A DNA stretch of 64,000 bases from Bacteroidota bacterium (GTDB lineage Bacteria; Bacteroidota; Bacteroidia; NS11-12g; UBA955). This document shows positions 1-64,000 of this stretch, one piece after another. Every line of letters starts with the position of its first letter. Position 1 is the first letter of the stretch. The position numbers were made by a program, and so were the translations under genes. Where the stretch lies: contig JAGXTF010000090.1 in assembly GCA_018333525.1 (NCBI GenBank), forward strand, positions 62,001 to 126,000, read 5' to 3'. The notes beneath the pieces are model-generated. The model made no database searches, had not been told where the DNA came from, and saw nothing but the letters and a program-made list of their open reading frames with translations.

Positions 1-667
1 GGGAAGCAATGATATTTCTCGCCTGACGCAAGGATAATCCTTTTAAAAATATTTTTTGATAACCTGCAATATCAATGGAACCCGATTCTGAAATTACATA
101 GGATTTACTCCAGTACCTGTAGCCCCAAACTTCCAGCTGGATGGCATCTCCGCTGCCTAGAACATATCCTTCTGTTGCCACAATTTCATCGGTTTTATCA
201 TAAAATTTAAAAGTCCCATCTCTAAAGAATTGCTGACCATAAATTACCGCCTCAGGATATTTTTTAGATCCTGCCTCTTTTTTTGTTTGGGCAAATTCTT
301 CTTCCAGTAAAATTCTCTCTTTTAATGCTACAATGCGCAAATTGTCTGTTTTAATCCGGAGCAATTCTTTTTCTTCCGGACTGAGTTCGGTTTTTTGCTT
401 TAAATCATTGATTTCTTTTTCCAGTTTTAATCGCTGTGCCTGCACTTCCAGCTTTTTTATCTCAGCTTCATTTACAATCACTTCGCTGTCTTTTGAAACC
501 TGTTTTTGTTGTGGAATTTCCTGAATTTGTTTTTTTATCTGAGGGGTATCCAGGGCAAATGGATTCATGCTTTGCGAGGAAGAATCCGTCAATCCTGGAA
601 ATATGAATTGTGATTTTAATCCTTGAAAAACCAGGCAGATGGCGAATACTGCGATTAATTTTTTCAT
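1..667 (-). CDS. Polysaccharide export protein (Poly_export/SLBB family), 3' end outside window
   Basis: Open from an ATG at 667 to the window edge, so only about 222 N-terminal residues are present. A signal peptide ([20 protein letters not shown]) is followed by a charged, probably coiled-coil stretch rich in K/E/Q (about residues 45-120). Then comes a Poly_export-like domain: [16 protein letters not shown], a later [19 protein letters not shown], and the QAR helix. Family members (Wza-like, often with SLBB repeats) form the outer-membrane channel for capsule or exopolysaccharide. Its ATG overlaps the TGA of rfbA (ATGA at 664-667), so translation is probably coupled to nucleotide-sugar synthesis. 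Confidence 0.82.
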
Positions 668-1527
668 TTTTGGAGTAGTTTTTTTAGGTAAATGCCATAT
701 CCGCTTTTTTCTAATGGAGCGGCTAATCTTATCAATTGTTCTGAAGAAATAAATCCATTTCTCCATGCAATTTCTTCCAGGCATCCAATTTTCAGACCCT
801 GTCTTTCTTCAATTACCTGAACAAATTGCCCTGCCTGCATCAGAGAAGAAAATGTTCCAGTATCCAGCCAGGCTGTTCCGCGGCTCATGATGCGAACCTG
901 TAATTTATTTTTTTGAAGATAAATTTTGTTTACATCTGTAATTTCCAACTCTCCACGCTCGGACGGTTTGAGATCTTTGGATATTTGTACAACATCATTA
1001 TCATAAAAATATAAACCTGGAATTGCGTAATTCGATTTCGGATTCGTTGGCTTTTCTTCGATACTTAGTACCTGTAAATTGCTATCGAATTCTACAACAC
1101 CATATCGCTCCGGATCGCTTACGTGGTAGGCAAAAACAATACCTCCTTCAGGGTCTGCACTTTGGTAGAGAATCTCCTGTAAATTGGCTCCAAAAAAGAT
1201 ATTATCTCCAAGAATTAATGCAACTTTATCAGTACCTATAAAATCGGCACCCAAAACAAATGCCTGTGCAAGTCCTTCGGGTTTTGGTTGTTCACAATAT
1301 TCAAATCGGCAACCAAACTGGCTTCCGTCACCTAAAAGTTTTTTGAAATGTGGCAGATCATGAGGGGTGCTAATGATTAAAATTTCTCTGATTTGTGCCA
1401 TCATTAAAACCGACAATGGATAATAAACCATTGGCTTATCATACACCGGCATCAACTGTTTGCTCATCGCAAGAGTAAGCGGATGTAACCTGGTACCTGA
1501 CCCTCCGGCCAATACAATTCCTTTCAT
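664..1527 (-). CDS. rfbA: Glucose-1-phosphate thymidylyltransferase
   Basis: Makes dTDP-glucose from dTTP and glucose-1-phosphate, the first step towards dTDP-L-rhamnose and related surface sugars. The 287-aa length is normal for RfbA/RmlA. The nucleotide-binding motif [11 protein letters not shown] lies at residues 8-18. The family motif [10 protein letters not shown] and the sugar-binding region with EITDVN are present. A TATCTTTG promoter box sits 10 bases upstream of the ATG. The downstream export gene overlaps by four bases, so the pair forms an operon for cell-surface polysaccharide. The next pathway enzyme, RfbB, is 60 kb away at the other end of the window. Confidence 0.96.
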
Positions 1528-1537
1528 GAAAATCGTG

Positions 1538-1545
1538 CAAAGATA
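1538..1545 (-). promoter_or_regulatory. -7 promoter element of rfbA
   Basis: On the minus strand the sequence reads TATCTTTGC, matching the Bacteroidota sigma-factor -7 consensus TAnnTTTG. Ten bases separate it from the rfbA ATG. I see no convincing -33 TTG. Confidence 0.55.
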
Positions 1546-1674
1546 TGCCGCGCCCTTGCCTCAGTTCTACGCGCATCCACGAATTGTTGTAATTATTGGA
1601 CGTATGCGGGTTTTGGTGTTCTATTGTCGACTACATCGCGCTGTTCGTCCAATTTGCACATTCGAGCAGAAGAT

Positions 1675-2604
1675 TTATTTTTTTTGATACACGCGAATCC
1701 AGTCCACTTCAAAATCACAAGGCAGCATTTCTGGTTTCAAACACTGCAAATAGCGGTGATCGACAGCATTATTGAGTAGAATATACATGGGCTCTTTAAA
1801 AAATTGTTCCATCCATGCATTCAATCGAATTTCTTTTAATAAAACCCCATCAGTAAAAAAAATGATTCGCCCCGGCTCCCACAAACAACTGTAAATATGA
1901 AAGCTTGTATCTGTATTTGATGGAAGTTGTACGCTTTTAGAGAGCAATGATTTTGTTCTGTTTTCTATCTTTCCGTAATGCAGGGTCATGGTTTGTTCGT
2001 GTACGTTTTTACCATCGCATTTGCCATACATTTCAAAAATATCAATTTCCGGTGGCCAGTTGTACCTACCCGTAAGCCAGAACGCAGGCCAGGTTGCGGG
2101 GCCGGAAGGGTTTTTGCTTCTGATAGAAAAATAACCATAAGTAAAATTTTTGCTGTAAAAGGTTTGAACCAGACCGGTTCCATAAGGGATAAGTAAATTA
2201 CTGTCAGCATGCCGAAATGTTTTAGGTGCATATCGATTTTGTAAATGCAACATTCCGTTTTTTACAAATACTTCTGAATCGCCATAATACTGATGAGGAA
2301 ACTGTGCATGAAAACGACCCCAGGGTTGTCCAATTCCCCAAATATTGGAGTTCAGACTGTCAAATGGATCTTCAAATACCAAATGATATCCTTCAGAATC
2401 AAACGGGAATGCGAGTTTTTCTGTCGATTTTTCTTCTCTGCGATACCTGCGTTCACTGCCACTGTTGCGAATGGATAAATGCTTTTTAAAAAAAATACCT
2501 GCTTTCCCCCGTTGCTTTCTTTTTAACGTCGAGTCTGCACTTTGCGCGCCTGCGCTGTACCAAATTGTACAGATAAAAATAAGTAGTATCGACAATTTTC
2601 CCAT
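1675..2604 (-). CDS. Secreted glycoside hydrolase family 16 protein
   Basis: Probable endo-beta-glucanase, laminarinase, galactanase or similar, acting outside the cytoplasm. A signal peptide ends near AGAQ (residue 21). A basic linker follows, then a GH16 jelly-roll domain from about residue 72 to the end. The catalytic motif PEIDIFEMYG gives nucleophile E186, D188 and acid/base E191. The upstream substrate-face strand TWPAFWLTG and the C-terminal DWIRVYQ are typical of the family. Substrate cannot be read from sequence alone. It is transcribed divergently from era across only a few tens of bases. No sorting domain is visible after the catalytic domain. Confidence 0.9.
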   Translation of the reverse strand: MGKLSILLIFICTIWYSAGAQSADSTLKRKQRGKAGIFFKKHLSIRNSGSERRYRREEKSTEKLAFPFDSEGYHLVFEDPFDSLNSNIWGIGQPWGRFHAQFPHQYYGDSEVFVKNGMLHLQNRYAPKTFRHADSNLLIPYGTGLVQTFYSKNFTYGYFSIRSKNPSGPATWPAFWLTGRYNWPPEIDIFEMYGKCDGKNVHEQTMTLHYGKIENRTKSLLSKSVQLPSNTDTSFHIYSCLWEPGRIIFFTDGVLLKEIRLNAWMEQFFKEPMYILLNNAVDHRYLQCLKPEMLPCDFEVDWIRVYQKK

Positions 2605-2614
2605 GCAGCGTCTG

Positions 2615-2622
2615 CAAAATTA
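2615..2622 (-). promoter_or_regulatory. -7 promoter element of the GH16 gene
   Basis: The minus strand reads TAATTTTGC ten bases before the GH16 ATG. It lies back-to-back with the era box at 2657-2664, forming a compact divergent promoter pair. The -33 element is weak (TTGG near 2638-2641). Confidence 0.5.
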
Positions 2623-2656
2623 GGGCAATTTAGAGGCCAATGCCCTTGGTACATAT

Positions 2657-2664
2657 TAACTTTG
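2657..2664 (+). promoter_or_regulatory. -7 promoter element of era
   Basis: TAACTTTGC lies inside the longest possible reading frame of era, between an ATG at 2640 and an in-frame TTG at 2670. Transcription would begin close to 2670, so the ATG at 2640 could not be in the message. This decides the start used below. Confidence 0.55.
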
Positions 2665-2669
2665 CAGAA

Positions 2670-3557
2670 TTGAACAATGAATTTAAAAGCGGGTTTGTGA
2701 GCATCATTGGCATGCCAAATGCCGGTAAAAGCACGCTTTATAATGCACTAATGGGAGATAATCTGGCCATTGTAAACCCAAAGGCACAAACAACCAGACA
2801 TCGTATTTTAGGCATTAAAACAACCAATGATTACCAGATCATATTTTCAGATACTCCCGGAATATTGAAAAACCTTTCATACAAAATGCATGAAACAATG
2901 ATGCGGATTGTAAATGAAAGTTTGGAAGACAGTGATGTGCTTATTTTGATGTGCGATGTTTCAAGGCCGGAAATTCCCGAGGATATTCAAAATAGATTTA
3001 ATCAATTTTCCGGAAAGAAAATTTTTTGTCTGAATAAAATAGATATTTCCGATCAGCAAAAAGTGGAAGAGGCCATGTTGTTGTGGAAACAAAAAATAGC
3101 TGCGGATTTATATTTTGCGATTTCTGCTTCCAATAAATTTAATTTGGAAATTCTGGAAAGATCTGTAATTGAATTTCTTCCAGAACACTCGCCATACTTT
3201 GATTCAGAGGATATTACTGACCGAAGTGAACGATTTTTTGTGAATGAAATGGTGCGCAATAATATTTTAAATTTATACAGCGAAGAAATTCCATATTCCT
3301 GTGAAGTGGTAACTATGTCGTTTAAAGAAGCGGAAAAAATAATTCGGATATCCTGTGAAATTATTGTGGAACGCGAATCACAAAAAAAGATAGTTATTGG
3401 AACCAAAGGTGCAGCAATCAAACAATTGGGCATTTCTTCCAGAAAACAGCTGGAAGAATTTTTTCAAAAACAGGTTTATCTGGAGTTGTTTGTTAAAATC
3501 CGTGAAAACTGGCGCAACAATCCCAATATGCTCAGGCAATTTGGATATGATGAGTAG
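2670..3557 (+). CDS. era: GTPase Era
   Basis: Essential GTPase that binds 16S rRNA and helps 30S subunit maturation. All G motifs are visible: G1 GMPNAGKST, switch I with TTRHR, G3 DTPG, G4 NKID and G5 SAS. They are followed by a type-2 KH RNA-binding domain (IVIGTKGAAIKQLG). With TTG at 2670 the protein is 295 aa, the usual size. The frame extends back to an ATG at 2640 (305 aa), but that adds residues not usual for Era and lies upstream of the -7 box. The message may be leaderless. Divergent from the GH16 gene. Confidence 0.95.
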   Translation: MNNEFKSGFVSIIGMPNAGKSTLYNALMGDNLAIVNPKAQTTRHRILGIKTTNDYQIIFSDTPGILKNLSYKMHETMMRIVNESLEDSDVLILMCDVSRPEIPEDIQNRFNQFSGKKIFCLNKIDISDQQKVEEAMLLWKQKIAADLYFAISASNKFNLEILERSVIEFLPEHSPYFDSEDITDRSERFFVNEMVRNNILNLYSEEIPYSCEVVTMSFKEAEKIIRISCEIIVERESQKKIVIGTKGAAIKQLGISSRKQLEEFFQKQVYLELFVKIRENWRNNPNMLRQFGYDE

Positions 3558-3645
3558 GCTCTTGTCAAAAAGCATGCCAAAAATATCAATATTTCACCTA
3601 AGTCACATTTGAATTTACCATTGTGAAAAAATAGTTTACAAATAC

Positions 3646-3675
3646 TTGTTTTTTCAAAAATTCTTTTTACTTTCG
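3646..3675 (+). promoter_or_regulatory. Promoter for the giant surface protein gene
   Basis: TTG at 3646-3648, a 19-base spacer, then TACTTTCG at 3668-3675. Spacing is ideal; the -7 box carries TTCG instead of TTTG, a variant also seen before purS. Confidence 0.5.
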
Positions 3676-3700
3676 TATTCCCGAAACCAAAAAGAATTGT

Positions 3701-3991
3701 ATGGCAGTACATTCATTGAAGTTCCAAAAGCGCAGTATTACTGCGGTTTTACCCTCCAACAGATCCCTGAGAATCGATCGTCTGTCCAATACAGGCTCCA
3801 ATGCCTTATTGAAAACGACTGGCACAGTTCAGGAAATCCACAGGAGGACTTTGGAAAAAATCTATTTTGATTGCATTCTGCAATCCCCAATAGGGATTCC
3901 TCTGATGGATTATGACTTTTACTGCCAAAAATTCGGTTCTCCTTCCCAAATTCAGGTTGGAGTTCAACGGACTCCGGTAGTAACACCATAA
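3701..3991 (+). CDS. Possible small protein, 96 aa (uncertain)
   Basis: The frame opens about 25 bases after the predicted -7 box and ends 10 bases before the ATG of the giant surface protein. It has no signal peptide, membrane segment or recognised motif; the N-terminal half is basic (SLKFQKRS, EIHRRTLEK). Codon choice gives no clear support. It could be an untranslated leader that happens to be open. I do not recognise the sequence. Confidence 0.22.
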   Translation: MAVHSLKFQKRSITAVLPSNRSLRIDRLSNTGSNALLKTTGTVQEIHRRTLEKIYFDCILQSPIGIPLMDYDFYCQKFGSPSQIQVGVQRTPVVTP

Positions 3992-4001
3992 TCCAAAAAA
4001 C

Positions 4002-7000
4002 ATGAAACAAAATTACCCTAAGGCAATTTTACTTACGCTTGCGATCATTGCTTCTCAGCTGGCGGATACGGGTAAACTGAGTGCACAATGCTCAGGATCT
4101 GTTCCTTCCTTTGCTGTAGATCTCACTGGCAGACCAGACAGTATGTGGATTAGTCCTTCCGTTTTGCGCGCAGGACTTTGCTGCGGAGCGACCAGTCCGG
4201 ATGTGTGTATTGAATTCATCATTACTCTGGATACCGGGTCCACGGGATTTATTTTGGATATTTACAGCGGTGCCGCCCCGGGTGGCTCGCTCTATTATAG
4301 TATTGGTTGTGTTGGCACCTATCCGGTAGGACAACCTATTTGCCTGTCAGGAGTTGGCCCGCATAAGGTAACATTTTGCAAACCTGGTAATAATTATAAC
4401 CAATATTATATAAGGTCCACTCCCAAACCATCCATTTCCCCTGATGTTGTTGCATCTCAAACCTGCAAACAAACGCTTTTTGTAAAAGGATTGGAGCCGG
4501 ATAGTGTAACCTGGACTTCTGTTCCCAGTAATTCTACATATAACAGTTATCTGAGCTGTACCAGCGGATGTGATACGGTTGACGTTTTGCCATATGGCAG
4601 TTTTCCATCCTCCGTATTGTATCGCGGATGTGGTACCGTGTTGGGCGGATGCATCTCCAATAAATTTTGTGATACTGTGAGAGTGAAATTTGTGGATTCA
4701 CTTCGTGTAAATATAGCTCCCAAGAATAAGTACATATGTTTTGGCGATACATCGGCCATCCTTACAGCAACACCATCCGGAGGCTTACCTCCTTATAAAT
4801 ATTTATGGTCAAATGGTAAGACCACTGCGTCAATAACAGTTGGTGCGGGTACTTACCATGTCTCTTTAACAGACTCCATGAATTGCTCCATTGCTATGGA
4901 TACCTCCATTGTAAATGCTTATACTATGGCAATTCTGGCATTACCCGGCAATGATACTTCGGTTTGTTCAGATCAGGGGACCTTGTTTTTAAATGGGGTA
5001 ATACAATCAGCGGGTGGTGGGAAATGGTCTGGATCCGGAACTTTTTCTCCATCAGATACCAATTTAAATACACTATATACCTTTACCAATGCGGAAAAAG
5101 CTGCGGGATTTGCAAAAATCTCGCTTGCAACTACTTATAATAATGGTTGTCCCCCAGACACCGCAGACAGAACAATTGTATTTGATCCAACTCCGGCGCC
5201 TGTAATCAGCGGCCCCGATAGTGTTTGTTCCAATAGAACTACCACATTTTCGGTAACTGCTATTGCCGGTTCTTCCTATGTTTGGGGTGTAACCGGGGGA
5301 ACAATAACAAGCGGTACCGGAACAAATTCCATTCAGATACTTTGGGGCGCAGCAGGAACAGGAACCGTCGGCATTACACAAACAAGCAATCTCGGCTGCG
5401 ACAGCTTTGTTTCTAAATCCATTGTCATTACTCCTACACCGGCTCCTGTAATTGCAGGTCCGGACAGCGTTTGTGCAGACAAACCATATACCTATTCGGT
5501 TGCATTTAACAACACCTGGAAATATAAATGGGTAGTTACCGGCGGTACCATTTTGGGAGCCGATAACGCAAATACCATGCAGGTTCGTTGGGCAGGCCCT
5601 GGTTCTGGTAGCGTAAAAGTTACTGTTACCAGTGCTTTTGGATGTGATTCTTCCATAACCAAATCCACAGTTATTATGCCTACTCCAATTCCGGTAATTG
5701 CAGGTCCTGCAACTACTTGTTCCAATAAAATATACTCCTACTCTGTATCGGCAATTGCCGGCAGCACTTACCAATGGAGTGTAAGTGGAGGGGCTATACT
5801 TGGGTCAAACAATGCCAGCTCTGTATCCATAAGATGGGGAGCATCAGGAACAGGCACATTGAACATCATTCAAACCAGTGCTTTCGGCTGCGATTCCCCT
5901 GCTACCATTTCTGTGAACATTCAACCAAGTCCGGATCCTATATTGGTTGGCCCGGGAGTTACCTGCTCCAATAAAATATATACCTATTCTGTTACCGCGG
6001 TGAGCGGTCATACATACAACTGGAGTGTAACTGGTGGTGCCATCCTTAAAGGACAAAGCACAAATATCATAGATGTGCAGTGGGGTGCTACCGGTTCCGG
6101 TACTGTTACCATTACCCAAACCAGCGACAAAGGTTGCGATTCCACTTTGAGTAGGACTATCAATATTCAGCCTACCCCGGCTCCGGTTGTTTCCGGTCCG
6201 GACAGCACCTGCTCGAACCGCATTTATACATATAGTGTTACTGCAATCCCGGGAAGCACATATGACTGGATAATCACCAGGGGAAGTATTGTTGGAAGCG
6301 CAACAGGTAATTCTATACGCATACTTTGGGGTGCAGACGGTCAGGGTTTGGTGTCTGTAAAGCAAACCAGTGCAGCTGGTTGTGACAGTTTGGTAAGTTT
6401 GGATGTGGTAATTATGCCAACACCAAATCCAAGTATTGCAGGAACTGATAATACCTGCTCGAATCGCGTTTATACTTATTCAGTACTAAATATAGCGGGA
6501 AGCAAGTATTCCTGGCAGGTTAACGGTGGAACCATCATGGGTCCTTCTGACCAGAATGAGGTAAAGGTTCAATGGGGAGCCTCAGGAAGCGGTCAGGTGT
6601 CCATAACCCAAACCAGTAATTTTGGTTGCGACAGCACCATTTCAAAAACGATAAATATCATGCCAACTCCGGCACCTGTAATTTCCGGAAACGGCAATGT
6701 TTGCTCAAACAGGAGCAATATGTATTCTGTTTCTCCAATACCGGGCTGTACTTATTTCTGGTCGGTGATTGGCGGTAAAATACAAGGATCGAATACCAAT
6801 AATACCCTTAATGTGCTTTGGGGTGCCAGTGGTGGTGGACAGGTTCAGGTGAAACAAACCAGTGCACAGGGTTGCGACAGTACCATATCCATTTCGATTA
6901 ATATTCAGCCAACACCAGAGCCCGAAATACAGGGTCCTGACAATGTTTGCTCAAACAGGGTGGCATCGTATTCCGCAAACTTTTCTCCGGGGTATAATTA

Positions 7001-9182
7001 CATTTGGACAGTTACAGGAGGAGCAATTCAGGGTGTTTCTAATACCTATAACGTAAACGTTCTTTGGGATGCAGCAGGAACAGGGATTATTCGTGTTCTG
7101 GAGAGCAGCCCGGAGGGTTGCGACTCTTTATTACAAATGCCTGTAAATATCTTGCCTACTCCTGACCCGGTTATAACCGGAAATGCCAGCCCATGTCAAA
7201 ACAAACCCTATATGTATTCGGTTCCAGTTGTCGCCGGCCATTTATACAACTGGCAGGTGACCTATGGCAGAATTATAGGTTCAGTAACAGGAAATACAGT
7301 TGAGGTAGTTTGGGATTTAACCGGAAATGGAAGTATAAGTGTTACCCAAACCAGCCCCATGGGTTGTGACTCCACTATAAAAAAGACGATTCAGATATTA
7401 CCAACTCCGGCGCCGGTAATCTTCGGGCTTGCCAATACTTGTCAGGATAAAACCTACAAATATGCAGTAAGCGATATACCGGGTCATACCTATCTCTGGA
7501 GCGTAAGCGGAGGAAACATCGTTGGGACAAATACGCTTTCCTATGTTTTTGTAAAATGGGGTAATGCCGGCGTAGGGGTACTTACTATCAGACAGGTCAG
7601 CAATTTCGGTTGCGATTCGGTTGTATCCAGAAAAATTGCTATTACAACTACCCCGGCACCTGTTATCAATGGCCCGGGTATTTCTTGCCAAAATTATGTT
7701 GCAGAATATACGAGCGGCACTTCCTTGAATGGCATAGGTCACTTCTGGAGAGTAAGTGGCGGCAGAATTGTAGGATTTATGAACCGCGATACCGTTAGAG
7801 TCGCCTGGGATTCATCCGGAATACAATGGATTCAGCTCACGTTAACCAGTCCTTTAGGTTGCGATAGTACTGTTACCCGAAATATCCAGGTAAATGCCAA
7901 TCCTAAATTAAACATCACCGGACCAAATGTGGTATGCGAAAACCATACTTACCTGTATCAATCCACTTATGTTGCCGATATGGCATATATATGGACCTTA
8001 AACGGAGGTGGAAGGTTTAGCGGTAATACAAGCCCCAGCAATATTTATGTAGACATGTTTGCCGCCGGTAAATATGAACTCAATTTGAAATACCGCAACA
8101 GCAATGGCTGTGAAGGGAGTGCAAAATTCCCAATTCAGGTAGTGGATTTCCCCATACCTCAAATTGACGGTCCTGCATTAGGTTGTGCAAATACCAAAGG
8201 CAACACCTACTCCGGGAATACCTATTCTCTGGTGAATAAAAAGGGAAGTCCTTTGAAATATGAATGGATGGTATTCCCGGCAGTAAACTTCAGTGTGATG
8301 GATGAAACAACCATTTCTGTGGATTGGGGAGCACCGGGAGTTTATACGGTTGCTCTGCGACAGATTAATACCATAACCGGTTGTGACGATACTGCTAAAT
8401 TCTATGTAGAGGTAGATAGTATTGTGAAACCTCAAATTAACAGCGGTGATTTCAGCGGTTGTCAGCCACTTGCAGTGACTCTGGTTGAATCCACAGGTAC
8501 TCCGGAATTGAATTATACCTGGTATCTGGAAAATGGAATCGTGCATGATCAGGCGACGATTCAAAATACATTTACCAAAGTGGGTCTGAATCCGGTAAAA
8601 CTAGTGGTGACCAACAAGTATGGCTGTAAAGACAGTGTGAAAATCAATGTGGAACTGTTTCCCAAGCCTGTAGCTGCTTTTGATATTACAAGTCCGGCAC
8701 CATATTATTCGGACGACACGATCAATTTTAAGAACAAATCTATTGGCGCTGAGTATTACTTGTGGGATTTTGCCGATCAGGAAATTTCCTACCTTAAAGA
8801 TCCCAGACATCGCTTTGGAGAGGCTATAGAACATACCGTTTGGCTTTATGCGGAAAGTTTGCAGGGTTGTCGCGATAGTGTGAGCAAAACACTCCGCATT
8901 ATGCTGAAGCCACAAATCTTTGTTCCAAATGCATTTACTCCCGGAATTGATAAACTGAACGATAAATTTACCATCTCCACAAGAAATATTGCGAGATTTA
9001 ATATCCTGATATACAACCGCTGGGGGCAAATTATTTTCCAATCCAATCAGGCAGATTTTGAATGGGATGGAACTTATCAAAGCCTTCCTGTAATGGACGG
9101 TGTATATCCATACCTGATCAACGCAAATGGACATCAGGGGGAACGATTTGTGCTCACGGGAGAGATAAATGTAATTCGCTAA
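4002..9182 (+). CDS. Giant PKD/Ig-like repeat surface protein with T9SS type B sorting domain
   Basis: 1726 aa. A signal peptide ends near SAQC. A unique Cys-rich N-terminal region follows (to about residue 395), including an SprB-like unit (GGLPPYKYLWSNG... motif near residues 258-290). Then come eleven 82-residue PKD/Ig-like units (residues 396-1297), each with a TPxPVIxGPDxVCSN start and a GCDS end, and two divergent units. A PKD domain with FDITSPAPYYSDD and YYLWDFAD precedes a gliding-motility-associated C-terminal (CHU_C, type B) domain from FVPNAFTPG to the end. Such domains direct export through the type IX system and surface attachment. Likely role: adhesin or motility-related surface fibre; ligand unknown. 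The paired Cys in each repeat may be oxidised after export. Nothing downstream is co-transcribed: a terminator follows. Confidence 0.93.
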   Translation: MKQNYPKAILLTLAIIASQLADTGKLSAQCSGSVPSFAVDLTGRPDSMWISPSVLRAGLCCGATSPDVCIEFIITLDTGSTGFILDIYSGAAPGGSLYYSIGCVGTYPVGQPICLSGVGPHKVTFCKPGNNYNQYYIRSTPKPSISPDVVASQTCKQTLFVKGLEPDSVTWTSVPSNSTYNSYLSCTSGCDTVDVLPYGSFPSSVLYRGCGTVLGGCISNKFCDTVRVKFVDSLRVNIAPKNKYICFGDTSAILTATPSGGLPPYKYLWSNGKTTASITVGAGTYHVSLTDSMNCSIAMDTSIVNAYTMAILALPGNDTSVCSDQGTLFLNGVIQSAGGGKWSGSGTFSPSDTNLNTLYTFTNAEKAAGFAKISLATTYNNGCPPDTADRTIVFDPTPAPVISGPDSVCSNRTTTFSVTAIAGSSYVWGVTGGTITSGTGTNSIQILWGAAGTGTVGITQTSNLGCDSFVSKSIVITPTPAPVIAGPDSVCADKPYTYSVAFNNTWKYKWVVTGGTILGADNANTMQVRWAGPGSGSVKVTVTSAFGCDSSITKSTVIMPTPIPVIAGPATTCSNKIYSYSVSAIAGSTYQWSVSGGAILGSNNASSVSIRWGASGTGTLNIIQTSAFGCDSPATISVNIQPSPDPILVGPGVTCSNKIYTYSVTAVSGHTYNWSVTGGAILKGQSTNIIDVQWGATGSGTVTITQTSDKGCDSTLSRTINIQPTPAPVVSGPDSTCSNRIYTYSVTAIPGSTYDWIITRGSIVGSATGNSIRILWGADGQGLVSVKQTSAAGCDSLVSLDVVIMPTPNPSIAGTDNTCSNRVYTYSVLNIAGSKYSWQVNGGTIMGPSDQNEVKVQWGASGSGQVSITQTSNFGCDSTISKTINIMPTPAPVISGNGNVCSNRSNMYSVSPIPGCTYFWSVIGGKIQGSNTNNTLNVLWGASGGGQVQVKQTSAQGCDSTISISINIQPTPEPEIQGPDNVCSNRVASYSANFSPGYNYIWTVTGGAIQGVSNTYNVNVLWDAAGTGIIRVLESSPEGCDSLLQMPVNILPTPDPVITGNASPCQNKPYMYSVPVVAGHLYNWQVTYGRIIGSVTGNTVEVVWDLTGNGSISVTQTSPMGCDSTIKKTIQILPTPAPVIFGLANTCQDKTYKYAVSDIPGHTYLWSVSGGNIVGTNTLSYVFVKWGNAGVGVLTIRQVSNFGCDSVVSRKIAITTTPAPVINGPGISCQNYVAEYTSGTSLNGIGHFWRVSGGRIVGFMNRDTVRVAWDSSGIQWIQLTLTSPLGCDSTVTRNIQVNANPKLNITGPNVVCENHTYLYQSTYVADMAYIWTLNGGGRFSGNTSPSNIYVDMFAAGKYELNLKYRNSNGCEGSAKFPIQVVDFPIPQIDGPALGCANTKGNTYSGNTYSLVNKKGSPLKYEWMVFPAVNFSVMDETTISVDWGAPGVYTVALRQINTITGCDDTAKFYVEVDSIVKPQINSGDFSGCQPLAVTLVESTGTPELNYTWYLENGIVHDQATIQNTFTKVGLNPVKLVVTNKYGCKDSVKINVELFPKPVAAFDITSPAPYYSDDTINFKNKSIGAEYYLWDFADQEISYLKDPRHRFGEAIEHTVWLYAESLQGCRDSVSKTLRIMLKPQIFVPNAFTPGIDKLNDKFTISTRNIARFNILIYNRWGQIIFQSNQADFEWDGTYQSLPVMDGVYPYLINANGHQGERFVLTGEINVIR
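5187..7892 (+). repeat. Eleven tandem 246-bp repeats encoding PKD/Ig-like units
   Basis: Units of exactly 82 codons on average, diverged at the nucleotide level but nearly constant in length. Conserved points in each: T/P-P start, GP or GN, C (position 14-15), Y/F-S-V, W, GG.I, W (RWG/LWG/VWD), T-S..GCD-S. The near-constant length despite sequence drift suggests the array is maintained as a regular rod. Confidence 0.9.
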
Positions 9183-9213
9183 AAACATCCAATTACTATA
9201 ACGTTTCGAATTC

Positions 9214-9247
9214 AAAAGGCCATTGGGAGACTGGTGGCCTTTTATTT
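9214..9247 (+). terminator. Rho-independent terminator after the giant surface protein gene
   Basis: Stem AAAAGGCCA (9214-9222) pairs with TGGCCTTTT (9235-9243), followed by TTATTTTTATTT. Confidence 0.8.
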
Positions 9248-9434
9248 TTATTTAAAACCGCAATTCTCTTCTTCAAAATATTTCTGATACGCCATTTAAT
9301 TTCGATTTATAGAACCGCAATTATTATGGTTTAAATCGTGTGAATTTTATGTTGGTGTATTTAATGCGGAAATTATCTGAATTAATACGTTCACGGTTTC
9401 ATTTGCAAATGTTGCATACCATTGGATGGCGGTT

Positions 9435-9465
9435 TTTGTAAGCCTCCATTTATTGCATATTTTTG
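9435..9465 (+). promoter_or_regulatory. Promoter of the RsmF-like gene
   Basis: TTTG at 9435-9438, 19-base spacer, TATTTTTG at 9458-9465: a full consensus match. It lies inside the frame that could start at ATG 9422, so translation should begin downstream, at TTG 9470. Confidence 0.65.
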
Positions 9466-9469
9466 CCTC

Positions 9470-10855
9470 TTGCCCATTCAACTTCCTCCAAATTTTGAAC
9501 AAATTTTAGCAAAGGCCTTGCCTGAAAATGAAATTGCTCCTTTGTTGGATAGTTTGAATTGGACACCACATTCCAGTGTTCGTATCAACAAGGCAAAAAG
9601 CACGGAAATAAATCCGGAATTCATACTCACCACTATGGAGTATGCCAATGATGTTTTCATTTTAAAATCCAGACCTGAATTTGTTGCAGACCCTGCTTTT
9701 CATGCCGGAAAATACTATGTGCAGGAAGCTTCCAGTGCCATTATTGGGGCGGTATTGGAAATATGTATCAAAGACAAGAAAAACAATATTCAGGTACTTG
9801 ATTTGTGTGCTGCGCCAGGGGGTAAAAGCACCCATATAGCTTCAGTATTGCGGTACAACGATATATTAGTGGCAAATGAAGTAATTCATTCCCGAACTGG
9901 AATTCTTGCAGAAAATCTGGTGAAATGGGGTAAGGCAAATCATCTGATTACCAGATCGGATGCGTCCAGAATTGGGAATTCCGGCGCCACCTTTGATGTT
10001 ATCGTTGCCGACCTGCCTTGTAGCGGCGAAGGCTTGTTTCGGAAAGATCCCGAAAGCATTTCATATTGGTCGGAAGAAAACGTAATTCATTGTAGTTTGC
10101 GTCAAAAACGTATTGCACATGATATATGGCCTGCTCTGAAACCTGGTGGCATTTTCATTTACAGCACCTGTACATTAAATCGCAGGGAAAATGAAGACAA
10201 TATTCTGGAATTGAAGAAAGAATTAAATGCTGAAATTCTCGAATTGGAATTTCCGCAAAATTGGAATTTGTTTTCACTGGAATCCGGATGCTACAGGTTA
10301 TTGCCACACCGCAGTATTGGAGAAGGATTCTTCTTTGCCATTCTGCGCAAACCGGAAGAAAATTTCAAACCTAAAAAAGGAATTGCAGGGTTTAAAAAAT
10401 CTGTTAAAAAATATACCGCGCAATTGCCTTTACCGGAAAAATATTTAAACTATCTTGTCGAAGATAAAGTCTGTTCATTCCAAACGGAAGACCAGGATTT
10501 TTTATTTGAATACCTACATTTGCTTCCGGACATTTATTCATTCGGAACTCAGATTGGAAGGGTGTTGGAAAAAAGGGGGAAGACTCTATTTAAACCGGAT
10601 CATGAGCTTGCGTTAATAGCCGACCTGCATCGCGGATATTATCCGGAATTGGATTTGGAAGAAAATGCAATAAAATATTTGCGCCGCGATTCAATTCCAA
10701 ATTCTGCAAAAAAGGAAGGTATGCATCTGGCGGTTTGGAAAAATATACCTCTTGGATTTGCGAATGGAATTCAATTCCAATGGAATAATTTGTGGCCGAT
10801 GGATTGGAGAATCCGAAAAAATATTACGGAAATGAAAACCATTGTTTTGCGTTAA
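9470..10855 (+). CDS. RsmF/NOL1-NOP2-Sun family rRNA cytosine-C5 methyltransferase
   Basis: S-adenosylmethionine-dependent m5C methyltransferase, probably for 16S rRNA. The Rossmann motif I region is CAAPGGKSTHIA. The first catalytic loop is DLPCSGEGLFRKDP (family PC motif) and the second is STCTLNRRENE (TC nucleophile). The C-terminal region (HLAVWKNIPLGFANG) matches the PUA-like tail of RsmF proteins. Start: a TTG four bases after a perfect promoter box is preferred over ATG 9422, which lies upstream of that box; this gives 461 aa. It converges with polA, the two reading frames overlapping by four bases. Confidence 0.88.
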   Translation: MPIQLPPNFEQILAKALPENEIAPLLDSLNWTPHSSVRINKAKSTEINPEFILTTMEYANDVFILKSRPEFVADPAFHAGKYYVQEASSAIIGAVLEICIKDKKNNIQVLDLCAAPGGKSTHIASVLRYNDILVANEVIHSRTGILAENLVKWGKANHLITRSDASRIGNSGATFDVIVADLPCSGEGLFRKDPESISYWSEENVIHCSLRQKRIAHDIWPALKPGGIFIYSTCTLNRRENEDNILELKKELNAEILELEFPQNWNLFSLESGCYRLLPHRSIGEGFFFAILRKPEENFKPKKGIAGFKKSVKKYTAQLPLPEKYLNYLVEDKVCSFQTEDQDFLFEYLHLLPDIYSFGTQIGRVLEKRGKTLFKPDHELALIADLHRGYYPELDLEENAIKYLRRDSIPNSAKKEGMHLAVWKNIPLGFANGIQFQWNNLWPMDWRIRKNITEMKTIVLR

Positions 10856-13629
10856 TGTGCCTCTAACCAGCTGGCTCCAACTCCTGCTTCCACCAAAACA
10901 GGAACTTCCAATTGCATGGCATTGGCCATAAGTTTTATAATTTCAGGTTTCACTTTTTCAACTTCATTTTTTGGTACATCAAAAAGCAATTCATCATGCA
11001 CCTGCAATATCATTTTGGTTTGGAAATCGGAGTTCTTTAACCAATGGTGAATATCAATCATAGCCATTTTTATCATATCTGCAGCACTTCCCTGTATAGG
11101 CGCATTAATTGCATTGCGCTCTGCAAAGCCACGCACTGTGGCATTCTTGCTATTGATATCCCGAATGTACCTTCTGCGGCCCATGATAGTTTCTACATAA
11201 CCGTGTTTTCTGGCAAATTCCTGCGTGGTATCCATGTAATCTTTAATACCCGGAAATTTTGCAAAATAATTGTCAATTATCTCTCTTGCTTCACCTCTTG
11301 GAATCCCTATTCTCTGGCTTAATCCAAATGCAGAAATGCCATAAATAATTCCAAAATTTACGGTCTTTGCCCTTCTGCGCATTTCTTTGTCAACCTCATT
11401 CAATGGCAAGCTCCAAACTCTGGCCGCAGTAGCAGTGTGAATATCCAAATTCTCCCGGAAAGCCTCCATCATCCCTTCGTCTTTGCTCACATGTGCAATA
11501 ATTCTCAATTCTATTTGGGAATAATCTGCACTCAGCAACAGATGTTGGTTATCTCTGGGTACAAATGCCCGGCGCACTTCTTGTCCCCGTTCCGTGCGTA
11601 TGGGAATATTCTGTAAATTGGGATTGTTGCTGCTTAATCTTCCTGTTGCAGCAACTGCCTGATTGAAACTGGTATGCACCCTGCCTGTATTCGGATTTAC
11701 CAATTGTGGTAATGCATCCACATAAGTGCCTATCAATTTCTGTATTTGGCGATAATCCAAAATGCGCCGCACAATTTCATGCTCTGCTGCCAATTCCGTG
11801 AGTGTATCTTCGTCGGTTTGATATTGACCAGTCTTTGTTTTTTTCGGTTTTTCTATGAGTTTTAAATGGTCGAATAATATTTTTCCCACTTGCTGTGGCG
11901 AAGAAATATTGAATTCACCACCAGCCATTTTAAAAATTTCCTTTTGAATTTCTTCGCTTTGACCGGATAAATCTTCACTGTATTTTCCCAGAAAATCTAT
12001 GTCAATTTTTACGCCTTCCTTTTCCATTTCACAGAGTACTGGAACAAGGGGGATCTCAATGTCTTCAAAAACTTTTTGCACATTTCTGTTTTGCAGTTCG
12101 GCGTCCATTTTTTGTTTTAACTGATAGGTGATATCCGCATCTTCTGCAGCGTATTCCTTGATTTGTTCCAGCGGAACATCTGCCATACTTCCCTGGTTTT
12201 TGCCTTTTTTGCCAATAAGTTCTTCAATACTCACAGGCTGGTAATTCAGGTATGCCTCACTCAATACGTCCATGTTATGGCGCATATCCGGTTCTACCAG
12301 ATAATGGGCGAGCATGGTGTCGAAATAAGGCGGAGAAACTTCCTGGCCATAACGACCCAAAACCTGTAAATCATATTTCAGATTTTGTGCAATTTTTAAT
12401 TTATCCGAAGTAAAAATATCTTTAAATCTTTCTATTAATTTTTTACTGCTTTGATAATCAGAAGGGCATGGAACATAATATGCTTCTCCGGCTTTTACGG
12501 AAAATGACATGCCCACAATATCTGCATCAAACGCAACAAGGCCCGTTGTTTCTGTATCAAAGCAAAATTCTTTTGCTTCATTCAGGCGCTTTAATAAAGA
12601 TTGAATTTCCTCTTCACTTTGAACAGCAAAATATTCGTGTTTGGTATTGGAAATGGTTTTGTATTCGCGATGGGTAGGCTCTGAATCGGATGCATTGGAA
12701 AATGTGGCAGTTGCCGGTGCGTCAAATAATGAAGCTTGTACGGGCTGGGTTTCCGGTTCACCAAATACACGTTTGGAAATGGTTCTGAATTCCAATTCTT
12801 TAAAAACCTCATTCAGTTTTTCAGGATCTTTTTCTTTCACGATAAGGTCCTCGGGATGCAGTTCCACGGGCACGTCAATCAAAATGGTGGCGAGCTTCTT
12901 ACTCATCAATGCCTGCTCAGAATTTTGTTCAAACTTTTCCTTCATTTTACCCTGCAAGCTGTCTGTATTTTGAAGGATATTTTCTATGCTGCCAAATTCT
13001 GCAATTAATTTTTTTGCTGTTTTTTCGCCCACCCCCGGTACCCCGGGAATGTTGTCCACCGCATCTCCCCACAATCCGAGTATATCAATTACCTGATGCA
13101 CATTTTCTACTTCCCATTTTTGCAGTATTTCTTTTTCACCCAGAATTTCATCGGGATTGCCAAGTCTTCCTGGTTTGTAGATGTACACATTTTTGCGGAC
13201 CAATTGCCCGTAATCTTTATCAGGAGTCATCATGTATACTTCGAATCCCAACTCTCCCGCCTGCAGTGCAAGGGTTCCAATAATGTCATCTGCTTCAAAG
13301 CCATCTTTGGTAATTACTGGTATGTTGAATCCTTCAATAATTCGATTGATATAAGGTAAACTCCGCTTGAGGTCTTCCGGCATTTCTTCCCTGTGTGCCT
13401 TATAAGCTTCGTAATCTATATGCCTTTGCGTTGGGGCCGATGTATCAAAAACCACGGCTATATGCGTTGGTTTTTGTTTGTTCAGCACATCCAGAAGTGT
13501 ATTTGTAAAGCCGAACATAGCACTTGCATTCAGACCAAAAGAGGTGATGCGGGGATTTTGCTGAAAGGCGAAATAAGCGCGATAAACCAGCGCCATTCCA
13601 TCGAGGAGAAAGAGTTTTTTTTCTGACAT
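10852..13629 (-). CDS. polA: DNA polymerase I
   Basis: 925 aa, full length, for repair and Okazaki fragment processing. Three domains are present. The 5' nuclease (residues 1 to about 300) has LLDGMALVYRAYFAF and the helix-hairpin-helix GVPGVGEKTAKKL. The 3'-5' exonuclease (about 340-530) has intact FDTETTGL and a late YAAEDADITYQL, so proofreading is predicted active. The polymerase (about 570-925) has DYSQIELRIIAH (motif A), RRRAKTVNFGIIYG (motif B) and QVHDELLFDV (motif C). Convergent with the RsmF-like gene and divergent from the LytTR regulator. Confidence 0.97.
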   Translation of the reverse strand: MSEKKLFLLDGMALVYRAYFAFQQNPRITSFGLNASAMFGFTNTLLDVLNKQKPTHIAVVFDTSAPTQRHIDYEAYKAHREEMPEDLKRSLPYINRIIEGFNIPVITKDGFEADDIIGTLALQAGELGFEVYMMTPDKDYGQLVRKNVYIYKPGRLGNPDEILGEKEILQKWEVENVHQVIDILGLWGDAVDNIPGVPGVGEKTAKKLIAEFGSIENILQNTDSLQGKMKEKFEQNSEQALMSKKLATILIDVPVELHPEDLIVKEKDPEKLNEVFKELEFRTISKRVFGEPETQPVQASLFDAPATATFSNASDSEPTHREYKTISNTKHEYFAVQSEEEIQSLLKRLNEAKEFCFDTETTGLVAFDADIVGMSFSVKAGEAYYVPCPSDYQSSKKLIERFKDIFTSDKLKIAQNLKYDLQVLGRYGQEVSPPYFDTMLAHYLVEPDMRHNMDVLSEAYLNYQPVSIEELIGKKGKNQGSMADVPLEQIKEYAAEDADITYQLKQKMDAELQNRNVQKVFEDIEIPLVPVLCEMEKEGVKIDIDFLGKYSEDLSGQSEEIQKEIFKMAGGEFNISSPQQVGKILFDHLKLIEKPKKTKTGQYQTDEDTLTELAAEHEIVRRILDYRQIQKLIGTYVDALPQLVNPNTGRVHTSFNQAVAATGRLSSNNPNLQNIPIRTERGQEVRRAFVPRDNQHLLLSADYSQIELRIIAHVSKDEGMMEAFRENLDIHTATAARVWSLPLNEVDKEMRRRAKTVNFGIIYGISAFGLSQRIGIPRGEAREIIDNYFAKFPGIKDYMDTTQEFARKHGYVETIMGRRRYIRDINSKNATVRGFAERNAINAPIQGSAADMIKMAMIDIHHWLKNSDFQTKMILQVHDELLFDVPKNEVEKVKPEIIKLMANAMQLEVPVLVEAGVGASWLEAH

Positions 13630-13643
13630 GAAAAATGAGCTTG

Positions 13644-13677
13644 TAAAGGTAAAAAAGGAAACGGGCTTTTAAGCAAA
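13644..13677 (-). promoter_or_regulatory. Candidate promoter of polA
   Basis: Minus strand TTTG (13674-13677), 22-base spacer, TACCTTTA (13644-13651). The last base of the -7 box departs from consensus. Confidence 0.4.
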
Positions 13678-13733
13678 ATGCTGCAAAAAGGGCAAGTCAG
13701 CCACGCGGGGTTAGGAATTTCTAAAATTATCTA

Positions 13734-13741
13734 TATGTTTG
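13734..13741 (+). promoter_or_regulatory. -7 promoter element of the LytTR regulator
   Basis: TATGTTTG, 19 bases before the ATG at 13761. No clear -33 element was found. Confidence 0.4.
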
Positions 13742-13760
13742 AATAGAAACAAAAACAGGC

Positions 13761-14504
13761 ATGGCCATACAAGCAGCATATATCGGAGTAGAAGAGAAGT
13801 CATACAAGCAGGTAAATGATTTGATAAAAAAACAATTTCGTGAAATTCTGTTGGTTGCGCACATGGACAATCCGGATGAAAACCTGGAGCTCATCTATCA
13901 CCTGAACCTGGATCTGGTAATTATGGATATTGATTTACCAAAAGGGGAAGACCGGGATATTGTCCATTTAATTCCGGAGAAGTATGCAGACAAGACAATT
14001 GTAATCAGCCGCGACCCACTGAAAGCCGTTGCCTGCATGCATAAAGGCATTTTGGATTTTATTGAAAAGCCAATTACCGCAGAACATTTTAAACAAATAC
14101 TCATGCACTACAAGCACCATTTAGAACATGAGCACGCATTGAACAGCATTGTACATTTCGATCGAATTATTGTAAACAGGCATGATAAGGCATATTTGCT
14201 TGAGCTGGAAAACATCCTGTATTTTGAGGCAGACGGTCCATATACCAATATTAAAATAACCGGCGATAAGAAGATTGGCAGCAGCAAACCATTGGGCTAT
14301 TACCGCGATTTATTGGAAACCAAAAAGAACTTTGTAGCAGTGAACAGAAGCACCTTAATCAATATCCAGAATATCCGTGAAATTGTGAAAGAAGAAGGGG
14401 AGGGCACAGTTATACTTAAAGACTCATCCAGGCTGGAAGTTAGCAGGGCAAGTAAAAACCGGCTGATGCAGGTCTTATATGATCTTCAGGACAACAGCCT
14501 TTAA
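13761..14504 (+). CDS. LytTR-family response regulator
   Basis: 247 aa. An N-terminal receiver domain has likely phosphoacceptor D56 (LVIMDIDLP), a switch Ser in VISRDP, and K103 in IEKPIT. A C-terminal LytTR DNA-binding domain covers about residues 140-247, with ILYFEADGPYTNI, FVAVNRSTLINIQNI and VSRASKNRL. No histidine kinase is adjacent, so the cognate kinase must be encoded elsewhere. A strong double terminator follows, so the two small peptides downstream have their own transcript. Target genes are unknown. Confidence 0.92.
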   Translation: MAIQAAYIGVEEKSYKQVNDLIKKQFREILLVAHMDNPDENLELIYHLNLDLVIMDIDLPKGEDRDIVHLIPEKYADKTIVISRDPLKAVACMHKGILDFIEKPITAEHFKQILMHYKHHLEHEHALNSIVHFDRIIVNRHDKAYLLELENILYFEADGPYTNIKITGDKKIGSSKPLGYYRDLLETKKNFVAVNRSTLINIQNIREIVKEEGEGTVILKDSSRLEVSRASKNRLMQVLYDLQDNSL

Positions 14505-14824
14505 AGTGGTTTAATAACATTTCGTCGCTTTCATATAATATACATCCGTTCCATAAGTTTCTTGGGATCGGAGAATTCCAAAGTACCTAGTTTCGATCTC
14601 ACAATGCACAGTAAATAATTAAAGCGTGGATCTACCCCCCACGCTTTAAAAATGGGCGGTTCTGCCGCCCATTTTTTTGGCTTTTACCGGAGAAAAATGG
14701 CAAAAAATGAAATGTATCTTTAAGAATAACAATGTTTTAAGGACTAAATCATTGCAGAATCCGGCTCTGGGCTTGGATATTTACAGTTTATTGTTTAGTT
14801 TTGCTATAATCTATAGTGGCAGAT
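14505..14824. other. Intergenic stretch between LytTR gene and first mini-protein
   Basis: 320 bases. The double-hairpin terminator occupies 14621-14678. The last 60 bases contain a possible promoter (TTG 14791-14793, 18 bases, TATAGTGG 14812-14819). Nothing else is recognised. Confidence 0.5.
14621..14678 (+). terminator. Tandem double-hairpin terminator
   Basis: First stem AAAGCGTGG/CCACGCTTT (14621-14647). Second stem AATGGGCGG/CCGCCCATT (14651-14673), running into seven T. Downstream of the LytTR gene. Confidence 0.85.
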
Positions 14825-14923
14825 ATGGATATTCTTAATAACATCCCAGGTTTCCTTATTGTACTCCCTATGGGCTTTGCGATCGGAATTTTGCTTGTTC
14901 TCACCGTTGGCGAGAAAAAGTAA
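14825..14923 (+). CDS. Mini-protein A, 32-aa single-span membrane peptide
   Basis: ATG at 14825, TAA at 14921-14923. The peptide has a short acidic start (MD), then NNIPGFLIV, a hydrophobic span containing PMGFAIGILLVLTV, and a basic tail GEKK. It is a paralogue of the peptide at 15198-15296: 25 of 32 residues are identical, and many codons differ only at the third base (CCA/CCC, GGT/GGA, TTC/TTT, CTT/CTG, GTA/GTT, CCT/CCA, ACC/ACG). That pattern is the signature of translated sequence. The bases before the ATG (TATAGTGGCAGAT) nearly match those before the second copy. Orientation is probably N-out/C-in by the positive-inside rule. The function is not known; it may be a subunit or regulator of a membrane complex. 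Confidence 0.75.
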   Translation: MDILNNIPGFLIVLPMGFAIGILLVLTVGEKK

Positions 14924-15197
14924 TTCGAATCGTTAAGTCTCTCAGGCATGTGCAATAGAGGGCTAAGGCTCTCGCGGAAAATCTTTTGCAAAAAATTCTT
15001 AACCGGATAACTCCGGTTCTCCATTTATTTTGGTTAAAAAACAAACGCAATTTATTTGCATTTATTTCTGTATTTACTATCCTGAAACCCTTTACTGCAG
15101 GCATTCTTGCGCAAAATAAAAAAATAAAAATTTGCATAAATAATTTGGTATTTTAATTGGATAATATTAGATTTACCAAAATTCTATATTGGCAGAT

Positions 15198-15296
15198 ATG
15201 GACTCATTTAATAACATCCCCGGATTTCTGATCGTTTTTCCAATGGGCTTTGCCTTTGGTATTTTGCTGATTCTCACGGTACGTGAGAAGAAGTAA
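15198..15296 (+). CDS. Mini-protein B, 32-aa single-span membrane peptide
   Basis: ATG at 15198, TAA at 15294-15296, the same length as its paralogue at 14825. It reads MDSF, NNIPGFLIV, then a span with PMGFAFGILLILTV, and ends REKK. Substitutions relative to copy A are mostly synonymous or conservative (V/F, I/F, V/I). The sequence TATATTGGCAGAT precedes the ATG in place of TATAGTGGCAGAT. The 274 bases between the copies hold no other open frame that I recognise. The duplication with separate upstream signals suggests two separately expressed isoforms. Confidence 0.75.
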   Translation: MDSFNNIPGFLIVFPMGFAFGILLILTVREKK

Positions 15297-15331
15297 TATC
15301 TGAATCAGAAACAGTAAGATTCTTGATGTAT

Positions 15332-15368
15332 CAGCATTCCCGGAATGCTGCTGTCTGTTTATTTTAAA
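15332..15368 (+). terminator. Hairpin after mini-protein B
   Basis: CAGCATTCC pairs with GGAATGCTG (15332-15350), followed by T-rich TGTCTGTTTATTTT. The very tight loop means the terminal pairs must open; a probable terminator. Confidence 0.5.
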
Positions 15369-15565
15369 ATTAAAAGTACTTTCCAATTTGACCGGAAAGG
15401 AAGTACCGGATTTTATTATCTATTTTTTCTGAGTTTATAAGCTCGTTTTATCTGATCTGATAAATAAATTCTCTTTCGGACAATTCAAAATATCCAGCGG
15501 CGGAAAGTTTCCTGAATCCATCAATTTATACGCTGGTATTTTTATTAAAATTGGACATAAATATT

Positions 15566-16048
15566 TCAAAAGCTATTAAAAAGTAATTGAATCTGTTCAG
15601 ATGTGATGGGTTTTTCCAGTATCCCGGAAACATGTTTATCCTTTAGAATAAAGGGGAGTTTATGTTGATCAATTACTTCTGTACAAAGATAAATTTGTGA
15701 GTTTGTATTTATCGCTTTTTGGGTTTGTATTTCATAGAAGATCTGAATCAAATCTACACCATGACAATCTAAATCCAACAAAATAAGATACTTGGACATG
15801 GCATTCACCCAGGCATGATTGGTGGTGAAAATTTCAGTGATGTTGTTCTTTACGCGTATATCACAAATTTTGAAATTATCGCGAAAAATTCTTTCTAAAG
15901 CTTTAACTTCATCCTTTTCCGGACCAATCGGATTTGTAATAAATACAATCCCAATATGTGATTTTAATGCAGAGTGAAAAAGTCTCCAATTTAGAAATTG
16001 AGATAAAGACCTGGAATTCTCGTTTGTATGATAAATCCCTCTCGCCAT
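15566..16048 (-). CDS. Receiver-domain-like protein, 160 aa
   Basis: A stand-alone, diverged CheY-like fold. YLILLDLDCHG provides D92/D94 as candidate phosphoacceptor, T123 in IYLCTE is the switch residue, and K146-P147 in ILEKPIT is the conserved Lys-Pro. No output domain is present. The acidic pair usually found near the N-terminus is not evident, so phosphorylation is uncertain. Transcribed away from the amidase-dipeptidase-patatin run across an A+T-rich gap. Could be a phosphorelay shuttle or a degenerate regulator. Confidence 0.65.
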   Translation of the reverse strand: MARGIYHTNENSRSLSQFLNWRLFHSALKSHIGIVFITNPIGPEKDEVKALERIFRDNFKICDIRVKNNITEIFTTNHAWVNAMSKYLILLDLDCHGVDLIQIFYEIQTQKAINTNSQIYLCTEVIDQHKLPFILKDKHVSGILEKPITSEQIQLLFNSF

Positions 16049-16285
16049 GGTGAAGCAAAAATGAATATAGATTTACTACCCTCAGAAGAGGCTACGCAAA
16101 TACCATGCAATTTTTAAGTTCTTAAAATGAAATTTTATCCCATTGTAATACAATGAGTTAAAAAATAAAATATTACATTTAATTTCTAAATCTTGTCATA
16201 TTGAAAATCTCATTTTCATTTTGATTGTTGACAAAATTAATCAATAAATAAAAATTAAAATAACCCTTGAAATTTAAATTTTTAT

Positions 16286-17110
16286 TTGCTAGAATTGTAT
16301 TGCACCAAAGCAAACAATCGTTTAGGAATTGGAGGAATTTCTGAATGTAACAGTTTTAAAATGAGGGCTTCTGACATTTCTTTATATGAAAATAAATTTC
16401 ATCGGTTTGGAATTGATGCCTTAGGAAAGAAATTTATACTTAAAAATTTCGAGGTGATTGTACCCGATATGCCAAATTTGCCGGTGACTCTATGCCGAAG
16501 AGAAAATAAGGATCAAAGTTATTTTGTAAAAAGCATCAGTACCAAAACGAAAATTGTATTGCATTTTACTGCAGGTTACCTTGGAGGGGATATCGCAACG
16601 CTGACCCAACCCGGTAATTTGGTTTCAGTGCCTTTTGTTATCGCGAGATCCGGACATATTTATAATCTTTGGCCGTCTAATTTCTGGTCTTATCATTTGG
16701 GACCCGGTGCTTCAGGAGGTAATACCCTCATGAGCAAAACAAGCATAGCAATTGAAATTTCCAACATAGGTCCACTTATTAAAAAGGGAGATAAGATGGT
16801 GACATCATATAGCACTTTTGATATTTATTGCAATTATTCTGAAAATGAATATTTTGAAAAAATAAATAATTACAGGGGCTTTAGCCATTTCGCGAAATTC
16901 TCACCAGAGCAATATTTGGCACTCCGATCTTTATTAAAATACCTCACCTGGAAATATAAAATTCCTTATACAATCCTTCCTAAAGAAAAGCGGTATGATG
17001 TTTTTACAGATAGTGAAGCTCTGGAATTCACGGGTATTTGCACCCATGTAAACTTTCGGAGCGACAAATATGATATCGGTCCTGCATTCGACTGGAATAA
17101 AATACAATAA
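16286..17110 (+). CDS. N-acetylmuramoyl-L-alanine amidase-like protein (Amidase_2)
   Basis: Zinc amidase fold of the AmpD/PGRP type. Expected ligands are present: H93 (IVLHFTAG), H254 (CTHVNFR) and D263, with catalytic-type K261 in the KYDIGPAFDW motif. Supporting motifs are SYHLGPGA (H137) and IAIEISN. The family cleaves the amide between N-acetylmuramic acid and L-alanine of peptidoglycan. No signal peptide is visible. The first codon is TTG (16286); an ATG at 16361 (MRASDISL) is an alternative that keeps the domain whole. The gene ends nine bases before the M19-like gene, so they are surely co-transcribed. Upstream DNA is markedly A+T rich. Confidence 0.82.
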   Translation: MLELYCTKANNRLGIGGISECNSFKMRASDISLYENKFHRFGIDALGKKFILKNFEVIVPDMPNLPVTLCRRENKDQSYFVKSISTKTKIVLHFTAGYLGGDIATLTQPGNLVSVPFVIARSGHIYNLWPSNFWSYHLGPGASGGNTLMSKTSIAIEISNIGPLIKKGDKMVTSYSTFDIYCNYSENEYFEKINNYRGFSHFAKFSPEQYLALRSLLKYLTWKYKIPYTILPKEKRYDVFTDSEALEFTGICTHVNFRSDKYDIGPAFDWNKIQ

Positions 17111-17119
17111 AATTCCGGT

Positions 17120-18562
17120 ATGCCCGTCTCTTCTCCTATTACAGACATTCACGCACATCCAACATTAAAGCCTTTCGGGAATACCTCTTATTCCAATTTA
17201 AATGCAAAACTCTACGGTGACCCGGCATGCATATGGACGAAAGACAGAATCAGTGAAACAGATAAGTTTCTGGAAAGCATTGCTGGTTTTTCGAGGTATA
17301 GGCAAAGTGATTTCTCTTCCCTTGTGAATGGTCAGGTAAAAACTATTATTCCGGCATTATATCCTATTGAACGTGGATTTTTTTTGTTACCGGAGAGAAT
17401 CCTCTTGAAAGAATTAACTGAAACATATCTGGGTCAATTTGCCAGCATGCTCAGTAAGGCAAAGATTCGGCATATCAGAAGCGATAAATACAATTATTAT
17501 GAAGATCTTATCCATGAATTTGAATTCCTGGAAAGCCTTAATGAAAGGGCTGCTAATGGATGCAGTTTTTCATATAAAATAGTCGAAAATCCGGAAGATT
17601 TATATTTAAACAAAGACTTTAATATTTATGTAATTCCATCCATTGAAGGGGGGCATGCGCTGTGCAATGGAAATAATGTTTTGCTTTCAGAAAATTGGTT
17701 TGGAGTTGAAGCGCGTATACAGCATATAAAAAACCTGATATCCAGACCCATTTTTATCACCCTGGCGCATCACTTTTTTAATGGATTGTGCACGCATGCT
17801 CGCAGTCTTACCGGGGTAGCTTCACGGTTTCTCGATCAGAGTTATGGAATGAGAGATTACCGTATACAAAGTTCAGATGCCATAGTTCCAATAACAACAA
17901 CGGGGAAAAGAGTAATTCGAGAATTGCTTTCCAATTCAAATGGCAAAAGAATTCTGATAGATGTAAAACATATGTCAAAAGAAGCTCGTATGGAATATTA
18001 CCAAATGATATTATTGGAATATCCGGATACAACAATACCGGTAATATGCAGTCATGGAGCACTTACGGATTTTTATCCGCATCAGATCAACATGGAAAAG
18101 CAATTGGATATTTTGAAGATTTACGAAACAAATGGACTTTTTGGAATTGAATTGGATCAACGAATTCTTGGATTAAAACAACATCGTTTTATTGAAAAAT
18201 ATTTGCGAATGGCCAGGCGAAAATTTGCTTCTTTTGAAAAAAGGTGTGCAACGGATGCTTACTTAGTTTGGCGACAGATTATTACTACCGCGGAGTTTGC
18301 CTATTCAAACGGATTCCGCGATGATCCATGGAAATGTATTTGTCTTGGGAGTGATTACGATGGTATTATTGATCCACCCGATCAATTCAGAACGGCCGAA
18401 AGGCTTCCTCTTCTCTATGAATTCCTGATTCGTCATTTGGATCAATATTGGAAGTCTGGCCATTGCATGGTTCCCAAAAACCACAATGGTTGGAAAAAAG
18501 AAGATGTTATCTACAGGATTATGCATAAAAATGCACTGGATTTTATAGATAAGAATTATTGA
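17120..18562 (+). CDS. Divergent membrane-dipeptidase-like (M19) amidohydrolase
   Basis: 480 aa, longer than typical M19 enzymes (about 330-400). Recognisable landmarks: DIHAHP (H11/H13) as first metal site, SIEGGHAL (E176 bridging), FITLAHHFFN (H217/H218), LIDVKHMS (H284), PVICSHGA (H312) and LGSDYDG (D412). These match the order of M19 motifs (HxD, EGGH, LTLTH, DLSH, FSHS, G.DFDG). Family members hydrolyse dipeptides with zinc. Here the first site is HxH, not HxD, and the N-terminal 170 residues contain insertions. No signal peptide is seen. It sits between an amidase and a patatin, consistent with envelope or murein peptide breakdown, but the substrate is inference. Confidence 0.72.
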   Translation: MPVSSPITDIHAHPTLKPFGNTSYSNLNAKLYGDPACIWTKDRISETDKFLESIAGFSRYRQSDFSSLVNGQVKTIIPALYPIERGFFLLPERILLKELTETYLGQFASMLSKAKIRHIRSDKYNYYEDLIHEFEFLESLNERAANGCSFSYKIVENPEDLYLNKDFNIYVIPSIEGGHALCNGNNVLLSENWFGVEARIQHIKNLISRPIFITLAHHFFNGLCTHARSLTGVASRFLDQSYGMRDYRIQSSDAIVPITTTGKRVIRELLSNSNGKRILIDVKHMSKEARMEYYQMILLEYPDTTIPVICSHGALTDFYPHQINMEKQLDILKIYETNGLFGIELDQRILGLKQHRFIEKYLRMARRKFASFEKRCATDAYLVWRQIITTAEFAYSNGFRDDPWKCICLGSDYDGIIDPPDQFRTAERLPLLYEFLIRHLDQYWKSGHCMVPKNHNGWKKEDVIYRIMHKNALDFIDKNY

Positions 18563-18598
18563 ATTTGTATGAAAGTCTTAAATAAAATATACCCGTAA

Positions 18599-20254
18599 TT
18601 GAAAGACAATACTATTTATATTGGCCTTTGCCTTGCAGGTGCTGTGTCCGCAGGAGCGTACACGGCAGGAGTAATTGACTTTTTATTGGAGACTTTGGAT
18701 GAATGGGAAATACAAAAAGAGAAAAACGATCCGGAAGTTCCTGCACACCAGATCAAGATTGCTGTTATCGGTGGGGCTTCCGCAGGTGGAATGACTGGAA
18801 TTCTTTTATCAGTAAAAAAAGATCAGGCCTTTAAACCGGTTAGGATGGCACCCTCCAATATCCATAGCAGTATTCCGGGCAATCCATTCTACAATGCCTG
18901 GGTAGATCTTACAGAAAATGATCTATGGCCCTTGTTACTGGCATGTAATGATTTGAAAGGAGATGCGCCTATTTATAGTATTCTCAATTCTTCTTTTATA
19001 GATAAGATGGTGAATGCTTCGTTGAGATCGATGCCACTGGAGAAAAAAGCTCGACCCTATTTTTCTGAACCATTAAAAACATTTGTAACGCTATGCAATC
19101 TGGAAGGTTTCAGATACAATATATCCATGAACGCCAATGACCCGGAAAGGTATAAATATGTGATGGGAAAACATGCAGATCTGGCATGTTTTCATATTTC
19201 TGAAAACAAAGAATATCTGGATGATGGATGGATACCGGTTAATCCTGAAACGGGGTTCAATACAGATATTATGGAGCAGGCTGCCAGAGCAACCGGGGCT
19301 TTTCCACTTGTACTTAAAGCGCGGTTTGTGAGCAGACCGGGCAAAGTAATCAACGACCTGCAATGGAACAGGGATATTACCAAACATTTTCCGGTAAGTG
19401 ATGAAATTTATGAAGCATTATGTGTAGATGGTGGAATAATAAATAATGAACCATTTGAATATGTGCGACAATTGCTGAACCAGATTACCGGGGAATCTGT
19501 GGATGTTGGTGATTACAATTCCTTTGATACATTCAAAAGCACAGTTTTATTGGTAGATCCGTTTCCCAGTGAACCTGAATTATTTAATTGCACCGAAAGA
19601 TGGAATTATGTAGCTGCAAATACCCTACAGGCAATGCTGGATCAAATGAGGATGAAGCCATTTGAAATGATGAAGCCGTTTAACCAGAATTTATCCGGAC
19701 AGTTTATGATTTCGCCAATGAAGCAATTGGAGGTGGATGGTATCCCGTCGCAGCGATGCGGTTCTTCCGCAATAGCCTGCGGCGGTATTTGGGGATTTGC
19801 AGGTTTCTTTTCTAAGGAATTTCGCGTTCACGATTATTTTTTAGGTCGGGCAAATTGTGAAAAATTTTTACGGGAAAAATTTACGGTACCGCTTCATTCT
19901 TCCAATCCAATCATAAAATTCGGCTATAAAAAAGTGAAGAATAAGCAAAAATATCTATCGGCGAACGGTGGACTTCAAATAATTCCCGTATTCCGGGAAT
20001 CCGCCTCCAATTCATATATGCCTTCCTTTTACAATGGAGAACAATGGCCCACTATTGCTGAAAAAGACATTTACAAAATGCGTCCATTGATGAAAAAAAG
20101 AATAGAAGTTATTTTAAGAAAGTTGGGTGATTATTCTACTCAGGAAAAGATTTTGTTATGGATTGGATCTAAAGTGCTGCTGAGCGGAAAAATATCTGAT
20201 ATAGTTATTTCTCAGATTATTCGCGGATTAAAATCGCATCAACTTATTAAATAA
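18599..20254 (+). CDS. Patatin-like phospholipase
   Basis: 551 aa. The catalytic dyad is visible: S61 in GGASAGG (GxSxG) and D277 in VDGG. The oxyanion-type N-terminal motif is CLAGAVSAGAYTAGV. Patatins release fatty acids from phospholipids or other lipid esters. A long C-terminal region (after about residue 330) has no domain I can name. The TTG start at 18599 gives MKDNTIYIGLCLAG, directly preceding the first strand. It lies 36 bases after the M19-like gene and is probably the last gene of the operon. It has no signal peptide, so action from the cytoplasm on the inner membrane is possible. Confidence 0.88.
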   Translation: MKDNTIYIGLCLAGAVSAGAYTAGVIDFLLETLDEWEIQKEKNDPEVPAHQIKIAVIGGASAGGMTGILLSVKKDQAFKPVRMAPSNIHSSIPGNPFYNAWVDLTENDLWPLLLACNDLKGDAPIYSILNSSFIDKMVNASLRSMPLEKKARPYFSEPLKTFVTLCNLEGFRYNISMNANDPERYKYVMGKHADLACFHISENKEYLDDGWIPVNPETGFNTDIMEQAARATGAFPLVLKARFVSRPGKVINDLQWNRDITKHFPVSDEIYEALCVDGGIINNEPFEYVRQLLNQITGESVDVGDYNSFDTFKSTVLLVDPFPSEPELFNCTERWNYVAANTLQAMLDQMRMKPFEMMKPFNQNLSGQFMISPMKQLEVDGIPSQRCGSSAIACGGIWGFAGFFSKEFRVHDYFLGRANCEKFLREKFTVPLHSSNPIIKFGYKKVKNKQKYLSANGGLQIIPVFRESASNSYMPSFYNGEQWPTIAEKDIYKMRPLMKKRIEVILRKLGDYSTQEKILLWIGSKVLLSGKISDIVISQIIRGLKSHQLIK

Positions 20255-20282
20255 TGAAGTAAAAAACTTCATTTGGGTTTTA
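20254..20282 (+). terminator. Terminator after the patatin gene
   Basis: ATGAAGT (20254-20260), loop AAAAA, ACTTCAT (20266-20272), followed by TTGGGTTTT. The remaining gap to 20550 is A+T rich with nothing recognisable. Confidence 0.5.
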
Positions 20283-20550
20283 GCCGGCTCTTATCTCCTT
20301 GTCTCCCAGAAAATTCTTATTTGTGGTTAAGTTTTGTTTCCATTTTGGGAAGAAGACTTTTGAAAATTCAATTCGCAAATGCGGAATTTAATGGTGTAAT
20401 CTATTGATTATATGTTATTTCTGAATCCATTTCTCCCGCCACAGATTTTAATCGAGGGGCAATTAAAAATCCAAATATTCACATAAAGCTAAATTTATTT
20501 CAATTCTAAAGTAAATGGATTTTATTATATTTTTCTTGTATAAATCTCAG

Positions 20551-21120
20551 TTAAATTGAAAAAAACAGGAGCAACATTAATATGAGGATAGGAGTTAATA
20601 AGGCGAATATGGCCATGGCAACGCCACGCTGTCTAAGGTGGTTTTTGTCCAATTCTACCAAAGCCTTAATAGCATTTTCGAAACCGGAGAATAACAGTAT
20701 CGCAGTGGTTAATATTACAATAATAAAAGCAAACAAACCTATAGTGGTTTCAACAAATGGGACAAAAATCAAAAGCCCGAAAAAGAGAACGCCAATGCCA
20801 CTTCCAACCTGTCTTATACCTTTTTTTGCATGTTTATTTAATGGAAGTTTTTTCGAAACCATTTGGCTATCTCCGGGAAGATTGTTTTTGATTTGCATTT
20901 TGTAATGCCGACTTTCCTGGATCAGACCTGATGCATTTTTTGCAGACAGGGAAACCGGTTTAAGTAATTGTGATTTCGGGTTTTCCTGAATTGGAAGTTT
21001 CTTTTTCAGGAATGTATTTGTCTCGAATCTGCCTCCATACGCAGGGCTTTTCTGCCTGATCATTTTACTGCATGAGGTAAATAAACAAAATAAAATAAAA
21101 ATATATAAACAGCGAACCAT
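20551..21120 (-). CDS. Lipoprotein with C-terminal membrane helices, unknown function
   Basis: About 189 aa from an ATG at 21120. A further in-frame codon at 21168 adds 16 residues but would bury the lipoprotein signal. The signal MVRCLYIFILFCLFTSC contains a lipobox-like LFTSC. A basic Lys-rich middle follows. The last 80 residues contain two or three hydrophobic segments (IGVLFFGLLIFVPF, IGLFAFIIVILTTAILLF, VAMAIFALLTPILILMLLLFF). A lipid anchor combined with several membrane spans is unusual; alternatively the first Cys is not lipidated. No family recognised. Confidence 0.7.
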   Translation of the reverse strand: MVRCLYIFILFCLFTSCSKMIRQKSPAYGGRFETNTFLKKKLPIQENPKSQLLKPVSLSAKNASGLIQESRHYKMQIKNNLPGDSQMVSKKLPLNKHAKKGIRQVGSGIGVLFFGLLIFVPFVETTIGLFAFIIVILTTAILLFSGFENAIKALVELDKNHLRQRGVAMAIFALLTPILILMLLLFFSI

Positions 21121-21226
21121 AGCGCAATTTATGAATATGGAAAATAGAAATTGTAAATTTTTTGACAATAGAAGCCATCTCCCAATTACTTATAGTTCAT
21201 TTTCAATTTTCGCAAAAAACAACATA

Positions 21227-21255
21227 TTGCATTTTGCCAATAATTCTTACATTTG
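21227..21255 (+). promoter_or_regulatory. Promoter of the small secreted protein/cytochrome c pair
   Basis: TTG at 21227-21229, 18-base spacer, TACATTTG at 21248-21255. The ATG at 21266 follows after ten bases. Confidence 0.6.
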
Positions 21256-21265
21256 AATACCTCCT

Positions 21266-21661
21266 ATGAAAACAATCAGAACGCTTTTGTGCTGCATGGC
21301 CATTATGGCAGCACGAGGGGTAATTGCCGGGGACAGCGCATCCAGAGTAAGTTTTCAGATGGAGGGGCAATTTTCAATTACCGCCAATCAGTATGCCGCT
21401 TTTTTATCTATTGGTGGTGCAACTTTAAAAATGAATTTTGATCACTTCACCCTTTCATTGATAACCATGCCCATTATCAAATTCAGTGAAGATCCAATAA
21501 GACCTTTTATTTCACCTGGATTTGGTGCCGGAATGCAGTTGTATTTTCTCAAGGATAAAAGATTTATTATCAGTGCTCCTTTTTACTACAACAATGCCAT
21601 AAACAAATGGCAGTTTACCGCTGGCGTTGGTTATGTGCTTACCAAACCCAAAAAATCCTGA
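21266..21661 (+). CDS. Small secreted protein, outer-membrane-barrel-like
   Basis: 131 aa with a signal peptide (MKTIRTLLCCMAIMAARGVIAG). Alternating hydrophobic strands such as VSFQMEGQFSITANQYAAFLSIGG and KWQFTAGVGYVLTK suggest a small beta-barrel or beta-sandwich. PFISPGFGAGMQLYF resembles glycine-rich hairpins of barrel proteins. No catalytic motif is visible. The stop codon overlaps the start region of the cytochrome c gene, so the two are translationally linked. Confidence 0.7.
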   Translation: MKTIRTLLCCMAIMAARGVIAGDSASRVSFQMEGQFSITANQYAAFLSIGGATLKMNFDHFTLSLITMPIIKFSEDPIRPFISPGFGAGMQLYFLKDKRFIISAPFYYNNAINKWQFTAGVGYVLTKPKKS

Positions 21662-22641
21662 AACGCTATAGGTTTATATCCATTTTTTTTGTTTGTAGTA
21701 TTTTTTTTAGCTGCAGGCAAACTCCTGTAAATACGAAATATTATTGGACCGCGCCGGATACCTTGGAAATCCCAAACTCTGCATTGGGTAAGGAAATCCG
21801 ATACGGCCGTGAACTGGTAGTAAATACGTCCAGATATTTTGGACCTGATGGCAGCATTTCAATATATTCCGGTGGTATGAATTGCCAGAATTGTCATTTG
21901 GAAGCAGGTACCAAATTTTGGGGAAATAATTTTAGTGCAGCATTTTCCACTTATCCGAAATACAAAGACAGGCGAGGAGAATATGAAAGTGTAACCCAAA
22001 AAGTAATGGATTGTTTTGAACGCAGTTTGAATGTTTTACTCTCAACAGACCACAAACAAAGTGCTCCGGATTCTAACAGCAGGGAAATAAAAGCCATTGT
22101 TGCTTATATAAGCTGGTTGGGGAAAAATGTGCCTAGGGGAGTTAAACCTGAGGGAGCGCAAACCCGCGACCTGCCGCTGTTGGATCACAGAGCAGATACA
22201 GCATATGGGCGGCAAATATTTTATTTAAAATGCATCAGTTGCCACCAAAAAAATGGTTTGGGCGTAAAGAATCCGGATAAGCCGGGATATCAATATCCGC
22301 CTCTTTGGGGGAAGCAATCTTACAATACCGGTGCAAGTATGTATCGTCTTTCCAGGCTTGCCGCTTTCATTCAGGACAATATGCCTTTTGGTGCCACCTA
22401 TGAGCAACCTCAACTAAACAATGAAGAGGCCTGGGACATTGCAGCATTCATTTGTTCACAGCCCAGAGAAATAATGGACTGCAGCAAAGATTGGCCAGAC
22501 CCGGGAACCAAATTTGCAGATATTGCTTTTGGCCCATATGCAGATACATTCAGCTATGGCCAGCACAAATACGGCCCTTTCGGGCCGATAGAATTGTGGA
22601 GGAAAAATTACAAGAAAAATTCTCAGCCTGCGAAGCAATAA
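21658..22641 (+). CDS. Dihaem cytochrome c lipoprotein, thiosulfate-dehydrogenase-like
   Basis: Two haem-binding motifs, CQNCH and CISCH (about 115 residues apart), in the arrangement of TsdA-like and related c-type dehydrogenases. GGMNCQNCHLEAGT, FSTYPKYKDRRG, DCFERSLN and the C-terminal PFGPIELWR support that relationship. A lipoprotein signal RYRFISIFFVCSIFFSC is seen. The only ATG in frame (21607) would place 17 extra residues ahead of the signal. A CTG at 21658 overlaps the preceding TGA (CTGA) and yields a compact MKRYRF start, so I favour it, though CTG starts are rare. Predicted periplasmic electron transfer or sulfur-compound oxidation. The 3' end overlaps the convergent DsrE-like gene. 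Confidence 0.85.
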   Translation: MKRYRFISIFFVCSIFFSCRQTPVNTKYYWTAPDTLEIPNSALGKEIRYGRELVVNTSRYFGPDGSISIYSGGMNCQNCHLEAGTKFWGNNFSAAFSTYPKYKDRRGEYESVTQKVMDCFERSLNVLLSTDHKQSAPDSNSREIKAIVAYISWLGKNVPRGVKPEGAQTRDLPLLDHRADTAYGRQIFYLKCISCHQKNGLGVKNPDKPGYQYPPLWGKQSYNTGASMYRLSRLAAFIQDNMPFGATYEQPQLNNEEAWDIAAFICSQPREIMDCSKDWPDPGTKFADIAFGPYADTFSYGQHKYGPFGPIELWRKNYKKNSQPAKQ

Positions 22642-23330
22642 CTGCAATCGTATTCTTGCGCGCGGCCTACCGCCCAAACACCGGAAGGAACGATTTGAAT
22701 TCCCGGAAGAACCGCAGCTTCCCATTCTTTCTTCACGGTTGCTGCATCCATTTTCATCATGTCAGCGGCTACAGCTGAGAAAACAGTCATTGCTGCATCG
22801 CAAACGCAAAACAACACACCGCTTTCCTGCAATTCATTGATACCAATAGGCACCGCACCAATTCCGGGAATATTGAATGCTCCTTTAGCTGGTTGCCAAA
22901 ATGGATTTTTAGTTGCAAATTCTTTATGCTCAGGGGGACTCATGGCTTTAAACATTTGTCCAAAATTGTATTTGGCCCAAAGTTCATGTCCAAATGCGTA
23001 ACAGATGGCATTGTGTCGTAATACTACCATCGCTGTATTTTCTTTTTCCGGAGTGCCGGTGGCACCATTGGTCATTAGAAAAACTTTAGGCCATGCGAAT
23101 GGAAGTACATCGTGAGGTTGGGTGACATCGAAAACCATTCGGTGTTTCCCTTTAATACTGGTTTTCATCCACTGATCTGCGATATGCATTTTAGCATCAG
23201 GCATATTGGCTTCTACCGCTTGTTGCGCTGATTTGACATAAGAAGTAATGCCCAGGGTTGCGGCAGTGCCGGCCAGAATTTTTAGAAATCCACGGCGGTT
23301 TGCCTGGTTTTCGTTCAAGTTCGTTTTCAT
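22623..23330 (-). CDS. Tat-exported DsrE/DsrF-like protein
   Basis: 235 aa. A twin-arginine signal (NRRGFLKILAGTAATLG) leads to the periplasm. The mature part has features of the DsrE fold: MVVLRHNAICYAFGHELWAKY, GVLFCVCDAAM and LPGIQIVPSGVWAVGRAQEYDCSYCFAG. DsrE/F proteins bind or relay sulfur through Cys. Several Cys are available here (FCVCD, DCSYC), including a CxxC near the C-terminus. It converges with the dihaem cytochrome c, overlapping by 19 bases, which suggests a shared sulfur-related role. That role is inferred. Confidence 0.75.
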   Translation of the reverse strand: MKTNLNENQANRRGFLKILAGTAATLGITSYVKSAQQAVEANMPDAKMHIADQWMKTSIKGKHRMVFDVTQPHDVLPFAWPKVFLMTNGATGTPEKENTAMVVLRHNAICYAFGHELWAKYNFGQMFKAMSPPEHKEFATKNPFWQPAKGAFNIPGIGAVPIGINELQESGVLFCVCDAAMTVFSAVAADMMKMDAATVKKEWEAAVLPGIQIVPSGVWAVGRAQEYDCSYCFAG

Positions 23331-23955
23331 TTTTTTAGGGATTAGGGGTTGAAATTTGTTATAGCAAGGTATTAGATTTCATGGAGAAATCCAAATGAGA
23401 TTCAGCTTGCTAAGGGGTTTCAAATTTTAGAAATCAGAATAAAAAATCAACGTGTTGTGCTTTGAAATAATATTCGCCACCTTTGGCATTGCCCAAAGGT
23501 GCAACCAAAGGCTAGGCCCGCAGAATAATTGCTTGAAAACTACGATTGGCATTTTTACAACGCGCCTAAGGTTTTTGCGAAGAGCTTAAACACGGTATAG
23601 GCTCATTTAACGGCAAAAACTGCAGGCGCTATGCACTCACTATTTATTTGTACCGGACGCAAATGCCATCTTGTTTTCATACGCAATTCTTCTAAAGGGC
23701 CAAAACCGGGTCGCAAGGCTTTTATAGAAAATTAGAAATGATTACAACTTTTAACTTCGAATTGTAAAAGTTAAAATCCGTATCAATAATAAAGTTTTAA
23801 AAAAGTGTTGCAACCCGGTTTTAGCTGGCAACAGCCCTCCCGACCAAGTCATTCGGGCGGGGCTCCACCTTTTTCGGTAAAAAGGTGGATTAAAAATAAA
23901 ATCTCATTTTCTTAGAATACTGTAATTTATTTGAGATAACGCAGCACTTAAAAAA
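23331..23955. other. Large structured intergenic region
   Basis: 625 bases with no credible gene. It holds the dispersed hairpin repeat at 23474-23515. A near-perfect 15-base inverted repeat joins AAAACCGGGTCGCAA (23702-23716) and TTGCAACCCGGTTTT (23808-23822). Inside it is TTTTAACTT/AAGTTAAAA. A 10-bp stem hairpin lies at 23865-23888 (CCACCTTTTT, loop CGGT). The 5' part upstream of the DsrE-like gene may hold its promoter (TACCTTGC on the minus strand near 23363). An unannotated RNA is possible. Confidence 0.55.
23474..23515 (+). repeat. Dispersed hairpin repeat, copy 1 (CACCTTTGG family)
   Basis: CACCTTTGG, loop CATTGC, CCAAAGGTG (23478-23501), then CCAAAGGCTAG. Nearly identical to 31529-31570. 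Confidence 0.8.
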
Positions 23956-24969
23956 TCAATGAATGGATTTGGCCAGTTCCATTAATTTGGCGCTGCAGGT
24001 TTCAGCCTGATTCCAATCCCATTCCATGGAATTATTTACCTGCGTTTTATCTTTTCTACCATGCAAATAGGTGCCGTCGTAATATTCCATTAAAATACCT
24101 GCCCAGGCAGATATGTTGCCCGATTCCAATGCTTCCAGTGCGTTTTTTAAATTTAGTCCGCCCAGTCTTTTTTTCAATTTCACCGTGCATGCCGCGAGAT
24201 CTTCTTTAGGAAAGGCACCATACTCTTTTAATATTCTTTGCAAGCGAATGGGTTTATTCAGAATAATATCCGTTAACGGAGAATTTTCCATTTGTAGCCA
24301 AACGGATTCCGGCAAAATATTGGAACCAATTTTCCGGCTTTCATTTTCCAAAAAAACCAGGTCACTTGCATTCATGTTTTTCCAGAGTTCATACAACATA
24401 TTTTCAAACATTTCATTGGAAAATTGAGCTGGCATTCCAAGACCACCTAAGGCGCTTCCCTTATGGTTGGCAAGGTTCTCCAGATCTATCACCTGGGCAC
24501 CTTTTAGTTTCAGTAATTTCAGAATCTCTGTTTTCCCAACTCCGGTATACCCACTTAAAACATGCAAATTTAATTTGCGTTGCAATCCCTTTAAAACATT
24601 GCGGCGGTATGCTTTATATCCACCTGAAATTACCTTACATGGCAATCCGCCCCATTCATAAATGGTTGCAGAAATTGCGCTGCGCAACCCCCCTCTCCAG
24701 CAATAAAAAACGGGAGTTTTATCGCCGGATTTTTCGCGTAATTCGCGAAAGAAATTCGCAAAATTTGGCCCCACCAGTTCAAAACCTTTTGCTACTGCGG
24801 CTTCACGGCCCAGTTGTTTATAAGTAGTACCAATAATTTTTCGGTTTTCGTCATTCAATAAAGGAATATTGATTGCACCCGGAACATGCGCATGTGCAAA
24901 TTCGCCTTCGCTTCTTACGTCAATCGTGAATTGTTTTTCCAGGTTTTCCGGTGAAATTTTTTCAGGCAT
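23956..24969 (-). CDS. mnmH: tRNA 2-selenouridine/geranyl-2-thiouridine synthase
   Basis: 337 aa, full length for MnmH (SelU/YbbB). An N-terminal rhodanese domain has catalytic C90 in VFYCWRGGLRS. It is fused to a P-loop domain with Walker A SGYTGVGKT (about residues 139-147). The enzyme replaces sulfur with selenium in the wobble 2-thiouridine of tRNA Lys, Glu and Gln through a geranylated intermediate. No selD is in the window, so selenium supply is unproven. Last gene of the purS-DUF4286-mnmH operon. Confidence 0.94.
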   Translation of the reverse strand: MPEKISPENLEKQFTIDVRSEGEFAHAHVPGAINIPLLNDENRKIIGTTYKQLGREAAVAKGFELVGPNFANFFRELREKSGDKTPVFYCWRGGLRSAISATIYEWGGLPCKVISGGYKAYRRNVLKGLQRKLNLHVLSGYTGVGKTEILKLLKLKGAQVIDLENLANHKGSALGGLGMPAQFSNEMFENMLYELWKNMNASDLVFLENESRKIGSNILPESVWLQMENSPLTDIILNKPIRLQRILKEYGAFPKEDLAACTVKLKKRLGGLNLKNALEALESGNISAWAGILMEYYDGTYLHGRKDKTQVNNSMEWDWNQAETCSAKLMELAKSIH

Positions 24970-24970
24970 T

Positions 24971-25285
24971 TCAGCGGCCTGTAATTTCTTCCAGAAGTGT
25001 GCGGAAGGCTAGTACGGAATCCCCATATCTGGCCAATGTTTTTGCCTGCAAAGCAGGTGCAAACTGGTCTCTGTATTTTTCATAATCCTGCATTTCGCGT
25101 GCGGAATATTGTATGGCATAATTCACACCATTATCATCAAGGGCACTGGTCAGCAATTTCAATATTTTATAACTTTCAAAACAATTGGATTGCATCACTT
25201 CCGGAATATGTACCTCCATCATCCATTGCAGCCATTCATCTGCAATAGCTGCATCCATGCTGCAGGTTACATTATACAGGATCAT
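24971..25285 (-). CDS. DUF4286 family protein
   Basis: 104 aa. MILYNVTCSMDAAIADEWLQW and HIPEVM match the N-terminal half of DUF4286, a small ferredoxin-like alpha/beta family common in Bacteroidota with no assigned function. The ATG overlaps the purS TGA (ATGA, 25282-25285), and mnmH starts one base after its stop, so all three are one transcript. Confidence 0.85.
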   Translation of the reverse strand: MILYNVTCSMDAAIADEWLQWMMEVHIPEVMQSNCFESYKILKLLTSALDDNGVNYAIQYSAREMQDYEKYRDQFAPALQAKTLARYGDSVLAFRTLLEEITGR

Positions 25286-25539
25286 AGCTGTGGCAGCGAA
25301 ATCCGGATATGGTAGGATTCCATAATCAGATTCGCCAGTAATTTTTTACAGGCAACTTCTGCAGTTTCCTCAGCCTGCTGGTGGTCATTGGCTTCTATTT
25401 CCATGGTAATAAATTTGCCAACTCTAACATCATGCACATTTTGTAGCCCTATGGAAGGCATGCTGTGCGACACCGCTTTGCCCTGAGGATCCAACAATCC
25501 TTTAAGTGGCAATATTTCAATTTCAGCGAGAAATTTCAC
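25282..25539 (-). CDS. purS: Phosphoribosylformylglycinamidine synthase subunit PurS
   Basis: 85 aa, the usual size for PurS, the small subunit that bridges PurL and PurQ in purine synthesis. The GLLDPQGKAV and VHDVRVGKFITMEI motifs are characteristic. It starts with GTG at 25539, four bases after the promoter-like TAATTTCG, so it is likely leaderless. Neither purQ nor purL is adjacent; the operon partners are DUF4286 and mnmH. Confidence 0.9.
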   Translation of the reverse strand: MKFLAEIEILPLKGLLDPQGKAVSHSMPSIGLQNVHDVRVGKFITMEIEANDHQQAEETAEVACKKLLANLIMESYHIRISLPQL

Positions 25540-25543
25540 GCTG

Positions 25544-25551
25544 CGAAATTA
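25544..25551 (-). promoter_or_regulatory. -7 promoter element of the purS operon
   Basis: The minus strand reads TAATTTCGC, followed after a few bases by the GTG start. This is the TTCG variant of the -7 box. Confidence 0.5.
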
Positions 25552-25581
25552 GGAAATTTCTACTAGAACAAAACTGAAGAT

Positions 25582-25703
25582 GTGGTTGGTTTCACTCCGC
25601 TTCGCTGCGAAAAGACCAACCACGGGAAGAAATTCACATCAAGCTCATTGAATTCATGAGAAAGAGGCTGGTCTCACTCCGCTTCGCTGTGTAAAGACCA
25701 ACC
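25582..25703. repeat. Two hairpin repeats (GTGGTTGGT family) between purS and the sirtuin gene
   Basis: Hairpin 1 is GTGGTTGGT (25582-25590) with ACCAACCAC (25615-25623). Hairpin 2 is GGCTGGTCT (25666-25674) with AGACCAACC (25695-25703). Both loops carry the same TCACTCCGCTTCGCTG. They lie between divergent promoters. Confidence 0.8.
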
Positions 25704-25729
25704 ACGAGAAAAACGTTGAAAATGAGGAT

Positions 25730-25737
25730 TATTTTTG
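25730..25737 (+). promoter_or_regulatory. -7 promoter element of the sirtuin operon
   Basis: TATTTTTGC, four bases before the GTG start at 25742. Drives a predicted six-gene transcript to 29778. Confidence 0.55.
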
Positions 25738-25741
25738 CGAA

Positions 25742-26437
25742 GTGAAACATCTGGTGGTTCTCAGCGGTGCAGGTATCAGTGCGGAAAGCGGCCTTAAAAC
25801 CTTTCGCGATGCCGGTGGTTTGTGGGAGGGGCACAGGATTGAAGATGTGGCTAGTCCGGAAGGGTTTGCCTCAAACCCTGCATTGGTTTTGGATTTTTAC
25901 AACCAACGCAGAAGACAGCTGGATGAGGTTATGCCCAATGAAGCGCATTTGCTGCTGGCAAAACTCGAATCACATTACCGCGTTACCATTGTTACCCAGA
26001 ATGTAGACGATCTGCATGAAAGGGCAGGCAGTAATGAAATTATCCATCTGCATGGCGAATTGCGCTTTGCCTGCAGTAGCAAAGACAGAAGTATACGTGA
26101 ATTTCTGGGTAACCGGGATATCAAGCCGGGAGATAGAAGCAGCGATGGTTCACCATTAAGGCCGGATATTGTGTGGTTTGGAGAGGCAGTTCCCAAAATG
26201 GAAGAAGCTATTTATGCCACCTTGCAGGCAGATGTTTTTCTGGTAATAGGCACATCGCTGGAAGTATATCCCGCTGCAGGATTGTTGCATTATGTGCGCG
26301 ATGGGAAACCGGTTTATATACTGGATCCAAACCGGCATGAAAACAGGGCAGAAAGGCATATTCATGTCATTTCAAAAAAAGCCACCGAAGGAATGCGGGA
26401 ATTGTATGCTAATTTAGTCGCCGATGTTTCGATATAA
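25742..26437 (+). CDS. Sir2-family NAD-dependent protein deacylase
   Basis: 231 aa. NAD-binding GAGISAESG (9-17), FRDAGGLW, TQNVDDLHERAG and catalytic H104 in HLHGE are present. Y53 and R56 (FYNQR) form the YxxR pair that marks desuccinylase-type class III sirtuins. The usual four zinc-binding Cys are absent: only one Cys (RFACSS) lies where the zinc module should be, so this is a zinc-free version. It starts with GTG right after the promoter box. First gene of an operon with a lipoprotein, xseAB, ldcA and gtrA. Confidence 0.92.
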   Translation: MKHLVVLSGAGISAESGLKTFRDAGGLWEGHRIEDVASPEGFASNPALVLDFYNQRRRQLDEVMPNEAHLLLAKLESHYRVTIVTQNVDDLHERAGSNEIIHLHGELRFACSSKDRSIREFLGNRDIKPGDRSSDGSPLRPDIVWFGEAVPKMEEAIYATLQADVFLVIGTSLEVYPAAGLLHYVRDGKPVYILDPNRHENRAERHIHVISKKATEGMRELYANLVADVSI

Positions 26438-27035
26438 AATTTCGCATTTTTGCATTGCATTGGTGCTTTTCGGATGCCAGTCTTCTACTCAGGAAAATAA
26501 AAAAGACAGCACGGAAGCTGCGCCGGTAAAGACAGAGGCTCCTGCAGAAACCAGAGAGGCAGTGGCAGAAACGGAAAATAGTCTGATTACAGAATCACAC
26601 AGAAAAAAGACAATATTATTTGGAAAGTATGTGGAAGTTTCGGTAGCAGATTTTCACCCTGTAGTATCCGAAACGGTTATTCACATGAACTTGCTGATGA
26701 GCAATGGTAAGGTGGTAGCAATAGGCCCGCTTACCTTTGCCTATCCTGCTTTTCCGGCTTCAGGAAAACAGAAAATATTTATTGGACAACCGGTGGCAAA
26801 GGTGTTCGCAGTGGAAGAAGGATTTGGGTTTATAGAATTGCCCGAAACCGATTATTATAAATATCAGTGCAATGCAGAAACCGGAAATACTTTTACCCAC
26901 CATCAAAAAGCGAGAGAAATTCTGAACGAAAAAAAACTTGCAATTAAATTACCGGTACTCGAAATTTTTTCAGAAACAAGGAATAACGAAATGACAGTAG
27001 TTTCCAAAGCCACATTGCTCTATCCAAAAAAATAG
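26424..27035 (+). CDS. Lipoprotein of unknown function
   Basis: 203 aa. The signal MFRYKISHFCIALVLFGC ends in a lipobox. A low-complexity acidic linker rich in E, A, T and K follows (about residues 24-60). The globular part is beta-rich (KTILFGKYVEVSV, VIHMNLLMSNGKVVAIGPL, KVFAVEEGFGFIELPE). It overlaps the end of the sirtuin gene by 14 bases. No family recognised. Confidence 0.75.
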   Translation: MFRYKISHFCIALVLFGCQSSTQENKKDSTEAAPVKTEAPAETREAVAETENSLITESHRKKTILFGKYVEVSVADFHPVVSETVIHMNLLMSNGKVVAIGPLTFAYPAFPASGKQKIFIGQPVAKVFAVEEGFGFIELPETDYYKYQCNAETGNTFTHHQKAREILNEKKLAIKLPVLEIFSETRNNEMTVVSKATLLYPKK

Positions 27036-27039
27036 TAAA

Positions 27040-28233
27040 TTGAAAAAATACCTCGCACTTTCAGATTTTATGGAAGCTATCGGCGATGCGATTTATGCCG
27101 ATTTTGGGGGGAAATATTATCGCATTATTGCAGAACTAACAGATGTAAAAATTTATTACCAGAGAAGTTATGCATTTATGACTTTGGTAGAAAAAAAAGA
27201 TGGAGAAATCAGCGCATCTGCAGGTGGTGTAATCTGGCGCGACCATTTTGACATTATAAAATCTTTTGAAAAAGCGACCGGTGTTTCTATCAATCAAAAT
27301 CTGGAACTGGCCATGGAAGTGGAAGTACAGTTTCATCCGAGGTATGGATTGCGGTTGAGTATCGTTTCCATAGATGAAAAATATACACTCGGAAAATTAG
27401 AACAGGACAAGCAAAAAACGCTGGACAAACTGGTAAAGGAAAATCCAAAAATCATTTGGCTTCGCGATGGGGAATACCGTTCCAATAACCAATTTATAAA
27501 ATTGCAAATGGTGATGCAAAAAATTGCTTTAATTTCCGCAGCGGGTTCCGATGGAAGAAGGGATTTTTTACACGAACTGGAAAATAATGCATACGGATTG
27601 GATTATTCCCTGGCAGAATTTCCGGCACAGGTTCAGGGAGAATATGCAGCCAAACAAATTGCAGAAAGATTGGGTCAAATTCAGCAATGGGAGTCGAAAT
27701 TTGATTTGATTGCACTAGTGCGCGGTGGTGGTGGCAGCACGGATTTTAGTGCATTTGATTCCTACGAAGTGGGTCTTGGAATTGCCTCTTCCAAAATTCC
27801 GGTTTTTACGGGTATAGGACATGAAAGAAATGTGAGTATTGCAGATATGGTGGCGCATACTGCACAAAAAACACCTACAAAATGTGCGGCAGCAGTAACG
27901 GAACACAATCTGGAATTTTTGGCATTTGTACAAAATGTCGGTTCAGAAATTGGTAAGCATGCACATAGAATGACAGAACAGTTCCGTCAAAAAACAAAAA
28001 CATTGGAAAATGATATTTTAAAATCCTTTCACTGGAAAATTACCGGCGAAAAACAATGGATGGAAAATAGCCTGGAGCGCTTGTCTATGGCTGATCCAAA
28101 CAATACCCTGAAAAGAGGATTTACTTTGGTTTATCAAAATCAGAAGCATATTTCAAAAGGAGAAAATTTAAGAACAGGGGATAAAATTGAGGTGCGTTTT
28201 TCAGATAAAATAATAGAAGCAAGAGTAGAATAA
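27040..28233 (+). CDS. xseA: Exodeoxyribonuclease VII large subunit
   Basis: 397 aa. The N-terminal OB-fold (about 1-100) is followed by the catalytic core with LVRGGGGSTDFSAFDS and FTGIGHERNVSIADMVAHTAQKTPTKCA. A long coiled coil and a C-terminal RGFTLVYQ/GDKIEVRF follow. Degrades single-stranded DNA in both directions together with XseB. The TTG start at 27040 gives MKKYLALSDF. xseB begins immediately at its end. Confidence 0.94.
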   Translation: MKKYLALSDFMEAIGDAIYADFGGKYYRIIAELTDVKIYYQRSYAFMTLVEKKDGEISASAGGVIWRDHFDIIKSFEKATGVSINQNLELAMEVEVQFHPRYGLRLSIVSIDEKYTLGKLEQDKQKTLDKLVKENPKIIWLRDGEYRSNNQFIKLQMVMQKIALISAAGSDGRRDFLHELENNAYGLDYSLAEFPAQVQGEYAAKQIAERLGQIQQWESKFDLIALVRGGGGSTDFSAFDSYEVGLGIASSKIPVFTGIGHERNVSIADMVAHTAQKTPTKCAAAVTEHNLEFLAFVQNVGSEIGKHAHRMTEQFRQKTKTLENDILKSFHWKITGEKQWMENSLERLSMADPNNTLKRGFTLVYQNQKHISKGENLRTGDKIEVRFSDKIIEARVE

Positions 28234-28424
28234 TGGCAAAGAAACAGGAATTTACTTACGAAGTTGCACGCAAAAGACTGGAACAAATTTTGCGCGAAAT
28301 TGATTCAGGAAAAATAGGGATTGATGATCTTGAAAAAACGCTGGAAGAGGCTAAAGAACTGATAGATCAAAGTTTGAAAAAACTGGAACAGGCAGAAAAA
28401 ATTATTTTGAAATGGGAGAAATAA
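28233..28424 (+). CDS. xseB: Exodeoxyribonuclease VII small subunit
   Basis: 63 aa, all helical. FTYEVARKRLEQILREIDSG and the heptad-like LEKTLEEAKELIDQSLKKLEQAE identify XseB. Its ATG overlaps the xseA stop by one base (TAATG). The 3' end overlaps the next gene. Confidence 0.93.
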   Translation: MAKKQEFTYEVARKRLEQILREIDSGKIGIDDLEKTLEEAKELIDQSLKKLEQAEKIILKWEK

Positions 28425-29317
28425 AATTCCAGACATTAAAACCCGGTAGTGTAATTTCACTGATTGCTCCTGCACGTGCAGTGAGCGAAGAAGAAATTGA
28501 ACCATTTGAAAAATGGGTGCAGAAATGCGGGTGGAAATTGAAAATAGAAAAACATGTTTTTGGTCGTGAAAATCAATTTTCAGGCAGCGATGCAGAACGT
28601 GCAGCGGATTTTATTTCCGCATGGACGGACCATGAAGTGTCGGCAGTAATTACTGCGCGGGGTGGTTATGGTTGTATGCGCTGGTTGGACATGGTGCCGA
28701 AGGGGGTCTGGTTGCAGGGTGCGGGAAAAGCATTGATAGGTTTTAGCGATATCTGCACCTTGCATTTTCATCTAAACCAATTGGGATTTGAAACCATTCA
28801 TGGTCCTATGGCATTCAACACCTTCCACAGAAATGATTTTACCCATAAAAATTTTGATGCCTTGCGGCATTTGCTGGAAGGAAATTCAGCAATGTGGAAT
28901 CTGAGCGAAAATGAAATTCATAAACCTGCGGATTTTGAGGGAGTAATAACCGGGGGAAATTTATCCATGATTTATGCTGCACTAGGAACACCGGAACAGC
29001 CGGATACCAATGGGAAAATATTATTTCTGGAAGATTTGGATGAATATCTGTACCATATCGATCGCATGCTGGTTTCCATGGACAGAGCGGGGTTGCTTAA
29101 AAACCTGAAAGCCTTGCTGGTAGGACAGATGTTGGATATGAAAGACAATGCCATACCCTTTGGGAAAAATACCCGGGAAATTATTTTAGAAAGAACACAG
29201 AAATACGATTATCCGGTTATTTTTGATTTTCCCGCGGGGCATGGGGAAGAAAATGCTTGTTTCAAACTGAATGCTTATACTAAATTTGACGGTTTTATTT
29301 TATACCAACCCCATTGA
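28412..29317 (+). CDS. Murein LD-carboxypeptidase (peptidase family S66)
   Basis: 301 aa. Removes the terminal D-Ala from murein tetrapeptides during peptidoglycan recycling. The Ser-Glu-His triad is visible: S112 in LIGFSD, E207 in FLEDLDEYLYHIDRM, H277 in PAGHGEE. ARGGYG is also typical. No signal peptide, as expected for the cytoplasmic enzyme. Overlaps xseB upstream, and its TGA overlaps the TTG of gtrA (TTGA). Confidence 0.92.
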   Translation: MGEIKFQTLKPGSVISLIAPARAVSEEEIEPFEKWVQKCGWKLKIEKHVFGRENQFSGSDAERAADFISAWTDHEVSAVITARGGYGCMRWLDMVPKGVWLQGAGKALIGFSDICTLHFHLNQLGFETIHGPMAFNTFHRNDFTHKNFDALRHLLEGNSAMWNLSENEIHKPADFEGVITGGNLSMIYAALGTPEQPDTNGKILFLEDLDEYLYHIDRMLVSMDRAGLLKNLKALLVGQMLDMKDNAIPFGKNTREIILERTQKYDYPVIFDFPAGHGEENACFKLNAYTKFDGFILYQPH

Positions 29318-29778
29318 TTAACAGAGACACGTACATTGAACTCACCAAATTCGGAATTGTGGGCAGCATCTGCTTCGGACTGGATCTGGCGCTGTATTAT
29401 TTTTTAACAGAATTTTTTGGTGCACCCACTTTTGTTGGAAAATCGGTGAGTGTGGTTTCAGCAACTTTTTTGAATTATTACCTCAATAAAACCTGGACAT
29501 GGGGGCACGATGACCACAGCCGTTTCGGTAAATATCTGGCCTTGTACGTGGTGAGCGGATTGTTAAATGTACTCAGCAATGAGTTGTTTTTGTATACCCT
29601 GCCCAACACAGAGTTTCAAATGTTTATTGCCGAAAAAGGCAAGGCTTTGATGGAACCTTTTTTATCCATCAAGCTCGATAAATTTCTGGCGGTTATTGGT
29701 GCCACCTTGGTAGGAATGGTGGTTAATTTTATTGGCCAAAAACTCTGGGTATTTAAAATTAGCGGCGAACAAGGGTAG
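29314..29778 (+). CDS. GtrA-like membrane protein
   Basis: 154 aa with four predicted membrane helices. FGIVGSICFGLDLALYYFL, FLNYYLNKTWTW and VNFIGQKLWVF are GtrA signatures. The family is implicated in moving lipid-linked sugars for surface glycan or teichoic acid decoration. Starts with TTG overlapping the ldcA stop. Last gene of the operon that begins with the sirtuin. Confidence 0.88.
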   Translation: MINRDTYIELTKFGIVGSICFGLDLALYYFLTEFFGAPTFVGKSVSVVSATFLNYYLNKTWTWGHDDHSRFGKYLALYVVSGLLNVLSNELFLYTLPNTEFQMFIAEKGKALMEPFLSIKLDKFLAVIGATLVGMVVNFIGQKLWVFKISGEQG

Positions 29779-29819
29779 TTTCGCAAAGCGGTGCACAACC
29801 GATTGATACCGAATTTGCC

Positions 29820-29827
29820 TATTTTTG
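29820..29827 (+). promoter_or_regulatory. -7 promoter element of ricT
   Basis: TATTTTTGCC, 41 bases before the ATG. The leader contains a small hairpin TTGCCG/CGGCAA (29832-29847). Confidence 0.5.
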
Positions 29828-29868
29828 CCACTTGCCGGTAACGGCAAAACAAAAAAAATTATTGACAA

Positions 29869-31344
29869 ATGGCTTGTTCATCATGTGGAACGAAAACCGA
29901 TGGTTTGGCGCCTACCGGATGCGGTAGTAACGGAACTTGCGGAACAAGCGGTTGCAATGCTCTGAATGTTTACGATTGGTTCAAAGACATGGATTATCCC
30001 GATGAATTTGAACAGTTTAATATAGTGGAAGTCAGGTATAAAGGCAGTCGCAAGGAATATTATAGAAATGCAAACAAACTGGAATTGTACACCGGCGATT
30101 ATGTAATTACCGAAAGTGCTTTTGGTTATGATGTGGGAACCGTTTCTGCCAGCGGCGAAATTGTGCGTCTGCAGCTGAAAAAAAATCGCATTCGCGAGGA
30201 TTCCGAAGAAATCAGAACCATTATGCGCAAAGCCGGTGAAAAGGAACTGGAAAAATACGAGGAATACAAAGCCAAGGAAAACCAAACTCTGGAGCGCGCC
30301 CGTACCATTGCATTCAGTTTGAACCTTGCCATGAAGCTCAGCGATATTGAATTTCAGGGTGATGGCAGAAAGGTCACTTTTTTCTATACCGCTGAAAGTC
30401 GTGTGGATTTTAGAGAACTGATTCGCAAGTATGCCGATGAGTTCCGGGTAAAAATTGAAATGCGCCACATCAGCTATCGCGAAGAGGCTTCCAGGCTTGG
30501 AGGCATTGGCGATTGCGGAAGACAATTGTGTTGCAGCACCTGGCTTACAGATTACAAACAGGTAAATACCGGTGCAGCCAGAGTTCAAAATTTGAGCATC
30601 AATATGGAAAAACTGGCGGGCCAATGCGGCCGCCTGAAATGCTGCCTGAATTATGAGCTGGATACCTATCTGGAAGCAGTAGATGAATTTCCGAAATTAA
30701 AAATTGTTAAGCTGGAAACCCTGGGTGGCACAGCGTACAGTCGGAAAAGCGATATATTAAAACGTATTATGTGGTTTTCCTATGAGGGAAGCCAGAGCTG
30801 GATTCCACTTACCGTGGTACAGGTAAACGAAATACTGGAACAGAACAAAAACGGTCAACAATCCGCTTCTTTGAGTGATCTGGCGCCAGCTGCCAAAGTA
30901 ATGGAACAAATTGCCGGCAGTGCCGATTCAGAAATTATAAGCAACGATCAGTTGTTGCAGGAGGATAAGGAGTTTGAGGAAGAAATGCGCAGGCAGCGCG
31001 AAAAGCGCAACGAGAGTGGTAACAACCGCAACCGCAATCAGAATCAGCAGCGTTATCAGGGACCCAGAAATGACCGAAATTCCAAACCCGGCGGACCTGG
31101 ACCAGGTGCACAGGGCGGACCCAAAAATCCTGCAAACAGAAACCAATCGAATCAACCTCCGAGAAATCCAAATCAACCACCAAGAAACCCCAACAATCCC
31201 AACCAGGGGCCCAAGCCTGGAAATCAGGAGCGCAGGAATTTTGGTCCTAAAGGCGGAAATCCGAATAAAGGTCCGAATCCCAATCCAAACCAAAAGCCCA
31301 AAAACCATCCAAGGGAGAATAAGGGGCCGGATAAACCGAATTGA
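29869..31344 (+). CDS. PSP1-domain protein, RicT (YaaT)-like
   Basis: 491 aa. A Cys-rich N-terminus (ACSSCG, CGSNGTCGTSGC) precedes the PSP1 core, which has GDCGRQLCCSTWL and GQCGRLKCCLNYE. These Cys clusters resemble the iron-sulfur sites of RicT in the RicAFT complex, which affects RNA processing and biofilm or competence in Bacillus. Bacteroidota lack the full set, so the role here is unknown. The last 110 residues are low-complexity N/P/G/R/K, probably disordered and RNA-binding. A very strong hairpin follows the stop. Confidence 0.88.
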   Translation: MACSSCGTKTDGLAPTGCGSNGTCGTSGCNALNVYDWFKDMDYPDEFEQFNIVEVRYKGSRKEYYRNANKLELYTGDYVITESAFGYDVGTVSASGEIVRLQLKKNRIREDSEEIRTIMRKAGEKELEKYEEYKAKENQTLERARTIAFSLNLAMKLSDIEFQGDGRKVTFFYTAESRVDFRELIRKYADEFRVKIEMRHISYREEASRLGGIGDCGRQLCCSTWLTDYKQVNTGAARVQNLSINMEKLAGQCGRLKCCLNYELDTYLEAVDEFPKLKIVKLETLGGTAYSRKSDILKRIMWFSYEGSQSWIPLTVVQVNEILEQNKNGQQSASLSDLAPAAKVMEQIAGSADSEIISNDQLLQEDKEFEEEMRRQREKRNESGNNRNRNQNQQRYQGPRNDRNSKPGGPGPGAQGGPKNPANRNQSNQPPRNPNQPPRNPNNPNQGPKPGNQERRNFGPKGGNPNKGPNPNPNQKPKNHPRENKGPDKPN

Positions 31345-31370
31345 TTCTATTTTTTGTCCTGTAGGGGTCC

Positions 31371-31413
31371 AAATCTGATAGGCCCGTGGTTTTAACCCGG
31401 GCCTATCAGATTT
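31371..31413 (+). terminator. Exceptionally long hairpin after ricT
   Basis: A 15-16 bp perfect stem: AAATCTGATAGGCCC at 31371-31385 with its complement at 31399-31413; the loop contains GGTTTTAACC. Stem and flanks match the dispersed repeat, so a mobile palindrome may serve as the terminator. Confidence 0.65.
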
Positions 31414-31528
31414 CAAGAATTCGTTTGGCGTCAATTTTTGCGCTGTAGGTATGGCAAAAATGACGATAAAGAGGCATGCAAAAATTCCGCAGATCCGAAA
31501 GAAATTCATTGATGTAAATGGAATTTAT

Positions 31529-31570
31529 TTACCACCTTTGGCATTGCCCAAAGGTGGAGCCAAAGGCTAG
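31529..31570 (+). repeat. Dispersed hairpin repeat, copy 2 (CACCTTTGG family)
   Basis: CCACCTTTGG, loop CATTGC, CCAAAGGTGG (31532-31557), then CCAAAGGCTAG. Matches 23474-23515. Confidence 0.8.
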
Positions 31571-31766
31571 CGGCTGCAATGGCCTTAGTCTTCACGCTTG
31601 AAACCATCCGAATGTCATCGGTGATCTTCTCCCATTCGGTCGAAGCTTCCTCGACATTTCGCGGATGCTTTCATCGCTTTGAAGCCACGCCCATTGAGGC
31701 CGCGTCCAGGGCCGCAGGGATTGTTTCGCGAGTTTTATTGGTAACAGTTGTCGTATTTGTATGCTT

Positions 31767-31920
31767 CGATTGAAACGCCAATTTTCAATGTAACCGCTGA
31801 CCCCGTAGGGGTCAAATATTATTAGCCGGGGTTTCAACCCCGGGAATAATGATATTTTATGAAATTGTTTGGCATCCATTTTTGCGCCGAAGGCTTGGCA
31901 AAAATGATGACAAACAATGG
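31767..31920 (+). repeat. Dispersed palindromic repeat, copy A
   Basis: About 150 bases including GACCCCGTAGGGGTC, AAATATTATTAG, the hairpin CCGGGGTTTCAACCCCGG, TTTTATGAAATTGTT, CATTTTTGCGCCG and GATGACAAACAATGG. Closely similar, in inverted orientation, to 54805-54985. A diverged third copy is at about 31343-31490. Confidence 0.8.
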
Positions 31921-32058
31921 AAATATTGTTTCAAAATGAATGGCATGTTTTCAAAACATTCTCAAAAAGAAAATGCGACCCTGAATGGGTCGCATCTCAT
32001 TTATTTTTTAGATTTTTTTCGTCGCGAAAATGCGCGAAAAAATAACCAACCGAATGGC

Positions 32059-32493
32059 TTAGGAATGATTCAAGGCAGGTGCATTGCCCCGGATCCGGGC
32101 CTGTTTGCTCATAGTTTTACCGGTGCCTTTGTTTTCTTCCTTATCCTTTTCTTTTTTGTCCTTTTTCTTATCATCCCCTTTTTTGTCGTCACCTTCAGGA
32201 TGATTGTCTTTGACTTTTACTTTATCCGCAGATTTAACTTTTTTCTTACTCTTTTTCTCACTCTTTACTTTTTTATCCTTGGCTTCACCACCTTTATTTT
32301 TATTGTGTTCATTAAAGGTATCGCGGTAATTTTGATGCTCTTTATCTTCTTTTTCAACTTTGCTTACTTTCGTTTTACGGGCGGTATCCGAAGGGGTTTG
32401 TCCGGTACCAGGCTGCACCTGAGCTTTTAATAGCGCAAAAGGGGAAAACGCAACGAGCGCCAGCATGGCAATTTTTTCAGTACTTATTTTCAT
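32059..32493 (-). CDS. Secreted Lys-rich low-complexity protein
   Basis: 144 aa from ATG 32493. That start places a signal peptide (MKISTEKIAMLALVAFSPFALLKAQ) at the N-terminus; the frame continues upstream by 19 residues without signal character. The mature part is highly charged, dominated by K, D and E, and probably disordered. No domain is recognised. It may bind polyanions in the envelope. Divergent from corA. Confidence 0.65.
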   Translation of the reverse strand: MKISTEKIAMLALVAFSPFALLKAQVQPGTGQTPSDTARKTKVSKVEKEDKEHQNYRDTFNEHNKNKGGEAKDKKVKSEKKSKKKVKSADKVKVKDNHPEGDDKKGDDKKKDKKEKDKEENKGTGKTMSKQARIRGNAPALNHS

Positions 32494-32540
32494 ATTTCTG
32501 GATTTAGTTCCGAATATTGAAATGCAAAGCATATACCAAA

Positions 32541-33515
32541 ATGTCGGCACTTATAGAATTTTCTGAAACCGGTCATCAGATCCGTGCAGACATTTCCTTT
32601 CAGGAAGCCTGGAGTACCAATGGTTTATCCGGTTTAAAATGGATCAATATTTCCGGTACTTCCGGTGAAGATTTTGATAATCTGGTACAAACACTGGATC
32701 TGCATCCCTTGTTGGTGGAAGATTTAAAAAACAAAAGCCAGTTGCCAAAATTCGAATCCTTCGATAATGTCTCATTCATGAGTCTTCAAATGCTGCGCCG
32801 GCACCGCATTACCAAATCCACCTTTTCCGAACATGTGAGTATACTCATTCGCGGCAATTCCCTTATTACCGTGCAGGAAGATGTGGAAGGTGATGTTTTT
32901 GATCATGTGAGACAAAAAATCCAGGTGAATTTCAAGCGCCTTGCAAAAAACGGTATCGATTACTTGTTTTTATCGGTGGTAGACGCGGTGGTAGATGAAT
33001 ACTTATCCGTAATGGATTCCTTTCGAATACCCATGGAAGATTTGGAAATGGTAATGGTAAAAAGACCCGTTGCTAATGTGATGAAAACCATCATGGAGTT
33101 AAAAACGGAGATGAATCGCATGCGCAGAATCAGTGCCCCATTGCGGGAGGAAATGCAACGCATTCGCACGGAAAATCCCGAATTAATAAAAAAACAAAAT
33201 CAGGTATTGTTCCGGGATATCATTGACCATTTGAATACCATGATTTACAATTTTGACAACTTCCGGGAAATCCTGCGCGACCTTACCGATCTGCACCAAA
33301 GCAACCAAAATTTGATGCTGAACAATACCATGAAAACCCTCACGGTAATCAGCGCCATTTTTATTCCCTTAACGTTTGTAGTGGGTGTATATGGAATGAA
33401 TTTCGATTTTATGCCCGAGTTGCACTGGAAATACGGATATGCTGTCATATGGCTTGCTATGCTTACAATTACCGGAGGATTGATCTGGTATATGCGCAAA
33501 AAAAGATGGTTTTAA
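32541..33515 (+). CDS. corA: CorA-type divalent cation transporter
   Basis: 324 aa from ATG 32541 (MSALIEFSE). An in-frame TTG at 32517 would add eight residues with no family match. The N-terminal cytoplasmic funnel domain and long helices lead to two C-terminal membrane segments with the signature VYGMNF. Transports Mg2+, and often Co2+ or Ni2+, across the inner membrane. The C-terminus KKRWF is basic, as in the family. Confidence 0.94.
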   Translation: MSALIEFSETGHQIRADISFQEAWSTNGLSGLKWINISGTSGEDFDNLVQTLDLHPLLVEDLKNKSQLPKFESFDNVSFMSLQMLRRHRITKSTFSEHVSILIRGNSLITVQEDVEGDVFDHVRQKIQVNFKRLAKNGIDYLFLSVVDAVVDEYLSVMDSFRIPMEDLEMVMVKRPVANVMKTIMELKTEMNRMRRISAPLREEMQRIRTENPELIKKQNQVLFRDIIDHLNTMIYNFDNFREILRDLTDLHQSNQNLMLNNTMKTLTVISAIFIPLTFVVGVYGMNFDFMPELHWKYGYAVIWLAMLTITGGLIWYMRKKRWF

Positions 33516-33621
33516 GATGGGAACATGATTATAACTGCATGCGCCAAAATCATAGCCATTTTTAAATTGGAAAATATGCAGACAATTGATTGATCTGCAA
33601 ATTATCCAAACAGCATTGCAA

Positions 33622-35904
33622 TTATTTTTTTACTCCCCTTGCGCTTTTTTGCATAAACCAAAGCAAGGGAATTAAACCACCAAGCGTAAAAACAGAACCG
33701 CCTATCATTCGCATCCACGTAAGGGTTTGAAATCCGTTGCTCTCGATAAATGCGCTGCTTCTTGCTTGCCATAACCCTTCAGAAGTTACCATTTTAAATT
33801 GCCATAAACCGGCAGGTAACAAATCGAGAAAGACCATCAATAGCAATCCGATATTGATGGACCAAAAAACAGTTTTTAACAATTTTGCATTCCAGAATTC
33901 GGGTTTTATCAGCAATTTACAACAGAATAAAACTGCTGCTAAGGCCAGGTTTCCATATACACCCATCAATGCGGCATGGCCGTGGTTGACAGTTAAATAG
34001 GTACCGTGTTCGTAGTAATTGGCAATGGGTAAATTGATAATAAAACCCAAAACACCGGCGCCAAAAAAATTCCAAAAATTCACAGCTACCAGAAATAAAA
34101 ATACCTCGGAGAAACCGAATTTATTTGCAAGATTATTTTTATTCCCATTTTGATTTTCTAACACCGCCGGCAATTTGCTAAATCGCCAGGATTCTATGGT
34201 GAGCAATACGAGCGGTATTACCTGCAAAGTAGAAAAAACAGAACCCAACGCCATGGTTCCCACAGGTTTTGCATTCCAATAGAAATTGTGTGAAATTCCA
34301 AGCAATCCGGAGCCCAAAAAAAGCAGAGTAGCCAAATAAATGACCCTGATAGCTGCCTGCTTACTCACCAATCCCATCATCACCATAAAATAGCCAATTA
34401 ATACCGTGGTAAATACTTCAAAAAACGCTTCTGCCCACATGTGTACCACCATCCACCTCCAAAAATCTGCAATTACAAAATTGGTTTTGGGAGTGGCAAT
34501 AAATCCGGATACCAGCAATAAAATAATACTAAATGTGGCGTATACCAGCCAATTGGGCAATGCCCAGGGTTGTTTCAGTTTCATTACCGGTTTTATACCC
34601 CTGTAAATAGCAATGGCCCATAGAATAAAAATGAATGCCAAAATGGATTGCCAGAATTTTCCGGGTTCCATGTATTCCCATCCCTGATGGCCAAAGAGGT
34701 ACCAATTCTTTCCCAATAGATTCATGGGTCCCAGAAAAATTCCCAAAATGGAACCAGCAACCAAAATCACAATAAGCCAAAAAATAATTTGAATGAAATT
34801 CTTTTGCTTTTTGGCAGCATTTGGAGATACCAAAGACATCATAAAAAAGGAGGCCCCAATCCAACAGGCTGAGATCCAAAGAATGGACAATTGCACATGC
34901 CAGCTGCGGTTAACCGTAATGGGCAAAATTTTGGAAATATCGAAACCAAAATAATGCACAAAACCCACAAAATCATGTACGGTTAAAATGCCGGCCAGTA
35001 TTTGAACTGCAAATAAAATAATGGCAGTATAAAAATATTTATGCGTGGCCTTTTGTATCCCATCCGGTTTAAATTCCTGCACTGCATTTAATGTCATATA
35101 TGGCAGTGCTTTGCTGGTGTAAGATTTGTCTTCCAGCTTCTCCATTTTGCCGTAGTAATACATCACAATTCCCAGGCCCAGCAACAAACCCAGAGAACCT
35201 ATAATACTCCAGATCATGATGGCAGAACTTGGAGTATTTCCGGCTTGCGGATCAAATGGCCAGTTATGCGTATAACTGTAAGATTCACCGGGTCTTTCTA
35301 CTCCGCAAACCCAGGCACCCCAGAAAAAAAACGCAGTTAAATCATGCAATTCTTTTTCATTTTTAATGTAATTCTGAGGACGGAAAGCACCGGGCGCAGC
35401 GGCATTGGTAAATTTTTCCCTGTAGAATTTCACCAGCTCATTTGCTGCAAAAACTTGAGAATTGGTGAGCAATACTTCATTATTTTTCTTTTGAAAACGA
35501 TTGGTTTTAATATCCGCTTTTACCTGTTCCTGCCAGCCTTTTTGCAACAATGTGGCATTTGAATTTTGAGGCATGGATGCATAACCAAACTGCTTCATGG
35601 ATACACTGATGCGGTTCAAAGCTTCTGCGGTAAAATCCGGACCACGGTTGGCGCCATCGCCAAACATGCTGCCGTATTCCATCAGCGCATATTTCTGAAA
35701 TACCGCTTGTCCGTTTAATATTTCCTCATTGGAGAATACAGGCTGCTTTTGTTCATTTACAAAATTGGGTATAGGTGGAGCTTCGGAATAGGTATGGTAA
35801 CCAATGATAAAAACTCCGGTGCCGCTAACCAGAAAAATTAGAAGCAGGGGTAGCCACCAGTTTTTGGGAGTGAGCAGGTAATGGATGAAATTCCCTTTTG
35901 CCAT
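33622..35904 (-). CDS. norB: Quinol-dependent nitric oxide reductase (qNOR)
   Basis: About 760 aa. The first membrane segment is followed by a large periplasmic domain (PNFVNEQKQPVF to about residue 225), then a haem-copper-type core with 12 or so helices. Candidate metal ligands are in HVQLSILWISACWIG, VVHMWAEAFFEVFTT and VNHGHAALMGVYGN. A single polypeptide without a separate NorC indicates the quinol type. Reduces NO to N2O, for detoxification or denitrification. The ATG at 35904 (MAKGNF) is preferred to the TTG at 35922. No other denitrification gene is adjacent. Confidence 0.93.
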   Translation of the reverse strand: MAKGNFIHYLLTPKNWWLPLLLIFLVSGTGVFIIGYHTYSEAPPIPNFVNEQKQPVFSNEEILNGQAVFQKYALMEYGSMFGDGANRGPDFTAEALNRISVSMKQFGYASMPQNSNATLLQKGWQEQVKADIKTNRFQKKNNEVLLTNSQVFAANELVKFYREKFTNAAAPGAFRPQNYIKNEKELHDLTAFFFWGAWVCGVERPGESYSYTHNWPFDPQAGNTPSSAIMIWSIIGSLGLLLGLGIVMYYYGKMEKLEDKSYTSKALPYMTLNAVQEFKPDGIQKATHKYFYTAIILFAVQILAGILTVHDFVGFVHYFGFDISKILPITVNRSWHVQLSILWISACWIGASFFMMSLVSPNAAKKQKNFIQIIFWLIVILVAGSILGIFLGPMNLLGKNWYLFGHQGWEYMEPGKFWQSILAFIFILWAIAIYRGIKPVMKLKQPWALPNWLVYATFSIILLLVSGFIATPKTNFVIADFWRWMVVHMWAEAFFEVFTTVLIGYFMVMMGLVSKQAAIRVIYLATLLFLGSGLLGISHNFYWNAKPVGTMALGSVFSTLQVIPLVLLTIESWRFSKLPAVLENQNGNKNNLANKFGFSEVFLFLVAVNFWNFFGAGVLGFIINLPIANYYEHGTYLTVNHGHAALMGVYGNLALAAVLFCCKLLIKPEFWNAKLLKTVFWSINIGLLLMVFLDLLPAGLWQFKMVTSEGLWQARSSAFIESNGFQTLTWMRMIGGSVFTLGGLIPLLWFMQKSARGVKK

Positions 35905-36268
35905 TCCATTCAAAGAAAACAAGTGCTTATGAAATGGTTTGTGACCTGGGTCAATTTTGAGAAGATAGCGGGAATATTTATTCTGTTAAAAAAAGACAAA
36001 CTGGTGGATGGTGTTTCACTTTATAAAGGCGACAATAAAAATCTAAATGATGTTTCTGTCTTAATTACCCTACATTTTTTTGCTAAATTATCCTTTAAAA
36101 TTTATAGACAATTTTATTTAATTTTAAGGATTTAGGCTCTACCAAAGTTTTATGCAGTTACTGCCAATTTACTTCGTCTTCTGAATAGTGCCTGAACCAT
36201 AAAGGAAAGTCAAAACATTGGATACTATTTCTGTTCAAAAATTTCAAATTTATCATTCGCACATCTTC
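35905..36268. other. Intergenic region upstream of norB
   Basis: 364 A+T-rich bases. It should contain the norB promoter, but I find no convincing TAnnTTTG box. A weak FNR/CRP-like sequence, TTGTGA-N5-GTCAA, lies at 35939-35954, 35 bases before the norB ATG. No gene supported. Confidence 0.35.
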
Positions 36269-37981
36269 CTAAAAAAACTTACCCGCTACGGCGTAACCCA
36301 ACATGGCGGTTTGGTGAAAAACAGAAGCAGTGCCTGCTGTTTGCGAAGTATTTCGCATTTGCATGGTGTAGGAAAATGTCAATTTTTGTTCTTTGCTGAT
36401 GGCATAACTCCACTGGTTCCGAAGGTTCCATTGTGCCTGGAAGTATTTAAAATCCGCACTAACTGCTGCGCACAATATTCCCAAACTCAATTGTATTTTT
36501 TTATTTGGAAAACGATAGCCGTATTGCAGCAATGGAGAGAGATTCCACATGGCGCTAAGACCGTTGGAGCTTCTGGAAATAGCAGCCGTGAGTTGTATGG
36601 AATTCCCTTTTTTTATTTGCTGCCTGTTGTATCCGATCATACCATTAAAAAATTGAGAGGAATGCAAATTGCCAATATTTCCCGTTTCCGCGGATTGCTG
36701 CAGGTTGGCATTGCACATTAGGCCGCTACGCAACTGGCTGTCACTGCGCAATTGAAGGTTTAAACCCAGTGTAATGTTTTTGGAAATTTGCCTGAATGCG
36801 GTGGTATCCATAATCGAATTGGTATTCCAAAAATTCCAACTTTCTTGTATAGTTCTGCTGTTTGTAAATGACAAAAAATTAGACCAGCCCAATTGCATCT
36901 GGCATTTTTGGGAAACATGCACCTGCATTTGCAGGTTGCAAACATTGCGGGTCATGCGGCCGCTTTCTGCACTTATTTTGTCGCGCTGCCTCCCCACAGT
37001 TCCCTGAAACCGAATCCGATTTTTTAAAAAAGCCCTGCCAATTCCAAGTGTAATATTTTCCAAATCGTTGTTGAAATAATAGGCACCGAGGCTTCTGTAA
37101 TCCGGATCCACCCGTTCATATCCAAATTGGTATTTCCCTTTTTTGCCGGAATATTCCAGATGGCTTTTCCATGCATTTCGTTGGATGGTGTTGGAGTTGA
37201 TCTGCGGTATAAATACAAATTCTCTTCGGGATGGAATTTCAGATAACAATTGGGTTTCTGTTAACCAGGATTTTCCCACTTCTATTTTCCATTGCAATTT
37301 TTTACTCAAACGCATTTCTGTTTTTATGGAAAATGCCAGGTTGGATATAGCCGGGGTTGTTAAAATTTGAAGTTCATTTGCAAAATCTCTTGCTGCAAAT
37401 CCGCTGAAACCCAACATTCCCAATTTGGATATTTTGTGTTGCACCTGGAGTCCATATCCTTTTCTGTCATATCCCGCAGTTCCATGATTGCCCGAATTTG
37501 CATTTAAAGCCGTTTGAGAGAGAAATTTTCCGTAAGCCAGGGAAATGCGCCAGTTACTCGGTTTGATGTCCACAGCGGCCCCTTGAAACAAATGTCCGTT
37601 TAAAGTATACGGCGACCAGGTGCAGGATATTTTTCCAAAATGGGTTTCCACCCATTTGTATTTGGGATGAAAGGAAGTTTGGTTAAAGGTGGGTTGGGTA
37701 AAGGCATTGCCGGTATTGGAGAAATAAAATAAAAAAGGCGCATCAATAACACCCAAAATTTTGAAATTCAGATTACCCTGAAACTGATAACTGTACGGTT
37801 TTCTCTGCCGGCTTTCGGCATTGCTCCCGTAAAATATCTGGTTGCATTGCAGTCCACCTCCGGCTTGCAGCAGCGGCGATTTAACCAGGGTTTCCAAATC
37901 CTGTGCACCTGCAATGGATACCTGCAAGAAAATGAAAACGAAGAAACCGAAATGACAAATGAACTTCAAAATACAGGGCAC
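36269..37981 (-). CDS. Outer-membrane beta-barrel protein, last gene of surface operon
   Basis: 570 aa. A signal peptide ends in SIAGAQ. The mature protein consists of alternating amphipathic strands through to a C-terminal aromatic (AGKFF), as in porin-like barrels. Motifs such as FGKISCTWSPYTLNGHLFQGAAVDI and WRISLAYGKF recall large barrels that carry a plug or channel. No TonB box or plug domain is recognised. It starts one base after the stop of the 712-aa gene, so it is the fourth member of the operon. It may be the outer-membrane anchor or pore for the other three products. Confidence 0.75.
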   Translation of the reverse strand: MPCILKFICHFGFFVFIFLQVSIAGAQDLETLVKSPLLQAGGGLQCNQIFYGSNAESRQRKPYSYQFQGNLNFKILGVIDAPFLFYFSNTGNAFTQPTFNQTSFHPKYKWVETHFGKISCTWSPYTLNGHLFQGAAVDIKPSNWRISLAYGKFLSQTALNANSGNHGTAGYDRKGYGLQVQHKISKLGMLGFSGFAARDFANELQILTTPAISNLAFSIKTEMRLSKKLQWKIEVGKSWLTETQLLSEIPSRREFVFIPQINSNTIQRNAWKSHLEYSGKKGKYQFGYERVDPDYRSLGAYYFNNDLENITLGIGRAFLKNRIRFQGTVGRQRDKISAESGRMTRNVCNLQMQVHVSQKCQMQLGWSNFLSFTNSRTIQESWNFWNTNSIMDTTAFRQISKNITLGLNLQLRSDSQLRSGLMCNANLQQSAETGNIGNLHSSQFFNGMIGYNRQQIKKGNSIQLTAAISRSSNGLSAMWNLSPLLQYGYRFPNKKIQLSLGILCAAVSADFKYFQAQWNLRNQWSYAISKEQKLTFSYTMQMRNTSQTAGTASVFHQTAMLGYAVAGKFF

Positions 37982-37982
37982 A

Positions 37983-40121
37983 TCAATTGGTAAAGGTGAC
38001 TATTTTCAATGTTTTAATTTCTTTATTCACCTGTAGTCGGAGATAATAAATCCCACCATTTTCGGAATTTAAATCAAACCAGCTGCCTTCTGCCTGTTGC
38101 AGGTTTGTAAATTCCTTTAAAGCAATTTCCTTTCCGGTTATCGGATTCAGACAGGAAATCTGAAAATCCGATTTTTGGTTGAGTTGGACTAGAATCCGAA
38201 AATCCTTTCCGTTATTCGGATTTGGAAACACAGAAAATATCCGGATATTTTTGGGAAATACATATTGCTTTTTTGCAGTATCATTTGGAGCAATAATTTG
38301 AACAGACTTGCTTTTTTTAAAGCCACATTCCCCATATTTACCAAATAATTCCAATGTAACAATACCTGTATCGGCGCAAATAAATTCAGTATTCCAGGCA
38401 TCATTTACAAAGGCTGAAACCGGAGGGTCTGATTTCCAGATCCATGAATCCGGCTTCGGATTAGAGACCACAACTGCAACAATGGTATCTCCGGAAAAAG
38501 CAACTGCGGGAACCAGAAAATCGTGCCTGATGTTTTTGTTTATTTTAGAAATTCGAAAAGAATCGGAAGCAATACAACCATTTTTATCTTCCCAAATCAG
38601 GGTATAAATACCGCTGTCATTCAGATGCATCCAACTATCATCAGAGATTTCCTTCCCATTTCGAAAAAATTGGTATTCCGTTGCCAACGGATGTGCCATA
38701 CAAACCTCCATACTTTGTCCGTTGCAAAGTGTGGTATCCTGTGGTGCAGAAACAAAAAACTTCGGAGGTTGGGAAATGGTGATTTTTCCTTTGAAAGTGC
38801 AGCCATCCGCTCTTTGCATGAAATAAGAGAATTTTCCAGCCGGCAGTCCTGAAAAAATATGATTGCTGTCGTAATAATTTAGTCCATCCAAAGAATAGCG
38901 AAATATTGCGCTGTCAGAGCTCTCTGAAAATGGCTGCAATTCCGCGTCTGAAAATTGGAAACAACTTACTGGTTTTGTCAAACGCAAGCCGCCTGTAAAA
39001 TATCCGGAATCATCGTCATTCGCAAAAATGGTATCCCTGGATGTATTGTGAGTATCGCTTGTCCATGGCGTAAAATTGCATTCCACAATATACCTCCCTT
39101 TGCGATATGGAATTTGGGCGGGGATTCCTAAAGTTGTCGCGGTCAATCCAATTATATCGGTTGCGGCATCATATAAAGCCTCAATCTGGTATTGCGTTTC
39201 CGAAAGGGATTCACTGTCGAGAAATTCCAACCTTGCCGCAGGGAATGCCGAGTCATTTTTATATTTTTCTTTATTCCAATAAAATACCAATTGGTTTTTC
39301 TCATGGCATTTTTTATTGGGATACAAACGCAAACTGTCACTGTGTGCGCGAAGCCAAAAAGTTACCGGTCCGTATATTTCGCTGGTATAATTGAAAACAT
39401 TTTTCACAAAATTCTTTTTCACAATCGCTTTATAAAAACGTTTTTCTCCAAACATCTCTGGCGACAAGGAAGCACTTTTAGAAGGATAAAAAATACCGCC
39501 ACTGTCGATAAGAGTCCAGTTATGGATGCCATCTGCACTTTGCCACCATTGAATTTGATTTGCATTTTGTAAATAATGAAAATCGCAGGAAGTGCGGAGT
39601 TGCAAAGCCTGATTTTTATTTAAAGAGTCCAATTCGCAATAAATATGTTGTTTCTCCGGACCATAAAAATTGGAATAAATGCTGTCGGTTTCATTCCCGG
39701 TAAATTGAAATTGCAGAGAACCGCAAAGGGCTCCCAATCCAACATCTGAAAAATCCGCGCATTGGCTTCCGGAGAAGGGATTGGAGATGTTATAGCCTTC
39801 ACAGCGATAGCTGTCAAAACCGCTTCCGGGTTCAAAATACCGCAGTAAATTTCCCTTACGGTCATATACCTTGAAATACAAATCGTGAAACCGGAAGTTG
39901 TCATTCCACACATAATTTCTCTCCACAATTTGATTTCCGGAGATTTCAATGGTATCTCTTTTTTCACCGGTTTTGTTGTAATATACCATTTCAAAGCGGT
40001 AAAAACTGTCCTGGTTAACGCTGCGGGTTTGTGAAATTTCGAAGCGTAAATAGTACCAGGTCTTAGCAGAAATTGTTTCTGCTGTTATGAAAATAAAACA
40101 GAAATAGAATATATTTTTCAA
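37983..40121 (-). CDS. Secreted protein with T9SS type A sorting domain
   Basis: 712 aa. A signal peptide (to about TISAK) is followed by beta-rich modules with SprB/PKD-like traits (TKPVSCFQFSDAELQPFSESSDSAIFRYSLDGLNYYD; PAGKFSYFMQRADGCTFKGKITISQPP). The C-terminal 80 residues (SVFPNPNNGKDFRI to LKIVTFTN) form a type A sorting domain that sends the protein through the type IX system to the surface. The start codon overlaps the stop of the 653-aa gene (ATGA, 40118-40121). Confidence 0.82.
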   Translation of the reverse strand: MKNIFYFCFIFITAETISAKTWYYLRFEISQTRSVNQDSFYRFEMVYYNKTGEKRDTIEISGNQIVERNYVWNDNFRFHDLYFKVYDRKGNLLRYFEPGSGFDSYRCEGYNISNPFSGSQCADFSDVGLGALCGSLQFQFTGNETDSIYSNFYGPEKQHIYCELDSLNKNQALQLRTSCDFHYLQNANQIQWWQSADGIHNWTLIDSGGIFYPSKSASLSPEMFGEKRFYKAIVKKNFVKNVFNYTSEIYGPVTFWLRAHSDSLRLYPNKKCHEKNQLVFYWNKEKYKNDSAFPAARLEFLDSESLSETQYQIEALYDAATDIIGLTATTLGIPAQIPYRKGRYIVECNFTPWTSDTHNTSRDTIFANDDDSGYFTGGLRLTKPVSCFQFSDAELQPFSESSDSAIFRYSLDGLNYYDSNHIFSGLPAGKFSYFMQRADGCTFKGKITISQPPKFFVSAPQDTTLCNGQSMEVCMAHPLATEYQFFRNGKEISDDSWMHLNDSGIYTLIWEDKNGCIASDSFRISKINKNIRHDFLVPAVAFSGDTIVAVVVSNPKPDSWIWKSDPPVSAFVNDAWNTEFICADTGIVTLELFGKYGECGFKKSKSVQIIAPNDTAKKQYVFPKNIRIFSVFPNPNNGKDFRILVQLNQKSDFQISCLNPITGKEIALKEFTNLQQAEGSWFDLNSENGGIYYLRLQVNKEIKTLKIVTFTN

Positions 40122-42079
40122 AGTGAGGATCTCCTTCCATCTTTGTAATAAGCAATAATGGTAAACTGCGAAATGTTACAATTTCCACTGCATAAAATGG
40201 TAGCATTTCTTTCGTGGCTCTGATAATTGGCAATGGTTTTGAATTTCCCGTTTTCATTCCACAACAATCGAAAATGACTGATTTCAGTATCCTGAATTTC
40301 CCAGCTCAGATATACTTTTTGTGCGGAGGAATCCATAAAGAAATCGCTAAAACGGATTTTGGAAGCGCATGCTTTCTCTGATATTTCAATGGTAATAGCA
40401 GGGGACATCAGGGATTTTTTTCCATAGTAATTTTCGCTTTGTATGCTGTATGAATAGCGGTTTCCCGCTTTCACATCTGCATCTTCCAGCCATATTCCGG
40501 TATCCGTAATAGTCTGCATACGATGAAGCAGAATGGGCGGTTCCTCATTCGTACTTCGAAACACATAATGGTATTTTACTTTGGTACCGGTAGATGGGTA
40601 GAGATACATTTGAACCTTTCCGGAGATCGATTTCAAATCCTGAATTAGAGGAGTGGAGGGAATTAAATTCAGAGGAATTTCCAATGCAATTATTTCAGAA
40701 AATGAAGATTCACTAAAACGATGGTCTGCGGCGACAATTTTATAAAATACGGAATCCCGATTCCAGCCCATATCCAGTGTATCAAAGAAAATAGTGTCTA
40801 AAATCCATCGCGGTGTGACATTGTTGAATTCTGTATTTCTTTGGTACGAACGATATACCTGATAGCCATGAAAGTCTTTTTCTTTATTCGATTTCCATAG
40901 GAGTGAGAGGTAGCCGCAGGTATCCAAAAAACCTGCAGCGTTCACAGGTGCTTCTGGGGCAATGCTGTCCGGGACATCCAGAAATACAGGCAATCCCGGA
41001 TTCAGGCTGCTGTCTTTATGCACCGCAGCAATGGTGTAATAACCGCTTTGGAATTCAGGAGAAATGGAGAGATTTCGGTTGTTGGCCGGAATATATTTTT
41101 GGTGAAGCAGGTTTGGATTCCCATCTATGGAATCTGAAAATAATAGTGCGAAACCCAAAATATATTTTTCTTCTTCTGCAGGAAAAACCCACTGAAATTC
41201 TTTCGAATACAATTGTTCTTCCATATGAAAATATCTAGGGAGGCTAACTGATTTTATGTGGGTATATGTTACTGCAGAATTGCTATATCCGCCAATGTTT
41301 CCAAACGCATCGATGGCTTGCAGGCGGTAATAAGCGGTGTCTCCGTAAAGGCTGTCATACATGGTAAAACTTTGATTTTCTCCAATATGGAATCCGCTAA
41401 AAAAGGGTTCCGGGTGAATGGATAAAAACGATTTATTGTCTAAACTTTTTTGAATGTAAAACATAGGAAAAGATTCCATTATTGTCTTGGTTTCCACGTC
41501 TAGTTTTATCATTCCGTTTTCATGGCTTAGGCCGGGTGGGGCAAAATGAATATTATTTGGTTCCTGAGGCCTGACAACCAAAAACAGAGTGTCAGTAAAT
41601 CCGGGTTTTAGAAGATAAATTTTATAGAAATATATTTCTGCGGAATCGATTTGTGAATCGGTAAACCCCAATGCGTATTTTTTTGCAAGCGGATAGCTTT
41701 TTTGACAGAGCAACATCGCGAATAGGAAATTATTTTGCTGGTTTATTTGAGCTTCCTGAAAATGGGAAATATCATTCAGGTTTATTTCAGTGGCATTTAA
41801 TATGGAATCCAGCAATGCAAATGCGGCAGTAGTATCAGCATCCGGTTTCAACGATTTTTGTACCTGATAAACACTAACAGGATTTGAAGTTTCATGTAGT
41901 AATGTGCGCCTCTGAATCCCAATCCCGTATTGGCAGATGTCTTTCCATTGGGTCAGGTTTTGGGGGTACCAGCGAAGACAAATGCTGTCCCCATAATTTT
42001 TGTGAATCACCTGTATTTTTTGGGCATTGAGGCTACCTGAAATAAGGAAATAGAATGATATAATAAAAAGATATTTCAT
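40118..42079 (-). CDS. Secreted fibronectin type III domain protein
   Basis: 653 aa. A signal peptide ends SGSLNAQ. The N-terminal region (about 20-200) has no recognised domain. It is followed by three or four FN3-like domains, for instance DTAYYRLQAIDAFGNIGGYSNS, VNAAGFLDTCGYLSLLWKS through YKIVAADHRFSESSFS, and YSYSIQSENYYGKKS. No sorting domain is visible at the C-terminus, so it may stay in the periplasm or be held by partners. Overlaps both neighbours by four bases (ATGA). Confidence 0.78.
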   Translation of the reverse strand: MKYLFIISFYFLISGSLNAQKIQVIHKNYGDSICLRWYPQNLTQWKDICQYGIGIQRRTLLHETSNPVSVYQVQKSLKPDADTTAAFALLDSILNATEINLNDISHFQEAQINQQNNFLFAMLLCQKSYPLAKKYALGFTDSQIDSAEIYFYKIYLLKPGFTDTLFLVVRPQEPNNIHFAPPGLSHENGMIKLDVETKTIMESFPMFYIQKSLDNKSFLSIHPEPFFSGFHIGENQSFTMYDSLYGDTAYYRLQAIDAFGNIGGYSNSAVTYTHIKSVSLPRYFHMEEQLYSKEFQWVFPAEEEKYILGFALLFSDSIDGNPNLLHQKYIPANNRNLSISPEFQSGYYTIAAVHKDSSLNPGLPVFLDVPDSIAPEAPVNAAGFLDTCGYLSLLWKSNKEKDFHGYQVYRSYQRNTEFNNVTPRWILDTIFFDTLDMGWNRDSVFYKIVAADHRFSESSFSEIIALEIPLNLIPSTPLIQDLKSISGKVQMYLYPSTGTKVKYHYVFRSTNEEPPILLHRMQTITDTGIWLEDADVKAGNRYSYSIQSENYYGKKSLMSPAITIEISEKACASKIRFSDFFMDSSAQKVYLSWEIQDTEISHFRLLWNENGKFKTIANYQSHERNATILCSGNCNISQFTIIAYYKDGRRSSL

Positions 42080-45000
42080 GGCTTTTGAATAGTTTTGAAT
42101 GCAACCATTTTTAAATTGTTTTGAAACGGATTTCCCAAAAGAATTGCTACTTGCCTATCCAATGATTTGGGGGGAATTGGCATTTTTAATGCTGCAATAG
42201 TGCTATTACTTATAGAACCGGAAATAGAATTTACATTCAGAGTTTTGTATGAATTTCCCAAAGTTTTAGACGATGTGGAAGAATTTCCCTGCATTGCCGT
42301 ATTCCCTGTCTGTGCTGAGGAATTGGCCTGCATGCTGCTTACGTAACGGTTGATAATCATTTGTTTTTCCGGACCCACTCGCCCATTCATTCGCAACAAA
42401 TAATTTTGGATATCTAAAAAATCCGATTGCAAAACAGGATGCAAATTGCAGCGGATGGTAAAAGAATTGCATCCAAATTCAGCCTTTTTATTTTTATCTG
42501 CAAACATGGTCCGAGTATTCATTTTCTGAATATTTTCCTGTGTCAATTCCATGGTTTGTACCGGTGGAAAACCATATTGTGAAATATCTCTGGCAATAAT
42601 ATCAGAGGATCGAAAAGTTTGGAAAATGGAATACATTTTAGATGCGATCTCCTGTTGGTACCAGGTGTTGGAGATTAAATAGTTTTGAATCCGGAGGCTG
42701 GGATTTTCTGTTTGCAATTCTTCGGGAGACCAGTATTCTCCTTTGGAACTGGATAAGGTATATTCTACAATTCCATTGGTTTTTTGGGTTGCAGTAAGGA
42801 CTTGCATGTCCTTCATTTTATCTGCCAAACTTGCGTAGCAACTGGTACGGAAATGGTATTCCAAAAGCAGAACAGCAGTGGGGCTATTTGGTTTTTTGTC
42901 CAAACCCATACTACCTGAAGATGCCGTCCCCGATGTGTTTTGGGTACTTCCGGAATTTAATACATAGTTGGATGACACCCGCAGCAATCGCAACAGGTAT
43001 TTGGTATTGGAGTTCAGGTTCATGCATTGGAATTGAAATAATCCGGATTTATGTGTTACCGGGAATTCCAAGGTTTGAGAACCATCCAATGCCGTTATTC
43101 TTACAATGGGTTTATTTCCGAAAATATCCACCAATTCATTTTGCGCTATTTTTAATTGAATGAATGTATTTTTCTGATCGTTTAAATAGTAATTCCATTG
43201 CTCACGCATGGGAAGAGATGCGAGTATATTGCTGGTGGGAATGGACTTTTCTGCGCCCCCTGTGTAGAAAATATATTGGCGGTATTCACCCATGGTATTT
43301 CCTTGTGCATTTCTCACCACTTCGCCGTTTTTATGCATATCGGTGAGTTCTATGTCACACCATATCCGATATTCGGATAACGGCAATAGGGAGGCCGTTG
43401 GAGTGAAAATACAGATGGTTTTTTCCGCATTCCACCTCCATAAACCGGGCACAGTTTTGTCCTTGCATTGGAGAGACAATTGTGAAGTCCAAAACTGATA
43501 GGAATGGCCATCGGCAAGCTGAAACGCGCTGTTCATGGCTACAGCAAATTCCAATTTTATTTCAGAAACAGTGCTTACCTTATTTTCTGAATTCCCTGGT
43601 GAAATAGAAATAATTAAAGAGGAATCCGGCATAACATTTTGTTGTATTTCACAAGGTTCTCCCAGTTCAAATTGAATGTTGCCCCTGAATTTTAGAAATG
43701 AACTGATTTGCAATTCCATCATGGCAGAACCTCTGGCATAAAAGGGGTTTGGTGCGGCGAGCTGCAATGCCATTGCACCGGTGAGAGTCATAATATCTAC
43801 TTTTACATTGCCAACACCAGCGCCAATTTTTCCCTGTAAAAAAGTATAAATATTTCCATTGGAATACCAGCCGTGCATGCCAAGGGGTTTATCTCTTCCG
43901 GAACAATAAATATTTCCGTAATACATCAGATTTACATCCATGGCAGCAATTGCGTGAAGCGAGGCATATACCGATATTTTTTTATCACCACCACCTGCTT
44001 TGGCGAACATTTCCAAAGTGGCGCCATAGGCAAAACCTTTTCCGGAAGAAAATGCCTCCAGATTTCTCATGCCGTCTAATTGCGCTGCATTGCCCAATGC
44101 CTGGGTAATTGCTGCAGGTGGAGGTCCTGGAGGAAGAATATCATGCCCTGCCATAAAATATGCTTTGGCCAAAATCTGCGTATTGTTTCCGGTTGTCATA
44201 TGTAAAGCGAGCGGAACTTTGGGCGTTCCCAGTCTGAGGTACCATTTGTTTTTGCCAAAAAATGCCTGAAATTCCCCGGCTTTGTTGTTTTTATAAATGC
44301 CGTTTAATGTATTTCCTGCGGCGTTTTTGACAAAGATTGCGGCATTTGCAGCATAGCAATGGTTGGAGAAATCGAAAACCATCATAAAGGGTCCGCAGAG
44401 CTGTGCTTGAGGGTTGTACGATTTGCAGTAATTGTCCCATAAATTTCCTGAAACAGGAATATTTTTTACGATTTTAGAAGGTTCATTTTCGGATGTGTTT
44501 TCAGGCATAATTTCCACATCACCATAAAATAGAATTTTGGAAATGGAGGTGGATGCGTTGAATTGAATTTCGAAAACCAAATTTGCCTGATAACTTTTTT
44601 CATTGGCTCCACCAACGACAATTCCGGCTTTTAAACCAAGTCCGGAATTGGGATCCGGAATGTAAACCGCGCCGGAACCGGTTAGTCCATATTCGGGATG
44701 TTCCAGTTTGGTTTTGCCATCCCATGTTTTTAAACGATGCCAGGCACCACCCGAGAATCCTTTTGCGAGCATTCCCGGAAGCACAGGAAGACCCGGACTT
44801 CCCCATTGGAGACCTGCGTCAAAATACCAATATCGAAATTCATTGACTTTGCCAAAAATGGCCCTTGCGTTGCCTTCTATATCGGGCTTGTTTAAACCGA
44901 AATGAATGGTTCCACCGAAACCATTTCCATAAACCGGATCCTCTCGAAATAATTGAATTTCTCCTTGTAAATAAATTCCTGATTTTTCGAAAGCAACAGA

Positions 45001-46581
45001 TACCGATGAAACTGTGAATTGGTAAAATTTTAATTTGTCTTTTCCATTTTCACTTTCCAGTTTGCAGGCAATTTGCATGGAGGCGCTGGCGCTTGCATAT
45101 TCGGTAATGCGCAAGGCGAATTGGGTTTGCAGGTAACCTTTTTCTTTTTGTTTGGTATACGCAAGTTTTTCAAGCTGTAATGGAAAACGATTGAAGTTGA
45201 AAGAATCCGGTTTGCGAGAAATTCCAAGATATGCGATGTCGAATTTATCGCCGTAATTTCTAAGATGCATGCCGGTAAATTCTATTTCCGGTAATTGAAA
45301 TTTACCGGATTCTGCATTTTTATTTTTCTCCGAAATGCACATGCTTCCATTAAAATCTGCATCTATTTTTACATTGCCTTTTTGAATGGAAACGGCGATA
45401 TAACTGTTGCGGTTTAAACGCACCTCTGCCGCTTTCAGAGCAGGAATGGTAAAGGTTCCGGCAGTCTGCACGGTGAAAAGATAAGCTCCGTTTCTGTCTG
45501 CAGAAGCTGCATAAATTAATCGGGAAGTATCTGGCATTGCCGGTGTTCCAAGTTCACCTTTGAACGTGGCTTGATGCAGATGGTTCAGCAAGATTTGAAT
45601 TCGGATTTCTGTTAACGAAAAATTCCATGAACCCAAATTTCCTTTATCGAATGGAATCACATTTTTGGAATAAATATCTCCGGTGAAACCAAATTCATCC
45701 ATCATAATATGGTGCACTCCAAAAGCGAGTTTTTCTTTTTCAGCATGTTTCATCCAATGTGGCATCCGCATTTCTGCATCGCGAATAAAAATGCCTTCCC
45801 ATAAGGTTTCCGTGCTATTTGGAAAGTAGTTTTTATATGCATCCGGCATGCGCATATTATCCGGATTGTACGTTTCTGAAATATCCACCCAGGCTTGTTC
45901 TACGGAAAAAATGTAATCGGGTAATTTGTGAAAACGGAATGGGGGAATGCGAATTTCTGTGATCATCTGATCCCAGTTTTTGGCTTTGCCTGATATAGCT
46001 GCAACGACTTCCGGTATTGGGAGAACCGCCCCTGTGTCATCCACAGCCTCAATCATTTCTGTTTGAAAAACAGCGTTGCCTTGAATGGCAATTTCCTGCA
46101 ATCCGGAACAATCAAAAATGGCGTAAGTATTTTCATTTCCGGGAATTTGAATATGCAGGAATTTTCCCATTTTTATGGAAATACTATCGAGCAATTCCAT
46201 TTTTACGGGTCCGGTAATTCCACCAGCATAACTGAATGCCACATTTTTTGCTGCAAAGGCAATTCTTTTATTGCTTGCAGGATCCCTAAATGCCATACCG
46301 GCGCTGAATATGGCCTTTTCAGGGAGTATATTTATTTCATAAATAATGATGGCATATTTGAGATTTTTATCGGCGGATAAAAGCAGAAATTCACCGCTGG
46401 GTTTATTGCGGAATTGTTGTCCCAAATCATCGGAAAACGCATTGCGATTCTTTGCATTTTCTATTTTATTTTCCAGCGTATCTGCCAATACCTGCGCGCT
46501 TAGAGGCTTACTCCAAAGGCATACGAAAAACCATAAGCAAAATGCAGCGAACCAATTGTACAAAACCCTCCAGTGTTGCAT
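42076..46581 (-). CDS. Very large secreted protein, first gene of surface operon
   Basis: 1501 aa with a signal peptide (WFAAFCLWFFVCLWSKPLSAQ). Residues about 30-1000 are a long series of beta-strands with repeated GDVEI, GTIHFGL and G-rich hairpins, suggestive of an extended beta-structure. An SbsA-like Ig domain follows near residues 1000-1110 (ISISPGNSENKVSTVSEIKLEF ... SEYRIWCDIEL). The last 200 residues are helical and Ser/Asn-rich. No family assigned; no catalytic motif seen. The following gene overlaps by ATGA (42076-42079). A promoter with ideal spacing precedes it. Confidence 0.8.
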   Translation of the reverse strand: MQHWRVLYNWFAAFCLWFFVCLWSKPLSAQVLADTLENKIENAKNRNAFSDDLGQQFRNKPSGEFLLLSADKNLKYAIIIYEINILPEKAIFSAGMAFRDPASNKRIAFAAKNVAFSYAGGITGPVKMELLDSISIKMGKFLHIQIPGNENTYAIFDCSGLQEIAIQGNAVFQTEMIEAVDDTGAVLPIPEVVAAISGKAKNWDQMITEIRIPPFRFHKLPDYIFSVEQAWVDISETYNPDNMRMPDAYKNYFPNSTETLWEGIFIRDAEMRMPHWMKHAEKEKLAFGVHHIMMDEFGFTGDIYSKNVIPFDKGNLGSWNFSLTEIRIQILLNHLHQATFKGELGTPAMPDTSRLIYAASADRNGAYLFTVQTAGTFTIPALKAAEVRLNRNSYIAVSIQKGNVKIDADFNGSMCISEKNKNAESGKFQLPEIEFTGMHLRNYGDKFDIAYLGISRKPDSFNFNRFPLQLEKLAYTKQKEKGYLQTQFALRITEYASASASMQIACKLESENGKDKLKFYQFTVSSVSVAFEKSGIYLQGEIQLFREDPVYGNGFGGTIHFGLNKPDIEGNARAIFGKVNEFRYWYFDAGLQWGSPGLPVLPGMLAKGFSGGAWHRLKTWDGKTKLEHPEYGLTGSGAVYIPDPNSGLGLKAGIVVGGANEKSYQANLVFEIQFNASTSISKILFYGDVEIMPENTSENEPSKIVKNIPVSGNLWDNYCKSYNPQAQLCGPFMMVFDFSNHCYAANAAIFVKNAAGNTLNGIYKNNKAGEFQAFFGKNKWYLRLGTPKVPLALHMTTGNNTQILAKAYFMAGHDILPPGPPPAAITQALGNAAQLDGMRNLEAFSSGKGFAYGATLEMFAKAGGGDKKISVYASLHAIAAMDVNLMYYGNIYCSGRDKPLGMHGWYSNGNIYTFLQGKIGAGVGNVKVDIMTLTGAMALQLAAPNPFYARGSAMMELQISSFLKFRGNIQFELGEPCEIQQNVMPDSSLIISISPGNSENKVSTVSEIKLEFAVAMNSAFQLADGHSYQFWTSQLSLQCKDKTVPGLWRWNAEKTICIFTPTASLLPLSEYRIWCDIELTDMHKNGEVVRNAQGNTMGEYRQYIFYTGGAEKSIPTSNILASLPMREQWNYYLNDQKNTFIQLKIAQNELVDIFGNKPIVRITALDGSQTLEFPVTHKSGLFQFQCMNLNSNTKYLLRLLRVSSNYVLNSGSTQNTSGTASSGSMGLDKKPNSPTAVLLLEYHFRTSCYASLADKMKDMQVLTATQKTNGIVEYTLSSSKGEYWSPEELQTENPSLRIQNYLISNTWYQQEIASKMYSIFQTFRSSDIIARDISQYGFPPVQTMELTQENIQKMNTRTMFADKNKKAEFGCNSFTIRCNLHPVLQSDFLDIQNYLLRMNGRVGPEKQMIINRYVSSMQANSSAQTGNTAMQGNSSTSSKTLGNSYKTLNVNSISGSISNSTIAALKMPIPPKSLDRQVAILLGNPFQNNLKMVAFKTIQKP

Positions 46582-46596
46582 TTAATTGATTGAATA

Positions 46597-46628
46597 CAAT
46601 GTTATTTTATCAAAAATGAAAATCAAAA
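46597..46628 (-). promoter_or_regulatory. Promoter of the four-gene surface operon
   Basis: Minus strand TTTTG (46624-46628), 19-base spacer, TAACATTG (46597-46604). The -7 box has one mismatch. The ATG at 46581 is 15 bases on. Confidence 0.5.
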
Positions 46629-46666
46629 TTTGAGCTTGATAATAATCGATTAAGATTTTTAATTAT

Positions 46667-46999
46667 GGGGTTTATGCACAGTTAGTGCTTAGGGGTGCAA
46701 GCGAGAGGATCGTTTGATGTATTTGATTGGAGCAGGAAGATACTATGCCATGGAGATTTCCTTAGTAGAAAGGTGGTGGTCGGTGGTTTCATCGCTGCGC
46801 GGATGAAACATGAACACCGACCACGGGAGGAGATATTTGATAGCGGGGTTAATGCATAGTAAGTGCTTAGATATGGGCGGGAGGTCTGATTTTTTGATGG
46901 GAGCAGGATGATACTATGAAATGGAGAAATCCTAAATAGAAAGTAGGTGGTCGGTGGTTTCATCGCTGCACGGATGAAACATGAACACCGACCACAGGA
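46667..46999. repeat. Two direct repeats with nested hairpins
   Basis: Copy 1 is 46667-46828; copy 2 is 46845-46999. Shared blocks: GGGGTT.ATGCA.AGT.AGTGCTTAG, GAGCAGGA.GATACTATG, ATGGAGA..TCCT.A.TAGAAAG. Each ends in a two-level hairpin: outer stem GTGGTCGGTG/CACCGACCAC (46776-46824; 46947-46995) and inner stem GTTTCATC/GATGAAAC. No reading frame is conserved. The region fills the gap between the surface operon and the tRNA genes. Confidence 0.85.
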
Positions 47000-47021
47000 T
47001 GGGTGTGGGATGAAATAAAAA

Positions 47022-47046
47022 ACCCCTCGGTTGAGGGGTCTTTTTT
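47022..47046 (-). terminator. Terminator of the tRNA pair
   Basis: ACCCCTC/GAGGGGT stem with loop GGTT, flanked by A and T runs on both sides, so it could act in both directions. Directly downstream of the minus-strand tRNAs. Confidence 0.8.
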
Positions 47047-47048
47047 AG

Positions 47049-47120
<72 letters not shown>

Positions 47121-47130
47121 ATATATTTTG

Positions 47131-47202
47131 TAGCCCGTAGGGGAATCGAACCCCTCTTTGTTCCGTGAAAGGGAACCGTCCTAGCCGATAGACGAACGGG
47201 CC
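47131..47202 (-). tRNA. tRNA-Glu (TTC)
   Basis: The minus-strand cloverleaf starts GGCCCGTTCGTC. The anticodon loop is CTTTCAC between GTTCC and GGAAC; the T arm has GGTTCGATTCC. CCA is not encoded. Ten bases upstream of tRNA-fMet, so they are a single transcript. Its wobble uridine is a substrate class of MnmH, encoded elsewhere in the window. Confidence 0.94.
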
Positions 47203-47216
47203 GTGAATCGGGGGTG

Positions 47217-47224
47217 CAAAGGTA
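47217..47224 (-). promoter_or_regulatory. -7 promoter element of the tRNA-Glu/tRNA-fMet pair
   Basis: Minus strand TACCTTTG followed by CACCCCCG. The tRNA-Gln promoter has the same CTTTGCACCCCCG. Confidence 0.6.
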
Positions 47225-47249
47225 AAGATATTTTTTAAAAAAATGATAT

Positions 47250-47624
47250 TTAGTTGGAGGAATTGTAGTTTTTAATCACGGCATCGCCCCAAAGCTCTTC
47301 CAGTCCATAAAAACTCCGTTTTTCTTTCTGAAAAATATGCACTACCACATTTACATAATCCAGCAATATCCACTCTGCCTGCTCGCTTCCTTCCCTGTGC
47401 AGGGGCTTCTCTCCTGTAGCTTTGCGTATTTCTTCCTCCACCCCGTCGGCAATGGCTTCCACCTGCCTGTCCGAGTTGCCATGGCAGATTACAAACATAT
47501 CCGCAAAAGCAGATTTTAATTTCCGCAAATCCATGGTAATAATTTCTATTCCTTTCTTCTCCTGCATGCCAAATACCGCTATTTCTGCTAATGCCTCCGA
47601 GGGAGTGCCTCCTTGTTTCGCCAT
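47250..47624 (-). CDS. rsfS: Ribosome silencing factor RsfS
   Basis: About 124 aa. MDLRKLKSAFADMFVICHGNSDRQVEAIAD, KPLHREGSEQAEWILLDYVNVVVHIF and the final YGLEELWGDA are RsfS (DUF143) signatures. Binds L14 of the large subunit and blocks subunit joining in starvation. The ATG at 47624 (MAKQGGTPSEAL) is preferred; 47645 adds seven residues and intrudes further on the divergent birA promoter region. Confidence 0.93.
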   Translation of the reverse strand: MAKQGGTPSEALAEIAVFGMQEKKGIEIITMDLRKLKSAFADMFVICHGNSDRQVEAIADGVEEEIRKATGEKPLHREGSEQAEWILLDYVNVVVHIFQKEKRSFYGLEELWGDAVIKNYNSSN

Positions 47625-47656
47625 TTTCCTGTTTTTTTGCTGCAAAGAACGCCATT

Positions 47657-48430
47657 TTGGAAGAATTCTATTTTAAAGAAACTATTGGGAGGTTTCAAAT
47701 CTTCTACAGCCCGGATTGTAAATCCACCAATTCCCTGCTGCGTTCCATGATTCCTGCCTACGGAAATCTTGGGCCCATGGCGCTTTACACCTTTTGCCAA
47801 ACAAAGGGCCGCGGACAGGGAACCAATACATGGCTCAGCAATCCGGGAGAGAATTTGGCAATTACGATTGCATTAAAGCCAGAGGATTTTGGAAATGATC
47901 CGGTAACCCTTAACAAGGCTGTAACCCTGGCTGCTGCGAAGGCAATTGAAAAAGTCGCGGAAACCGAAGCAGCCATTAAATGGCCCAATGACATTCTAAT
48001 CGAAAATAAAAAATGCTGCGGCTTACTCATGGAAACGGCTAAAATTGGAAAAGACAATTATTTATTTGCCGGAATCGGTATCAACGTGAATCAAAGCAAG
48101 TGGCCGGCAAACCTTAAAGCCATCAGCCTGAAGAATACCGCTAAAAAAGAACTTAATCTGGATAAAGTAATGCGGGAGTTGATGCTGGCTATATGTATTT
48201 ATACCAATGATATAGTTAATGAGCATTCCTTAATTTCCAAGGAATTTAATGAAAACCTCTGGATGCGAAAAATGCGGGTGATTTTGGAAACTCCTGAAGG
48301 AGAAATGGAGGCAGAAATGGAGGAAGTGGATGAAAAAGGGAAGTTGGTTTTCCGGAATTCGGAAGGCAAAGTGTACAGTTTACACCACGGTCAGGTGCGG
48401 ATCTCGAAAAAAAATCCGGGATTTTTATAA
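47657..48430 (+). CDS. birA: Biotin--[acetyl-CoA-carboxylase] ligase
   Basis: About 257 aa from TTG 47657 (MEEFYFKETIGRF). The frame is open back to 47591 but would overlap rsfS. The catalytic domain has the biotinyl-AMP loop KGRGQGTNTWLS, AAIKWPNDILIENKKCCGLL and GIGINVN, and a C-terminal SH3-like domain (GKLVFRNSEGKVYSLHHGQVRI). No N-terminal DNA-binding domain, so it is a pure ligase rather than a repressor. Confidence 0.92.
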   Translation: MEEFYFKETIGRFQIFYSPDCKSTNSLLRSMIPAYGNLGPMALYTFCQTKGRGQGTNTWLSNPGENLAITIALKPEDFGNDPVTLNKAVTLAAAKAIEKVAETEAAIKWPNDILIENKKCCGLLMETAKIGKDNYLFAGIGINVNQSKWPANLKAISLKNTAKKELNLDKVMRELMLAICIYTNDIVNEHSLISKEFNENLWMRKMRVILETPEGEMEAEMEEVDEKGKLVFRNSEGKVYSLHHGQVRISKKNPGFL

Positions 48431-48480
48431 ATTCCATCCAACCATTGTGGAACTTGCAAGTCTAAAGGAAAACCATTGCA

Positions 48481-50139
48481 ATGGACAGAAGGGAATTTAT
48501 TTCGATGAAGCCGACGGCAGCGGCCTCACCGACGGGGATTAAAGTGGCCAATCGCCGAACATCCACAGGTCTTGCCAAATACAGCGGAAGCTGGACCCAG
48601 GCAGAAGCCAAACACTTGCTTTCCAGAACGCTTTTCGGATTCAAAACTTCGGAACTCGCTTCTTTCACTTCCAAGGGATTGGACACCGCAGTTGCAGACA
48701 TTCTGAATGTGAGCAGCACTGCACCCAACCCGCCGCTAAACAACTACAGCAGCGCGGACCCCAATGTGCCACTTGGCAGTACCTGGGTAAATGCCAATCA
48801 GGATCCTACTTATAACCCACAACGTCGTACCAGTTTTAAAACCTGGTGGACCAGTTTGCTGATTCAGCAAGACGCAACCATTTTGGAAAAAATGGTGTTG
48901 TTTCTGCACAACCATTTTGCCACGCAAACCGAGACGATAGATGATCCGCGCATGATTTATAACCATAACGCCATGTTGAGGGCCAATGCGCTTGGTAATT
49001 TTAAATCTCTGGTGAAATTGGTAACCAAGGATGCCGGAATGCTGATTTACCTCAATGGTGCGTTGAATACCAAAGCTGCTCCCGATGAGAATTATGCACG
49101 TGAACTTCAGGAATTGTTTTGCGTGGGCAAAGGTCCGGATTCAAAATACACGGAAGACGATGTGAAAGCCGCGGCAAGGGTGCTTACAGGCTGGCGCGTA
49201 ACACGAGGCGCAAATCCGGTTATCGTAAGCTTTGACAGCACCAAACATGATGCTACGGATAAAGTTTTTTCATCCTTTTACAGCAATGCCACTGTTACCG
49301 GGGAAACCGGCAGCACAGCGGGGGATCTTGAATTGGATGACCTTTTGAACATGATATTCTCTGTGGATGAAGTAGCCAAATTCATCTGCCGAAAGCTATA
49401 CCGCTTTTTCGTATATTATGAAATAGATGCGGATACTGAAACCAATGTAATCATACCCTTGGCGAACCATTTCCGCACCAACAATTATGATTTAAAACCC
49501 GTGTTGGAAAAGCTCCTTTTAAGTGAGCATTTTTATGACATGGCAAACCGTGGCTGTTACATCAAAACGCCAATGGACCACGTGGTTGGATTTGCAAGGC
49601 AGACCGAAATGGCATTTCCGGATACTTCGAAAGGGGTTATGGTGCAATACGACCATTGGGCGCTATGGTATTACTATTCGGCTATAATAGGTCTGGATAT
49701 AGGAGATCCGCCGAATGTGGCGGGCTGGCAGGCTTATTATCAGGAGCCGCAGTATTATGAAATGTGGATCAACAGCGACAGCTTACCCAAGCGGAATCAA
49801 TTCACAGACTATTTACTTTTTGCCGGATATAGCAAGAGCGGGTATACTACCAAAGCCAGTGTACTGGACATGGCAGACCGCACTTCCGATCCGCAAACTG
49901 CAGATACTCTGGTTGCGGATAGTCTTGCCCTGTTGCTCCCCATGGATGCCAGCAGTTCGTTGAAGGCAAGTGTCAAATCTGCACTGTTACCTGGCGGAAT
50001 TCCAGATTATAACTGGAAAGATGCCTGGAATACCTATAAATCAAATCCTGGGAACACCACCAATACCAAGAACGTGGAGAATCTCCTCATTCTGATGTAT
50101 AAATCGATTATGAACCTTTCTGAATACCAGCTCATCTAA
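48481..50139 (+). CDS. DUF1800 family protein
   Basis: 552 aa. EAKHLLSRTLFGF, MVLFLHNHFAT, NYARELQELFCVGKG and DDVKAAARVLTGW are the defining DUF1800 motifs. The family is almost always paired with DUF1501, as here 11 bases downstream. Biochemical function is unknown; a role in secreted or envelope protein handling has been suggested by context. No clear signal peptide: the N-terminus MDRREFISMKP has an RR but little hydrophobic core. Confidence 0.88.
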   Translation: MDRREFISMKPTAAASPTGIKVANRRTSTGLAKYSGSWTQAEAKHLLSRTLFGFKTSELASFTSKGLDTAVADILNVSSTAPNPPLNNYSSADPNVPLGSTWVNANQDPTYNPQRRTSFKTWWTSLLIQQDATILEKMVLFLHNHFATQTETIDDPRMIYNHNAMLRANALGNFKSLVKLVTKDAGMLIYLNGALNTKAAPDENYARELQELFCVGKGPDSKYTEDDVKAAARVLTGWRVTRGANPVIVSFDSTKHDATDKVFSSFYSNATVTGETGSTAGDLELDDLLNMIFSVDEVAKFICRKLYRFFVYYEIDADTETNVIIPLANHFRTNNYDLKPVLEKLLLSEHFYDMANRGCYIKTPMDHVVGFARQTEMAFPDTSKGVMVQYDHWALWYYYSAIIGLDIGDPPNVAGWQAYYQEPQYYEMWINSDSLPKRNQFTDYLLFAGYSKSGYTTKASVLDMADRTSDPQTADTLVADSLALLLPMDASSSLKASVKSALLPGGIPDYNWKDAWNTYKSNPGNTTNTKNVENLLILMYKSIMNLSEYQLI

Positions 50140-50150
50140 TTACAGCCAAA

Positions 50151-51722
50151 ATGAAAAGAAGAAATTTTCTCAAAGCATCCGGCGCAGCAAGCCTCACCCT
50201 TGGTGGATTCGGAATAAAAACCTATGCAAAGTCACCCCTGCTGCAAATGCTTGCCGGCAGGGCTGCAAGCAACGATAAAGTGTTCGTATTGATTAATCTG
50301 GGTGGTGGCAATGACGGCCTGAACACCCTGATTCCCCTTGATCAATACAGCAATCTTTCCAAAGCCAGGAGCAATGTGTTAATACCCGATACCAAAGTCC
50401 TCAGCCTCAGCGGTAAAACCGGAACAGGGTTCCATCCCTCCATGACAGGACTGCAGGGATTGTATAATGATGGTTTGGTGAATGCAGTTCAGGCAGTAGG
50501 TTACCCATCTCCCAACTTTTCGCACTTTCGGTCCACCGATATCTGGATGACAGGTTCAGACACGAATGAAAATTGGAATACAGGGTGGATGGGGCGCTAT
50601 TTGGATGGGGAATTTCCTGGATTTCCGACAGGTTATCCAAGCACTGCCATGCCGGATCCGCTCGCCATACAAATAGGTTCTGTAGTGAGCTTGGCCTTTA
50701 TGGGACCTACAACTACCATGGGGATGGCCATTACGGATCCAACCAGTTTTTATAATCTGGTGGATGGAAAGGTAGACAGTGCTCCAAACAGCAAATACGG
50801 CAAGGAACTCACTTATATACGCCTGATTGCGCAGCAGACGAATGAATACAGCACTGTTATTAAAGCTGCTGCAAACAATGGTGCCAATCAGAGTACGAAA
50901 TATGCGACAAACAACAATTTGGCGCAGCAGCTCAAGATAGTGGCAAAACTCATCAAAGGTGGATTGAAAACACCTGTTTATATGGTGAATCTTGGTGGAT
51001 TTGACACCCATAGTGCACAAGTAGACGCCGCAGATACCACCAAAGGGGCGCATGCCACCTTGCTAGGACAATTGAGTGACGCAATTGCTGCATTTCAGGA
51101 CGATTTAACCCTGATGGGAATTCAGGATCGTGTTGCTGGAATGACATTTAGCGAATTTGGACGAAGGATACAGAGCAATTTCAGCATAGGAACCGACCAC
51201 GGTGCCGCAGCGCCATTATTTGTTTTTGGAACCGGGGTTCAAAGCGGAATCATTGGTGCCAACCCTACCATTCCCGGTACAACTACGGTTAACGATAATG
51301 TTCCCATGCAATACGATTTCAGGCAGGTATATGCCAGCGTATTCAAAGACTGGTTTGGACTTGCAGATGCAGAAGTAAAAGCGGCAATGGGAGGAAAAGA
51401 TTTTACCATTTTGCCAATTTTCAAGGGAAGCAGCAGTGGATTGGAAGATTGGGCAGACCAGATGAGCAGAATTTATCTGGAGGATGCCTGGCCAAATCCG
51501 GCGCAGGGCGACGTAAATTTCCGTTTCTACACCGATGGTGGAAATGCGGAACTGGTGCTTTTTGATGCTCTGGGCAACAAAATACGTACTATCGCTTCCG
51601 GCAAGAACCCGTTGGGAGACCATACCGTAAGCACCAATGTCACCGGCCTGAAACCGGGCAATTATTTCTACCAGTTGTCACAGGGAAATAAAAAAGTGAC
51701 CAAAGTGCTGGTGGTGAAATAA
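50151..51722 (+). CDS. DUF1501 family protein with T9SS sorting domain
   Basis: 523 aa. A twin-arginine signal (KRRNFLKASGAASLTLGGFG) is followed by the DUF1501 domain, an alkaline-phosphatase-like fold with LINLGGGNDGLNTLIPL, FSHFRSTDIWMTG and FSEFGRRIQSN. A C-terminal type A sorting domain (EDAWPNPAQGDVNFRF to KVTKVLVVK) follows. Tat export followed by type IX surface delivery is an unusual route implied by this architecture. Forms an operon with the DUF1800 gene. Confidence 0.9.
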   Translation: MKRRNFLKASGAASLTLGGFGIKTYAKSPLLQMLAGRAASNDKVFVLINLGGGNDGLNTLIPLDQYSNLSKARSNVLIPDTKVLSLSGKTGTGFHPSMTGLQGLYNDGLVNAVQAVGYPSPNFSHFRSTDIWMTGSDTNENWNTGWMGRYLDGEFPGFPTGYPSTAMPDPLAIQIGSVVSLAFMGPTTTMGMAITDPTSFYNLVDGKVDSAPNSKYGKELTYIRLIAQQTNEYSTVIKAAANNGANQSTKYATNNNLAQQLKIVAKLIKGGLKTPVYMVNLGGFDTHSAQVDAADTTKGAHATLLGQLSDAIAAFQDDLTLMGIQDRVAGMTFSEFGRRIQSNFSIGTDHGAAAPLFVFGTGVQSGIIGANPTIPGTTTVNDNVPMQYDFRQVYASVFKDWFGLADAEVKAAMGGKDFTILPIFKGSSSGLEDWADQMSRIYLEDAWPNPAQGDVNFRFYTDGGNAELVLFDALGNKIRTIASGKNPLGDHTVSTNVTGLKPGNYFYQLSQGNKKVTKVLVVK

Positions 51723-51764
51723 AAATTGCCTTGATGCGTTTTAACTTGCGTCCATAGGGTCGCC

Positions 51765-52901
51765 ATGAAATCTATTTTCTCTGTATTTATTTTCAGTTTG
51801 GTCTCTATTAGTTGTATGGCTCAATACGGTTATTATCCCGATTTGCTGTCATGGAGCTATTCCACACTAAGTCGTAATTCACGCATGTGGCGCACTTTTG
51901 AACCCGATTCTCAGATGAAGCAAATGAAAATCGTATCCTTACAGGTGGTGCATTTTGAAAAGAAATTCAAAGGGAAATCCAAAAAGAATTCAAAATACGT
52001 AGCCTTTCTCGATAGCAATGGAATTCCGGTGAGGGAGGTGTTTTACAAAAATGGACGCATTTCGGAAGAGTTGGAGCGCACTGTAAGGCCTGACGGAAAA
52101 GTAGAACACCTGGTTTATCATATCAGCCAGGTAAAAGCATTCGAATATTTTCAGGAATTTAACGATTCTGGTAAACGCACTTCTTATAGATATTATAGAA
52201 AAGGGAAATTGCTGCGTGCTACAAAAACATTTTATAATGAAAAAAGCAATGTCATAAAAAGTTTGGATTATGAGCAAGACACCATTCAATATCAATCAGA
52301 AACCGATTATTATTATGAAAATGATACCGGTCGATTAATGTATGCAGAAATGCTGAACTCAAAAGGGAAACGCGAATACCGTTGGGATTATACTTGTACA
52401 GACATGGGTGCAGCGACCCGAATAAAAATGAGAAAAGAAGCCAGATTTTGTGAATCCAAAAGCAATTTGGCAAATGGGCACCGGCAGGAGGTTTGGACTT
52501 CGCGGTATCAAGGGAAAATCAGACGTTGGGTTACAGAATTTGACAGTATAAATCGGGTTGTTTCGGAATATTTTTATGCCGGGAAATCCGGAGAACTTTT
52601 AGAAACAGTTACTACCTGGGAATACAGCGAATTCGGTATATCTAAAATACGTTTGTATTATGAGGGTAAAAAAAAGCGGTACATTTCTTCGAATTATAGT
52701 CAGTATTTTGATTCTAACTGGAAAGAGCAGAAAAGTATCAGCACTACATATCGCAAAAATGGGAAGCTGCTGCAGGCTTATCAAACCACATATACCTATA
52801 GAAATGAATTGCTGGTATTGGCCACCGGAGAGAATTTGAAACGACCCCAAAAGCGGCAGTGGATTTCAGAGCTGGAATATTTAACAGCGCCGTTGCCTTG
52901 A
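51765..52901 (+). CDS. Secreted YD/MORN-like repeat protein, unknown function
   Basis: 378 aa. A signal peptide ends ISCMAQ; the Cys could also serve as a lipobox. The mature part is a series of short beta-hairpin units with aromatic-polar patterns (DSNGIPVREVFYKNGRISEE; FNDSGKRTSYRYYRKGKLLRAT; YYENDTGRLMYAEM; YRKNGKLLQAYQTTYTY), resembling toxin-antitoxin-type YwqK/MORN variants. No catalytic site seen. It is separated from the DUF1501 gene by 42 bases and may be co-transcribed. Confidence 0.75.
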   Translation: MKSIFSVFIFSLVSISCMAQYGYYPDLLSWSYSTLSRNSRMWRTFEPDSQMKQMKIVSLQVVHFEKKFKGKSKKNSKYVAFLDSNGIPVREVFYKNGRISEELERTVRPDGKVEHLVYHISQVKAFEYFQEFNDSGKRTSYRYYRKGKLLRATKTFYNEKSNVIKSLDYEQDTIQYQSETDYYYENDTGRLMYAEMLNSKGKREYRWDYTCTDMGAATRIKMRKEARFCESKSNLANGHRQEVWTSRYQGKIRRWVTEFDSINRVVSEYFYAGKSGELLETVTTWEYSEFGISKIRLYYEGKKKRYISSNYSQYFDSNWKEQKSISTTYRKNGKLLQAYQTTYTYRNELLVLATGENLKRPQKRQWISELEYLTAPLP

Positions 52902-52918
52902 TTTTACCAGTAAACAGG

Positions 52919-52949
52919 TTGAAATTTTCATATTACTGTTTTATCTTTG
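52919..52949 (+). promoter_or_regulatory. Promoter of tRNA-Gln/prs/rplY
   Basis: TTG (52919-52921), 20-base spacer, TATCTTTG (52942-52949), then CACCCCCG. A leader hairpin GTTTTAC/GTAAAAC lies at about 52974-52991, just before the tRNA. Confidence 0.7.
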
Positions 52950-52998
52950 CACCCCCGTTTGAAAAAGAATGGGTGTTTTACTCCGGTAAAACAAAGAT

Positions 52999-53071
52999 TG
53001 TCCGATGGTGTAACTGGCAACACGTCTGATTTTGGTTCAGAAGAGTCTAGGTTCGAGCCCTAGTCGGACAA
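52999..53071 (+). tRNA. tRNA-Gln (TTG)
   Basis: The cloverleaf begins TGTCCGATGGTGTAA and ends TCGGACA plus discriminator A. The anticodon loop is TTTTGGT; the T arm is CTAGGTTCGAGCCCTAG. The U1-A72 pair is a tRNA-Gln trait. CCA is not encoded. The prs frame opens 16 bases later, so a mixed tRNA-mRNA transcript is likely. Confidence 0.95.
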
Positions 53072-53132
53072 CAAACAAGCAGGTTTCATGATAATTCCGC
53101 AATACCGCGGGGTGAAAGTAGAACAAAACGCA

Positions 53133-54119
53133 ATGTCATCATTAATAAATCAGGTCAAGATCTTTTCCGGAGGAGCGTCTCAAGCTCTTACACGCGGAAT
53201 CTGTGAATTTTATGGTATTGAACAGGGCAACCTTACGGTGAGCAAGTTCAGCGACGGAGAGTTTCAGCCCGTTTACAATGAAAGTGTGCGCGGTTGCGAC
53301 ATTTTTATTGTACAGAGCACCAATCCGCCAGCAGAAAATTTGTTAGAGCTGCTGATGATGATAGATGCCGGAAAGCGGGCCTCTGCTAATTCCATTACCT
53401 GCATTATTCCCTATTACGGTTTTGCCCGTCAGGACAGGAAAGACAAACCCAGAGTTTCCATTGCCTCTAAAATGGTAGCGGATATTTTGAGTACCGCAGG
53501 CGCGGATCGGGTAATCACCATGGAACTTCACGCACCGCAAATACAGGGATTTTTTAATATCCCCGTGGACCACCTGGAGGGCTCCATCATTTTTGTTCCT
53601 TACATACGCACCCTGAACCAGGACAATCTGGTAATTGCGGCGCCGGATGTGGGAGCCAGCAATCGTATTCGCGAAGTGGCCAAAGCTTTGAATTTGCCTA
53701 TGGTTATTTGCGACAAAGAGAGAAAGCGTGCCAATGAGATTGCCAACATGACTGTGATTGGAGATGTGCAGGGCAAAGAAGTGGTAATCATCGACGATAT
53801 TATTGATACCGGCGGAACCTTGTGTAAAGCCGCAGCCATGTTGAAGGAAAAAGGAGCCATAAGCGTTCGTGCTATGTGCTGCCATCCTGTATTGTCTGGT
53901 AAAGCATATGAGAATATCGACAATTCGGTAATTACCGAATTGGTAGTAACCGATACAATTCCGTTGAAGAGCCATTCCGAAAAGATAAAAATACTATCCG
54001 TGGCACCATTGCTGGCCAGAGCCATTCGCAATGTGCATGAAAACGGAAGTGTGAGCTCACTTTTCAAACAGATTTACAATCCGGGTTCACAAACGAATCT
54101 GGAATTAAAAAGCAACTAA
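53133..54119 (+). CDS. prs: Ribose-phosphate pyrophosphokinase
   Basis: 328 aa from ATG 53133 (MSSLINQVKIFSGG); an earlier ATG at 53088 adds 15 residues. Makes PRPP from ribose-5-phosphate and ATP for nucleotide, His and Trp synthesis. FSDGEFQP, the ATP-site GFARQDRKDKPR, and the PRPP motif VVIIDDIIDTGGT are intact. Follows tRNA-Gln and precedes rplY (13 bases), a common Bacteroidota order. Confidence 0.95.
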   Translation: MSSLINQVKIFSGGASQALTRGICEFYGIEQGNLTVSKFSDGEFQPVYNESVRGCDIFIVQSTNPPAENLLELLMMIDAGKRASANSITCIIPYYGFARQDRKDKPRVSIASKMVADILSTAGADRVITMELHAPQIQGFFNIPVDHLEGSIIFVPYIRTLNQDNLVIAAPDVGASNRIREVAKALNLPMVICDKERKRANEIANMTVIGDVQGKEVVIIDDIIDTGGTLCKAAAMLKEKGAISVRAMCCHPVLSGKAYENIDNSVITELVVTDTIPLKSHSEKIKILSVAPLLARAIRNVHENGSVSSLFKQIYNPGSQTNLELKSN

Positions 54120-54132
54120 AAATAAAAACAAT

Positions 54133-54711
54133 ATGAAAACCATTCTTTTAAAAGGAGAATTGCGCAACGGATTGGGCAGTAGCTCATCCAAAGCACTGCG
54201 CAGCGAAGGGAAAGTGCCATGTGTGATGTATGGTGCCGGCGAGAACTTGAATTTTGCCATTTATCAGGCCGATTTTAAAAACCTGATCTATACTCCCAAT
54301 GTATTTAAAGTTAAAATTGAAGTAGGAGGAAAAACCTATAATGGTATTTTGCAGGACGTTCAGTACCATCCTGTATCCGAAGCTATTTTGCACGTAGATT
54401 TTATGGAAGTAAAAGAAGGAAGTGCTGTAATTATGGAAATTCCAATTCGTGTGGTTGGAAACTCTCCGGGAGTTCGTGCAGGTGGTAAGCTGGTGAAGAA
54501 ATTCAACAAGCTCCGCGTTAGGGGTGCAATTGGTAATCTTCCGGATTATATTGATGTAAATATTGATACATTGGAAATTGGACAGAGTGTAAAAGTGAAA
54601 GAAATATCCGTTACCGGATTTGATATTTTGGATGCAAAAGAAAATGCAATTGTGAGTTGCAAAACCACAAGGGCATTGATGCAGGCCGAAGCAGGTGCAC
54701 CATCGAAATAA
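54133..54711 (+). CDS. rplY: 50S ribosomal protein L25/Ctc
   Basis: 192 aa, the long (TL5/CTC) form. The N-terminal 5S rRNA-binding domain has LRSEGKVPCVMYG and DVQYHPVSEAILHVDFMEV, and the C-terminal beta domain IPIRVVGNSPGVRAGGKL. A strong terminator follows, ending the tRNA-Gln-prs-rplY unit. Confidence 0.95.
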   Translation: MKTILLKGELRNGLGSSSSKALRSEGKVPCVMYGAGENLNFAIYQADFKNLIYTPNVFKVKIEVGGKTYNGILQDVQYHPVSEAILHVDFMEVKEGSAVIMEIPIRVVGNSPGVRAGGKLVKKFNKLRVRGAIGNLPDYIDVNIDTLEIGQSVKVKEISVTGFDILDAKENAIVSCKTTRALMQAEAGAPSK

Positions 54712-54724
54712 ATTATTTATTATT

Positions 54725-54756
54725 AAAAAAAGCCCGGAATTTCCGGGCTTTTTTTA
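54725..54756 (+). terminator. Terminator after rplY
   Basis: AGCCCGG with CCGGGCT around AATTT, flanked by seven A and seven T. Confidence 0.9.
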
Positions 54757-54804
54757 TGTATGGAACCATAACATTTTCCATCGCGGAATGGAAATTATGG
54801 ATTT

Positions 54805-54985
54805 TATTCTTCCATTGTTTGTCATCCTTTTTGCTTTGCCTGCGGCGCAAAAATGGACGCCCAACAATTTCATAAAATATTATTAATCCCGGGGTTGAAA
54901 CCCCGGCTAATCATATTTGACCCCTACGGGGTCAGGCGTTACACCGAAAATTTGGTGTTTCAATCGGTGCATTAAAATGTTACAT
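54805..54985 (-). repeat. Dispersed palindromic repeat, copy B
   Basis: On the minus strand it matches 31767-31920 almost throughout: CGATTGAAAC, GTAAC, TGACCCCGTAGGGGTCAAATAT, GATTAGCCGGGGTTTCAACCCCGGG, ATTTTATGAAATTGTT, CCATTTTTGCGCCG and GATGACAAACAATGG. It fills the gap after the rplY terminator. The rest of the gap (54986-55149) is A+T rich with nothing recognised. Confidence 0.82.
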
Positions 54986-55149
54986 TTGTTTCTATTATAA
55001 ACTCGAGAAAAAAACTTTGCGACCCGGGATGGCCCATTAGAGAAAGTACTATTACATATTCAAAAAAATTCGCAATTAAATGGGAAATAAAAAAGAATAT
55101 TATTATTAAACATTCGAATTATTTACCCATGGAATTCAATATTATGTTC

Positions 55150-56805
55150 TTAATTTTTAATGAATTTCTGATGAAATAAATTTCCATTTTGTTGCAATAG
55201 TAACAAATAGGTACCCTCTGGTAACATGCTGATATCCAAACTTTCCACTGCAATATTCGGTTCTAATAACTTCTTTCCATGGATATCCAAAACAGAAATC
55301 AAACAAGGTGTAGAAAATTGCAAAAAATGATGTACTGGATTTGGTTTTATTTGAACAATATATTTTTCTAAAATACCTTGAGTAGATGCATTTGGAATAT
55401 CATATACATAAAGTTCCTTACCCGAGGTTCCATTTGTAGCATTCATCCAAACCTTTCCACCGCCAACAAATAGCCAGTTCATATCTGAAGAGGCAGTTCC
55501 CGACGCAATTTGATTGAGCATGGTTGTACCTCCAGCTGTTCCATCGCTTCTCCACAATTCAACACCATTGGTTCCATCAGTGCCAACATAATAATAATAT
55601 CCGTTAAATATATATTCACTTCGAATGGTGCGATATAAAGATTCAGTCAATATCTCACCGTTTGTATGTACCACATTCAAACCTGAACCACCATTTGCAT
55701 CTACAATCATAGCTGTTCCTGCAGTACTTCCATCAGAGGCCCACAATTCGTAACCGGAGGCAGAAACCTGTGCAGCAAATAATAATTTTCCTTTAAGCTC
55801 TCCTAATAAATTCATGGTGGTATTTCCATTGCCGGCGGATATGTTTTTTACAATAGCAGTGCCGCTTTGTGTGCCATCCGTTTTCCATAATTCAATACCA
55901 TTAATTCCATCATTGGCATTAAAAAACAAATAACCTCCGGCGACAATAAAATCTGCAGGATAACTGCCAACATTGGTAGTTGTATTGATATTGGCAAGCA
56001 TTTCCACAGTGGTACCATCTGTGCGACATAATTCCACCCCTTCTGCAGTACTTTTTATTCCTGAAAAATATAACCAGCCTTTGTATTCGGTCATGGCATG
56101 CTGGTTGCTCACGGTTCCGGAGCCATTTCCGGGCAGAAAGTCTGTTAGAATTTTTGTTCCGCTCAAAGTACCATCGGTATACCACCATTCCGTGCCATTG
56201 GTAACATCATTGGCCCGGAAATACAATCTATTGCCTGAGACATATAAATTTTCAGGGTTGGAATTAATGGTTCCCGATGCGATATTTTTAACAATTTGTG
56301 TTCCCGAAGTGCTTCCATCTGTCACCCACAATTCATTGCCTACCACACCATCATTTGCAGGAAAATACAGTTTGCCATTAAATATCTGAAACATGATTTG
56401 ACCAGTTCCAAGTCCTGATGTTGAATTAGCACCGATATTCTTCACCATTTTGGTACCGGCACTGCTACCATCTGTTTTCCAAAGTTCTATACCATTAGTT
56501 CCATCATCCGCAATAAAATATACTTCGCCGTTATACTGGGCTGCAACACGATCGTAAAACGAGGATCCACCAGTGTGGATGTCCATAAGCATTTTGGTGC
56601 CGGAACTGGTTCCATCAGAAATCCAGGGTTCTCTTCCATTGATGCCATCGTTTGCAAAGAAAAATGCGCGTTTGTCCGGCAATACGGCGAGAATTTCAGG
56701 ATCACTTCCACCGGCTCCGCTTGCTATGTCCTTAACCAACGTTTGTGCGTATGAAGCTGAAGTCAGGAAGAACAAAAAAGCGGTAAGAGTATTCAGTATT
56801 TTCAT
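55150..56805 (-). CDS. ELWxxDGT-repeat surface protein with T9SS type A domain
   Basis: 551 aa. A signal peptide ends ASYAQ. About nine repeats of roughly 50 residues follow, each with FxANDGxNGxELWxTDGTxxGTxxVKNI, the hallmark of ELWxxDGT proteins (a propeller-like surface fold). The final 75 residues (VQIKPNPVHHFLQFSTP to HQKFIKN) form a type A sorting domain. Function is unknown; probably displayed on the surface. A promoter box TAAATTTG precedes it. Confidence 0.9.
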   Translation of the reverse strand: MKILNTLTAFLFFLTSASYAQTLVKDIASGAGGSDPEILAVLPDKRAFFFANDGINGREPWISDGTSSGTKMLMDIHTGGSSFYDRVAAQYNGEVYFIADDGTNGIELWKTDGSSAGTKMVKNIGANSTSGLGTGQIMFQIFNGKLYFPANDGVVGNELWVTDGSTSGTQIVKNIASGTINSNPENLYVSGNRLYFRANDVTNGTEWWYTDGTLSGTKILTDFLPGNGSGTVSNQHAMTEYKGWLYFSGIKSTAEGVELCRTDGTTVEMLANINTTTNVGSYPADFIVAGGYLFFNANDGINGIELWKTDGTQSGTAIVKNISAGNGNTTMNLLGELKGKLLFAAQVSASGYELWASDGSTAGTAMIVDANGGSGLNVVHTNGEILTESLYRTIRSEYIFNGYYYYVGTDGTNGVELWRSDGTAGGTTMLNQIASGTASSDMNWLFVGGGKVWMNATNGTSGKELYVYDIPNASTQGILEKYIVQIKPNPVHHFLQFSTPCLISVLDIHGKKLLEPNIAVESLDISMLPEGTYLLLLQQNGNLFHQKFIKN

Positions 56806-56818
56806 ATCTAGGGTTTAT

Positions 56819-56826
56819 CAAATTTA
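56819..56826 (-). promoter_or_regulatory. -7 promoter element of the ELWxxDGT gene
   Basis: The minus strand reads TAAATTTG 13 bases before the ATG, just after the sod terminator. Confidence 0.5.
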
Positions 56827-56841
56827 TAAAAACCATATTGC

Positions 56842-56876
56842 AAAAAAAAATCCCGGAACTAATCCGGGATTTTTTA
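56842..56876 (-). terminator. Terminator of the superoxide dismutase gene
   Basis: ATCCCGGA/TCCGGGAT stem flanked by A and T runs. On the minus strand it follows the sod stop. Confidence 0.85.
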
Positions 56877-56889
56877 AAATTTCGTTTCA

Positions 56890-57510
56890 TCAGGCACTTT
56901 GTCCGGTTTTCAGAGCATTTGCATATAACTCTGAAACCTTGGCCCAGTTTACCACATTCCAAAAGGCTGCAATATAATCCGGCCTTCTGTTTTGGTAATT
57001 CAGGTAATAGGCATGTTCCCAAACATCCAGCGCCAAAATTGGCGTGCCTTTTACTTCGGCAATATCCATCAGTGGGTTGTCCTGATTTGGGGTGCTGCTA
57101 ATCACCAGAGCTCCGTTTTGTACTACCAACCAAGCCCAACCAGATCCAAAACGGGTGGTACCCGCGGCTGCAAATTTCTCTTTAAAAGCATCCAGATTGC
57201 CGAATGTGCTGTTGATAGCCTCAGATAGCGGTCCTGTTGGTCCATTTCCGCCATTTGGCGAAAGAAGTAGCCAGAACAGGCTGTGATTCCAGTGCCCACC
57301 ACCATTGTTGCGCACAGCCATGCTGTATTTACTGATATTGGCAATGATCTTTTCTATACTTTCATTGGCGGCATCTGTGTCTTTAATGGCGTTGTTTAAA
57401 TTGGTAACATAGGCCTGATGGTGTTTGCCATAGTGTATTTCCATGGTACGCGCATCAATATGCGGTTCCAGTGCATCGAAATTGTAGGGGAGTGAAGGTA
57501 GTTCAAACAT
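56890..57510 (-). CDS. Superoxide dismutase (Fe/Mn family)
   Basis: 206 aa. Metal ligands are visible: H in [13 protein letters not shown] in [11 protein letters not shown], and D and H in [12 protein letters not shown]. Converts superoxide to oxygen and peroxide in the cytoplasm (no signal peptide). Fe or Mn preference cannot be settled by eye. Its own promoter (TTTG, 21 bases, TAAATTTG) and terminator make it monocistronic. Divergent from pnuC. Confidence 0.96.
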
Positions 57511-57544
57511 GATAGTAGTATTAAATGTAACTGTATTAGAGAAA

Positions 57545-57577
57545 CAAATTTAGCAGCATATCGTTTGGATTGCCAAA
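57545..57577 (-). promoter_or_regulatory. Promoter of superoxide dismutase
   Basis: Minus strand TTTG (57574-57577), 21-base spacer, TAAATTTG (57545-57552). The leader to the ATG at 57510 is about 30 bases. Confidence 0.65.
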
Positions 57578-57602
57578 TCCATTTTACAAACCTCTAATTT
57601 TG
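57570..57602 (+). promoter_or_regulatory. Promoter of pnuC
   Basis: TTG (57570-57572), 22-base spacer, TAATTTTG (57595-57602). The TTG start codon lies five bases after the box. It overlaps the -33 region of the divergent sod promoter. Confidence 0.6.
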
Positions 57603-57607
57603 AGGCC

Positions 57608-58228
57608 TTGGCTTCCATTTATTCCTTCTTATCTACTTCAGCGCTCGAATTTTGGGCCGCTTTAACTGCATTGGTATGTGTTTGGCTGGCTGCAAGGAAA
57701 AATGTATGGAACTGGCCGGTAAGTATTGCCTCTACCATTCTCTATTCCATAGTCTTTTACGATTCTCAACTCTATTCCGATTCTCTTTTGCAATTGGTAT
57801 TTATAGGATTTCAGATTTATGGTTGGGCCCAATGGACAAAAAAGTTATCCGGTAAAAATCAAAATTTGGAAAAGGAATCCGCATGGCATAATCCTATACA
57901 TTTTTTGAGCAAACCCCTTCGGTTGACTTATGCTTTCAGCATGATTTTCTCTACTGTGATTTGGTATTTTATTTTAACCAGATTAAAACCAAATGCGAGT
58001 TTACCGGAATTTGATTCAGTGATATTTGTAATAAGCATATATGCCATTTTTCTTCAGGCAAAAAAGGCCATGGAAAATTGGGGCTTGTGGATTTTTGTGA
58101 ATGTCATTTCGGTACCTGTATACATTTATAAAGAATTGTATTTTACATCCGCGGTATATTTTGTTTTTATAGGATTGGCGGTTTATGGAATTCGGGAATG
58201 GAGGAAAAGTGTCAGAGTGAATAAGTAA
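57608..58228 (+). CDS. pnuC: Nicotinamide (mononucleotide) transporter PnuC
   Basis: 206 aa with about seven membrane helices. EFWAALTALVCVWLAARKNVWNWPVSI and YSDSLLQLVFIGFQIYGWAQW are PnuC signatures. Imports an NAD or B-vitamin precursor by facilitated diffusion coupled to phosphorylation. The TTG start at 57608 is immediately downstream of a promoter box, so the message is probably leaderless. No nadR-type kinase gene is adjacent. Confidence 0.92.
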   Translation: MASIYSFLSTSALEFWAALTALVCVWLAARKNVWNWPVSIASTILYSIVFYDSQLYSDSLLQLVFIGFQIYGWAQWTKKLSGKNQNLEKESAWHNPIHFLSKPLRLTYAFSMIFSTVIWYFILTRLKPNASLPEFDSVIFVISIYAIFLQAKKAMENWGLWIFVNVISVPVYIYKELYFTSAVYFVFIGLAVYGIREWRKSVRVNK

Positions 58229-58229
58229 C

Positions 58230-58373
58230 CGAGTTACCGAGTGGCCGAGAAATAAGTGTAAAAGTGATAAGAATATAAGTGTTTAATAGTAACCGAGTGG
58301 CCGAGTGAAAAAGTAACCCAGTAGCCCAGTTAATAGGTACATTACCAAGTAGCGACAAGTCATGACTTGTCGC
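58230..58373. repeat. CCGAGT repeats and perfect 22-bp palindrome
   Basis: 58225-58250 and 58289-58328 carry irregular copies of GTAACCGAGT/GGCCGAGT. At 58352-58373 lies a perfect palindrome with half-site GCGACAAGTCA. It sits between the convergent pnuC and AlbA_2 genes, so it may end both transcripts. Confidence 0.75.
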
Positions 58374-58378
58374 AATCA

Positions 58379-59008
58379 TTAACCCACCAACGAATAAAAC
58401 TCTTCTTTTTCCGTAGTATGGCTGCGGACCATATCAATGGCCATGAAGTTTACAAATATTTTGGAGGCCCTTCTTTTGCCGATATTGAAGCGGTTGCATA
58501 CCTGATTTAAGGTAGTTTTCTCTTGTGTTGCCATAAATTCCAATATGGATTTTTCCAATTTTCCCATTTGAATTACAGTATTGTCTTCGCTGTATTTTCT
58601 TTTCAAAAAATCTACTGTCGTTTTGCTCGCCAGCAAACTTTTATCTGCAGTTCTTACATATACCCACCAACGGTTTTCTTCATCCTTTGCAAAATATGGC
58701 TTGTCTTTTCCTTCTTCAATAATTGCCTCCAATACCATTTTGCCTTCCACTACATGTTCTCTGATTTTTGGAATAATTTCAGGTTTGCAATAAAAACTTC
58801 CTGCCATTTCCAGCATGTATTTTTCTTCTTCACTTTCCACACCGGAAATACTGCGGTTATCCCTCACTCCGATTAGCAGAACGCCACCGCGTGTATTTGC
58901 AAAACTCACCATGGTTTTGGCAATTTTTGATGCACTGGATACGGTTTGTTTGAAGTCCAGATTTACGCCTTCTCCGGCTTGTATGTATTTGGCAATTTGC
59001 CGGTTCAC
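58379..59008 (-). CDS. AlbA_2/Schlafen-type putative DNA-binding regulator
   Basis: 209 aa. The N-terminal AlbA_2 domain has EGVNLDFKQTVSSASKIAKTMVSFANTRGGVLLIGVRDN. The C-terminal winged-helix-like part has ILEFMATQEKTTLNQVCNRFNIGKRRASKIF. Probable transcription regulator or nucleic-acid-binding protein. Its ATG overlaps the TGA of the M16 peptidase gene by four bases, so the two are co-expressed. Confidence 0.85.
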   Translation of the reverse strand: MNRQIAKYIQAGEGVNLDFKQTVSSASKIAKTMVSFANTRGGVLLIGVRDNRSISGVESEEEKYMLEMAGSFYCKPEIIPKIREHVVEGKMVLEAIIEEGKDKPYFAKDEENRWWVYVRTADKSLLASKTTVDFLKRKYSEDNTVIQMGKLEKSILEFMATQEKTTLNQVCNRFNIGKRRASKIFVNFMAIDMVRSHTTEKEEFYSLVG

Positions 59009-60234
59009 TCAGGTAAATACGTTAAATAAGAAAATTGCATGGGATTAAAAATTTCATTGGCAACTTCCAGAATATTTTCGGCACTTATTTTCTCAATTTC
59101 CTTCAATACTTCTTCCAGAGAAATAGCTTTGCCATGGGTGAGAATTCCCTTGCCAATATGCACCATCAGGCCGCTTCGGTTTTCATCTGACATCACCATC
59201 TGTCCGGAAAACTGGCTTTTGAATTTGCCCAATTGCAATTTTCCGAGTTTGTTTTCCCGCAGTTTTTTTAATTCTTTTAGTACCAGTTCCACTGAACGAT
59301 GAATGTATTTTTTTTCTGAACTCAGATAACAATGAAAAATTCCGGCATCGCTATAAGATTGGTAGCCACTTTCCACATGATAGGTAAATCCGTATTTCTC
59401 GCGAATCGCGAGATTTAACCGGGAATTCAATCCGGGGCCACCCAATAAATTATTGAGCAATAACAGGGTCCATTTTTTGGGGTGATCAAAGGAATATGCG
59501 GGCATCCCTAGAATGGTATAACCCTGAATAAAATCAGTTTCACGGGTAATGGCCTGAGGTTGGTATTGAAAGGTATTGTCCTTTCTTTTTCCATTATTTA
59601 ATGCCTTTGGCATGGATGACGAATATTTTTCCATGGCCTGCAAAACGCGGTTTAAAGAGATATTTCCAACCACTGCAAAAACCATATTCCCCGGATGGTA
59701 GTGTTTTCCGGTAAAGTTGAGTATGTCTTTTCTGTTAATGGATTCAAGCGATTCAGTGTTTCCAAGGATGTTGTGACCCAAAGGGTGTGCGCCAAAGACC
59801 ATTTCGTGAAATTCGTCGTAAATATTTTCTTCCGGTGTATCCAGATACATATGAATCTCATCAGAAATTACTTTTTTCTCTTTTAAAAGTTCCGTTTCGG
59901 GTATTACGGAATTGATCACTACATCGCTCAGAATATCTGCAGCACGGCTGAAATGGGTATTTTGAACACTGGCATAAATAGCAGTAATTTCTTTGGTGGT
60001 GAACGCATTCATTTCACCACCGACAACTTCAAGGTGGTTCAGCACATGTATGGTTTTTCTGCGCTTGGTACCCTTAAAAACCATATGTTCGAGACAATGG
60101 GCCAACCCTGGCAGTTCACCGTCGTTCCTGCTTCCTGCATGAATAATATACCCGCAATGAACCAACCTGGTTCCGGTAACTTTTTTGTAAGCAATGCGCA
60201 AGCCGTTGCTGAGGGTATGAAGGCTGTAATCCAT
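59005..60234 (-). CDS. M16 family zinc peptidase
   Basis: 409 aa from ATG 60234 (MDYSLHTLSNGLRIAYK). The frame extends to 60303, but the promoter box at 60245-60252 lies inside that extension. The inverted zinc motif H46-x-x-E49-H50 (LAHCLEHMVFKGT) is intact, with downstream EKKVISDEIHMYLDTPEENIYDEF. The second half has the M16_C R/Y region (GFTYHVESGYQSYSDAG). No signal peptide, so cytoplasmic. Processing-peptidase-like; the substrate is unknown. First gene of a pair with the AlbA_2 regulator. Confidence 0.93.
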   Translation of the reverse strand: MDYSLHTLSNGLRIAYKKVTGTRLVHCGYIIHAGSRNDGELPGLAHCLEHMVFKGTKRRKTIHVLNHLEVVGGEMNAFTTKEITAIYASVQNTHFSRAADILSDVVINSVIPETELLKEKKVISDEIHMYLDTPEENIYDEFHEMVFGAHPLGHNILGNTESLESINRKDILNFTGKHYHPGNMVFAVVGNISLNRVLQAMEKYSSSMPKALNNGKRKDNTFQYQPQAITRETDFIQGYTILGMPAYSFDHPKKWTLLLLNNLLGGPGLNSRLNLAIREKYGFTYHVESGYQSYSDAGIFHCYLSSEKKYIHRSVELVLKELKKLRENKLGKLQLGKFKSQFSGQMVMSDENRSGLMVHIGKGILTHGKAISLEEVLKEIEKISAENILEVANEIFNPMQFSYLTYLPE

Positions 60235-60244
60235 GTGATCCAGG

Positions 60245-60252
60245 CAAAAATA
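60245..60252 (-). promoter_or_regulatory. -7 promoter element of the M16 peptidase gene
   Basis: Minus strand TATTTTTGCC, ten bases before the ATG at 60234. Sets the start of the gene. Confidence 0.5.
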
Positions 60253-60319
60253 AACAAATAGAACTCTGTAATGTTGTCGGCATGTATGGGTTATATTTTG
60301 CATATGCCCACAAGCTCGA

Positions 60320-60351
60320 TTGGCGCCATACCTTTATCTGCATTAACTTTG
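60320..60351 (+). promoter_or_regulatory. Promoter of nrnA
   Basis: TTGG from 60320, 21-base spacer, TAACTTTG (60344-60351), nine bases before ATG 60361. It lies within the longer frame that opens at 60271, ruling out that start. Confidence 0.65.
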
Positions 60352-60360
60352 CAACCATTC

Positions 60361-61380
60361 ATGCGCGCAGATACCATTGCCCCGGTTGCGGAAGGCCTTA
60401 AAACCGGAACATATAAAAACATAGTTATTACCACCCACCACAAGCCCGATGGAGATGCAATGGGTTCATCTCTGGGCCTGTATTTATTTTTAAAACGATA
60501 TGCGCACGTACAAGTAATCACCCCCACCGATTATGCTGATTTTTTAAATTGGCTACCAGGTAATGACGATGTGCTCATTTATGAAGGAAATGAAACAAGA
60601 GCAGAGGAAGTTACCCGAAATGCCGATCTGATTTTTTGCCTGGATTTTAACCGCCTTTCCAGAATCAATGAATTCGGTGAGGTTGTGCGCCAAAGTGAAG
60701 GGGAAAAAGTTCTTATTGACCACCACCTGGAACCTGAGAATTTTGAAGATTACACATTTTGGGACAATCATTCCTCCAGCACTGCAGAATTGATTTATCA
60801 TTTTATACGGGAGTATTTTGGCATGGAATATTTTACAAAAGATATAGCCACCAATTTGTATTGCGGTTTAATGACAGATACCGGTAATTTTCAGCACAAC
60901 AATACCAACGCAACAACGCATCGGGTGGCTGCAGATCTGATTGATTGCGGAATCCATCCAACCGATATTCATGAGAAAGTTTTCGATGTTTTTTCGGAAA
61001 ACCGCAGCAGATTATTCGGTTATTGCATGTATGAAAAGTTGCAAATTATTCCTGAATTACGCACAGCGCTGATTTATTTAACCAGAGAGGAACTGGAGCG
61101 TTTTCAGGTAGTAACCGGCGATACGGAAGGCTTGGTAAATCTGGGCCTGGGAATAAAAAATATTGTGCTTTCCGTTTTAATTATCGACCGAACCAAATTA
61201 ATTAAAATGAGTTTTAGAAGTAAAGGCACATTTGCGGTAAATGAATACGCCGAAAAATATTTCCATGGAGGAGGGCACAAAAACGCTTCGGGTGGCCAAA
61301 GTGAAGATACTCTGGAAAATACAGTGAATAAATTTAAGGAAACCATAGCATTGTATAGAGAGGAATTACAAAAAATATGA
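60361..61380 (+). CDS. nrnA: DHH-family oligoribonuclease/pAp phosphatase
   Basis: 339 aa. ITTHHKPDGDAMGSSLGL (first DHH-type motif), CLDFN, VLIDHHLEP (DHH), CGLMTDTGNFQHNNT and the DHHA1 motif YFHGGGHKNASGG are in order. Removes nano-RNAs and converts 3'-phosphoadenosine 5'-phosphate to AMP. Start chosen by the promoter inside the longer frame. Its stop overlaps the FKBP-like gene (ATGA). Confidence 0.92.
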   Translation: MRADTIAPVAEGLKTGTYKNIVITTHHKPDGDAMGSSLGLYLFLKRYAHVQVITPTDYADFLNWLPGNDDVLIYEGNETRAEEVTRNADLIFCLDFNRLSRINEFGEVVRQSEGEKVLIDHHLEPENFEDYTFWDNHSSSTAELIYHFIREYFGMEYFTKDIATNLYCGLMTDTGNFQHNNTNATTHRVAADLIDCGIHPTDIHEKVFDVFSENRSRLFGYCMYEKLQIIPELRTALIYLTREELERFQVVTGDTEGLVNLGLGIKNIVLSVLIIDRTKLIKMSFRSKGTFAVNEYAEKYFHGGGHKNASGGQSEDTLENTVNKFKETIALYREELQKI

Positions 61381-62276
61381 AGCTTTTGAAAAACAAGTGG
61401 TTTTGGATTTCGCTTGCAGTTTTGCTCGCCACCCTGGGTGTTTTATTTGGAAAGAATATTTCGATTTTATTTGGCGGATATCAAAAGTCGGAATTGGGGT
61501 ATTCTTATCGATTTTTAAAAGGTGGAAAGTCGGATTCTATCCGGGGAACCGGCTATTATTGTGTGTATGAATATGCCTGGCTGGCTGCAAATGGCGATAC
61601 CATTGAAAATGGAATGAAAACCGGCGTTCAGCAAGTACGCCCTTACCCTCAAAAAGTAAATAGCTTTATTGATGAAGCAATGAGAACTGCCGGGCCGGAA
61701 TCGGTAATGGAAGTGCTTGTTCCGGTAGATAGCCTTTTACTTCATGATCCTGACAATTTAAAATTAACCAAATTGAAAAGTGGAACCAATACAAAGTTCT
61801 ACTTACATACTTTTAAAATTTTAAATTCCCAACAATATGAAAAATACCATAATGAAAGGTATATTGAAAGGGTAGTAAAAGAAAACAATCAGATCGATGC
61901 ATTTGCTGCTAAAAAAACCGATGTAAAATGGTATCTGGACTCTGTAAAGTGGTTTAAATATTATATCATTAATGCAAACAATAAACCGCGGTTTGATGTT
62001 GGTGACCCGGTAGAATTCCACTACGAAATTTATAAATTAAATGGTGAAATAATTCAGAGCAGTCTGGGAGGAAGAAAAATGAAAATTACAGTAGCGAAAG
62101 ACGATGATAATTTCCCTGCATTTGACTTTATTGTGCGTTATTTGGGTGAAGGAGAATCCGGTTTTTTTCTGGTAACTTCTGATTATGGATATGGTGAAAA
62201 TGGCTTTTTGGATATAGTAAAACCTTATACGCCTCTGGCCGTTAAATTAACAGATGTAAAAATGGCAAAGCCCTAA
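61377..62276 (+). CDS. Membrane-anchored FKBP-type prolyl isomerase-like protein
   Basis: 299 aa. One N-terminal membrane anchor (WFWISLAVLLATLGVLFG), then two FKBP-like halves. The N-half has YYCVYEYAWLAANGDTIENG. The C-half has VEFHYEIYKLNGEIIQSS, FPAFDFIVRYLGEGESG and the flap/active-site-like TSDYGYG, ending in VKLTDVK. Probable periplasmic folding helper. Several active-site aromatics of true FKBPs are not obvious, so activity is uncertain. Follows nrnA with a four-base overlap and abuts rfbB. Confidence 0.78.
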   Translation: MKLLKNKWFWISLAVLLATLGVLFGKNISILFGGYQKSELGYSYRFLKGGKSDSIRGTGYYCVYEYAWLAANGDTIENGMKTGVQQVRPYPQKVNSFIDEAMRTAGPESVMEVLVPVDSLLLHDPDNLKLTKLKSGTNTKFYLHTFKILNSQQYEKYHNERYIERVVKENNQIDAFAAKKTDVKWYLDSVKWFKYYIINANNKPRFDVGDPVEFHYEIYKLNGEIIQSSLGGRKMKITVAKDDDNFPAFDFIVRYLGEGESGFFLVTSDYGYGENGFLDIVKPYTPLAVKLTDVKMAKP

Positions 62277-63323
62277 ATGAAAAACATAATTATTACCGGC
62301 GGTGCCGGATTCATTGGATCACATACTGTAAGGCTGTTTGTGAACAAATACCCCGATTATCAGATTATCAATCTGGATGCACTTACATATGCAGGCAATC
62401 TGGAAAATTTAAGGGATATTGATAAAAAGGGAAACTATATTTTTCACAAAGCCGATATCCGAAATGAAGCCGAAATAAATAGCATATTTGAACAATACAA
62501 ACCATTCGGAGTTATACATCTGGCGGCAGAAAGCCATGTGGATCGCAGCATTGTAAGTCCCATGGATTTTGTAATGACGAATGTGGTTGGTACTGTACAT
62601 TTGTTAAACGCATTCCGCAAATTCGGAGATATGGAAAATGGACGTTTTTACCACGTTTCCACCGATGAGGTTTATGGAACATTGGGAGATACCGGTAAGT
62701 TCACAGAGGAAACTCCTTATGACCCTAACAGTCCTTATAGCGCAAGTAAGGCAGCGAGTGACCATTTTGTTCGGAGTTATCATGAAACCTACAAATTGCC
62801 TGCAGTTATCAGCAATTGCAGCAACAATTACGGAAGCCATCATTTTCCGGAAAAATTAATTCCGTTGATGATTCACAACATCAAAAACAACCAACCACTT
62901 CCGGTTTATGGCAAAGGTGAAAACATACGCGACTGGTTGTATGTGGAGGATCATGCGCGTGCTATTGATGACATTTTTCACCGAGGCAAAAATGGGGAAA
63001 CTTATAATATCGGTGGTAATAATGAATGGAAAAATATAGATCTGGTAAAAAAACTATGTGAAATTATGGACCAAAAACTGGGCCGTGAAACTGGTGAAAG
63101 TGAAAAGCTTATCAGCTATGTTACGGATCGCGCCGGACATGATTTTCGCTATGCCATAGACGCTTCCAAACTCATGAGCGAATTGGGTTGGCAACCATCC
63201 GTAAATTTTGCAGAAGGTTTTGAAAAAACCATAGATTGGTATCTGAATAACGAAGATTGGCTGAACCATGTAACCAGCGGTGCATACCAGAGTTATTATC
63301 AGAGCATGTATGCAGGCAGGTAG
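62277..63323 (+). CDS. rfbB: dTDP-glucose 4,6-dehydratase
   Basis: 348 aa. Rossmann GGAGFIGSH (res 7-15), HLAAESHVDRS, STDEVYG with catalytic Asp-Glu, YSASKAASDHFV (YxxxK), NNYGSHHFPEKLIPL and YVEDHARAI are all diagnostic of RfbB/RmlB. Second step towards dTDP-rhamnose and other deoxysugars; the product of rfbA at the opposite end of the window is its substrate. The ATG immediately follows the previous stop, so it belongs to the nrnA operon. Confidence 0.96.
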   Translation: MKNIIITGGAGFIGSHTVRLFVNKYPDYQIINLDALTYAGNLENLRDIDKKGNYIFHKADIRNEAEINSIFEQYKPFGVIHLAAESHVDRSIVSPMDFVMTNVVGTVHLLNAFRKFGDMENGRFYHVSTDEVYGTLGDTGKFTEETPYDPNSPYSASKAASDHFVRSYHETYKLPAVISNCSNNYGSHHFPEKLIPLMIHNIKNNQPLPVYGKGENIRDWLYVEDHARAIDDIFHRGKNGETYNIGGNNEWKNIDLVKKLCEIMDQKLGRETGESEKLISYVTDRAGHDFRYAIDASKLMSELGWQPSVNFAEGFEKTIDWYLNNEDWLNHVTSGAYQSYYQSMYAGR

Positions 63324-63327
63324 ACAA

Positions 63328-64000
63328 ATGGTTTGGTATATGCGCGGCTTTGGAATTGTATTTGTCTTGCTATTTTCAAATTTATTATGTGCTCAACATT
63401 TTGAATTAAAGCACATAAATAACGGGCCAATTGTAAAGGTGGGCGAGGTTTATATCGAAAAAATTACAATTGAACCAAAATTACCAGGATGTGAACTACG
63501 CGTTATGGCTAACGGGGTTTGGGTTGAGGTAATTGCTGATACGGCATATTACAGAGTGAATTTTATGGATGCCGGCTATTACGTTTTTAAGATTGCAGCA
63601 TTCTATTACAATGATAATCAATTATTGTTTCAAGATAGTTTTTTAGAACATTGCGAAGCGATAAGATCACCCGCGATTTTAGATGTTCAAAAAAATATTA
63701 TTTATCGAAATGTGGATAATGTAGTTTATGTGTCCCCAATAAACGTAAACCCTGATAGTTTAGATGTAGAAATGGTAGATATATTTAGTACTGAAATAAT
63801 TCCATTACACAATCAAAAAGATGGGAAATATATAATCCGACCAGATTCTAATTGTGGTTTTTTGGAATTACGCATTTTTGAAATCAAAAATGGCAGAAGA
63901 GAACTGTTAGGGATTAAAAATTTCATAACTATCGATCCTGTTTGCAGTGGACTCCGGTTGATTAAGGATACTGCAGATTCCGGTGTATTGGGAATCCGAA
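63328..64000 (+). CDS. Secreted GldM-C-terminal-like protein, cut by window end
   Basis: At least 224 codons, open to the end of the window. Starts at ATG 63328, or at 63340 (MRGFGIVFVLLFSNLLCAQ), which is a good signal peptide. SPAILDVQKNIIYRNVDNVVYVSPINVNPDSLDVEM resembles the conserved strand-turn found in C-terminal domains of the type IX motor protein GldM. The earlier part is beta-rich. It lacks GldM's N-terminal membrane helix. Four bases after rfbB, so co-transcribed. Confidence 0.65.
   Translation, partial: MVWYMRGFGIVFVLLFSNLLCAQHFELKHINNGPIVKVGEVYIEKITIEPKLPGCELRVMANGVWVEVIADTAYYRVNFMDAGYYVFKIAAFYYNDNQLLFQDSFLEHCEAIRSPAILDVQKNIIYRNVDNVVYVSPINVNPDSLDVEMVDIFSTEIIPLHNQKDGKYIIRPDSNCGFLELRIFEIKNGRRELLGIKNFITIDPVCSGLRLIKDTADSGVLGIR

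Follow-up and report, generated by a model that had tools for sequence, protein, structure and literature searches.

Single-span accessory proteins of the AcrZ, CydX and KdpF type have about 30–50 residues, one hydrophobic helix and no catalytic part. They are often encoded in the operon of their partner, as are CydX and KdpF, AcrZ being an exception. Strict conservation is not diagnostic of the class, since CydX tolerates single alanine changes (excerpt of PMC6005532). A second group of small membrane proteins comprises the Fst/Ldr and Zor type I toxins. In the available part of PMC8309996, (A)PxxxG is given as the Fst/Ldr core motif, and the search that led to ZorO is said to have included tandem duplication of small hydrophobic proteins in its parameters. 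According to the available part of PMC12390103, known features are a poor guide to type I systems, which are reported from no groups other than Proteobacteria, Firmicutes, Tenericutes and, newly, a cyanobacterium. Small coding genes below the usual annotation cut-offs have also been grouped into the GMSC smORF families (excerpt of PMC11364881).

The window studied here is a stretch of 64,000 nucleotides on a 146-kb contig of a 3.7-Mb Bacteroidota assembly (97.8% complete, 3.8% contamination). It contains two frames that almost certainly, judged from their sequences, encode near-identical 32-residue membrane peptides kept by selection (Table 1). In size, and in having a single hydrophobic helix and no catalytic part, they resemble proteins of the AcrZ/CydX/KdpF type. 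They differ from these in forming a tandem pair, in giving no Pfam or NCBIfam match above cut-off and in that no partner gene was recognised in the transcript. With the Fst/Ldr and Zor toxins they share size, a hydrophobic helix with a proline, a cationic C terminus and tandem copies, whereas the (A)PxxxG motif, a well-supported antisense promoter and a family match are lacking and the predicted leader is very short. Like members of the GMSC families, they are small genes of the kind that annotation usually passes over.

Table 1. Features of the micropeptide locus and its flanks (positions in the window)
Feature	Position	Strand	Details
LytTR response regulator	13761..14504	+	Pfam match LytTR/Response_reg
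Terminator-like hairpin 3' of LytTR gene	14648-14676		13 pairs
Predicted Bacteroidota-type promoter, copy 1	14773..14803	+	TTG (14773-14775), N20, TAGTTTTG (14796-14803), exact TAnnTTTG
Predicted leader, copy 1	14808..14824	+	17 nt, conserved with copy 2; transcription start predicted near 14808
Micropeptide gene copy 1	14825-14923	+	32 aa, one predicted membrane helix; product MDILNNIPGFLIVLPMGFAIGILLVLTVGEKK
Hairpin 3' of copy 1	15001..15018	+	T run on minus strand; weak as plus-strand terminator
Predicted promoter, copy 2	15145..15175	+	TTG (15145-15147), N20, TAGATTTA (15168-15175), one mismatch
Predicted leader, copy 2	15180..15197	+	18 nt; transcription start predicted near 15180
Micropeptide gene copy 2	15198-15296	+	32 aa, one predicted membrane helix; product MDSFNNIPGFLIVFPMGFAFGILLILTVREKK
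Terminator-like hairpin 3' of copy 2	15332..15350	+	CAGCATTCCCGGAATGCTG, then T-rich
160-aa frame	15566..16048	-	convergent to copy 2; no Pfam match at E 0.001
Amidase_2, M19 dipeptidase and patatin-like genes	16286-20254	one direction	Pfam

A sequence-only reading had described the two frames as equally long paralogues with about 25 of 32 residues in common, their base differences mostly conservative or at third codon positions, and had taken this as strong evidence of translation under purifying selection. Both frames are present, with ATG starts and TAA stops. Their close paralogy stands, the exact figure being 26 of 32 residues without gaps. Between the copies, 18 of the 25 base differences fall in the third codon position (6/1/18, copy 1 against copy 2; binomial P 8.8e-5 for at least 18 of 25). 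The dN/dS-type check suggested at the time was done by the NG86 method and gave a pS of 0.805 against a pN of 0.097: 17.8 of 22.2 synonymous sites differ, which is saturation, and 7.2 of 73.8 non-synonymous ones. In a neutral simulation with 25 changes (200,000 runs), mean identity was 16.5 residues (s.d. 1.8, maximum 24), and no run reached 25 without a stop. The pS/pN contrast and the simulation thus both support translation under purifying selection. At the DNA level, the repeat spanning the copies is 126 nt long, with 75% identity and a spacing of 373. On the 3' side the similarity does not go beyond the stop codon, and on the 5' side it fades some 17 nt ahead of the ATG; in-frame GTG or TTG codons 9 nt upstream of the ATGs would allow 35-residue versions. 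The silent sites are randomised, which makes the duplication old, and both frames behave as old, strongly constrained coding copies.

The best antisense frame has 24 of 31 identical residues, with pS 0.641 and pN 0.158. This weaker conservation is expected as a shadow of the sense frame, because the wobble positions face each other, and antisense coding was dropped on account of its weaker pS/pN contrast. The remaining four frames have 13–14 identical residues of 31–32. Codon usage gives no help in singling out the sense frames. At 6.5 and 6.1 bits, they are equalled by one antisense frame (6.6 and 6.1), which has a stop inside copy 2, and synonymous choice is slightly under the genome average in both sense frames (-0.07 and -0.09).

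As a baseline, 446 kb of the same genome were sampled, giving 526 intergenic ORFs of 20–60 codons and 1472 neighbouring same-strand pairs of small ORFs. Two of the 1472 pairs exceed the peptide pair in protein similarity. Their DNA is 97.7% and 93.9% identical, the mere 3 and 4 differences including no more than one in third position. The two pairs that follow in rank, with differences of 9/11/7 and 3/6/6, are without a third-position excess like that of the peptide pair. One locus elsewhere in the genome (L186) carries intergenic tandem near-identical repeats about 200 bp apart (G000:C118:160334-160992), with two small-frame pairs 97.7% and 93.9% alike in DNA, and further on (G000:C118:171521-171993) tandem small frames with 84% DNA identity over 58 codons and differences of 9/11/7.

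The upstream bases that the copies had been said to share are real: TATAnTGGCAGATATGGA, with up to three mismatches allowed, is found at only these two places in the window, exact at both, and at least two such loose matches arose in 3 of 100 shuffles. The shorter TATAnTGGCAGATATG has two exact and 17 looser (1–2 mismatches) matches in the 3.7-Mb assembly. The promoters and transcription units given in Table 1 are predictions by consensus matching. Both promoter candidates have the same register, TTG-N20-TAGnTTTn, 29 and 30 nt before the ATG. The site of copy 1 has the best matrix score in 14400-15700 (12.7; matrix learnt from this genome). The box of copy 2 scores 6.6, and an alternative box, TATATTGG at 15185-15192, scores 6.7. 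A TTG-N20 box with up to one mismatch occurs in the window at 1.7e-4 per position, or about 0.7% per 40-nt stretch. TAnnTTTG is enriched just upstream of this genome's genes, with 52 sites in 145 upstream regions versus 12 in the reversed control. In these 145 regions (L178–L197 and the window), 16 exact boxes end 3–8 nt before start codons, suggesting that a notable share of the mRNAs in this genome is leaderless or nearly so.

Two other identities were considered for the shared upstream bases and dropped. A -7 box of a leaderless or nearly leaderless mRNA is disfavoured for copy 1, where the upper, exact box scores 12.7 versus 1.4; for copy 2 the matrix scores tie (6.6 versus 6.7) and only the shared TTG-N20 spacing favours the upper box. 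Compared by inspection with the sigma-54 consensus, the shared bases offer TGGCA without the second element. In Flavobacterium psychrophilum, transcription is reported to start 5 nt past the box, with a median 5' leader of 24 nt (excerpt of PMC9723704), and the predicted starts were accordingly set 5 nt after the -7 box. The resulting leaders roughly coincide with the stretch conserved between the copies. The LytTR gene is probably a separate transcript, as a terminator-like hairpin follows it, and, given the predicted promoters and hairpins, each peptide gene seems to form a small transcription unit by itself.

A six-pair stem of TCTATA with TATGGA can form across the start codon of either copy (-3 to -6 kcal/mol). 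The predicted accessibility of the AUG is lower than in 97% of 176 genes for copy 2 and lower than in 74% for copy 1. Folding of both regions is no better than that of shuffles (z +1.06 and +0.61). An RNA switch was rejected, because an equally good six-pair stem over the start codon was found in 27 of the 176 genes and Rfam gave no match at gathering score in the peptide region; a leader hairpin over the start codon is thus possible, but unproven. In F. johnsoniae, A at -3 and -6 favours initiation (excerpt of PMC6847099). Both copies have G at both positions, which suggests modest translation at best.

The single membrane span seen by the sequence-only reading is supported by structure and hydropathy predictions. 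The AlphaFold2 model consists of one helix over residues 2–31 (mean pLDDT 88, pTM 0.44), and both peptides are predicted to have one membrane helix and no other domain. The Kyte-Doolittle maxima over 19 residues are 2.7 and 2.6, and a mean of at least 2.4 is reached by only four of the 526 intergenic small ORFs, both peptides included. The hydrophobic core extends from F10 to V28. NNIPGF before the core, P15 and G17xxxG21 are invariant in both peptides, the latter being a small-xxx-small pattern typical of helix packing. Variation is found at positions 3, 4, 14, 20, 25 and 29. Within residues 10–28 only 14, 20 and 25 vary, all hydrophobic, and this restriction is a hint that the helix meets protein and not just lipid. 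By the positive-inside rule, the EKK end suggests a cytoplasmic C terminus, and the N terminus would then lie outside.

A lack of homologues with a conserved frame in related genomes had been named as what would refute the sequence-only reading. No convincing homologue was found. This absence does not refute coding, because the two paralogues supply the conservation evidence. The genomes searched include no second member of the source genome's genus. Among relatives, 22 of 97 genomes matched at E <= 10 (best non-self E 0.023), and a profile search of the family matched 41 of 70 at the same limit (best non-self 0.0013), no other genome convincingly. Within the order, the single-sequence search at 0.01 gave 1 of 108 genomes and the profile search at 0.01 gave 5 of 108; of the four added by the profile, three are long frames and one is a stretch lying opposite a frame of 359 codons. 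The class search returned 1 of 395 at both 0.005 and 0.01, and the phylum search at 0.001 returned 2 of 395. The second of these, in G751 (L198, E 8.1e-4), is the strongest stray match. It is a 20-codon fragment with 12 of 18 residues as in copy 1, including P-x-GFAIG, and has no ATG before the matching part. Searches of seven further genomes from that genus gave nothing comparable, only other matches at E 0.23–0.98 in three of them, and we take the match to be a chance one, without proof. Profile matches in genus g13 (E 0.001–0.008) lie inside frames of 493–554 codons and belong to another protein. Inspection covered 24 of the 69 non-self loci from the relatives, family, polA-nearest and phylum searches, L199–L202 from the search of the genus of G751 not being among them: 21 of the weak matches lie inside or across longer open frames and three (L021, L166, L198) outside them.

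No convincing homologue came from the 10 genomes nearest by polA or from a PDB search with copy 1. Searches of plasmids (copy 1) and of phage records (copy 2) gave no match, and neither peptide matched Pfam, NCBIfam or PADLOC above cut-off. Degenerate-pattern scans returned 46 stretches from genome contigs, none a relative at E 1e-3, and 122 from viral contigs, again with no relative; these scans need near-exact words of 7–8 residues and so would miss many relatives at 70–80% identity. Literature text searches with the core strings PMGFA and NNIPGF gave only irrelevant matches (mass-spectrum software, crustacean chitin), and among the listed matches on Bacteroidota small membrane or type I toxin peptides none described this pair in the text available. 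There is no third copy in the source genome, which is to date the sole one known to carry this orphan family. An old duplication with neither gene seen in the sampled sister genera leaves a long unsampled lineage, loss in the relatives, or transfer of both copies. The GC content is 30–35% in 1-kb windows across 14500-17000 versus 39.6% in the sampled genome, and such AT-rich surroundings fit transfer or simply long spacers.

The pair had been placed between a LytTR regulator and a hydrolase operon. Pfam shows this to be correct (LytTR/Response_reg; Amidase_2; Peptidase_M19; Patatin), and the full order is polA (minus), LytTR regulator, pair, reverse 160-aa frame, Amidase_2, Peptidase_M19 and Patatin, the 160-aa frame sitting between the pair and the hydrolase genes. 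PHROG and PADLOC likewise give this frame no match at E 0.001, and inspection by eye suggests a receiver-like domain (LLDLD, LEKP). The Amidase_2 gene (16286-17110) also matches the phage lysis family PHROG 1794 ('lysis; amidase'). No functional link between the neighbours and the pair was found, one LytTR half-site at ~14783 being without a partner repeat, and no partner gene was recognised in the neighbourhood. The adjoining polA is 72% identical to that of a 'Flavobacteriales bacterium' MAG of the same family (G007). In L083, the nearest relative by polA (72% identical), the 8 kb on each side of that gene contain no LytTR gene and no peptide gene. Across 80 polA loci no peptide match is better than E 0.08, and at seven LytTR paralogue loci (L057–L063) no frame agrees at more than 9 of 32 positions.

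Several readings of the pair can be weighed against these data. Chance frames or an untranslated non-coding repeat would agree with the confinement to one genome, with the neutral codon usage and with the resemblance of this genome's other tandem small-ORF pairs to plain DNA repeats. The third-position bias, the pS/pN contrast, the simulation, the end of similarity at the stop codon and the matching places of the promoter candidates argue against it so clearly that we regard it as next to impossible. The suggestion of 'holin-like' peptides, that is, a phage-type holin or lysis peptides working with the Amidase_2 gene, has no support beyond that gene, 1 kb away, and its PHROG lysis match. Membership of a phage lysis family or cassette is not supported: neither peptide matches a PHROG at E up to 10, copy 2 has no match in phage records and no relative was confirmed in viral contigs. 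The M19 dipeptidase and patatin-like protein after the amidase are without PHROG matches at E 0.001. Furthermore, the reverse-strand frame separates the amidase from the pair and each peptide seemingly has its own promoter, so that we consider a lysis role very improbable. LytTR regulators are often partners of peptide signals, and one adjoins the pair, which raises the prospect of exported signal or bacteriocin-like peptides sensed through it. Against this, no leader or cleavage motif was seen by inspection in the 32 residues, terminator-like hairpins lie between regulator and pair, and none of the six neighbours scanned belongs to a processing or export family. The region 14500-15570 holds one match to the LytTR half-site pattern and no second repeat, at a background of 0.61 per kb. 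Both the holin and the signal readings have little support, the latter being improbable to a slightly lesser degree.

The chief rival to an accessory role is a type I-like toxin locus, in which tandem small hydrophobic toxins would have their translation held by antisense RNA and/or a start-codon hairpin. The pair has the type I feature of a small hydrophobic peptide, often tandemly duplicated. Its layout fits the ZorO search parameters, and the 32 residues, single span, cationic C terminus and helix proline resemble such toxins (PMC8309996, available part). Both leaders can pair over the start codon, with the AUG of copy 2 among the least accessible, and the difficulty of finding such systems by known features (PMC12390103, available part) also speaks for this reading. 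On the minus strand, a terminator-like hairpin is located at 15018-15001, and a box with one mismatch, TACTTTTA at 15372-15365, lies downstream of copy 2 and points at it; its score of 8.4 exceeds those of copy 2's own boxes (6.7 and 6.6). This box is without TTG 18–21 nt upstream, however, and no minus-strand box in 14500-15570 satisfies what both plus-strand promoters do (an exact box, or one mismatch with TTG 18–21 nt upstream). In place of (A)PxxxG both copies have P15-M-G-F-A19, and among curated family models only PF08040 responded, for copy 1, at E 0.097 and below its cut-off; Pfam, NCBIfam and PADLOC thus gave no family match above cut-off. The predicted leader of 17–18 nt is not long and structured, the start-codon stem is common among the 176 genes, copy 1 is only moderately inaccessible and folding is like that of shuffles. 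The whole sequence is constrained here, in contrast to the studied toxins, which depend critically on few residues (PMC8309996, available part). We consider the toxin reading unlikely, but a serious competitor. Slightly less likely still is a bolder pair of alternatives: Bacteroidota type I-like toxins with a new motif, PxGFxxG, and a start-codon 5' hairpin, or a lineage-specific membrane device that needs both peptides.

The 'small regulators or subunits' of the sequence-only reading remain, we infer, the most likely function. Accessory or regulatory peptides with a single span, packing against each other or a partner in the membrane, are a quite plausible reading, to which we give somewhat less than an even chance. 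An old tandem duplication would have produced two real, separately transcribed micropeptide genes, each making its peptide from a short mRNA with the predicted leader. Each peptide would form one membrane helix with a core at about 10–28, the N terminus outside and the EKK end in the cytoplasm, and would act as a non-catalytic accessory or regulatory partner of a larger membrane protein, or as half of a hetero-pair. The face with the invariant proline and G17xxxG21 may be the packing surface, in the manner of small membrane proteins like AcrZ, CydX or KdpF, the two copies being alternative or paired versions, and the membrane partner is seemingly not encoded in the same transcript. Counting against an accessory role are the lack of a linked partner gene and the promoter of copy 2, which is one mismatch off and no better than the alternative box. 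With no convincing homologue, conservation is that of two sequences from one genome, which cannot separate a helix-packing constraint from other causes. What probability remains goes to functions outside the readings listed here.

The locus is a clean case: an internal tandem pair is by itself an argument that genes of fewer than 50 codons, which size cut-offs miss, are translated. It also poses a puzzle, as the copies are old enough for randomised silent sites, yet neither is found in any sampled sister genus. If the toxin locus were true, it would be new for Bacteroidota, given that the available part of PMC12390103 holds no type I system from that phylum, and type I systems would be extended to it. 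If the peptides are accessory subunits, a membrane complex would gain a newly named regulator once their partner is found.
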